35,243 bases of DNA. It comes from Ignavibacteriales bacterium. Lineage in GTDB: Bacteria; Bacteroidota; Ignavibacteria; UBA10030. Shown here in pieces: positions 1 to 35,243 of this stretch. How positions within the stretch are numbered: the first letter of the stretch is position 1; each line of letters opens with the position of its first letter. The stretch lies in the NCBI GenBank assembly GCA_016194505.1, contig JACQBK010000034.1, positions 1 through 35,243 of the forward strand, in the 5' to 3' direction. The translations under genes and the position numbers were made by a program. The notes under the pieces were generated by a model, which made no database searches, was not told where the DNA came from, and saw only the letters and a program-made list of their open reading frames with translations.

Positions 1-1436
1 CCGTTTCCCCCGAGACGTACATATTGCTCCCGCAGGCGGTGACGGGCGAACTCGATCAGATCTCTCCGCAGTGTATACCGCAGTGCCCACAATTCTTCAT
101 CGGTGGCAAGCTCATTGCTTTCCATGGTGTGCCAGAATTTTACATCCATCAATTTGCTTGTCCAATCGACACCGAGGCGTTTGTTCCAGAACTCGTGCGC
201 TTTCTGTGTTGCCCAGCTCGGCGTGTGGATGCCATTCGTAACGTAACCGATGGGTACATTCTGCACATCAACGGAAGAGTACAAATCTTTCCACATCTCT
301 CTGCTGACCTGACCGTGAAGCTCACTGACACCATTTGCCGCGCGGGACATTTTCAACGCGAGCACGGTCATTGTAAAATGTTCTTCCTGATCAGCAGGAT
401 TGACACGACCGTACGCCATCCACTGGTCGTGTGAGAGATTTGTGCCTGACCAAAATTTTCCGAACAAATGTTGCATAAGTTCCGAGCTAAATCTGTCATG
501 GCCCGCGGGGACCGGCGTGTGCGTGGTGAAGATGCACTGTGCCGCGACAGTCTTTTCTGCATCCGATTGATTGTTGCCGGATTTCAATTCCTGGCTCAGT
601 AGCTCAAGCGTGAGAAATGCGGAGTGCCCTTCGTTCATGTGATAGACGGAAGGCTGAATGCCCATCGAGCGGAGCAAGCGAGCACCGCCGATGCCGAGCA
701 CAATTTCCTGCCCGATGCGCGTGTCAATGTCGCCGCCGTACACGTGCGCGGTCAATCCCTGAAAATGTTGGTCGTTTTCAGGAAGATTAGTATCAAGCAA
801 ATAGAGTTCCACTCTTCCTACCCGCAATCGCCACGTTTGGAAATAAACGATACTATGACCCATTTCGACGGAGTTCAACAGCCGCCCGCCTTCTTGCAGT
901 GTTACAAGCTCCAAGGGCAAGGCTTCGGGATGATAGAGAGGGTATAACTCCTGTTGCCAGCCGTCTGGTCCTATTCGCTGCAGGAAATATCCTTGCTGGT
1001 AAAAAAGCCCAATACCTATAAAGGGAATACCGAGGTCGCTGGCTGATTTGGTATGGTCGCCGGAAAGCACCCCCAATCCGCCCGAATAGATAGGGAGAGA
1101 TTCGTGGATGCCGAACTCCGCGCTAAAATATGCCACCGGCCCGTTGAGTTGTGCCGCATGCTGGCTTGCCCACGTTTTTTCCTCGTTCATATAAGACTCA
1201 AATTCTTCAAGAGCATGCTTTACTTTTTTCGCTAGATCGGGGTCGTGAAGGCGGGCAGCGAGTTCTTGCGGCGAGAGTTCTTTAAGGACTTCAACGGCAT
1301 TGTGGTTCGTGCGCTCCCAAACGAAGGGAGAAAGTTCACGAAAGATTTCTTGGGCTTGAGGATTCCACGCCCACCAGAGGTTATTGGCAAGCGTATAAAG
1401 GCGTTCTGTAAGCGAGCGATGGATACCGTTTCTGAT
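1..1436 (-). CDS. glgP: alpha-glucan (glycogen/maltodextrin) phosphorylase, N-terminal part, runs off the window
   Basis: GT35 phosphorylase releasing glucose-1-phosphate from alpha-1,4-glucans. About 478 codons are open from 1436 to the left edge, roughly the first half of the usual ~850 residues. The N-terminus has the LANNLWWAWNPQA signature of the DUF3417-containing bacterial type. It is followed by VAYFSAEFGIHESLPIYSGG, the GDHTKSASDLG stretch, a GYVTNGIHTPSW motif and MNEGHSAF, all hallmarks of this family. The reading frame has no ATG, GTG or TTG between an in-frame TAG (1440-1442) and the conserved region. The best-placed initiator is ATC at 1434-1436, six bases after CAGGAG (1443-1448). 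No stop interrupts the visible part. The family call is firm; the start codon is an inference. It is transcribed in the same direction as copA, but a 143-bp repeat element lies just upstream. Confidence 0.93.
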   Translation of the reverse strand, partial: MRNGIHRSLTERLYTLANNLWWAWNPQAQEIFRELSPFVWERTNHNAVEVLKELSPQELAARLHDPDLAKKVKHALEEFESYMNEEKTWASQHAAQLNGPVAYFSAEFGIHESLPIYSGGLGVLSGDHTKSASDLGIPFIGIGLFYQQGYFLQRIGPDGWQQELYPLYHPEALPLELVTLQEGGRLLNSVEMGHSIVYFQTWRLRVGRVELYLLDTNLPENDQHFQGLTAHVYGGDIDTRIGQEIVLGIGGARLLRSMGIQPSVYHMNEGHSAFLTLELLSQELKSGNNQSDAEKTVAAQCIFTTHTPVPAGHDRFSSELMQHLFGKFWSGTNLSHDQWMAYGRVNPADQEEHFTMTVLALKMSRAANGVSELHGQVSREMWKDLYSSVDVQNVPIGYVTNGIHTPSWATQKAHEFWNKRLGVDWTSKLMDVKFWHTMESNELATDEELWALRYTLRRDLIEFARHRLREQYVRLGGN

Positions 1437-1442
1437 GTTCTA

Positions 1443-1448
1443 CTCCTG
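1443..1448 (-). promoter_or_regulatory. ribosome binding site for glgP (decides a non-ATG start)
   Basis: CAGGAG on the minus strand lies six bases before the ATC codon at 1434-1436. No conventional start codon is available in frame before the conserved core, so this site is the main evidence for where translation begins. Confidence 0.5.
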
Positions 1449-1471
1449 TAAATTGTTATTGCAATTACTTA

Positions 1472-1614
1472 ACAAGTTGTCTCAAACATGATTTCCTATA
1501 GATTTTTTCGTGAGGGTTAAAACCCCGACCTTTAGGTCGAGGTGGAACAATACCCAAAACGAACAAGGGCTTCAGCCCCGACCACTGACAAAGATAGGTT
1601 TTGAGACAACTTGT
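1472..1614. repeat. 143-bp MITE-like element with terminal inverted repeats
   Basis: The left end ACAAGTTGTCTCAAAC (1472-1487) is matched in inverse by GTTTTGAGACAACTTGT (1598-1614), with one extra T. The interior holds smaller palindromes (GACCTTTAGGTC, and GGGTTAAAACCCC-like and GGGCTTCAGCCCC-like blocks) and no coding frame. It fills much of the 320-bp gap between copA and glgP. The rest of that gap (1615-1764) shows nothing recognisable. The ends resemble motifs at 4542, 15806, 16125 and 31298. Confidence 0.75.
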
Positions 1615-1764
1615 AGATAAATTCAATCCAACATAACAATGCAAAAAATTTACTTGAAATTCCAGAGGAACAAGCATGGAAGAGGGTGGAAGAATTTTTG
1701 CGGAGAGGAGCTTGAAGTGGGGGGAAGGGGATAAAAATTTTGCTATGTTCGTAGGTTGTCGTGT

Positions 1765-4014
1765 TTATATTTTTTTCATCTTAAGTCTCAACGAATTTGA
1801 AACGACACTAACGGAACTGAATGCCATGGCTCCTGCGGCAATAATCGGATTAAGCATGCCCAACGCCGCCAACGGAATGCCGATAATGTTATAAATGAAC
1901 GCCCAAAAAAGATTTTGCCGGATGGTTCGGATTGTCGCTTTTGATAGCTTAATTGCCTGCACAACCCCCATGAGATCGGATCGCATCAGCGTTATGTCCG
2001 CGGTTTCCATTGCAATATCCGTTCCGGTTCCCATTGCGATGCCGACATCGGCTTGAGCAAGGGCTGGAGCATCGTTGATGCCATCACCGACCATTGCAAC
2101 AATGTTTCCTTCCGCTTGAAGTGCTTTTACGTGCGCCGTTTTATCTTGCGGCAACACCTCCCCTATAACGCTATCAATCACAACTTGCGTCGCAATTGCA
2201 TGAGCCGTTCGTTTGTTATCTCCCGTCAACATGATGGTCTTGATGTTCATGCGTTTGAGTTGTGCTATTGCATCGAGCGATGTTTCCTGAATCGTATCGG
2301 CGATTGCAACAAGTCCGGCAAGTTTCCCATTCATCGCAACAAAGATGGACGTTTTTCCTTGTTCAGAAAATTTTGCCGCGTTCGTTTCTGCTTCCGTTGT
2401 TGCTATTGAGTATTCCCGCATCAAATTTGTATTGCCAACAGCCATTGCATAGCCCTGGACGACCCCTGTAACGCCTATGCCGGTAAGAGATTGAAACGAC
2501 TCAACGTTTTCCAAGTGCAGACCAAGCTCTTTTGCTTTTTCGACAATGGCTTGCCCTAACGGATGCTCGGATTTGTGTTCCAGCGAAGCCGCTTGCTGAA
2601 GCAGTGTTTGCTCATTGACTCCGTTAAATGTCATGATATCGGTAACGGATGGCTTTCCCTTGGTGATCGTGCCCGTTTTATCGAAAACAACCGTGTCAAT
2701 CTTATGGGCGCGCTCTAAACTTTGGGCGTTTTTAATAAGCACTCCCATTGAGGCTCCGCGCCCTGTACCAACGATAATTGCTGTCGGTGTTGCAAGCCCC
2801 AATGCGCATGGGCACGCAATAATAAGAACAGCGATAAAATTCATCATTGCCGCAGTAAAACCAACGCCGCCCACGACATACCACAGCACGAATGTCGCAA
2901 CTGCAATCCCGATGACAATCGGGACGAAAACGGAAGCAATCGTATCTGCCAGCGCTTGAATAGGCGCTTTCGAGCCTTGTGCATCTTCTACTAACTTAAT
3001 GATATGCGCGATGACGGTGTCCTTCCCGACAGCAATTGCGCGAAACTCGATGCTGCCGTTTTTATTGATCGTACCGCCAACGACATTATTCCCAACGCTT
3101 TTCTCGACCGGCAAGCTTTCTCCGGTAATCATGGATTCATCAATTGTGGTGAATCCGTCGGTGATGACGCCGTCCACAGGGATTTTTTCGCCGGGTCGCA
3201 CGTGCACACTATCGTTCACAAGAACGGCATCAATGGGTATTTCCTGCTCAACACCGTTACGGATAACGTGCGCAGTTCGCGGCTGAAGGCCCATGAGTTT
3301 CTTAATCGCATCGGAAGTTTTGTGCTTCGCACGGGCTTCAAGCAGTCGCCCCATTAAAATGAGAGCAATGATAGTCGTTGTGGTATCGAAGTACAAATCA
3401 TTCATCGCTCCGGATAATCCCAGCCAGTGTGGGAAGAGTGTTACGACTGCGCTGTACGCGTACGCAACTCCCGTTCCGACAGCGACGAGGGTATTCATAT
3501 CCGCCGAAAAATGTTTGGCAAGCTGCCATGCTGTTTTGTAAAATCTCTTTCCTGAGATAAACACCACTGGCGTAGCCGCTATAAGAAGAAGCTTGTTGAC
3601 CTCATCCATTGAAAGAGGCGACCACTCCATAAACCATGAGGTCATGCTGACCATGCTGACAATCATAATCGGGATCGCAAGCACCATCGCGAAAATAAAT
3701 TCCTTCTTCAATTGCTTGTAGGCTTTTTCTTGATGGGATTCCTGCAAACTTTCCAAAGGTTTGGGACCTTCGGAAGGTTGAGATTTCTCTGGCGCAAGGA
3801 GCTTATAGCCAACTTCTTCTACCGCCGCTGAAAGTTTCGAAAGATCGGTTTTTTGTGGATCGAACGAAAGGGCGACGTTCTCCGTCGCAAGGTTGACGTT
3901 CGCCTCCCTTACGCCATCTACTTTCTTCAATGCCTTCTCAACGCGCAGAACACAGCTTGCGCATGTCATTCCCTCAACGGGGAGCGTTATAGTTTGTTGA
4001 GCGTTGTTGTCCAT
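1765..4014 (-). CDS. copA: copper-exporting P1B-type ATPase
   Basis: Pumps Cu(I) out of the cytoplasm across the inner membrane using ATP. The 749 residues are full length. One N-terminal HMA domain has GMTCASC at residues 15-21. Hydrophobic helices follow, then the TGES actuator loop (297-300). The membrane metal site CPC is at 401-403, typical of Cu(I) transporters. The phosphorylation motif DKTGT has its aspartate at 445, the HP motif lies in SEHPLG (near 484), and a GDGINDAP hinge is near residue 645. It starts two bases after the stop of copZ, so the two are almost certainly one transcript. No hairpin terminator is visible after the stop. Confidence 0.97.
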
Positions 4015-4016
4015 TG

Positions 4017-4226
4017 TTATGTTGTCGAAACAAGTTCGTAGCCCGCTTCCTCAATTGCGTGTGCCAGCGATTGTTGAGTGACGGTTGACTCGTCGTACTT
4101 CACGCGCGCTTTGCCGATTTGCACGTCTTCAACGGTCAATCCTGCGACTTTGCCAAGTTCTTTCTTGACGCTCATGACGCAATGACCACAGCTCATTCCT
4201 TCGATGGTGAGTTCTTGAGTTTTCAT
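4017..4226 (-). CDS. copZ: CopZ-like copper chaperone (single HMA domain)
   Basis: A 69-residue cytosolic metallochaperone with the ferredoxin-like HMA fold. The Cu-binding motif is GMSCGHC near residue 10 (M-x-C-x2-C), and the protein ends in the EAGYELV strand common to the family. It is the first gene of the copZ-copA unit. An AAAGGA site precedes the ATG. It should hand Cu(I) to the CopA N-terminal domain and perhaps to the nearby HMA-AraC regulator. Family recognition is clear, and the copper preference follows from the neighbouring CPC-type ATPase. Confidence 0.93.
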
Positions 4227-4263
4227 GCGTGATTCCTTTCTGAAAAATAATTTCTGATTGCAC

Positions 4264-4284
4264 TATCAATATAACGTATTGATA
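4264..4284. promoter_or_regulatory. palindromic operator candidate in the copZA promoter
   Basis: TATCAATA (4264-4271) and TATTGATA (4277-4284) are perfect inverted arms around a 5-bp spacer. The palindrome overlaps the likely minus-strand -10 (TATATT, 4268-4273), 38 bp upstream of the copZ start. Confidence 0.45.
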
Positions 4285-4321
4285 TGCAGAAGGAGTTACA
4301 TTTTAAGGAAAAAGAGTTACA
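4268..4321 (-). promoter_or_regulatory. copZA promoter with tandem activator sites
   Basis: On the minus strand, TGTAACTC occurs twice (4314-4321 and 4293-4300), exactly 21 bp apart, i.e. two helical turns on the same face. The proximal copy overlaps where the -35 should lie relative to a TATATT -10 (4268-4273), and no good -35 hexamer is present. This arrangement is typical of AraC-family activation with the activator substituting for -35 contacts. The HMA-AraC gene at 4575-5165 is the obvious candidate activator. Confidence 0.5.
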
Positions 4322-4354
4322 AAGTTTTAAGGGCTATTTTGGCTTAAAAACAAG

Positions 4355-4382
4355 CGCCATGCTGGCTTATTCCAACATGGCG
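4355..4382 (-). terminator. rho-independent terminator after the ackA / HMA-AraC unit
   Basis: CGCCATGCTGG (4355-4365) pairs with CCAACATGGCG (4372-4382), an 11-bp stem with one G-U pair and a 6-nt loop. On the minus strand it is followed by CTTGTTTTTAAG. It separates the regulator transcript from the copZA promoter. Confidence 0.65.
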
Positions 4383-4426
4383 TTTAGAGTTTAACTTGAT
4401 TTAAATCTCCCCTAAAATAAAAACGG

Positions 4427-4516
4427 GACACAGAGAACACAGAGATCACAAAGGAAACAATTAAAAAAATATTTATTCTCTGTGTGCTTTGTGTCTTCTT
4501 TGTGCACCTCTGTGCT
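4427..4516. repeat. CACAGAG-type imperfect inverted repeat
   Basis: The left side carries GGACACAGAGAACACAGAG and a CACAAAGG block. The right side carries the complement (CTCTGTGTGCTTTGTG, then CACCTCTGTG) around an AT-rich centre. It is a member of the window-wide family also seen at 7710, 16186, 19249, 24543 and 28165. Together with the promoter, the terminator and a TTTTTGAGATG motif at 4543-4553, it accounts for the 348-bp gap between copZ and the regulator. Confidence 0.6.
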
Positions 4517-4574
4517 ATGCTTTTATCTTTAAGCCTCGAGTGTTTTTGAGATGCTTATGAAAATAACGTGAATT

Positions 4575-5165
4575 TTACCTCACTTTATCCAGCGGCTTTC
4601 GGCTCTCGGTTTTGAGATGTTTAAAATGGCTGGGGGAAAATCCCGTTACCTGCTTAAATTGGTTGGAAAGGTGCGGAACACTGCTATACCCCATTTTATA
4701 GGCAATTTCACTCAACGTAAGCTCGTCATATTTCAATAATTCCTTCACCCGCTCGATCTTTTGGAGGATAATGAACTTCTCGATGGTGATTCCCTCCGTT
4801 GATGAAAACAGCGAGCTGAGGTAATGATATTCCAATCCGAGTTCCTTTGAGATGTATTCGGAATAATTGAGCTTTAATTCCTTCTCATCGTGGTTGTAGT
4901 GAACGAGCCGTATAATGGCGTTTTTTATCCGCTCGACGATTTGAGATTGTTTATTATCGAGCAGTTCGAAACCATTTGCTTCCAACGTTTCCCGAATTTT
5001 CTTAACGTCCAATTCACCCTTCGTCGCGGAGACAATTGCTTCTCCGAGCGTAACGCTTCGCATATCAAGTCCAAGATGTTGCAATTCTTCCCTCACGACC
5101 TTGATGCACCGGTCGCATACCATATTTTTAATATGTAAGGTCGTTGTTTTTTGAGAGGAGTTCAT
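4575..5165 (-). CDS. HMA-AraC fusion transcriptional regulator, probable copper sensor
   Basis: A 196-residue protein joining two domains rarely seen together. Residues ~8-70 form an HMA-like domain with the metal motif MVCDRC (M-x-C-x2-C). Residues ~100-190 are an AraC/XylS double helix-turn-helix, with ITIEKFIILQKIERVKELL, then LSEIAYKMGYSSVPHLSNQF and the GFSPSHFK ending. There is no large effector domain, so the HMA domain is the only plausible sensor. The gene lies nine bases after ackA and just before copZA. Its likely targets are the 21-bp-spaced direct repeats upstream of copZ. The start is supported by AAGG about nine bases upstream of ATG. Domain calls are strong; copper sensing is inferred from the neighbours. 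Confidence 0.88.
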   Translation of the reverse strand: MNSSQKTTTLHIKNMVCDRCIKVVREELQHLGLDMRSVTLGEAIVSATKGELDVKKIRETLEANGFELLDNKQSQIVERIKNAIIRLVHYNHDEKELKLNYSEYISKELGLEYHYLSSLFSSTEGITIEKFIILQKIERVKELLKYDELTLSEIAYKMGYSSVPHLSNQFKQVTGFSPSHFKHLKTESRKPLDKVR

Positions 5166-5174
5166 CGTGCAGCC

Positions 5175-6422
5175 TTACCATCTTCTCGGAGCGTCTTTCA
5201 CACTGCGGACAGTGTCCCGCGCAATCAAAAGCTCTTCGTTGGTCGGAATGACGTAGAGTTTTACTTTGCTGCCGGCTTTGCTGATTTCGCCCTCTTTGCC
5301 GTGTTGGAGTTCGTTGTTGCGCTTTTCGTCAATCTCAACGCCTAACCATTCCAGCCCGGTACAAATTCGCTGGCGGATTGTCTTTGAGTTTTCGCCGATA
5401 CCGCCGGTAAAGATGATCGCGTCAGCGCCGTTCATCTCCGCAAGGTACGCGCCGATGTATTTTTTTACGCGTTGGCAAAAAATATCAATTGCCAACTTCG
5501 CCCGTCGGTCTTGGTGCTCGTGTTCCTCTTCGAGCAGATCGCGCATGTCGTTTGTCAAACCGGAAAGCCCAAGCAAGCCGGATTGTTTGTTGAGCACGGT
5601 GTCAATTTCGCTGATGGACATGCCTTCCTTATGCGCAAGGAACTCCAGCACCGAAGGGTCAATATCGCCGCCGCGTGTCCCCATCACGAGACCTTCCAGC
5701 GGCGTTAAGCCCATGGAGGTATCGAACGATTCTCCACGTTTAATCGCGCACGCCGAACAGCCGTTGCCGAGATGGAGCGTGATGACGTTTGTTTCTTCGC
5801 GGCCCTTCCCTGCAATTTTACGATAGCGATACGCGGCATAACGGTGCGAGGTGCCGTGGAATCCGTACTTGCGGATTTTATGCCGGCGATAGAGCTGATA
5901 GGGGATTGCGTACAGATACGATGTTTCCGGCATCGTAGAGTGGAACGATGTATCGAACACCGCAACTTGCGGAACACCGGGACCCATTAACTCCCGCGCG
6001 GCGTAAATGCCTTTGAGGTTTGCGGGGTTGTGCAACGGAGCGAGCTCGATTGTGTCTTCTATTCCTTTGATGACCTCTTCATCAATGATGACGGATTTGG
6101 TGAACTTCTCCGCGCCGTGAACAACGCGGTGACCGATGGCATGAATATCCGCAAGTGAGCGGATGCCGGGGATCTGCGCCTCTGCGGAGATAATCCACCG
6201 GACGACATAATCGAGCGCGGCACGGTGATCCCGCAGGGGCGCCGCTTGCTTGATTGACGGTTTTCCGTCCGCTTGAAGCGTAATGAGCGATTGGCTGCCG
6301 ATGCGCTCGATAAGACCCTTTGCTTTTTGCGTCTCGGTGTCTTTCTCGATAAGGTCGAGATCGGTTTCGATGATTTGGAATTTGAGCGATGAGCTGCCGC
6401 AATTCAGGACGAGTATATTCAT
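5175..6422 (-). CDS. ackA: acetate kinase
   Basis: Interconverts acetyl phosphate plus ADP with acetate plus ATP in the cytosol, giving substrate-level ATP in fermentation. The 415 residues are slightly longer than the usual ~400. Seen are the N-terminal LVLNCGSSSLKF phosphate-binding motif, FHGTSHRY, the TPLEGLVMGTRGGDIDPS block and FTGGIGENS, all diagnostic of the ASKHA-fold acetokinase family. No phosphotransacetylase gene is next to it, although pta-ackA pairs are common. It probably begins the transcript that continues into the HMA-AraC regulator nine bases downstream; whether that link is functional is unclear. Confidence 0.97.
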   Translation of the reverse strand: MNILVLNCGSSSLKFQIIETDLDLIEKDTETQKAKGLIERIGSQSLITLQADGKPSIKQAAPLRDHRAALDYVVRWIISAEAQIPGIRSLADIHAIGHRVVHGAEKFTKSVIIDEEVIKGIEDTIELAPLHNPANLKGIYAARELMGPGVPQVAVFDTSFHSTMPETSYLYAIPYQLYRRHKIRKYGFHGTSHRYAAYRYRKIAGKGREETNVITLHLGNGCSACAIKRGESFDTSMGLTPLEGLVMGTRGGDIDPSVLEFLAHKEGMSISEIDTVLNKQSGLLGLSGLTNDMRDLLEEEHEHQDRRAKLAIDIFCQRVKKYIGAYLAEMNGADAIIFTGGIGENSKTIRQRICTGLEWLGVEIDEKRNNELQHGKEGEISKAGSKVKLYVIPTNEELLIARDTVRSVKDAPRRW

Positions 6423-6470
6423 AGGATTATTTCGTTTTCAAGTCAAATAGGACACGGTAACAGCGGATAA

Positions 6471-6542
6471 GGCTGAAAAAGCGCCGACAAAATTTTATTG
6501 AGTTTTTATCCGCGTAGATCCGCATAATCCGCTTCTTCAGCC
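6471..6542. repeat. inverted repeat with TCCGC tandem motifs
   Basis: GGCTGAAAAAGCG (6471-6483) and CGCTTCTTCAGCC (6530-6542) are inverted with one mismatch. The interior contains ATCCGC-type words repeated three times on the plus strand. A GC-rich palindrome (6540-6560) abuts the right end. Confidence 0.55.
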
Positions 6543-6560
6543 TGCCCGACACAGGCGGGC
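6540..6560. repeat. GC-rich palindrome, GCAGGC family
   Basis: GCCTGCCCG and CAGGCGGGC arms around a short centre. It is a divergent member of the CCTGCCTGC/GCAGGCAGG family found seven times in the window. Confidence 0.55.
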
Positions 6561-6666
6561 GTGCTATTCTATATAAAACGTACTGTTTTGTTACCCGAAA
6601 CTCAAGGCTATGTTCCTTCCGTTTTTCTCAATTTTAGCGTATCTTCTCAATGGTGATAATCACAAA

Positions 6667-7659
6667 ATGAAAAAATTCACACTCAAGCCGCTGCCGCACG
6701 ACAATTTGCATCTCGTTCATCCGCAGCGATTTACTATAGATTATAAGAATGACCTCAACCCCGCGCAGTATGAGGCGGTTACCTCGGTAAACGGTCCGCA
6801 CCTTATTATTGCGGGAGCGGGAACGGGCAAAACGCGCACGGTCGTGTATCGTGTTGCGTATCTTGTTGAATTGGGTGTGAAGCCCGAACATATTTTGCTC
6901 CTCACATTTACACGCAAAGCGGCACAGGATATGCTTCGCCGCGCGGCGTTGCTTCTCGATACGCGATGCGAGCAGGTTGCAGGTGGAACGTTCCACTCGT
7001 TTGCCAATAATATCTTACGCAAGTATGCAACGCTGATAGGGTTTGAGACGAATTTTACCATTCTGGATCAAGGCGATGCGGAGGATGTTATCAATCTTCT
7101 TCGCATGCGGCTGAAATACGATACGAAGGAAAAACGCTTTCCCCGCAAGGAAGCGCTCTACGATCTCTATAGCCGTTCGCTGAATACAGTGACGCCGATG
7201 AACCAAATCCTCGCGTACGATTATCCGCATTATCTTGAGCTTGAGGAGGATATTAAAAAGGTTCACGCCGCGTATGTAAGTTACAAAAAACAGCATAATC
7301 TTATGGATTATGACGATCTGCTGTTTAATCTTGGCGAGTTATTGAGGAAGAATGAGGCGATCCGTGCAACGCTTTCGGATCGGTATAAATACATTATGGT
7401 TGACGAGTATCAGGATACGAATAAAATTCAGGCGGAGATCGTCAAACTGCTTGCACTGAAACATGATAACATCATGGTGGTGGGGGATGATGCGCAGTCT
7501 ATTTATTCGTTCCGCGGCTCGACGATTAAGAATATATTGGACTTTCCGAAAGAATTTTCCAATTGTAAAATCGTGAAGTTGGAAGAAAACTTTAGAAGCA
7601 CCCAGCCGATTTTGAACTTGGCGAATGAGATATTGAAACGCGGTGCGCCGGTTAAATAG
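6667..7659 (+). CDS. UvrD/PcrA-type SF1 DNA helicase, N-terminal half of an interrupted gene
   Basis: ATP-dependent 3'-5' DNA helicase family. Visible are the Q-motif region (LNPAQYEAV), Walker A GAGTGKT, motif Ia (LLTFTRKAA), Walker B VDEYQDTN, motif III (GDDAQSIYSFRG) and motif IV (LEENFRST). The frame then hits a TAG shortly after the LANEILKR helix of domain 2A. The remaining motifs continue in the same frame from 7879. The start could be ATG at 6667 or at 6610; 6667 avoids a hydrophobic, family-atypical leader. The half ends inside a 219-bp palindromic insertion carrying four in-frame stops. Whether the halves can associate as a split enzyme is unknown; loss of function is the simpler view. 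Confidence 0.88.
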   Translation: MKKFTLKPLPHDNLHLVHPQRFTIDYKNDLNPAQYEAVTSVNGPHLIIAGAGTGKTRTVVYRVAYLVELGVKPEHILLLTFTRKAAQDMLRRAALLLDTRCEQVAGGTFHSFANNILRKYATLIGFETNFTILDQGDAEDVINLLRMRLKYDTKEKRFPRKEALYDLYSRSLNTVTPMNQILAYDYPHYLELEEDIKKVHAAYVSYKKQHNLMDYDDLLFNLGELLRKNEAIRATLSDRYKYIMVDEYQDTNKIQAEIVKLLALKHDNIMVVGDDAQSIYSFRGSTIKNILDFPKEFSNCKIVKLEENFRSTQPILNLANEILKRGAPVK

Positions 7660-7878
7660 AAAGTGAAAAGTGAGAGGTAAGGGGTGAGAAGGGCAAAGCA
7701 AAAGACATTTTACCGCGGAGCGCGCCCGCCCGCCTCGGGCAGGCAGAGGTCGCGGAGAAGGACATTAAAACGTTGAAATTATTTTAAGTATCTTCTCTCT
7801 GTTCTCCGCGATCTCTGCGGTAATATTTTTTTTGTTTTTTTCTTTGTGCCCTTGGTGTCGTTGTGGTTAAATTAAAAA
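7660..7878. repeat. 219-bp nested palindromic insertion splitting the helicase gene
   Basis: The outer unit is a hairpin. TTACCGC at 7710-7716 plus CAGAGGTCGCGGAGAA around 7744-7759 is complemented by TTCTCCGCGATCTCTG plus CGGTAA at 7802-7823. The left arm is itself split by a 25-bp GC-rich palindrome (7721-7745) that has GAG on both sides (7718-7720 and 7746-7748). The tail (7838-7870) reads CTTTGTGCCCTTGGTG, the word typical of the other CACAAAG-type repeats here. The length is a multiple of three, so the helicase frame is kept, but TAG, TAA, TGA and TAA lie in frame. Confidence 0.8.
7721..7745. repeat. GC-rich palindrome inserted in a larger hairpin
   Basis: CGCCCGCCCGCC and GGGCAGGC-type arms, a divergent copy of the CCTGCCTGC/GCAGGCAGG family. 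GAG on both sides resembles a 3-bp target duplication. Confidence 0.6.
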
Positions 7879-8898
7879 ATGTACAATAAAGAACTTTACT
7901 CAAAAAAATCCGACGGAAATTTGCCCCAGCTTGTGATTGCGGAGAACGAAAACCTCCAATCTCGCTTTGTTGTGCAGAAGATTTTGGAACTACGGGAGCA
8001 GGGCATTCCCCTTGAAGAAATGGCGGTGTTGTTTCGGTCATCGTTTTTGTCATTCGATCTGGAAATTGAACTGACAAAGGCGAACATCCCATTTGTAAAG
8101 TTCGGTGGATTTAAGTTCATCGAGACATCCCATGTAAAAGATATGATCGCGTATCTGCGCGTGCTGGAAAATCCCCGCGATGTCGTTGCGTGGAACAGGA
8201 TTCTGCTGTTGATTGACGGGGTCGGTCCCCGCACCGCGGAAAAAGTGATCGAAGATATTTTAAAGAAAAGAGTAGCAACCACCGGAAACGGAACAGAAGC
8301 GGTTACAACAAAATTCTGGATGGATTACAACGCGTATCCGGAAAACGTTCAAAAAGTGTTCTCTATGTTGGGCGCAGTTGCGAAGCCGACCGTGGCTCCG
8401 GCGGAGAAAACATATCACATTCTTCAGTATTATGAGCCGATTTTGCGGGCGCGGTACGATGATCACTCCAAGCGGAAAAAAGACCTCGAGATGTTCCAAA
8501 ACATAACCGAGCGCTACAATGATGTCGGAACGTTATTAACCGATCTTGCGTTAGAGCCGCCGAACGAAAGCGTTTCCGATATCGAGTCGCCGGGGAAGGA
8601 AGAAGAATTTCTCACGCTCTCGACCATTCACAGCGCAAAAGGATTGGAGTGGAATGCGGTATTCGTTCTCTATGCGCTTGAGGGGAGATTTCCCACCAGC
8701 CGCGCCGCATCAAGCGACGACGAAATGGAAGAGGAACGACGGCTGATGTATGTCGCTTGTACGCGCGCGAAGGAACATCTTTTCATCACGTACCCCATCA
8801 ATATTTACGACCGTGAAAGCGGCATAATTTTAAGCAAGCCCTCGCGCTTTATTGCAGGCATTGAAGGAAAATTGTTGGAGCCGTGGGTGATTGAGTAA
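7879..8898 (+). CDS. UvrD/PcrA-type SF1 DNA helicase, C-terminal half of an interrupted gene
   Basis: A 339-residue segment that completes the helicase begun at 6667. It opens with the YNKELYSKK(S)DG strand that normally follows motif IV. It contains LRSSF-like domain 2 elements (VLFRSSF), the 2B insertion, a GVGPRTAEKV helix-hairpin-helix-like segment, motif V (TIHSAKGLEWNAVFV) and motif VI (YVACTRAKEHL). It lacks Walker A/B and cannot hydrolyse ATP alone. It shares the reading frame of the first half. The two halves add up to about 690 residues, close to a complete family member, so little or nothing was deleted. ATG at 7879 has no Shine-Dalgarno sequence and lies at the insertion border, which suggests it may not be a real start. 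Confidence 0.85.
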   Translation: MYNKELYSKKSDGNLPQLVIAENENLQSRFVVQKILELREQGIPLEEMAVLFRSSFLSFDLEIELTKANIPFVKFGGFKFIETSHVKDMIAYLRVLENPRDVVAWNRILLLIDGVGPRTAEKVIEDILKKRVATTGNGTEAVTTKFWMDYNAYPENVQKVFSMLGAVAKPTVAPAEKTYHILQYYEPILRARYDDHSKRKKDLEMFQNITERYNDVGTLLTDLALEPPNESVSDIESPGKEEEFLTLSTIHSAKGLEWNAVFVLYALEGRFPTSRAASSDDEMEEERRLMYVACTRAKEHLFITYPINIYDRESGIILSKPSRFIAGIEGKLLEPWVIE

Positions 8899-8956
8899 TG
8901 GAGCAGAGGTGCAGGGGAGCAAAACACACTGTAGGAAATAATTAAGATAATAGAGA

Positions 8957-10018
8957 ATGGAAACTGTCATACTTTACTTAGACCGCAACGAAAACCTCTA
9001 CGGTCCCGCGCCGCAGTGTTACGAAGTATTAAAGAACCTTGGCGTAGAGGAGTTGAGTATGTATTCACGCGATTTTACCCGCGGCGTTAAAAGCAAGCTT
9101 TCGGAACGCTTGGCGGTTGAGTTAGGCATTCCCGAGAAACAAATTTTGTTGAGCGAAGGCAGTGAAGACATGCTCAAGCAGGTTGTGCATTGCTATCTTG
9201 GTCCCGGCGAAAAAATGCTCTGTCCAGCCCAATCGTGGTGGTATTATCAGTCCGTCGCTTCGGAAGTGGCGGGAGAGACGGTCACATATTCATTGAAGGA
9301 GGGTCGAGATTCCTTTTACTACGATGTGGACGAATTGATTGGCCTTTACAAGAAAGAATCCCCCCGCGTTGTGCTTATCGCATCTCCTAATAACCCAACG
9401 GGCAATTCATTCCCCGATGAAGATTTGAAAAAACTGACCGAGGCATTCCGTGAAAGCATCGTTGTGCTGGATGAAGCGTACTGGGGATTTTCAGAATCAT
9501 CCAACGAGCACATTGCGGAGTCAGTGAGCCGCTATCGTAATTTGCTGGTGCTAAGAACGTTCTCGAAGTACTACGCCCTCGCGGGTGCGCGCATTGCGTA
9601 TGCGGCGGTTGGCACAAGCTTCAGCAAGCTCACGAAATTTTCCTCTCGGTATCTCGGCTACAATCGTATTTCAGAAGAGCTTGCGCTTGCGGCGCTCGAT
9701 TCAAGGCAATACTATTCTGATATTGCAAAAGCCATGCTTGCGGACAGACAGCGCTATTATGATTTTTTTGACCGGCAAGAGGGATTTCATTGTTACCGTT
9801 CGAACGCAAATTTCATTCTTGTGAAAATTCCTGCTACGTTAAAACTCCCCATGCAGAAATTTTTAGCGGCGCGAGCTATCGCCGTCAAATTTTTTGCGGA
9901 GAAAGAATTTGAACATTGTGTGCGGATTACCTTAGGCACGGTCGAGCACAATCGCCGGTTGATTGATGCGCTCGGTGAATTCCTTACGACGAAAACCGCA
10001 CGGGGAATATCGGCATGA
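8957..10018 (+). CDS. PLP aminotransferase/decarboxylase, class I/II fold (HisC/CobD-like)
   Basis: A 353-residue fold-type I PLP enzyme. Seen are the N-terminal YLDRNENLYGP motif, SPNNPTGNSF, the cofactor-ring aspartate and tyrosine in LDEAYWGF (D172, Y175), the Schiff-base lysine in TFSKYYALAGAR (K204) and the C-terminal VRITLGTVEHNRRLIDAL arginine. This resembles histidinol-phosphate aminotransferase and its relative CobD, which decarboxylates phosphothreonine. No his or cob genes are nearby. It overlaps the following nucleotidyltransferase by four bases (ATGA), so translation is coupled. Context suggests it makes or interconverts a phosphorylated amino alcohol or phosphonate that is then CDP-activated. 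The family is firm; the substrate is inference. Confidence 0.85.
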   Translation: METVILYLDRNENLYGPAPQCYEVLKNLGVEELSMYSRDFTRGVKSKLSERLAVELGIPEKQILLSEGSEDMLKQVVHCYLGPGEKMLCPAQSWWYYQSVASEVAGETVTYSLKEGRDSFYYDVDELIGLYKKESPRVVLIASPNNPTGNSFPDEDLKKLTEAFRESIVVLDEAYWGFSESSNEHIAESVSRYRNLLVLRTFSKYYALAGARIAYAAVGTSFSKLTKFSSRYLGYNRISEELALAALDSRQYYSDIAKAMLADRQRYYDFFDRQEGFHCYRSNANFILVKIPATLKLPMQKFLAARAIAVKFFAEKEFEHCVRITLGTVEHNRRLIDALGEFLTTKTARGISA

Positions 10019-10779
10019 AATGCGTAATTCTCGCCGCAGGGGAGTCAACCCGTTTGCGCCCACTGACGAATGATACCCCTAAGTGTTTGCTGAATGTTGG
10101 CGGAAAGGCTATCCTCCATCGTACGCTAGAAAACGTATTCGCGACAGGAATTAAGGAAGTTGCAATAGTTGTTGGCTATAAAGCTGATGCCATTCGTGCT
10201 TTTGTGAAAGAAAAATTTCCTCAGCGCAGTATCCGATTTATTCTTAATCCAAACTTTGCCTCGACGAATAACGCCTATTCGCTTGTGCTGGCACGAAAAT
10301 TTTTTGTAGATGAGCAAGAGCCACAACCATCCAAAGAAAAATTTTTACTGCTGGATGGCGACATTGTTTTTTCGCCGAAATTGCTCCCTTTTTTAATAGA
10401 GCAAGAAGGAGAGAATAAAATCGCCGTGCGGGTTGAAGGTAACCACGATGATGAAGAAATCCGAGTAATGATAGACGAGGCGGGCAATATTACAATGATC
10501 GGCAAGGAAACTCCGCTGAGCAAAACGCACGGAGAATCTATCGGAATTGAAATATTCTCGTACATCACTGCTAAAAAATTATTTGAAGTGTTGGAAAATC
10601 GAGTCGACCATGGAAAAGGGCGCGCCGAATTTTATGAGCATGCTTTTCAAGAAATGATTGATAACGGCGCTGAATTACAAGCAATTGATACGAGCGCATT
10701 CCCCGCCGTCGAAATCGATACGCCGAAAGATTTGGAATTAGCCGAGCAGTTTGTTGCCACAGGAACCAAGTTTTCATAA
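10015..10779 (+). CDS. LicC/PntC-like nucleotidyltransferase (probable CTP:phospho-alcohol cytidylyltransferase)
   Basis: A 254-residue nucleotidyltransferase with the signature MKCVILAAGESTRLRPLT, then TPKCLLNVGGKAIL. The NPNFASTNNAYSLVLA stretch resembles the substrate loop of choline-phosphate (LicC) and aminoethylphosphonate (PntC) cytidylyltransferases rather than that of sugar enzymes. The metal aspartate lies in LLLDGDIVF and a second in VEIDTPKDLELA. It overlaps the aminotransferase upstream by four bases and is ten bases from a CDP-alcohol phosphotransferase, an order that implies synthesis and use of a CDP-activated amino alcohol or phosphonate. A mannose- or glucose-1-phosphate nucleotidyltransferase role is a weaker alternative. 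Confidence 0.82.
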   Translation: MKCVILAAGESTRLRPLTNDTPKCLLNVGGKAILHRTLENVFATGIKEVAIVVGYKADAIRAFVKEKFPQRSIRFILNPNFASTNNAYSLVLARKFFVDEQEPQPSKEKFLLLDGDIVFSPKLLPFLIEQEGENKIAVRVEGNHDDEEIRVMIDEAGNITMIGKETPLSKTHGESIGIEIFSYITAKKLFEVLENRVDHGKGRAEFYEHAFQEMIDNGAELQAIDTSAFPAVEIDTPKDLELAEQFVATGTKFS

Positions 10780-10789
10780 AATCTTACCA

Positions 10790-11635
10790 ATGTACAATTA
10801 CCGCAACTCTCTCAAATCCTCTGTCTCTGATGAGCTCATCAACACGTATCTTCTGCGTCCTCTTGCCGGACTTATTGTGTGGGGGTTGTATTATACGCCG
10901 ATCACCCCTAATCAAGTGACAATAGCTTCGACGCTGGTCGGAGTTCTTGCCGCGGTTTTTTACTTAGAGGGCAATGCGCAAGCTACCGCCATTGCCGGGC
11001 TCTGCATAACACTGAAAGATATACTCGACTCCGCCGACGGCCAACTTGCAAGAGCGAAACAGCAATATAGCCGCATTGGAAGATTTATTGATTCAATCGG
11101 AGATTTTGTCGTTGATGTTGCGGTGTTCGGCGCAATCGGTTGGGTATTGTACGCATCAAGCGGTGATGTCAGGATGTTGGTTTTGGCGCTGGTGGGGTTA
11201 GCCGGAATTTCGCTTCGGGTTTCGTACCACGTTTTTTACCAAGCATCCTTTCTCCACCTTGAAAGGAAGTACGAAAACAACCGTGTAACGGAAGAAGTTC
11301 GAGAAGAAGATAAAACGGGAGAGCTTATTGTTTTGCGGTTACAGAAAATTTTCCAGTTTATCTACGGCTGGCAGGATAGATTGATGCTGGCGGTTGACAT
11401 GTGGTGCCGGGGCGGTCGGAACGATGAGCAATTTCTCACGCGCTGGTATGCCGATGCAACAGGATTAAGGATTTCCGGATTGCTTGGCTTCGGAACAGAG
11501 TTGTTCCTGCTTATGGTTTGCTCCGTTTTGAACCGACTTGAGTTATATTTGTATCTCAATGTAATCCTCATGAACGGAATTTGGGTGGCGGGAATTCTCT
11601 ACAGGAAAACAGTGTTGAAGCGGAAAGTTTATTAA
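10790..11635 (+). CDS. CDP-alcohol phosphotransferase (integral membrane)
   Basis: A 281-residue inner-membrane enzyme that transfers a phospho-alcohol from a CDP-alcohol to an acceptor. The complete catalytic motif D-x2-D-G-x2-A-R-x8-G-x3-D-x3-D is present, with aspartates at 80, 83, 101 and 105. Several hydrophobic helices surround it, including a C-terminal pair. ATG at 10790 is preferred because it starts the MYNYRNSLKSS segment and keeps the gene clear of the nucleotidyltransferase, which ends at 10779; an upstream TTG at 10751 would overlap it. It is the last gene of the three-gene unit. The acceptor, lipid or glycan, cannot be read from the sequence. A polar acidic/basic loop around residues 160-185 is unusual in length. 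Confidence 0.88.
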   Translation: MYNYRNSLKSSVSDELINTYLLRPLAGLIVWGLYYTPITPNQVTIASTLVGVLAAVFYLEGNAQATAIAGLCITLKDILDSADGQLARAKQQYSRIGRFIDSIGDFVVDVAVFGAIGWVLYASSGDVRMLVLALVGLAGISLRVSYHVFYQASFLHLERKYENNRVTEEVREEDKTGELIVLRLQKIFQFIYGWQDRLMLAVDMWCRGGRNDEQFLTRWYADATGLRISGLLGFGTELFLLMVCSVLNRLELYLYLNVILMNGIWVAGILYRKTVLKRKVY

Positions 11636-11638
11636 AAG

Positions 11639-12820
11639 TTACTTCTTCCGCTGTGCTTTTTTCAACTGTTTAAATCGTTTCAGCTTTCCTTTGATGGTGG
11701 CAACCAATGTTTCATCCGAGAAAGGCTTGGTGAGATAATCATCCACGCCGAGTTCTTTTCCCGTCCGGATGAGCACCTCGTCTGTTAATCCGCTGAGAAA
11801 CATAAAAGGTACTTCCGCAAGATGTTCAAGCTCGCGCACCTTTTCGTAAAAGCTGAACCCTCCCATAGTGGAAGTCTCAAGGTTAATATCGGAAACGATT
11901 AAATCGGGTGTTTCATCTTTCAAGTATTTGAAAGCCTCATCGGAGCTTGTAAATGCCCGCACTTGGAATCCGGCATCCTGCAATGTCTCGGTAACAACAC
12001 CTAGGAATTTTTGGTCATCGTCAATGATAACAAGTTGTGCCGGTCCCCGACCCACCCGAAGTTCCCCTAAGAGTTTCGCCTCGATCTGCTCACATTCCTC
12101 GGTGGTTAGCTGAAATTTTTTTCGGAGATCAGTGAGCATCGACGCCGCACCCGGCGTGATGGAACCCGTAGCCCACGCGCGTTTAAACGCCGAGAAGTAT
12201 GTTTCAAGCTTAACTTCTTTTTCGAGCGTTGCGTGCTCTGTTGCCGAAATATTCAGTTCTGCGCGGAGTCGTTTAAGAGAAGCTTCTTCATCGTCAGTCG
12301 CCACCCCGTCAGACCACACTTCTTTGAGGGTTTGTTTGTATGTAGTGAAGGCTTCGAATCTGCTCTTCTTGCTTGGAGGGGGCGGCTGTTGAGGCCCTTG
12401 TTGTTTCTCTTGTAGGTTATATGCATCCTGCTCTTTTCGGATGGTTTCTTCGAAGCGCTGCTTTTCTTGCTCCTCTTTTTTTCGTTGTTCTTCCTCGGTT
12501 TGTTTTTTGCGGCGTTCTTCTTCCTGCTTTTTCCACTCTTCTTCGAGTTTTTTTCGCTTTTCTTCGTCCCGTTTTCGCGCGGCTTCTTCAGCCTGTTTGC
12601 GCGTCTGCTCTTCGTGTTGATGGCGTTCGTGCTCTTGTTTGAGGAAATTGATTCGTTCTTCGTACGCGTGGATGTAGATATTTTTCGGGTCAATTTCTTT
12701 TGCCCGAATAATTTCCCTCATCGCATGATCTATCTCTCCCACCTTAAGGAGCTGGTCAACCCGCTTAAGGATTTCGCTTATGGTTTTCCGTATGTCGTCT
12801 CGCGGGGTAAGCTCAGACAT
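11639..12820 (-). CDS. response regulator with N-terminal TPR/coiled coil and C-terminal receiver
   Basis: 393 residues with an unusual order of parts. Residues ~10-55 resemble a TPR helix pair (LKVGEIDHAMREIIRAKEIDP). Residues ~60-140 are a highly charged Lys/Glu/Arg/Gln coiled coil. Residues ~160-250 hold two tandem repeats of a small helical module (W-x-D/T-G-x3-x2-E/A...LRxxFxxxxxE). Residues ~258-385 are a CheY-like receiver with the acidic cluster IIDDD, phospho-acceptor aspartate in IVSDINLE, switch serine in FLSG and lysine in LTKPF. There is no DNA-binding or enzymatic output domain. It probably acts through protein contacts. No histidine kinase is adjacent. It converges with the CDP-alcohol gene and starts 34 bases after the GHL10 gene's stop. 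Confidence 0.85.
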   Translation of the reverse strand: MSELTPRDDIRKTISEILKRVDQLLKVGEIDHAMREIIRAKEIDPKNIYIHAYEERINFLKQEHERHQHEEQTRKQAEEAARKRDEEKRKKLEEEWKKQEEERRKKQTEEEQRKKEEQEKQRFEETIRKEQDAYNLQEKQQGPQQPPPPSKKSRFEAFTTYKQTLKEVWSDGVATDDEEASLKRLRAELNISATEHATLEKEVKLETYFSAFKRAWATGSITPGAASMLTDLRKKFQLTTEECEQIEAKLLGELRVGRGPAQLVIIDDDQKFLGVVTETLQDAGFQVRAFTSSDEAFKYLKDETPDLIVSDINLETSTMGGFSFYEKVRELEHLAEVPFMFLSGLTDEVLIRTGKELGVDDYLTKPFSDETLVATIKGKLKRFKQLKKAQRKK

Positions 12821-12854
12821 AAAACGAGTACATGGTTAAAAATTTTTTCATTTC

Positions 12855-14399
12855 TTAGCGAGTTACAATATTGTTTGTTTTGTCGTCCATCAGAGCGATT
12901 TTTCCGGATTGCACCTTTACCATTGTGGAAAGGTCGCTTTCATTACCGAGCCGGTCAAGAGCCGTCAGAGCATAATAATTTTCACCCTCAAGCGGCGACT
13001 TGTCGGTAAATTCCAATGCGTTTCTTCCCGTAACGAATAAAAGCTGTTTTACATCATCGCGGGAGATAACAGGTATCTTGGAACGATAAATGTTAAACGT
13101 GAGAGGCTCATCGTTCGTCGCAGTCCAGCGAAGCACAACGTGTCCGTTGTGCGATGTTGCCTCGACCGTTGTGGGTGGAGCCGGCGGAATGCTGTCTTTC
13201 CACATCATGCGCGGTACGTTCGCCCAATACGGGAACTCTTCTGCGCCCAACGTTCCCCATGCCTGCGTCAATCCGTTTGCGGAAAAGAAAACGACGCCGG
13301 GCAATCCTTGCTTACGGATTTCCAAAATTTCGGCTTCAAGCTCCGACCAACCGAATTTTCTCTGAAGGGCTGTATATAATCCGGGGACAACGTGCCGATC
13401 GTACGCAACCCTGTCGTGCCATTGAGTAATGAGTGGAACGAATGGATGCGTGGGGTGTTCTCGTTGCCAATAGACCATCGGCACGATGAAATCAATTTTC
13501 CCGATTTCCATCCATCGGCGCGGGTCTTGGTACACTGCGTAGTACGATGTCCAGCCGCTTCCCATATATTTACCGATCACTGAGGCGGACATCTTTACCC
13601 ATGGTTTTTTCGCCGTGATGCTGTTGTACGCATCGAAGACAAACTGATTGACTTGTTCCCGCTGCCAATGATCCCACGAAATCTTATTGGGATTTGCTTC
13701 TGTGCTGTTGAAGCGCGCAACGCTGATGGAATCATGAGAGTAGCCTTTAGCCGGAGAGTTTTCCGGGTAACGGATGTAATCGAAATGGATGCCATCCACG
13801 TCATATTTTTCGACGATGTTCATAGCCACATTCACAATATGCTGCCTCACAGCGGGGATTCCAGCGCTTGCCCAAATGTATTCATTATTCGGCGGGTCAA
13901 CGCGCATTCGCTTGCCGCTTGAATCGCAAACGATCCATTCGGGATGTTCAAGAATGAGCGGCCTGGGTGTGGCTTCGGGCGGAAGTTTTCCCCCTCTCCA
14001 GATCGGAAAAGTATTCAGCCACACGTGAAGCTCGAGTCCAAGCCGGTGAGCTTCTTCGATTGCGAATTGAAGCGGGTCCCAACCAGGGTCTTGACCAAGC
14101 GTGCCGGTAAGGGCTTCCGCCCACGGTTCGTAATCGGAGCGGTAAAACGCATCAGCATTGCCCCGAACTTGGAAAAGAATCATGTTGAATTTTGCGGCGC
14201 GCGCTTTCTCAAAGACGGCACGAATTTTCTCTTTGCTCGCTTCCGGATTATTGCGCGTTTGTTCGTTGGCATATTCAAACCGTGACATCCAGACGCCGCG
14301 TGCCTCACGCTTGCCGGTGAACAACTCTTTACCGCAACTGAGAAAAAGCAGGGGTAAAAGGATGACAATAATGTTGAAATGTAATCTGTAGGTTTTCAT
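12855..14399 (-). CDS. GHL10-family glycoside hydrolase lipoprotein (DUF187-like)
   Basis: 514 residues. The N-terminus is a lipoprotein signal with lipobox LLFLSC, so the mature protein is lipid-anchored in the envelope. A (beta/alpha)8-type glycosyl-hydrolase-like domain follows, with EARGVWMSRFEYA, FNMILFQVRGNADAFY, LELHVWLNTFP and the hallmark DGIHFDYIRYP. A fibronectin type III-like module occupies about residues 410-500 (PPAPPTTVEATSHNGHVVLRW, then Y-A-L-T-A-L-D-R-x-G). It likely cleaves or binds an extracellular or cell-wall glycan; the substrate is unknown. GGAG precedes ATG by eight bases. It is divergent from the UROD-like gene, sharing a 221-bp promoter region, and may belong to the adjacent sugar-use genes. 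Confidence 0.9.
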   Translation of the reverse strand: MKTYRLHFNIIVILLPLLFLSCGKELFTGKREARGVWMSRFEYANEQTRNNPEASKEKIRAVFEKARAAKFNMILFQVRGNADAFYRSDYEPWAEALTGTLGQDPGWDPLQFAIEEAHRLGLELHVWLNTFPIWRGGKLPPEATPRPLILEHPEWIVCDSSGKRMRVDPPNNEYIWASAGIPAVRQHIVNVAMNIVEKYDVDGIHFDYIRYPENSPAKGYSHDSISVARFNSTEANPNKISWDHWQREQVNQFVFDAYNSITAKKPWVKMSASVIGKYMGSGWTSYYAVYQDPRRWMEIGKIDFIVPMVYWQREHPTHPFVPLITQWHDRVAYDRHVVPGLYTALQRKFGWSELEAEILEIRKQGLPGVVFFSANGLTQAWGTLGAEEFPYWANVPRMMWKDSIPPAPPTTVEATSHNGHVVLRWTATNDEPLTFNIYRSKIPVISRDDVKQLLFVTGRNALEFTDKSPLEGENYYALTALDRLGNESDLSTMVKVQSGKIALMDDKTNNIVTR

Positions 14400-14620
14400 T
14401 GAGTCACTCCTCGAAATTTCGTGAGAATAGTACGCAACCTTTGAGGCAAATGCAAGGAACGGTCGCCTGGAGAGAGCACCGTATTTCGTTTGCGTTATTG
14501 TTCATTATCTCTCAAGAGAAATAATAAGACCGATATTTTTCTACTAAAGGAATAACTTGATTTTCTTTAACTCGTTGTAGATATTGGTGCGATTCTTCCA
14601 TCAAGTATCGAATTGTAGTC

Positions 14621-15799
14621 ATGAAATCGAACGAGCGTATGAACACAGCGATGTGCTTGGCGGCGGCGGATCGCGTCCCCGTCATGTGCCAGCTTTCCCT
14701 TGGGCATTATTTTCTTCACTCGGGAATAAAGCCTCTTGATATTTGGTACACCTCGGAAGGCTTTGCGGAAGCGCTCATCAACCTATGCAACCGGTACCGC
14801 TTCGATGGCATCCTTATCAATCTTTCAGGACGAGACCCGCAGTACGAACGCTTTATCAATACGATTGAAACCGGAGAAACCGAGACTACCATCCGTTGGA
14901 ACAACGGGTGCTACACGGTGTTCCCGAACGACGACAATCCGTTCTATTATCAACCGGACGGAAGCCGGTATTTCCCGTCGTTTCAAGAAATAGAACCTGA
15001 GAAATTATATTACATTGACCCATGGGATTTAACGGCTGTTACGTATCCATACACATGGGGATTTGAAAACGAGCCGCGGCTATTGAATGATTATTTTCCA
15101 TCATTTCATTTTGATACAATAAAAATTGTAAAAGAAAAAGTCGGTGCCTATAGTTCGGTTCATGCGGAGGTATATTCCCCATGGTCACAATTTTTAGAAT
15201 TGCTTAATTATGAACATGGGCTGATGGCAATGATGGAAGATGCCGGTAAAACAAAAGCGTGCCTCGAGCGGCTTACGGAAGGAACCGTTGATCTTGCGAA
15301 CAGGCAAGCGGCGTGCGGTGTGGATGCCGTGTTGATTTCTTCCGCTTTTGCAGGCGCAGGGTTCATCTCCCCGAAGCATTACAAAGAATTTGTCCTGCCG
15401 TATGAGAAAAAACTGATACAGGGAATCAAAGAAAAGCATCCATCGCTTCCTGTCTATACGCACACGTGCGGCAGTATTGGTGACAGGTTAGAGCTTATGA
15501 TTGCAACCGGCACCAACGGAATAGATACCTTGGATCCGCCGCCGCTTGGGACGGTTGAATTGGAGGAAGCGAAACAGATACTCGCAGGCAAAACGTTTAT
15601 CAAGGGGAATATTGACCCCGTCAATACATTGCTTAATGGCGACCTCGAGACCGTGAAGAAGGATGTAGCATGGAGACTTCAAGTCGGTAAGCCCGGCGGG
15701 GGATATATTCTCAGCTCTGCTTGCTCTGTCGCGCCGCATACGCCGCCGGAGAATATAGAAATTCTCGCTCCACTTGCGGAAGAATATGGAAAATATTGA
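14621..15799 (+). CDS. UROD/MtaA-superfamily protein, probable corrinoid-type methyltransferase
   Basis: 392 residues with the uroporphyrinogen decarboxylase fold. It lacks the MRQAGR arginines of true HemE near the N-terminus (here DRVPVMCQLSLGHYF). It keeps the zinc-type ligands of the MtaA/CmuA methyltransferase branch, YTHTCGS and a late SSACSVAPHTP cysteine. The NGIDTLDPPP and IKGNIDPVNTLL segments fit this branch. These enzymes move methyl groups between a corrinoid protein and another acceptor. No corrinoid protein is encoded in the window, so the partner is unknown. It opens a cluster with PhyH, sugar ABC parts and an alpha-mannosidase, where a role in demethylating sugars or small methoxylated compounds is conceivable. 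Confidence 0.82.
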   Translation: MKSNERMNTAMCLAAADRVPVMCQLSLGHYFLHSGIKPLDIWYTSEGFAEALINLCNRYRFDGILINLSGRDPQYERFINTIETGETETTIRWNNGCYTVFPNDDNPFYYQPDGSRYFPSFQEIEPEKLYYIDPWDLTAVTYPYTWGFENEPRLLNDYFPSFHFDTIKIVKEKVGAYSSVHAEVYSPWSQFLELLNYEHGLMAMMEDAGKTKACLERLTEGTVDLANRQAACGVDAVLISSAFAGAGFISPKHYKEFVLPYEKKLIQGIKEKHPSLPVYTHTCGSIGDRLELMIATGTNGIDTLDPPPLGTVELEEAKQILAGKTFIKGNIDPVNTLLNGDLETVKKDVAWRLQVGKPGGGYILSSACSVAPHTPPENIEILAPLAEEYGKY

Positions 15800-15885
15800 A
15801 ATAGAGGCTGTCTCAAAAACTCTTTCCGTTGTGATGTCAGGGCTTGCGCCAAAGGCGCACGCGTGCGCCATCTGTTTGGCGCATC

Positions 15886-15904
15886 CCTGCCTGCGGCAGG
15901 CAGG
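15886..15904. repeat. perfect GC-rich palindrome
   Basis: CCTGCCTGC G GCAGGCAGG. It directly follows a block reading GCGCCAAAGGCGCAC and TTTGGCGCATC, which is repeated in inverse beside the palindrome at 28261. Confidence 0.75.
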
Positions 15905-15964
15905 CGCCTTCGGCGGAAAAGCCCTGAATGTTTTATGTTTTTCTGTCCCCGACCTGTCCCGCCA

Positions 15965-15981
15965 TGCCTGCGGCAGGCAGG
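15965..15981. repeat. GC-rich palindrome
   Basis: TGCCTGCGGCAGGCAGG, a second copy 60 bp from the previous one. Confidence 0.65.
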
Positions 15982-15988
15982 TTGTACG

Positions 15989-16053
15989 GTTCCGTTTTTT
16001 GGAATCCCGCCCTAAGAACGGAATCCAAAAAGCGGGAGATGCCGAAAAACGGC
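15989..16053 (+). repeat. 65-bp repeat C, copy 1
   Basis: Carries GTTCCGTTTTTTGGAATCCC, a GGAATCC-AAAAAGCGGGAGATG segment and GCCG. Its reverse complement aligns with 18120-18184, with conserved GTTCCG, GGAATCC, AAGCGGGA and GCCG blocks. The repeat is internally self-complementary (GGAATCCCGC versus GCGGGA). Confidence 0.6.
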
Positions 16054-16124
16054 AAAGGTCGTGGTAAAATGCTCATTACAATTGTAAGGGGTTTTAACCC
16101 CCTTGAAAACGTCATTAGTACATC

Positions 16125-16141
16125 ATTTTTGAGATGACTTA
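16125..16141. repeat. TTTTTGAGA end motif
   Basis: ATTTTTGAGATGACTTA closely matches GTTTTTGAGATGCTTAT at 4542-4558 and is related to the terminal repeats at 1472/1598, 15806 and 31298. Confidence 0.4.
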
Positions 16142-16185
16142 TAGTCGATTTTCAAAAAAATATCTCACGTCACGAGGTGATGGCT

Positions 16186-16224
16186 TTGCCACAAACCTGC
16201 CTGCCGGCAGGCAGGGGCGCTAAG
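16186..16224. repeat. CACAAAG-type repeat interrupted by a perfect 20-bp palindrome
   Basis: GCCACAAA (16189-16195 region) and GGCGCTAAGTC (from 16216) would read through as GCCACAAAGGCGCTAAG, a word of the CACAAAG family, if the palindrome CCTGCCTGCC/GGCAGGCAGG at 16196-16215 were removed. This indicates insertion of the palindrome into the older repeat. Confidence 0.6.
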
Positions 16225-16270
16225 TCAAAAAAGAAGCTTTAAATGAAAATTTTTATCATTAAAGGTTTTT

Positions 16271-17092
16271 ATGACTCCTCAATCAAGCTTCAATCTTTCA
16301 AAAGAACATCCGATTTCCGCTGAGCAAAAGAAAGCCTATCAACAGGATGGGCATATCATTCTGCGCGGTGTTGCCTCATCTGAGGAAGTAGGATTTTTTC
16401 GCCCGTTGATTAGCGGAATTGTAGATGAAGTTGCACAATCGAAAGACCCGCAGGGAAGAATTACGGATTACAGTAAAATGTTCACGCAGGTTTCCAATGT
16501 CTGGCGGAAAAACAAGTTGGTGCACCAATTTATTTTAGCAAAGAGGTTCGCAAAAATCGCAGCGGATCTCATGGGAGTGAACGGCGTGCGCCTGTATCAC
16601 GATCAAGCGCTTATTAAAGAGCCGGGAGGCAAGCCCACGCCCTGGCATCAGGATTATTACTACTGGCCCCTGGCGACCGAGCATACGATCACTATGTGGA
16701 TGCCGTTGGTAGATGTATCGAGGGAAATGGGCTCGATGAGTTTCGCTGTCGGCTCGCATCGCAATACGTCATTTATGGAAATGCCGATTTCGGATACCTC
16801 GCAAGAATATTTTGAACGCATTATCGCTGAGCAACAATGTGCAACGCCAAGCTATGTGTTGAACGCCGGCGATGCCACGTTTCATTCCGGCATGACGCTT
16901 CACTCGGCGCACGGCAACGGCAGTGACCGCCGCCGCGAAGTTATTACCATCATCTATTATGCCGACGGCACGCGCATCATGGAGCCGAATAACGAGCATC
17001 GCAAAGTTGATATGCAGGTCTTTCATCCGGGACAGAAACCGGGTGAGCTTGCGGCGAGCGAATTGAATCCACTGCTGTATTCCAAACCTTAA
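16271..17092 (+). CDS. phytanoyl-CoA dioxygenase (PhyH) family Fe(II)/2-oxoglutarate oxygenase
   Basis: 273 residues of the PhyH double-stranded beta-helix family, which hydroxylate or oxidatively demethylate small molecules using Fe(II), 2-oxoglutarate and O2. The iron-binding H-x-D is in PTPWHQDYYYW (H126, D128). The distal histidine lies in TLHSAHGNGSDRRR (H211 or H214), with the co-substrate arginine just after it. It is 14 bases upstream of the sugar-binding lipoprotein and so in the same transcript. AAAGG precedes the ATG. The substrate cannot be read; the sugar-transport context suggests a modified sugar or glycoside. Both sides of the PhyH-binding-protein pair carry related inverted repeats. 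Confidence 0.87.
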   Translation: MTPQSSFNLSKEHPISAEQKKAYQQDGHIILRGVASSEEVGFFRPLISGIVDEVAQSKDPQGRITDYSKMFTQVSNVWRKNKLVHQFILAKRFAKIAADLMGVNGVRLYHDQALIKEPGGKPTPWHQDYYYWPLATEHTITMWMPLVDVSREMGSMSFAVGSHRNTSFMEMPISDTSQEYFERIIAEQQCATPSYVLNAGDATFHSGMTLHSAHGNGSDRRREVITIIYYADGTRIMEPNNEHRKVDMQVFHPGQKPGELAASELNPLLYSKP

Positions 17093-17105
17093 AAGGAAGT
17101 TTACG

Positions 17106-18044
17106 ATGAAGCGAACAGTTGTCGCAATAGTAGTTTTTCTCTCCACGATTTTTTTATTTGGCTCCTGCGCAAAAAAAGAAGAAAAGAAACAGGGCAAAGT
17201 GATTGGAGTTTCCTTGCTTGCCCGCGCACATATCTTTTACAGGGATTTGGAAGAAGGGCTGAAGCAAGAAGCCGCAAAAGAACACTACGAGCTTATCATC
17301 ACCTCAGCGGATTTTGATCTTGGCAAACAGATTGCCCAGATCGAAGATTTTGTTACCCGCAAGGTAGATGCGATTATCGTCTGTCCGGTGGATTCAAAAG
17401 GCATCGGACCCGGCATCAAAAAAGCGAACGAAGCGAACATTCCCGTCTTCACCGCTGATATTGCTGCCCACGAAGGGAACGTCGTCTCGCACATCGCATC
17501 CGATAACGTTGCTGGCGGAAGACTTGCGGGAGAATATCTCGGGAAAATTTTAAACGGAAAAGGTAGCGTTGCTATTATCAATCATCCCATGGTCACATCG
17601 GTGCTGGATAGGGTGCAGGGATTTAAAGATGCTTTGGCGAAATATCCCGGCATCACAATCGTGGCGGATGTGGGTGGAGATGGCGTGCGCGATAAAGCGA
17701 TGCAGGTCGCCGCAGATATTTTGCAGGCGCATCCGAAATTGGACGGCATCTTCGGCATTAACGACGACTCCGCTCTCGGCGCGCTGGATGCGGCACGACA
17801 ATTTAAGCGCACGAATCTTGTTATCATCGGCTACGATGCGACACCGCCCGCCGTTGATGCGATTACGAAAGGCTCATCGCTTAAAGCGGATGTTATCCAA
17901 TATCCGACAAAAATCGGCATAACGACAATTGCGAAGATAAAGGATCATTTTGCGGGAGTTCAAGTGCCTAAAGTCGTTCCGGTAGAAGTCGGCATCGTTG
18001 ATAAAGATGCGCTTGTGAAGAATAGCACCAACACAGACAAGTAA
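17106..18044 (+). CDS. periplasmic sugar-binding lipoprotein of an ABC transporter (RbsB-like)
   Basis: 312 residues of the periplasmic binding protein-like (Peripla_BP_4) family. The N-terminal signal ends with lipobox FLFGSC, so it is a lipid-anchored receptor. Seen are IGVSLLARAHIFYRDLEEGL, the ITSADFDLGKQIAQIEDFV stretch typical of the ribose/xylose group, IIVCPVDSKGIGP, the SDNVAGGRLAGEYL hinge segment and FGINDDSALGALDAA. A good AGGAAG site precedes ATG. Its partner permease follows after a 239-bp gap, but the ATPase usually found between them is missing. It would capture a monosaccharide, perhaps a product of the alpha-mannosidase downstream; the sugar is unknown. Confidence 0.92.
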   Translation: MKRTVVAIVVFLSTIFLFGSCAKKEEKKQGKVIGVSLLARAHIFYRDLEEGLKQEAAKEHYELIITSADFDLGKQIAQIEDFVTRKVDAIIVCPVDSKGIGPGIKKANEANIPVFTADIAAHEGNVVSHIASDNVAGGRLAGEYLGKILNGKGSVAIINHPMVTSVLDRVQGFKDALAKYPGITIVADVGGDGVRDKAMQVAADILQAHPKLDGIFGINDDSALGALDAARQFKRTNLVIIGYDATPPAVDAITKGSSLKADVIQYPTKIGITTIAKIKDHFAGVQVPKVVPVEVGIVDKDALVKNSTNTDK

Positions 18045-18080
18045 TTTTGTATTTATAAAGAAAAAAAAGCTGACCCCATC

Positions 18081-18100
18081 CCTGCCTGCCGACAGGCAGG
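18081..18100. repeat. GC-rich palindrome
   Basis: CCTGCCTGCC GACAGGCAGG. Removing it joins ACCCCATC to CTAACCTTCCCC, which suggests insertion into a CCTTCCCC-type repeat. Confidence 0.6.
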
Positions 18101-18104
18101 CTAA

Positions 18105-18203
18105 CCTTCCCCTGATCTCGCCAAAAAACGGCGAGACATCCCGCTTCCCAGGATTCCGCCCCAGCGGGATTCAAAAAGCGGAACAAAAAACGTGAGGGGA
18201 AGG
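18105..18203. repeat. hairpin CCTTCCCCT/AGGGGAAGG with 65-bp repeat C in its loop
   Basis: Arms at 18105-18113 and 18195-18203 are perfect 9-bp inverts, followed on the plus strand by AATTTTTT. This could once have been the terminator of the binding-protein gene. The loop holds repeat C copy 2 (18120-18184), the inverted relative of 15989-16053. Confidence 0.6.
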
Positions 18204-18213
18204 AATTTTTTAT

Positions 18214-18231
18214 CTCCCCCTTCAGGGGGAG
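18214..18231. repeat. short perfect palindrome
   Basis: CTCCCCC TTCA GGGGGAG, a hairpin with 7-bp arms, the last of the repeats that fill the gap between binding protein and permease. Confidence 0.55.
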
Positions 18232-18283
18232 ACCAAGAGAGGGTCAAGGAAATAGAAAGTCACTTTTTAAAAACAGCATTAGT

Positions 18284-19243
18284 ATGACGGAAACTTCGAA
18301 CAAACCATTTTTAGTAAAATTTGCACGAGACTACGGCATTGGCGTAGCGTTGGCTCTCGAGATTGTATTTTTTTCGCTTCTTTCTCCGTATTTTTTTACC
18401 GCGGATAATCTCCTCAATGTGTCCCTCCAAATTTCCATCACGGCGATCATTGCCGCCGGGATGACGTTTGTCATTTTAACGGCGGGGATTGATCTCTCGG
18501 TCGGATCAGTCGTTGCGCTTGTCGGTGTTATTGGAACGAGCTTGCTGAAAGTGGATTTTCCTTTGCCTTTTGCCTTCGCGCTGACAATTCTTGCCGGATT
18601 ACTCCTCGGATTGTGTTCAGGAACAGTTGCCGGATATTTTATTACGAAATTTTCCATCACGCCGTTTATCGTTACGCTCGCGCTCATGACGATTTGGCGC
18701 GGCGCGGCTTTTATGTACACCGAAGGCAGGCCAATTTGGGAGTTACCCGATGCGTTCAATTTTTTGGGGAGCGGAAGATTCGTTGGGATCCCCATCCCTA
18801 CTATTATCATGGTTATTGTATATCTGATAGCGTATGTTGTGCTCACGCGCATGCGATTTGGGAGATATGTGTATGCCGTCGGCGGCAACATTGAAGCGGC
18901 ACGGCTCGCCGGCGTGAAGACACACCGCGTGCTTATACAGGTGTATATGATTTGCGGAGCGCTCTCGGCATTGAGCGGATTGTTGCTTGCCTCGCGCATG
19001 AGTTCGGGACAGCCGAATGCCGGTGTAGGCTACGAGCTTGATGTTATTGCGGCAACGGTGGTCGGGGGAACGAGCCTTTCCGGCGGCAGAGGCTCTGTCG
19101 CGGGGACGTTCATCGGCTCGGTGCTTATCGGCGTGTTGCGCAACGGGCTGAATTTAATGAACGTCGGCTCGTATGTTCAGCAGGTGGTTGTTGGCGCAGT
19201 CATTTTATTGGCGGTGATGTTGGATCAATGGAGAAGGAAGTAA
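18284..19243 (+). CDS. sugar ABC transporter permease (RbsC-like)
   Basis: 319 residues of the BPD_transp_2 family, the membrane channel of ribose/xylose/autoinducer-type importers. About eight to ten hydrophobic helices are visible. Signature stretches are TFVILTAGIDLSVGS near residue 65, YAVGGNIEAARLAGV, the EAA-like coupling loop, and DVIAATVVGGTSLSGGRGSVAGT. It pairs with the lipoprotein receptor at 17106-18044. The family normally needs a double-domain ATPase (RbsA type), and none is present in the window, so the system must borrow one or is inactive. No clear Shine-Dalgarno sequence precedes the ATG. Confidence 0.93.
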   Translation: MTETSNKPFLVKFARDYGIGVALALEIVFFSLLSPYFFTADNLLNVSLQISITAIIAAGMTFVILTAGIDLSVGSVVALVGVIGTSLLKVDFPLPFAFALTILAGLLLGLCSGTVAGYFITKFSITPFIVTLALMTIWRGAAFMYTEGRPIWELPDAFNFLGSGRFVGIPIPTIIMVIVYLIAYVVLTRMRFGRYVYAVGGNIEAARLAGVKTHRVLIQVYMICGALSALSGLLLASRMSSGQPNAGVGYELDVIAATVVGGTSLSGGRGSVAGTFIGSVLIGVLRNGLNLMNVGSYVQQVVVGAVILLAVMLDQWRRK

Positions 19244-19248
19244 ATGTA

Positions 19249-19372
19249 GCCACGAAGACACTCCACCAGAAGGCGGACAAGTAAGGCACAAAGAAAAACA
19301 AATAGTCAAAGCAGAAATACTTCCGACGCTAATTTTTAAAATTGTTTCTTCGTATCTTCGAGCCTTCGTGGC
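19249..19372. repeat. CACGAAG-type inverted repeat
   Basis: GCCACGAAG (19249-19257) and CTTCGTGGC (19364-19372) are perfect inverted ends. A CACAAAGAAAAAC block and its rough complement GTTTCTTCG lie inside. A secondary small palindrome (TCCACCAGAAGGCGGA) interrupts the left arm. The repeat covers the upstream candidate start of the next gene, which favours the later ATG at 19423. Confidence 0.6.
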
Positions 19373-19422
19373 AAGAATCGTCATGGCTTTTCAAATATCA
19401 CCCTACCCTCAAGGTGCATCTT

Positions 19423-22400
19423 ATGAACTCCCAAAAGATTTTCCAACTCATCTTAATTGCTTGCGCGTGTTTGTTGCTTCAGACGCATCAGCTTTTTCCC
19501 CAATCTAATGTTGATAAGCTCGTTAAAGCATTAGAAGAAATGACGCTTTCTTCGGTCAATGACTGGAAAGTGAGTCCCGATTTAAAAAGTTACTCGCCTC
19601 AAGGAGATCCGACTAAGCCAGGGTTCGATGACTCCAAATGGGAGCATCTCAAGCTCAATCAAAATGTTTACCCTGATTCTTGCTGGATACGGAAAGAAAT
19701 CACCCTGCCGGAGAACATGTTCGGCAACGTTGTAAGCGGGCCCATACGGCTCGTTCTTGCTGTGGACGATTATGGTTATATGTGGATTAACGGGGTAAGC
19801 AAAGGATATTTTCCATGGGATGGCGATTTTGAATTGACAAGAAACGCCAAGCCCGGAGAAAAAATCCTGATTGCGATTAAAGCAATTAACACGGGAGGAC
19901 CGTTGCGGCTTATTTCTGCCGAAATTCAATCCGAAGATGCAAAGTCCCACGTACAAAGTATCAAAAATTTTTCCCTCGGTCTTCTCGTTGGTCAAAAGTT
20001 GCTCAGCTTTGATACATACCAAACAAGCTCGAACAAGCGCGTTGATCCCGGCACTGATAAATCTGCAATGGATAAAGCGGAGAAAACGCGCCTTAACGAA
20101 TTGCTCCAATCGCTTGCCGCCCAACTTGATCTTAACTCATTGAGGGCAGGACATATGGAGCAATTCAATGCATCGCTGGAGAAAATCCGCGCTCAGCTCA
20201 AGCCCGTTGCAGATTATGTGAAACGATTTACACTTTACTTCGATGCCAATGCCCATATTGATGCCGCGTGGCTATGGCGAGATAAAGAGACGATCGAAGT
20301 CTGCAAAAATACATTCTCCTCCGTTATGAACATGATGGATGCGCGTCCCGATTTTACTTATACACAAAGCTCGGCGGCATATTACGATTGGATGGAAAAG
20401 CTATATCCGGATCTGTTCAAGCGAATCCAACAGCGAGTGAAGGATGGACGCTGGGAAGTGGCAGGCGGCATGTGGGTTGAGCCTGATTGCAATGTGCCAA
20501 GCGGCGAATCGTGGTCGCGCCATTTGTTGTACGCGAAACGGTACTTCAAAAATAAGCTGGGCGTGGATGTGAAAATCGGTTGGAACCCCGATTCGTTCGG
20601 TTACAATTGGAATATGCCGCAGTTCTATGTCAACGCGGGCATTGATGCTTTCATCACTCAAAAAATCGGGTGGAACGATACGAACGTTTTTCCGTATCGT
20701 CTCTTCTGGTGGGAGGGACCGGATGGCTCAAAAGTGTTGAGCTATTTCCCGTTCGATTACGTGAATGACGTAAAAAATTCCTTCCAGCTTGTGGATTGGC
20801 TGAGGCAATTTGAAGCGAACACCGGTTTCACGAAAATGATGATCCTGTTCGGCGTGGGCGATCATGGCGGCGGTCCATCGCTGGCAATGATGGAGCGCAT
20901 TGACCGCTTCAAGGCGTTGGATATTTTTCCCACAATAGAATTTGGCAACACGACCAAATATCTCGCGTGGTTAAAAAGTCAAAACCTCTCGAATGTTCCA
21001 ACATGGAAGGACGAGCTGTATCTCGAGTATCATCAGGGAACCTACACAACGCAGGCAAAGATGAAGGAAGAAAATCGCGCAAGCGAAGTCCTGCTGACCA
21101 ATGCGGAAAAGTTTTCATCGCTTGCGACCTTGTTCGGCGGCAGCTACAACGGCAACGATTTGGAAGAAGCGTGGCGGAACGTTCTGTTTAACCAGTTCCA
21201 TGATATACTGCCCGGCTCCAGTATCCGTGAAAATTATATTGATGCACACGAGAAATACGATGCAGTAAAAGCCATCGGAACATTTGAGCTTTCAAAATCT
21301 CTCAGTCATATTGCCCGGCAGGTGAATACTGCGGCAATCCGTAAGGGAACGCCGCTTGTGATTTTCAACCCTCTTTCATGGGAGCGTAGTGACGTTGTGA
21401 AGGTGGAGCTTCCTAAAGGAGATTTTGACGACTATGCCGTGTTTGATGTTCAGGGTAAGGAAGTGGCATCTCAGATACGTACGAAAGATCGCTACCAGCG
21501 TGAGATTTTTTTTCTTGCAGAGAAAATCCCATCCCTTGGGTATACAACATATCAACTCCGAAAACAAAAACCCGCAACGCAAAAAACGGGGATGACGGTT
21601 TCGTACACATCACTTGAGAATGGGTTCTTTAAGATTTCCATTGACCCGGAATCAGGCTGGCTGAAGAGCATTGTTGATAAGCGAAACAGCAAGGAAATTC
21701 TCAGCGGACAAGGGAACGAACTGCAGTTGCTGGCGGATTATCCAACCGCGTGGGATGCGTGGAATGTGGGCTTGACGGGAGTGAAATACCCTTCGCGTTT
21801 TCGCCGGATGGAAATTATTGAACAAGGATCTATCCGCGTTGTGCTAAGGCTGTATCGTGACTACCTTAAGCCGGGCACGAAAAAAGAATTCCCGACGGAA
21901 GATTTCCCAAGCTCATTTTTTACGCAAGATATCATTCTCTACAACGGCATTGACAGAATAGATTTTAAAACCAACGTGGATTGGTGGGAGGAAAAGACAT
22001 TTTTGAAAGTCGCGTTTCCGCTTGCAGTGAGCGATACGGTTGCGACGTATGAAATTCCCTACGGAACGATCCAACGCTCGACACAGCTTCGCGATAGCTG
22101 GGAGAAAGCAAAAGTCGAGGTGCCCGCGCATCGTTGGGCGGATGTTTCGCACAACGGATACGGTGTGAGCCTTTTGAATCGCTCGAAGTACGGCTACGAT
22201 ATTAAGGGCAACACGATTCGGCTGTCGCTGCTTCGTTCGTCCAAGTGGCCCGACCCTACGGCGGATCGAGGGAAGCATTCCATCGAGTACTCGCTCTATC
22301 CGCATACAGGAAACTGGAAAGACGCCAACACCGTCCAGCGTGGCTATGAATACAACTATCCGCTTGTCGTCACTGCGACTGATGCACATAAAGGGACATT

Positions 22401-22671
22401 GCCCGGGACGAAATCGTTTGTTGAGTTGAGTCCATCGAATTTGGTGCTAACGACGATCAAGAAAGCTGAAGATTCCAATGCATGGATCGTTCAATGGTAT
22501 GATGCCGAAGGCAAAGACACGGAAGGGACGCTTACGCTTCCGCGAACACCCAAAAAGGTTGTAACTTCTAACTTTTTGGAGGAAGATGGAACACCGTTGG
22601 AGCTGATGAAAAATTCCGTCAAGTTAAAAACGAAGAAGAATTCCGTGACGACATTGAAGGTGTACTACTAA
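19423..22671 (+). CDS. secreted GH38 alpha-mannosidase
   Basis: 1,082 residues. A signal peptide (MNSQKIFQLILIACACLLL, cleavage near LFPQS) points to export. A jelly-roll-like domain precedes the GH38 catalytic core. The core shows the zinc pair in DANAHIDAAWLW (H278, D280), the nucleophile in WNPDSFGYN (D390), the QKIGWNDTN strand, FGVGDHGGG, and the third zinc histidine in NQFHDILPGSS (H593). The GH38 C-terminal beta domains follow to KNSVTTLKVYY. It releases terminal alpha-mannose from glycans. ATG at 19423, preceded by AAGGTG, is chosen because earlier starts lie inside a repeat and would bury the signal. A sequence like its last 15 codons recurs at 24473-24520. Confidence 0.94.
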   Translation: MNSQKIFQLILIACACLLLQTHQLFPQSNVDKLVKALEEMTLSSVNDWKVSPDLKSYSPQGDPTKPGFDDSKWEHLKLNQNVYPDSCWIRKEITLPENMFGNVVSGPIRLVLAVDDYGYMWINGVSKGYFPWDGDFELTRNAKPGEKILIAIKAINTGGPLRLISAEIQSEDAKSHVQSIKNFSLGLLVGQKLLSFDTYQTSSNKRVDPGTDKSAMDKAEKTRLNELLQSLAAQLDLNSLRAGHMEQFNASLEKIRAQLKPVADYVKRFTLYFDANAHIDAAWLWRDKETIEVCKNTFSSVMNMMDARPDFTYTQSSAAYYDWMEKLYPDLFKRIQQRVKDGRWEVAGGMWVEPDCNVPSGESWSRHLLYAKRYFKNKLGVDVKIGWNPDSFGYNWNMPQFYVNAGIDAFITQKIGWNDTNVFPYRLFWWEGPDGSKVLSYFPFDYVNDVKNSFQLVDWLRQFEANTGFTKMMILFGVGDHGGGPSLAMMERIDRFKALDIFPTIEFGNTTKYLAWLKSQNLSNVPTWKDELYLEYHQGTYTTQAKMKEENRASEVLLTNAEKFSSLATLFGGSYNGNDLEEAWRNVLFNQFHDILPGSSIRENYIDAHEKYDAVKAIGTFELSKSLSHIARQVNTAAIRKGTPLVIFNPLSWERSDVVKVELPKGDFDDYAVFDVQGKEVASQIRTKDRYQREIFFLAEKIPSLGYTTYQLRKQKPATQKTGMTVSYTSLENGFFKISIDPESGWLKSIVDKRNSKEILSGQGNELQLLADYPTAWDAWNVGLTGVKYPSRFRRMEIIEQGSIRVVLRLYRDYLKPGTKKEFPTEDFPSSFFTQDIILYNGIDRIDFKTNVDWWEEKTFLKVAFPLAVSDTVATYEIPYGTIQRSTQLRDSWEKAKVEVPAHRWADVSHNGYGVSLLNRSKYGYDIKGNTIRLSLLRSSKWPDPTADRGKHSIEYSLYPHTGNWKDANTVQRGYEYNYPLVVTATDAHKGTLPGTKSFVELSPSNLVLTTIKKAEDSNAWIVQWYDAEGKDTEGTLTLPRTPKKVVTSNFLEEDGTPLELMKNSVKLKTKKNSVTTLKVYY

Positions 22672-22720
22672 GAGGTGAGAAATAGCGCTGTTTCTAAAAG
22701 TTTTCGGTGTTTTTCACCGC

Positions 22721-22740
22721 CTCCGAAGGAGTTCCCTTGA
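22721..22740. repeat. CTCCGAAGGAG palindromic repeat
   Basis: CTCCGAAGGAGTTCCCTTGA is related in inverse to the two TCCCGAAGGGA repeats at 24565 and 24619, including the adjoining ACCGC/GCGGT word. The rest of 22672-22830 shows nothing recognisable. Confidence 0.45.
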
Positions 22741-22830
22741 GAAGAATTTGTAGAGTGCGCTGAATAACACTCAAACACCCCCTTGCGTTCCCCCACGGTT
22801 AAGCTTTTGGAGAATGACAAATTTATTTGC

Positions 22831-22859
22831 TTGACAGATAATTAATAAATTTATATCTT
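22831..22859 (+). promoter_or_regulatory. sigma70-like promoter of the MarR gene
   Basis: TTGACA (22831-22836), a 17-bp AT-rich spacer and TATCTT (22854-22859), 53 bp upstream of the start codon. Confidence 0.6.
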
Positions 22860-22870
22860 CAATTTGTGAA

Positions 22871-22889
22871 TATTTCATACATTGAAATA
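22871..22889. promoter_or_regulatory. MarR operator candidate
   Basis: TATTTCA TACAT TGAAATA, a perfect 7-bp inverted repeat with a 5-bp spacer. It is placed just downstream of the promoter, the usual position for MarR-family autorepression. Confidence 0.55.
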
Positions 22890-22912
22890 CTATCAACTCA
22901 TGGATGTAGAGA

Positions 22913-23353
22913 ATGACCACCGAGAATAACGTAACTCGTGTTTTGGAGGCGTTTGATAAAATCAGCAGAGTTTTTGCTGACGTCTCGGGATTTGTCGGCG
23001 ATATTAGTTTAAGCAAACTTGAACTCCTGACAATAGAATTCATCTCTAAGCAAGAAAAAATTATTATGAGCAAACTGGCAGACAATTTACGCATTCGCTT
23101 TAACACGGCAACCAGTCTTGTTGATCGGCTTGTCCAAAAGAAGCTCGTTCAACGGGTGAGAGATAAACGCGATCGGAGGATCGTAATAGTCGGACTGACC
23201 GACAAGGGAAAAAAAACAGTTTTACTTTATCAAAAGCGGAGGGAAAAAGCCATGACTGAAATGATGGGTGTGCTCTCCGCCGAGGAGCAAAAGACCACCA
23301 TTTTCATTATGGAAAAGCTTATCAAGACGAAGACGAAAGGAGAGAAACTGTAA
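22913..23353 (+). CDS. MarR-family transcriptional regulator
   Basis: 146 residues, normal for the family. The winged helix-turn-helix is visible as LSKLELLTIEFISKQEKIIMSKLADNL, recognition helix RIRFNTATSLVDRLVQKKLV and the wing QRVRDKRDRRIVIVGLTDKGK. Flanking helices form the dimer interface. MarR proteins usually repress their own gene and an adjacent detoxification, efflux or catabolic gene; here the next gene on the strand encodes an NAPE-PLD-like metallo-hydrolase lipoprotein. A promoter with an overlapping 19-bp palindrome precedes it. The ligand is unknown. Confidence 0.92.
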   Translation: MTTENNVTRVLEAFDKISRVFADVSGFVGDISLSKLELLTIEFISKQEKIIMSKLADNLRIRFNTATSLVDRLVQKKLVQRVRDKRDRRIVIVGLTDKGKKTVLLYQKRREKAMTEMMGVLSAEEQKTTIFIMEKLIKTKTKGEKL

Positions 23354-23400
23354 CCGGAGATGCACTTGTGATTTTGCGCCGGATTTTCAGATAAACAAAA

Positions 23401-23433
23401 CCGGGAAATAGTGCCGTTAACACTATTTCCCGG
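23401..23433. terminator. strong hairpin after the MarR gene
   Basis: CCGGGAAATAGTG (23401-23413) and CACTATTTCCCGG (23421-23433) form a perfect 13-bp stem with a 7-nt loop. A T-rich run (TTTTGTTTAT) follows only on the minus strand, so as an intrinsic terminator it points against the flanking genes. On the plus strand it may be a 3'-end stabiliser or attenuator. GCAAACAA/TTGTTTGC (near 23443 and 23501) forms a second, larger loop before the metallo-hydrolase. Confidence 0.5.
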
Positions 23434-23580
23434 AACACACGCAAACAATAGGTGTCCGCGAAGACTGAACACTCACCTCCAAAGAGGAGAATGCCCTTTT
23501 GTTTGCTATATACAAGATACAAAAATAAGAGACAAACTCAATAACATGATGCTCAACTTATGTGTGTGGGGTATGCCGAT

Positions 23581-24462
23581 ATGAAATTTAAAACATGGAA
23601 AACTTTTGCTATGAGCCTCGTTCTTATCGTATTCATTGTTACAGTCTTGAGTAGCTGCTTTACAACACGAACTGTCACGACCTCTTCTTTCGTGCCTTCA
23701 TTCAGGGATCGAGAATATTCCATCATTTCCATTGGTCATGCGACTGCATTGATTCATTGTGATAGTGTCAACGTTCTCACAGACCCAAATTTTAATGATT
23801 GGGCAACGATTATTCATCGCTCAAGAGAGGCGGGATTAAAACTTGAAAATCTTCCTCCGATTGATGCAATTGTCATATCCCACGCGCATCGTGATCATTT
23901 GGATGAGTGGACATTGAAACAGTTTCCAAAAGATATTCTGGTGCTCATTTCAAAGGGGAATGGAAAGTATCCTCGAAGTTGGGGGTTCAAGAATGTCCGG
24001 GAAGTAGATGCTTGGGATAGCGTTGTGATCAGGGGTGTAACGATTGTTGCCACACCGGCGCAACACAGTGGATCGCGCAACCTGCCATCGGCTGATGAGC
24101 CAAAGGCATTAGGGTATATCGTAAAAGGTGAGAAGACAATTTATTTTGCAGGCGACACTGGCTTGTTTGATGGTTTTAAAGAAATTGGCGACCGTGCTGC
24201 AATTGACGTTGCACTTCTTCCTATTGGAGCGTATCGCCCCCGTTGGTATATGAAAGATCATCATATGAGTCCGGAAGATGCCGTCAAAGCTATGGCAATG
24301 CTTAAGGCGAGGAACATGATTCCTATACACTGGGGATCGTTCAGAATGGCGCTTGATGGTCTCGACGAGCCGAAGAATGTCCTGCTTGAACTGGTTAAGA
24401 ACGACAGCCTAAGGGAAAGGGTTCGTGTGTTAGAAAATGGTGAGAAATATCTGATGAAATAA
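23581..24462 (+). CDS. MBL-fold metallo-hydrolase lipoprotein, NAPE-PLD-like
   Basis: About 293 residues. The N-terminus has basic residues, a hydrophobic helix and lipobox VLSSC, so it is probably a lipid-anchored envelope protein. The metallo-beta-lactamase fold carries GHATALIHCDSVNVLTDP, the metal motif SHAHRDHLD, TPAQHSGSR, FAGDTGLFDGFKEIG and PIHWGSF. The LPIGAYRPRWYMKDHHMSPEDA segment marks the branch related to N-acyl-phosphatidylethanolamine phospholipase D and RomA-like proteins. Substrate candidates are N-acylated lipids or phosphodiesters. ATG at 23581 puts the signal peptide at the very start; an upstream ATG at 23560 adds seven non-conserved residues. It is likely controlled with or by the upstream MarR gene. 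Confidence 0.88.
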   Translation: MKFKTWKTFAMSLVLIVFIVTVLSSCFTTRTVTTSSFVPSFRDREYSIISIGHATALIHCDSVNVLTDPNFNDWATIIHRSREAGLKLENLPPIDAIVISHAHRDHLDEWTLKQFPKDILVLISKGNGKYPRSWGFKNVREVDAWDSVVIRGVTIVATPAQHSGSRNLPSADEPKALGYIVKGEKTIYFAGDTGLFDGFKEIGDRAAIDVALLPIGAYRPRWYMKDHHMSPEDAVKAMAMLKARNMIPIHWGSFRMALDGLDEPKNVLLELVKNDSLRERVRVLENGEKYLMK

Positions 24463-24472
24463 ATACTTGGAG

Positions 24473-24520
24473 ATAAAAACTAAAAAGAACTCTGTGGTGA
24501 CGGTGAAGGTGTATTTTTAA
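24473..24520 (+). pseudogene. remnant: C-terminal tail of a second alpha-mannosidase
   Basis: The frame reads IKTKKNSVVTVKVYF followed by TAA. The intact alpha-mannosidase at 19423-22671 ends LKTKKNSVTTLKVYY and TAA, so 11 of 15 residues are the same, with related DNA (AAGGTGTA before the stop). No start and no upstream homology remain, because the preceding metallo-hydrolase ends at 24462. The simplest reading is a tandem duplicate whose body was deleted and replaced. Similarity is seen directly; the history is inferred, and a chance match of a short basic tail cannot be excluded. Confidence 0.55.
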
Positions 24521-24542
24521 AAGTAATCTCAAGAACTTACAA

Positions 24543-24640
24543 GCATAACATAGAGACCACAGAGTCCCGAAGGGATTCCTTCGGAAAAAAACAAAAAAGG
24601 TTTTCCTTTGCGTCCTTGTCCCGAAGGGACTCCTTTGGAG
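24543..24640. repeat. CACAGAG-type repeat carrying two TCCCGAAGGGA palindromes
   Basis: ACCACAGAG (near 24556) and CCTTTGCGTCC (near 24605) are words of the CACAAAG/CACAGAG family. Each is followed by a copy of TCCCGAAGGGA plus TCCTTYGGA (24565-24585 and 24619-24640). Confidence 0.55.
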
Positions 24641-24695
24641 GCGGTAAGATTTTTTGTTTCTCTTTACTTCGCCCCGGCTTTTGTACCTACAAGCT

Positions 24696-26918
24696 CTAAC
24701 TTCTCCACAAATACTGAAGCTTCAGGAAAAATTGCCGCACTGTTTGCTTGAAACCATACGGCTGGTCGAATTCCGTCATGCTGGATGTAAAGCCGGCATA
24801 GAAAATGGTAAAGGGATTAAGCTTATAGCTAAAAAGCGGATACAGGTCAATAATTCTATCAAACGAATTGTATTGGCCGATCATGCGTAAAAAGAATTCC
24901 GAAGTAAATTGATACGTGGCTGTTGTCCTCGCGATATAACCGTCATAGAACAATTCTTGGGTTGCCACGCTGGAAAGCCGGGCGCGGGCGTAGGAGAGAT
25001 CGAGCTGAAATCTGTTCGTCGGTCTCAACGTAATCCGGAGGTTTAGATTGTGCCCCGTGCCTAGCTCCGGTGAATCCTCGCGATTAATGAAATGACCGAA
25101 TTGTCCAAAAAAGTTTCCTGAAATGACGCGCGAAGGCTGCGAATTAACCTCGACGAGCAAACGCGGTAACCGGGGAAAATAAACGCCTTTAAAAAGCTCT
25201 TCATTGACGAGGAGCGTTCCGATAAAAATATTCGTCTGGCTTTTCATTTGCACACCGCCAGAGAGCACCAGCCAGCGTTCTTTTTTTATGCCGTCGTAGT
25301 TGAAATGCAGACCCGCCTCTACGTTGATATACGCACGATCGATGAAAGAGTTCGTCGGATAGACGGTGTACGATTGATCTAAGGTTAGAAAACGATTGTT
25401 CGTGCTTGTGACGAAACCCTGTTGAGCTTGAAACGTTGGTGAAGTTTCCCGATAGGAGATATTAAAGCTGTAATCGCGGGCATCCCGCCGTAAATCGGTT
25501 CTGAAGCTTGTGCCATTGTATGATTCCCCGTCAAAGGAAGCTGTTTTACCCGTGCTTCCAAATATTCTATTGCTTGAAAATACATTGAGGTCATTCAACT
25601 CTTTTGTATCTGAATAAAAAAACTCTCCGCGGAAATAATAATTACCAGCGAAGAAATAATTCCAATCAACGCCGCCAACGTAGTTGTGGGCATCGGAGCC
25701 ATTGCGTGTCGTGAGCATCCCGCCGAGGAACGATTCATTGCCAAGATCATAACGCATCCGGGCAATATTCGAGAAACTGGAGTGTTCCGAAGACTCGAAA
25801 TCGCTTTCCTCTTCTCCCGGAATAATATATGCCGTATTGCGATCTGCTGCCGCAAGATAAGAAATAGAAAGCGCTCCGGATTTCTCTGATACCTTTAACG
25901 CTCCAAGCGGATTATTAATTGTTCGGGAATAAAATATGTTTGTTCGGTTTTGGAACAAATCCGATCCCTCAAGAAAGAACGGACGTTTTTCCGGATAGAA
26001 CAGTGCAAAAGTGGTGTTGACGCTGATTTGTCCCGCGTCGGATTCGACCTGGCTAAAATCTGGATTCAAGACTCCTTCAATGAGCAAGCCGGGATCAGGC
26101 GAATATTTTACGCCGCCGCCAACACGCCCAATGACAGGATGATTTTCAAATCCCGAAGCAGGGTCTTCCTCATCGTTCAAGGAACCACTTGAGGAACCGA
26201 CAAAGTATGGAATAAATTCAATGGAGGTGGTCGTTTCGATATTTTTTATGCCCTTAAGATAAGCTCCTTGACAGGGCAAGCATGGATTATTTCTATCAAT
26301 GGGCGTTAAGGAAAAAATCGCTCTGCTTGCGCGCGGATAATTTCTTCCGAGCAAAACATTCCACGGCTGCTCGACGACGGAAGGGAATCTGAGGCTCTTG
26401 AAGGGAATTGCTATTTCCGTTGTCCAGCCGTGGTCGTTAATTGCGGCCGCCGAGTACCACACTGCGTCGAAGCTTGCATCTTCATTGTTGCCGCTTCGCA
26501 TGAGATCCGCTTGAATACCGAACGGGTTCACGAAGAACTCGTACGTCCGTTGTTTATCGCCATAGGTATCTAAAAAGACGATGATAAAATCATCTTCAAA
26601 AATTTTATCTCTATCGGAAACGTTCGCGCGGATTTCTGAGGACCTTGTATCTTCGCATACAAAACCGAAATAAATGTATTCGGCGCTATAAAGGATTTTT
26701 GCGGTGGTCTTTTGCGGAGCAGGCGTATTTTCACCCGGCTGGATCTCGTAGTTGATTTCGATCGGTTGCGCCCGCATCCACCGGGCGTCATCAAGCTTGC
26801 CGGTAAGCTTGATATTGCTATCAATCCGTACGGCATAGACGCTCGGCTGATCAGTCCCCTGTGCGTTTGATAAACTTGCAACGAACATGAGGCCGACGAG
26901 GGTTTTCAGTGATCTCAT
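24696..26918 (-). CDS. DUF5916 outer-membrane protein with N-terminal CBM9-like domain
   Basis: About 740 residues. A cleavable signal (MRSLKTLVGLMFVASLSNAQG) leads to a carbohydrate-binding family 9-like domain (IKLTGKLDDARWMRAQPI, KILYSAEYIYFGFVCED, DDFIIVFLDTYGDKQRTYEFFVNPFGIQ). After it comes the DUF5916 region with NPDFSQVESDAGQISVN and FFLEGSDLF. A long series of amphipathic strands ends in LKLQYLWRS, an outer-membrane beta-barrel type ending. This family is common in Bacteroidota and relatives; its biochemical role is not established, though glycan binding is suggested by the N-terminal fold. ATG at 26918 is preferred over a TTG at 26942 because it starts the signal peptide. Confidence 0.88.
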   Translation of the reverse strand: MRSLKTLVGLMFVASLSNAQGTDQPSVYAVRIDSNIKLTGKLDDARWMRAQPIEINYEIQPGENTPAPQKTTAKILYSAEYIYFGFVCEDTRSSEIRANVSDRDKIFEDDFIIVFLDTYGDKQRTYEFFVNPFGIQADLMRSGNNEDASFDAVWYSAAAINDHGWTTEIAIPFKSLRFPSVVEQPWNVLLGRNYPRASRAIFSLTPIDRNNPCLPCQGAYLKGIKNIETTTSIEFIPYFVGSSSGSLNDEEDPASGFENHPVIGRVGGGVKYSPDPGLLIEGVLNPDFSQVESDAGQISVNTTFALFYPEKRPFFLEGSDLFQNRTNIFYSRTINNPLGALKVSEKSGALSISYLAAADRNTAYIIPGEEESDFESSEHSSFSNIARMRYDLGNESFLGGMLTTRNGSDAHNYVGGVDWNYFFAGNYYFRGEFFYSDTKELNDLNVFSSNRIFGSTGKTASFDGESYNGTSFRTDLRRDARDYSFNISYRETSPTFQAQQGFVTSTNNRFLTLDQSYTVYPTNSFIDRAYINVEAGLHFNYDGIKKERWLVLSGGVQMKSQTNIFIGTLLVNEELFKGVYFPRLPRLLVEVNSQPSRVISGNFFGQFGHFINREDSPELGTGHNLNLRITLRPTNRFQLDLSYARARLSSVATQELFYDGYIARTTATYQFTSEFFLRMIGQYNSFDRIIDLYPLFSYKLNPFTIFYAGFTSSMTEFDQPYGFKQTVRQFFLKLQYLWRS

Positions 26919-27206
26919 AAGGTTTGGTAAAGTAAGGATCAAACCGACGCAACAACAAAAGGAGGTGGTCGTGTTACAGATAACATAAAGAGTTTGACTT
27001 CAAAGCAGAACGCAAGGTTTCAAGGAACCCATTTTCGATAGAGCTTTTTTCCGGGAGCGTGGAGAGACTCTATAAGTATACCGCTTGAACAAGTAAAATG
27101 TTTCATTGGTAAAGCGGTTATTGTGGGGCAATTCATCTACATTCGGAAGAGAGGAATCTCTCCGCGGGTTTGGCAAAGACGTGATTTTTCCTTACTTTCT
27201 TACCAT

Positions 27207-28160
27207 ATGAATACTCAAAATGTTGTTATTGGCGTTGATCTTGGCGGCACTACTATTAAAGCCGGCGTTGTTTCAGAAAGTGGAACCATTCTATACCAAA
27301 ATAAGTTTCCGTCGAAAGCGGATGTCAGTCCCTCTGAAGTTATCAAGCAAATCCATGCGTCGGTGCAAGATGCGCTCACGCATGCGAATGGTTCAACCGT
27401 AAGGGGTATTGGTATCGGTGCGCCGGGTATGGTGGATGATAATGGAGTTGTCAAAGCTCCCCCGAATTTCGCTCATTGGGATGAAGTTCCCCTTAAATAC
27501 GAGATAGCAAAATTAGTTGGTGGTTTGCCTGTCGGTGTGGAGAACGATGCGAACGCTGCAGCGATTGCGGAATCGAAGTTTGGCGCGGGAGTTCAGTTTC
27601 CTAATTTTCTTTTCGTTATTTGGGGAACGGGTGTTGGCGGCGGCATCATCCTCAATCATAAAATTTTTCGTGGACCCACGGGCGGCGCAGGTGAAATAGG
27701 CCACATCTCCATTGACTACAACGGTCCCCAATGTAATTGTGGGAGTGTTGGGTGCGTTGAAGCGTATGTCGGTCAGCGGTATCTTTCCCAGCGCACAGCG
27801 GAGAGGCTTAAGTCGCATCCCGAATCGAAAATTTTAACTCTTGTTGGCGGCGACTCATCCAAAATCGAGCCGTTTTATATTGCTCAAGCCGCACACGACG
27901 GGGATGCGATTGCAAAAGAAATTTTGGTCGAGGCAGGCTCGCTTCTCGGTGTTGCGCTTGCGGCAGTGATGAATGTAATGGATTTACGGATCAGCATTAT
28001 CGGCGGCGGCATATCCGCCTCCGGTGATTTTGTCATGCAGGCTGTGAAAAAGTCAGTACAGAAGTATGTACTAAAGCCGTTGAAGAAAGATGTAGAAGTA
28101 ATCCCTGCAAAACTTGGCAACAATGCCGGGATGCTTGGAGCAGCAGGATTGGTGCTGTGA
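27207..28160 (+). CDS. ROK-family sugar kinase (glucokinase-like)
   Basis: 317 residues. The ROK kinase core shows the phosphate loop VIGVDLGGTTIKAGV, GIGIGAPGMVDDNG, the sugar-binding VENDANAAAIAE, GTGVGGGIILNHKIFRG, GEIGHISID, and the zinc motif CNCGSVGCVEAYVG (C-x-C-G-x2-G-C-x-E). The C-terminus has ISIIGGGISASGDF. There is no N-terminal DNA-binding domain, so it is an enzyme rather than an NagC/Mlc-type repressor. It phosphorylates a hexose, probably glucose or mannose, which would suit uptake of alpha-mannosidase products. ATG at 27207 begins the conserved core; an upstream in-frame start at 27123 would add 28 unrelated residues. It is divergent from the DUF5916 gene. Confidence 0.92.
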   Translation: MNTQNVVIGVDLGGTTIKAGVVSESGTILYQNKFPSKADVSPSEVIKQIHASVQDALTHANGSTVRGIGIGAPGMVDDNGVVKAPPNFAHWDEVPLKYEIAKLVGGLPVGVENDANAAAIAESKFGAGVQFPNFLFVIWGTGVGGGIILNHKIFRGPTGGAGEIGHISIDYNGPQCNCGSVGCVEAYVGQRYLSQRTAERLKSHPESKILTLVGGDSSKIEPFYIAQAAHDGDAIAKEILVEAGSLLGVALAAVMNVMDLRISIIGGGISASGDFVMQAVKKSVQKYVLKPLKKDVEVIPAKLGNNAGMLGAAGLVL

Positions 28161-28198
28161 AGATTTTTTGTTCCACAAGGGCACGAAGATAAATTTGA

Positions 28199-28229
28199 TG
28201 TAGGGGCGTATTGCGATACGCCCCCTACA
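28199..28229. repeat. TGTAGGGGCGTAT palindrome
   Basis: TGTAGGGGCGTAT and ATACGCCCCCTACA arms (one extra C) form a strong hairpin 38 bases after the ROK stop. It could serve as its terminator or RNA 3' end. It is similar in design to the palindrome at 35211-35243. Confidence 0.6.
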
Positions 28230-28260
28230 AAAAATGGATGTTTTTATTTTCCTTTGCACC

Positions 28261-28323
28261 CCTGCCTGCCGCAAGCAGGGATGCGCCAAACAGCGCGGCG
28301 CACTCGTGCACCTCTGGCGCACG
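28261..28323 (-). repeat. GCAGGC palindrome plus GCGCC block, inverted copy of 15846-15904
   Basis: CCTGCCTGCCGCAAGCAGG is followed by GATGCGCCAAACAG, GGCGCAC and GGCGCACG. The same order occurs on the opposite strand at 15846-15904. The unit encodes an artefactual in-frame extension of the next gene. Confidence 0.65.
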
Positions 28324-28370
28324 TTGTGTCTTTGTGGCAAAAACTTAGGAAGCATCATAGAGAATATGGA

Positions 28371-31043
28371 GTGAGTTATCAATTGAGGGAACAGACGCTA
28401 ACTTTTTCTGTGAGGCTGGCAGTAGTTCTTTTTCTGGGCGTGCCTTTCGTGGTATATTCCCAGAATAAAGATTCCCTTTCTTTATCCGCCCCGCTGTCCG
28501 TAGTTCGTAAGGATACATCCTCTCTTCCCGCTGACACGCTCTCATCAAAAAATGATTCGATACAGACTTCACGCTCAGGCGTTGATACCCTTGTCGTGTA
28601 CACGGCGAAGGATTCGATTGTTTATTCCATGCGCACGCGCTTTATGAATCTCTACGGAAAAAGCGAGTTGAATTACCGCAGAATGGGGCTGAAAGCCGAG
28701 CGCGTTAATGTCAATTGGGATAACGCCACGCTTTTTGCGGAAGGCATTAAAGATACTGCCGATAAAGCAGGCAAGAAGATTGTCGGCTCGCCGATCATGA
28801 GCGATGCAGGAGAAGACTATAAAGGCTCGCACATTGGATATAATTTCCGAACCCAAAAAGGGAAAATCAATTTGGGCAATACGGAAATCGAGCAAGGATA
28901 TTACTACGGCGAAGCAATCAAAAAGATTGACAAGGATATTTTGTTTGTCGAAAATGGCCGCTATACCACGTGCGATGCCGAGCATCCGCATTACTATTTC
29001 TTTAGTCCCAAAATGAAGGTCATCGTGCGGGATCATATTGTGGCAGAGCCGATTTACTTCTACGTAGCGGATGTTCCGTTGTTCGCACTGCCGTTCGGAG
29101 CGTTTCCGAACAAGGCGGGAAGGCGGTCGGGCATTATTGCTCCTGCCTACGGTGAAGATTTTCGAAAAGGTCAATTCCTCAGCCATATCGGATACTATTG
29201 GGCGATCAGCGATTATATGGATGCTTCCACGGCGTTCGATTTATATACGAGGGGAGGATGGGTGAACCGGTCGTTGTTTCGATACGGTCTTCGCTATGAT
29301 TTTACCGGTTCCGTTTCGATGAATGTTACAAGTCTTCACGATGGCGAGCCGAGCGATCCCGCGCGAACCGAACAACGAGATTATAATATCAACATAAGCC
29401 ACAATCAGACAATAAATCCAACGACGCGTCTCGATGTTAATTTCACGTTTGCGACGGGGAGTTATTTTCACAACGTCAGCTCGAATTTGAATGAAATCCT
29501 TCGCCAAAATATTGTCTCGAACGCGACGCTTTCAAAAACTTGGGAAGAGGGCAACCGTAGCCTCACGATGAGCGCGTATCGCGATCAAAACCTTGTGACA
29601 GGCAATGTGGAGGAGCGCATCCCATCAATCTCGTTTTCACAAGGGCAGTTCTTTCCCTTCCGCCGGCAGACTCCGAAATTGCGTGGCTTAAGCAGTGAAG
29701 GGGACTCAGAGTTGCATTGGTATGAAATGATTGGTGTTACCTATAGCGGAGACGCGCGGAGCAACAGGTCGAAGCGCAACGAAGTTATCAAAAGCATCGT
29801 CAATCCCTTACAAGATAGTACGACGATTACCACCATACAAGAGCGCTATGGGGTCAAACATAACGTGCAAATTTCTGCATCGCCGAAAGCCGGCTATTTT
29901 AATATCTCACCGTCTGTCAGTTATCAAGAGCTGTGGTACACAAAAAGCATCGAGCAGGATAGCAATGGAACGCGCGATGTAAAGGGTCTTCGCGCCGTGC
30001 GCACGTTCTCGACCGGTGTTTCTGCTTCTACAAGATTTTTCGGAATCTTCCAGCCGCAGGTGTTCGGCATTACGGGCATTCGCCAAACGGTGACGCCCTC
30101 GTTATCGTTTAATTACACGCCGGATTTTTCCGACCCGAAGTACGGCTATTACGGAACATACATTGATAAAGGCGGCAGAACCGTGAAATACAGTTTCTTC
30201 GAGAGGGAAATTTACGGTGGCGCGCAAGCGGGACTGCAAGAGAATCTTAGCCTCAGCATCGGAAGCTTATTTGAGATGAAATACAAATCCACGGATACCT
30301 CCCAGCAAGAGCAAAAAATACAATTGCTGAATATCGGCGGAGGTGTTTCCTACAATTTTGCGGCGGATAGTTTGAAACTCTCCCCGTTGAGCCTCTCCTA
30401 TCGCACGGATATTGGACGATACTTAAGCATCAGTGCCGGCACGACACACGATTTTTATGTGTTCGATCCGGTTGCTAAAACGCGTGTCAATCGTTTTCTG
30501 TTTTCAGACAGGAAAAAACTTGCAGACCTTACAAGTGTTTCGTTCAACTTATCCACGACACTAAGCGGCGAAAAGAAAGCTCCCACGGGAAATGCTTCCA
30601 CGCCTCAACATGTTCAAGCCGAACAGGATCGCGTGTCGGGACAAGTCGGTCCGCCCGCCCAGCAACAGACATATCAGGGACTCTTCGAGGAACAGACTCC
30701 TGATTTCAATATCCCATGGAATCTTGCCCTCAGCTACAGTTTTTCCCAGACCCAGTATAATCCTGAACAAAAATTTGTAAGCTCCAGCCTGAACGCTACC
30801 ATTTCCTTTAACCTTACCGATAAGTGGCGGTTCTCCACAAGCGGAAGTTATGATTTTACTCGGAAAGAATTTGCCGCGCCAAGCGTGAACATTTACCGCG
30901 ATTTGCACTGCTGGGAGATGAATGTAACGTGGTTCCCGATGGGATTTTATCGCGGCTACCGTTTCGAGCTACGCATCAAAGCGCCGCAGCTGCAGGATAT
31001 TAAGATTACAAAGCAGGGAAGCGAACGAGGAACGTATTATTGA
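28371..31043 (+). CDS. lptD: LPS-assembly outer-membrane protein LptD
   Basis: About 890 residues; the exact start is uncertain. A signal-like segment (FSVRLAVVLFLGVPFVVYSQ) is followed by a low-complexity linker. The OstA/LptA-like periplasmic domain comes next (NYRRMGLKAERVNVNWDN, EIEQGYYYGEAIKKIDKDIL, GRYTTCDAEHPHYYFFSPK, PIYFYVADVPLFALPFGAF). The LptD beta-barrel domain extends to the end. It inserts lipopolysaccharide into the outer leaflet with LptE, so the cell should be an LPS-bearing diderm. GTG at 28371 is proposed; TTG at 28383 is also possible. The in-frame ATG at 28254 is rejected because its first ~20 codons are a palindromic repeat. A Pro/Gln-rich insert near residue 740 lies between barrel strands. 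Confidence 0.85.
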   Translation: MSYQLREQTLTFSVRLAVVLFLGVPFVVYSQNKDSLSLSAPLSVVRKDTSSLPADTLSSKNDSIQTSRSGVDTLVVYTAKDSIVYSMRTRFMNLYGKSELNYRRMGLKAERVNVNWDNATLFAEGIKDTADKAGKKIVGSPIMSDAGEDYKGSHIGYNFRTQKGKINLGNTEIEQGYYYGEAIKKIDKDILFVENGRYTTCDAEHPHYYFFSPKMKVIVRDHIVAEPIYFYVADVPLFALPFGAFPNKAGRRSGIIAPAYGEDFRKGQFLSHIGYYWAISDYMDASTAFDLYTRGGWVNRSLFRYGLRYDFTGSVSMNVTSLHDGEPSDPARTEQRDYNINISHNQTINPTTRLDVNFTFATGSYFHNVSSNLNEILRQNIVSNATLSKTWEEGNRSLTMSAYRDQNLVTGNVEERIPSISFSQGQFFPFRRQTPKLRGLSSEGDSELHWYEMIGVTYSGDARSNRSKRNEVIKSIVNPLQDSTTITTIQERYGVKHNVQISASPKAGYFNISPSVSYQELWYTKSIEQDSNGTRDVKGLRAVRTFSTGVSASTRFFGIFQPQVFGITGIRQTVTPSLSFNYTPDFSDPKYGYYGTYIDKGGRTVKYSFFEREIYGGAQAGLQENLSLSIGSLFEMKYKSTDTSQQEQKIQLLNIGGGVSYNFAADSLKLSPLSLSYRTDIGRYLSISAGTTHDFYVFDPVAKTRVNRFLFSDRKKLADLTSVSFNLSTTLSGEKKAPTGNASTPQHVQAEQDRVSGQVGPPAQQQTYQGLFEEQTPDFNIPWNLALSYSFSQTQYNPEQKFVSSSLNATISFNLTDKWRFSTSGSYDFTRKEFAAPSVNIYRDLHCWEMNVTWFPMGFYRGYRFELRIKAPQLQDIKITKQGSERGTYY

Positions 31044-31074
31044 GATTGGTTAATAGTGAGGGGTGAATTGGTGA

Positions 31075-31106
31075 GTTGTTAATTAGTTAATGGTTAATTA
31101 GTTGAT
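31075..31106 (+). repeat. TTAAT-rich repeat, left copy
   Basis: GTTGTTAATTAGTTAATGGT and continuing TTAATTAGTT. It is matched in inverse at 31903-31934, on the other side of the PD-(D/E)XK gene. Confidence 0.55.
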
Positions 31107-31160
31107 CGAGTGCGTCCGCGAAAAGTATAGCCTATCCGTGATAGGGATTTTTAATTAATT

Positions 31161-31288
31161 AGTCACCCTGAGCGCAACGATCCCACTCGAAGAGTGGGAG
31201 AGTGAAGTCGAAGGGTTTGATATGTCATAGAGGATGCTTGAGTCTTCGACTTCGTTCGCTCAAAGCGCTCACTGCGCTCAGACTGACG
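31161..31288. repeat. 130-bp element with GTCA-CTGAGCGC inverted ends
   Basis: Left end GTCACCCTGAGCGC (31162-31175), right end GCGCTCAGACTGAC (31274-31287), inverse with two mismatches. Inside are GTGAAGTCGAAG / CTTCGACTTCG inverse blocks and a perfect hairpin CCCACTC GAA GAGTGGG (31182-31198). It fills most of the 305-bp gap after lptD. The gap also holds the TTAAT repeat (31075) and an end motif (31298). Confidence 0.6.
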
Positions 31289-31297
31289 GATTTTTTA

Positions 31298-31313
31298 AGT
31301 TTTTGAGATAGCT
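31298..31313. repeat. TTTTTGAGA end motif
   Basis: AGTTTTTGAGATAGCT is the inverse of GGCTGTCTCAAAAACT at 15806 with two mismatches, a possible solitary transposon end. Confidence 0.4.
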
Positions 31314-31335
31314 GGTATTCATAATAAAATGCAAA

Positions 31336-31341
31336 AGGAGG
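31336..31341 (+). promoter_or_regulatory. strong Shine-Dalgarno site
   Basis: AGGAGG seven bases before the ATG of the PD-(D/E)XK-like gene. It is much stronger than the sites of most genes in this window. Confidence 0.7.
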
Positions 31342-31348
31342 TTTTGCT

Positions 31349-31762
31349 ATGGCGACAAAGAAAATAGAAAATGCTAACTTAGCTTCTGAATTCTATGTTG
31401 CATCGCAACTCTTTAGGCTTGGATATATAGTTACTATTACATTAGGCAATACTAAAGAAATTGACCTAATTGTCGCTCATCCTGATGGTAGGGTAATTAC
31501 AATAGATGTAAAGGGTTTAAAGAATACTACCAATTGGCCGTTGAATCCAAAGCTTAAAAGCCGAAAGCATTTTTTTATACTTCTATCTTATCGAAATAAT
31601 TTTAGTGACATTCATACTCAGCCAGATGTATATGTTATTCCTTCAATGGATGTGCATAAAATACTTTCATCTTGGAGCGGAAGACCTGACATAAAGTGTG
31701 TTGGTTATAATCGGGTAAAGGATGGTAAATATAAAAATGCTTGGGATTTGCTATTTAAATAA
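31349..31762 (+). CDS. small PD-(D/E)XK nuclease-like protein, orphan
   Basis: 137 residues. The pattern LASEFYVASQLFRLGYIVTI, then GNTKEIDLIVAHPDGRVITIDVKG matches the PD-(D/E)XK fold. An early glutamate, an acidic D in EIDLIV and a D-V-K in the next strand would form the metal site. A later NPKLKSRKHFFILLSYR and a DVYVIPS strand fit family members that resemble restriction-type or Holliday-junction-like nucleases. No methylase, toxin partner or integrase is nearby. The gene is visibly AT-rich compared with its neighbours and has a strong ribosome site, which suggests recent transfer. It lies between inverted TTAAT-rich repeats. The fold is likely; substrate and function are unknown. Confidence 0.75.
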   Translation: MATKKIENANLASEFYVASQLFRLGYIVTITLGNTKEIDLIVAHPDGRVITIDVKGLKNTTNWPLNPKLKSRKHFFILLSYRNNFSDIHTQPDVYVIPSMDVHKILSSWSGRPDIKCVGYNRVKDGKYKNAWDLLFK

Positions 31763-31841
31763 TAGTAAGAGGTAATTATCAACAAGCACGGTAATTCTAA
31801 TTTAATTGCGGTAAGAACCGTGCCGACCCAGAAAACAAAAA

Positions 31842-31891
31842 ACCTTCCGAAGGTTTCCGCCAATGGCAGACGAGTTTCACCTTCGGAAGGT
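31842..31891 (-). terminator. terminator of the tig-clpP-clpX operon
   Basis: ACCTTCCGAAGGT (31842-31854) and ACCTTCGGAAGGT (31879-31891) are inverse 13-bp arms. On the minus strand a TTTTTTGTTTTC run follows, a classical intrinsic terminator 43 bases after the clpX stop. Confidence 0.8.
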
Positions 31892-31902
31892 CACCAGTCC
31901 AA

Positions 31903-31934
31903 CTTACCAATTAACCATTTAACAAATTAACCAG
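31903..31934 (-). repeat. TTAAT-rich repeat, right copy
   Basis: On the minus strand CTGGTTAATTTGTTAAATGG and continuing TTAATTGGT, about 80 percent like the copy at 31075-31106 by eye. It abuts the clpX stop codon. Confidence 0.55.
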
Positions 31935-33194
31935 TTACGCAGATTTCCTTTCCTCGTACAGATAAATCGGCTCTTTTGATTTGAGGATGGTATCTCGTGT
32001 AATGATACACTTCGAGATGTTTTGCCGCGAGGGGAGATGATACATGATATCCAGCATAGTTGATTCGATAATGGAGCGGAGCGCTCGTGCGCCGGTGCCG
32101 CGTTCCATCGCCTTGGTTACGATGGTATCCAACGCCTCGTCGTCAAACTCCAGCTCGACACCCTCCATCATAAACAACTTCTTGTATTGCTTCACAAGCG
32201 CATTGCGAGGTTCGGTTAAAATATTATGCAGAGCTTTTTCGTCCAACGAGTGAAGCGTCGCAACAACCGGCAAACGTCCGACGAATTCCGGAATTAAACC
32301 GTACTTCAACAAATCGTCCGGCTCGATTTTGGATAAATAGTTATCTCGTGATTTACTTTTCTTTCCTTTGACATCAGCCCCAAAGCCCACAGGGTTTTGG
32401 CTTATGCGGCGCTCGATGATTTTTTCCAAACCCTCAAACGCGCCGCCGCAGATGAACAAAATATTTTTCGTGTTGATGTTGATAAGGCTTTGTTCGGGAT
32501 GTTTGCGTCCGCCTTTAGGAGGAACGCCCGCGACGGTTCCTTCCAGAATTTTCAATAAAGCCTGTTGAACGCCTTCGCCTGAAACGTCGCGCGTAATCGA
32601 AGCGCTGTCGCTCTTACGGGTGATTTTGTCGATCTCATCAATATAAACGATGCCTCGCTCCGCTTTTTCAACATTGTACTCCGCATTTTGCAGTAAGTAC
32701 ACAAGGATCGTCTCCACATCATCGCCTACATAGCCGGCTTCTGTCAGTGTCGTAGCATCGGCAATGGCGAACGGAACGTCAAGAATGCGTGCAAGTGTTT
32801 GCGCCAGCAATGTTTTTCCCGTGCCCGTAGGACCTATCAAAAGAATATTGCTTTTTTCGATCTCCACTTCATCCAGGTTGTGGAGATGGTCGTTTGAGTC
32901 AATCCGTTTATAGTGGTTGTAGACGGCGACGGCGAGTGTTCGCTTTGCGTACTCCTGACCGATAACATATTCATCGAGCGCCTTTTTGATTTCCGTCGGC
33001 GAGAGCGTTCCGCGGCTTGAGTGCTTCTTCGCGCTGATCGCCGCCATGTTATTGCGAATGATGTCAACGGAGCTGGATACGCACAGATCGCAGATGTACA
33101 CATCCGGTCCGGCTATGATACTGCTGACTTCATCGGAAGAACGACCGCAAAATGAACAGGTAATTTTTTCGCCTTGTTTTGGTTTTTGTGTCAT
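31935..33194 (-). CDS. clpX: ATP-dependent Clp protease, unfoldase subunit ClpX
   Basis: 419 residues, normal length. The N-terminal zinc-binding domain uses cysteines 13, 16, 35 and 38 (CSFC and CDLC). The AAA+ core has Walker A GPTGTGKT (121-128), pore loop GYVGDD (154-159), Walker B YIDEID (184-189) and the [23 protein letters not shown] block. A PVGFGADV segment near 268-275 stands where the IGF loop docks on ClpP. It unfolds tagged proteins and feeds them to ClpP. It is the last gene of the tig-clpP-clpX order, 48 bases after clpP, with a strong terminator downstream. Confidence 0.98.
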
Positions 33195-33242
33195 ACAATA
33201 CTCGAGAGAAGAGAGAATCAGCGTTGTGTCAACGCCAGCGAG

Positions 33243-33875
33243 TTATTTTTCCTTCTTAGGCTCAGCCTCGCGCTTCATCAGGATGTTATCAATCAATCCG
33301 TATTCTTTTGCTTCGGCGGAGGACATGTACCGATCGCGGTCGGTATCTTTCTCCAAATCTTGGAAGACTTTGCCCGTGTGATGGGCGAGTATCTCGTTAA
33401 TCCGTCTTTTTGTTTTGATAATTTCTTCAGCCTGAATGCTAATATCGCTTGCTGTGCCTTGCACGCCGCCCCATGGCTGGTGAATCATGATACGCGCATT
33501 GGGGAGAGCCGTCCGTTTTCCTTTTGTTCCGCCTGCGAGCAACACGGCGCCCATGCTTGCCGCCATGCCGATGCAGATGGTAGAAATATCTGGGCGAATA
33601 TACTGCATGGTATCGTAAATCGCAAGACCCGACGTAACACTGCCGCCCGGACTATTGATATAGACGTTGATGTCTTTATCCGGGTCTTCCGATTCGAGAA
33701 ACAGAAGCTGAGCGATGACCAGGCTAGCGATGGTATCGTCAACCGCAGTTCCGATAAACACGATACGCTCTTTTAAAAGGCGGGAGTAAATATCGTACGC
33801 CCGCTCGCCGCGTCCGGTTTGTTCTACAACCATAGGTACAAGTTGGTTGTACACTTCAAATTTGCGAGAATCCAT
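33243..33875 (-). CDS. clpP: ATP-dependent Clp protease, proteolytic subunit ClpP
   Basis: 210 residues, a typical ClpP with a short N-terminal leader. The catalytic triad is S107 (GMAASMGA), H132 (MIHQP) and D181 (TDRDRYMS). [19 protein letters not shown] forms the oxyanion and handle region. It assembles into a 14-mer chamber partnered by ClpX. It starts two bases after the trigger factor stop, with AAAGGAT as ribosome site inside the end of tig, so translation is probably coupled. Confidence 0.98.
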
Positions 33876-33877
33876 TG

Positions 33878-35167
33878 TTATCCTTTCGAGATAGTGTTCG
33901 GCAATGTTTTATCATCAAGTTCTTTAATCGTAGAGCTGCCGATAAGGAAGTCCATCAATTTATCACCCACGATGCGGTCTTTCGCTTGATCCGATGATTT
34001 ATAATACGTGATTAATCGTTCCTTATCAATTCCAATTTTTGGCGCTTCGCGCTCTGCCAGGGTTGTGAGGTCATCATCGCTGGCGGTCATATTCTCAGCG
34101 GTAATAATTTCTTCACGAAGCAATGCCCACTTGGATTGGAAGATAGCATACGGCCTGTTTTCCTGATAGAATTTCTCAACGTCAAAATCGTGCGGAAGTT
34201 TCTTGTCAGGATATTGATTTTTGATTTCTTCCACCAAGCCCTCCAAAACGCTCCTAATGAGCGATTCGGGCACCTGGAACTCATGGAGACGAATAACTTC
34301 GCTTACTATTGCATTAATTTTCGAGCGGCGGTTTTTTTCTTTCCAGTATGTCTCCAAGTCCTCCTCAACGCTCGTTTTGAGTTCCGCCACCGTTTTCATT
34401 TTATCTTTTGTCACTTTCGCGACAAAATCATCGTTCAGCTCCGGCAACACCAATTTTTCGACTTTGGTAATTTTTGCTTTAACATCAACCTTGTGGGTGT
34501 GGTCGCCGTGTTGATGTTCGAATTGTATTCTGTGCTCACCGCCGCGCTCCGCGGATTTCAGCGCGTCTTTAAACGGCTGCTCAAGTTGCGGGTCGGCAAG
34601 GTAGAAACGTGCATCGTCCGTCTTTTTGCCGATGATAGGGAATCCCGAAGGGTCAACCTCTTGCAGTGTTGCGGAAACGATGTGCTCTTCGTCCGTTACG
34701 CGCTCAACTTCTTCCGTTGTGCTGTTCATTTTACGAAGACGGAGAATTTCATCTTCCAGCTCTTGTTCATCCGGCGTATGGATCACCGCTTCGACGGTTA
34801 AGTCCTTGTATTGTTTCAACTCGATTGTCGGGCGGACGTCGTATTGGATTTTGCACCGGAAACGTTCTCCACGCTTGTAATTCATGTCAACGAGGGAAGG
34901 CTCGCCGATAGGCTTCAAATCTTTTTCCACGACAACCTGCCGAAAAAGTTCACTTGCGACCTTATCGAGTGAGTCCTGCTCGATCATCTCGCCATAGAGT
35001 TTTTTTACGAGGTCGAGAGGAGCTTTCCCTTTGCGGAATCCCTTGATTTCAATTTTCGGGAGGTACTCTTTATAAGCTTGTTCAAAATGAGGCTGAAGCT
35101 CTACCGGGTTCGCAGTAATTTCTATTTCTTTTGATACTTCGGATAAGGTATTGACGGTAACTTCCAA
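33878..35167 (-). CDS. tig: trigger factor, ribosome-associated chaperone
   Basis: 429 residues. The N-terminal ribosome-binding domain carries the signature GFRKGKAP near residue 42. The middle region corresponds to the FKBP-type peptidyl-prolyl isomerase domain and is diverged, without an obvious strict VDYTG-type motif. The long helical C-terminal arms run to the end ([13 protein letters not shown] starts the chaperone domain). It binds nascent chains at the ribosome exit. The start is TTG at 35165-35167, chosen because AAGGAG lies seven bases before it and no ATG is in place. It is the first gene of the tig-clpP-clpX operon. Confidence 0.95.
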
Positions 35168-35174
35168 AATGTAG

Positions 35175-35180
35175 CTCCTT
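35175..35180 (-). promoter_or_regulatory. ribosome binding site deciding the TTG start of tig
   Basis: AAGGAG on the minus strand, with a seven-base spacer to TTG at 35167. Confidence 0.75.
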
Positions 35181-35210
35181 ATGGTAATATGAAAATTTGA
35201 GGTGTCTTAA

Positions 35211-35243
35211 TTTGTAGAGCGAAATGTCATTTCGCTCTACAAA
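35211..35243. repeat. perfect 16-bp-arm palindrome upstream of tig
   Basis: TTTGTAGAGCGAAATG (35211-35226), one central T, then CATTTCGCTCTACAAA (35228-35243), perfect inverse up to the window edge; it may extend further. It resembles 28199-28229 in layout (TGTAG at the ends, GCG inside). Confidence 0.7.

Follow-up and report, generated by a model that had tools for sequence, protein, structure and literature searches.

An HMA-AraC fusion protein and its predicted 21-bp-period operator at copper efflux genes of Bacteroidota

A family of small proteins widespread in Bacteroidota joins a CopZ-like HMA domain to an AraC-type DNA-binding domain, and its genes are accompanied throughout the phylum by a predicted operator made of two direct half-sites with a period of 21 bp. 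On the evidence of sequence and structure comparisons, we consider it probable that the fusion is a one-component Cu(I) sensor, which would act through its HMA domain as an AraC-type class II activator of copper efflux. The comparisons establish the fusion itself, the predicted operator, the fixed geometry of the promoters and the association of the operator with both the fusion and copper genes. An earlier sequence-only reading of the locus had proposed a regulator of the neighboring copZA genes; it had not foreseen that the predicted operator occurs with the fusion across the phylum, nor that further copper genes share it.

Organization of the copZA locus

The window, i.e., the whole analyzed stretch of 35,243 nucleotides, is a contig of an Ignavibacteriales bacterium. 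On its reverse strand lie the acetate kinase gene ackA (6422-5175), the gene of the HMA-AraC fusion regulator (4575..5165, 196 amino acids), the copper chaperone gene copZ (4017..4226) and copA (1765..4014). The CopZ protein (69 amino acids, with the motif MSCGHC) is matched by the HMA profile (E 5.9e-10) and by the CopZ model (E 5.2e-18). CopA is a Cu(I)-type P1B ATPase, with 610.9 bits against TIGR01511 (cut-off 397), and its translation contains the CPC motif, which is the mark of Cu(I) ATPases.

The fusion gene starts 9 nt past the stop of ackA (window 5165-5175) and is therefore probably co-transcribed with it in the source genome. The gap between the regulator and copZ is 348 bp long in the window, against about 100 bp usually found among relatives. 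It contains, at about 4425-4525 and upstream of the operator, a ACACAGAGA...TCTCTGTGT repeat that resembles a dispersed element at 7660-7878 and that may be the reason for the unusual length of the gap. Elsewhere in the window, the gene of a UvrD-type helicase is broken into N-terminal and C-terminal open reading frames (UvrD-helicase and UvrD_C, 6610-7659 and 7879-8898). The interrupting stretch of 219 bp has inverted ends, and portions of it have matches at about a dozen genomic sites, which gives it the appearance of a small dispersed element inserted into the gene.

Domains and distribution of the fusion family

The fusion has an N-terminal HMA domain (about residues 6-67; 4965..5150, reverse strand, as all features of the protein) with the metal-site motif MVCDRC (residues 15-20; 5106..5123), followed by an AraC-type double helix-turn-helix (HTH) DNA-binding domain (residues 106-182; 4620..4850). 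The DNA-binding domain is matched by HTH_18 with an E-value of 2.5e-15 (57 bits, cut-off 33.6). The Pfam HMA profile has no match on the protein at E 1e-3, and the assignment of the HMA domain thus rests on the CopZ model (residues 8-67, E 1.1e-5), on the match between the family profile and the solved chains of CopZ and ATP7B, and on the predicted fold. The AF2 model has a mean pLDDT of 90.9, and Foldseek relates it to CopZ (2qif, TM 0.74 by target) and to the DNA-binding domains of AraC, MarA, SoxS and GadX. The protein has the two-HTH DNA-binding domain that characterizes the AraC/XylS family (by HTH_18 and its AraC/MarA/SoxS fold) as well as the MxCxxC motif in a ferredoxin-like fold that characterizes HMA/CopZ-like domains (MVCxRC, AF2 and Foldseek). 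All 78 aligned members share residues M15, V16, C17, R19 and C20, for a mean column identity of 45%. The fusion of the two domains, which had been claimed from the letters of the window, is borne out by all these analyses except for the Pfam HMA profile.

Full-length relatives were identified in 24 of 61 related genomes and in about half of the sampled Bacteroidota genomes (182 of 395), as well as on plasmids of Hymenobacter, Spirosoma, Runella, Pontibacter and others. In most loci the regulator is followed by copZ and then copA, or directly by copA, and many relatives lack copZ between the two genes. Neither domain is new, and the architecture already exists in the databases, unnamed: members of the family (e.g., WP_324679909.1, WP_309942520.1 and WP_169611323.1 in RefSeq Bacteroidota) are mostly labeled "AraC family transcriptional regulator", with no HMA domain, copper or operator named. 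A literature search for HMA-AraC copper regulators found no study of the family, which is weak evidence given its thin coverage of subscription journals.

A predicted operator with a 21-bp period

The sequence TGTAACTC occurs twice on the coding strand of copZ, at 4321-4314 and at 4300-4293, with a period of exactly 21 bp. The first copy is the predicted distal half-site (4314..4321, reverse strand), and the second the predicted proximal one (4293..4300, reverse strand), located at the -35 position. Taken by itself, without the relatives, this repeat is weak, as a shuffled 348-bp gap contains on average 2.3 repeated 8-mers and has one at lag 21 in 1.1% of the cases. It becomes significant because it is kept in relatives. 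We scanned 90 distinct gaps between regulators and targets for self-similarity at lags 8 to 44, a procedure that uses no motif, and only lag 21 was prominent (z 18.4). A match of 9 out of 12 positions at this lag was found in 39% of the 90 gaps, against 6% in shuffles. De novo motif finding by expectation-maximisation from random seeds recovered, in nearly all gaps, a TRYAAM half-site followed 21 bp further on by ATnTRTAAC. The phylum-wide consensus is TRYAA-N16-TRTAA, with an exact period of 21 bp. In the window, it corresponds to the 31-bp predicted operator TTTGTAACTCTTTTTCCTTAAAATGTAACTC (4293..4323, reverse strand; score 23.6 with the de novo motif).

In a gap as AT-rich as this one, 8-mers often recur, and the 1.1% of shuffles with one at lag 21 could make the repeat of the window look fortuitous. 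Its conservation across the phylum, at the same lag and the same position, refutes this explanation, to which we attach almost no probability. The direct repeats had been proposed as the likely operator of the fusion, with their conservation in orthologous promoters as the check. This check was strongly passed, by the lag scan, the de novo motif and the CopA promoters described below, and the proposal is supported at the scale of the phylum.

Geometry of the promoters

In the promoters, positions were counted relative to the T that opens the proximal TRTAAC. In 40 of the 47 promoters where the next gene encodes an ATPase or a second regulator, the Bacteroidota -7 element has its TTTG starting at +31. 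When copZ comes next, TATNTT lies mostly at +27 (24 of 42 promoters have it at +26 or +27); in the window, the -10 box TATATT (4268..4273, reverse strand) is at +27, i.e., 27 nt from the start of the proximal TGTAAC, the same spacing as in relatives. Given this fixed spacing to the -10/-7 box, the predicted proximal half-site sits in the place of the -35/-33 element, in agreement with the initial placement of the proximal copy over the -35 position.

The same arrangement could serve a repressor: the apo-protein would block the -35 region until released by Cu(I), like CopY or CsoR. The overlap of the proximal half-site with a region where the polymerase could be blocked is compatible with this mode of action. 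However, the invariant -10/-7 spacing and the replacement of the -35/-33 element are typical of class II activation by AraC-type proteins, and we regard repression as unlikely.

The palindrome TATCAATA/TATTGATA (4264..4284, in the form TATCAATA-N5-TATTGATA) had also been put forward as a regulatory element over the -10 box. Its right arm, on the copZ strand, overlaps the conserved TATATT (4273-4268). Among 89 aligned promoters it is present in one, that of the window itself, and 10% of shuffled sequences contain an inverted repeat like it. We therefore rejected it as a second operator, and it is probably incidental.

Specificity of the predicted operator and its targets

We counted the motif within 700 nt upstream of CPC-type CopA genes. 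It is present at 81 of 88 such promoters in fusion loci, a figure that is partly circular since the model was trained on fusion loci, and at 1 of 30 when no fusion was detected in the genome; the chance rate obtained by permuting columns is 0.7%. The CopA proteins of these fusion-less genomes, some of them close relatives, are as similar (45-70%) to the one of the window. Some fusion loci are near-duplicates. The lag scan and a hold-out of plasmid loci are free of the circularity of training. Among the eight held-out plasmid loci, which lie outside the training set, five have a match to the motif, against 0.175 expected per locus, and three have no clear site. Downstream of the plasmid sites are, in one case each, a P-type ATPase, an SO_0444 Cu/Zn transporter and a four-helix-bundle copper protein.

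In loci whose regulator gene lies elsewhere than directly upstream, the motif still stands before copA or copZ (L080, L148, L174, L187 and L190). Further copper genes share the predicted operator: it also lies ahead of ArsP/SO_0444 permeases with an HMA tail and of HMA-MauE membrane proteins, and there are instances before an RND pump, a multicopper oxidase and an outer-membrane efflux protein. At L105, L120, L155, L172 and L193, it stands before a second copy of the HMA-AraC gene, in tandem or nearby, which suggests a cascade or an amplification loop. In one genome (G006), copZA has the operator (L201) and no fusion gene was found in the assembly; the gene may fall in an assembly gap or have been lost. 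Autoregulation was rejected as a rule, as the motif is rare upstream of the regulator and most of its occurrences there are accounted for by regulator genes in tandem. We also rejected a broad regulon in the source genome, with five matches to the pattern versus nine for the reversed-pattern control. The copZ site scores 24.0 in this genome and the others 12.6 or less, which leaves it as the only convincing one.

The list of targets also bears on the nature of the ligand. The system could be real and respond to another soft metal (Ag, Zn, Cd or Hg) or to a broad set of them, given that HMA domains are able to bind several metals and that the SO_0444-type permeases are annotated as Cu/Zn. Yet, the genes mainly targeted encode CPC-type CopA, CopZ, multicopper oxidase and copper-binding proteins, and a ligand other than copper seems quite unlikely.

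Another regulator (a two-component system, an ECF sigma factor or a CsoR-like protein) might instead bind the repeat, the fusion being a chaperone-like bystander. The source genome does encode a CsoR-family protein, and marine Bacteroidota were reported to have only two-component and ECF copper systems (PMC10141476). Against this, the presence of the motif tracks that of the fusion gene, the motif covaries with the recognition helix of the fusion (see below), and a direct orientation with a period of two helical turns is AraC-like. We rejected CsoR as the regulator of copZA: its gene is unlinked to copA (L260, C21 of the source genome) and stands beside mercury-type genes, namely MerT/MerP-like HMA genes. 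Binding by a regulator other than the fusion is thus very improbable.

Covariation with the recognition helix

The predicted recognition helix of the second HTH spans residues 163-174 (4644..4679, reverse strand) in the AF2 model and includes His165. Residue 165 ranks first among the 196 positions of the protein for its association with positions 5 and 26 of the operator. T-type operators are mostly found with His165 and C-type ones with Tyr165; of the 14 operators that have C at position 26, Tyr accompanies 13 and His one. In tree-aware tests, five of the nine changes of residue 165 share a branch with a base change at position 5 (P 3e-4, uncorrected), and the association observed was not equalled in any of 1000 simulations. 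For position 26, there is a single co-change on the same branch, which is not significant (P 0.23). The covariation is moderate and linked to clades; it supports direct recognition of the predicted operator by the fusion and is not decisive.

A model of copper-dependent activation

These elements suggest the following mechanism. The two-HTH AraC domain would bind directly, probably with two protomers, to the TRYAAM half-sites, whose 21-bp period corresponds to two helical turns. As the proximal half-site replaces the -35 element, the bound protein could contact the RNA polymerase. Binding of Cu(I) at the MVC-x-R-C site (C17/C20) of the HMA domain would switch the fusion on, perhaps through the copper-bridged pairing of two HMA domains or through an altered packing of the HMA and DNA-binding domains, and the activated fusion would then promote, rather than repress, the transcription of copZA. 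The copper-bridged pair is an attractive switch, and would provide for dimerisation; to our knowledge, it has no earlier description for AraC regulators.

The regulator might receive Cu(I) from CopZ, as does CopY (PMC10141476). Since many members of the family lack an adjacent copZ, not all of them can depend on copper handed over by a linked CopZ; such a transfer may take place and need not be general.

Comparison with known regulators and significance

Binding to two asymmetric half-sites of the same orientation, about 21 bp from each other and with the proximal one at -35, is a feature of AraC/XylS proteins. AraC bound at araI1-I2 has half-sites 21 bp apart, the proximal one over the -35 element, and activates in the class II mode. 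The predicted operator of the fusion likewise consists of direct half-sites with this spacing and position. The fusion shares the double-HTH C-terminal domain of AraC/XylS activators (AraC at araI1-I2, SoxS/MarA, RhaS). It differs from them by an HMA metal-binding sensor in place of a cupin or another effector domain, and by its small size (196 amino acids) with no known dimerisation domain. Its N-terminus has the fold and the MxCxxC motif of the CopZ/Atx1-type HMA metallochaperones, to which it adds a DNA-binding domain, and an invariant Arg precedes the second Cys (MVCxRC), where the CopZ of the window has a His (MSCGHC).

Like CueR, a member of the MerR family, the fusion would be a cytosolic Cu(I)-responsive one-component activator of copA, but the two differ in fold, operator and promoter geometry. 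CsoR and CopY also control copZ-copA operons (copZA/copYZBA); they belong to unrelated protein families and, by our best reading, have the opposite sign of control. Profile searches found in the fusion no match to the MerR family, whose member CueR has a MerR-type N-terminal HTH and a C-terminal Cys loop, and reported no BlaI/MecI-type winged helix as in CopY; the Trns_repr_metal domain of CsoR (PF02583) is absent from it, and its sequence contains no CopY-type CxCxxxxCxC motif. The design is thus unlike those of CueR, CsoR and CopY, as had been anticipated. None of 198 Bacteroidota genomes has a protein passing the curated CueR cut-off, although weaker MerR relatives exist, and the best MerR match in the source genome is far below it.

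The means by which Bacteroidota sense copper in the cytosol seem not to be settled. In the flavobacterium Bizionia argentinensis, a study published in 2024 detected no MerR or CopY protein bearing a copper site, had only ArsR-family candidates and did not confidently name a cytosolic copper regulator (PMC11213822). The survey of marine bacteria mentioned above identified in Bacteroidota only two-component and ECF copper homologues (PMC10141476). The HMA-AraC family may be the copper sensor that these bacteria seemed to lack. A bolder proposal, which we hold as tentative and rather doubtful, is that it is the general cytosolic copper sensor of Bacteroidota, replacing CueR, CsoR and CopY, with Cu(I)-bridged HMA domains of two protomers setting the spacing for the 21-bp repeat. 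A widespread family with a defined predicted operator, a promoter geometry and a list of targets is a concrete and testable candidate. If our reading is true, the "AraC family regulator" entries of very many Bacteroidota genomes would be open to re-annotation, and copper regulons would become predictable from the 31-bp operator, which would also serve as a copper-inducible promoter part.
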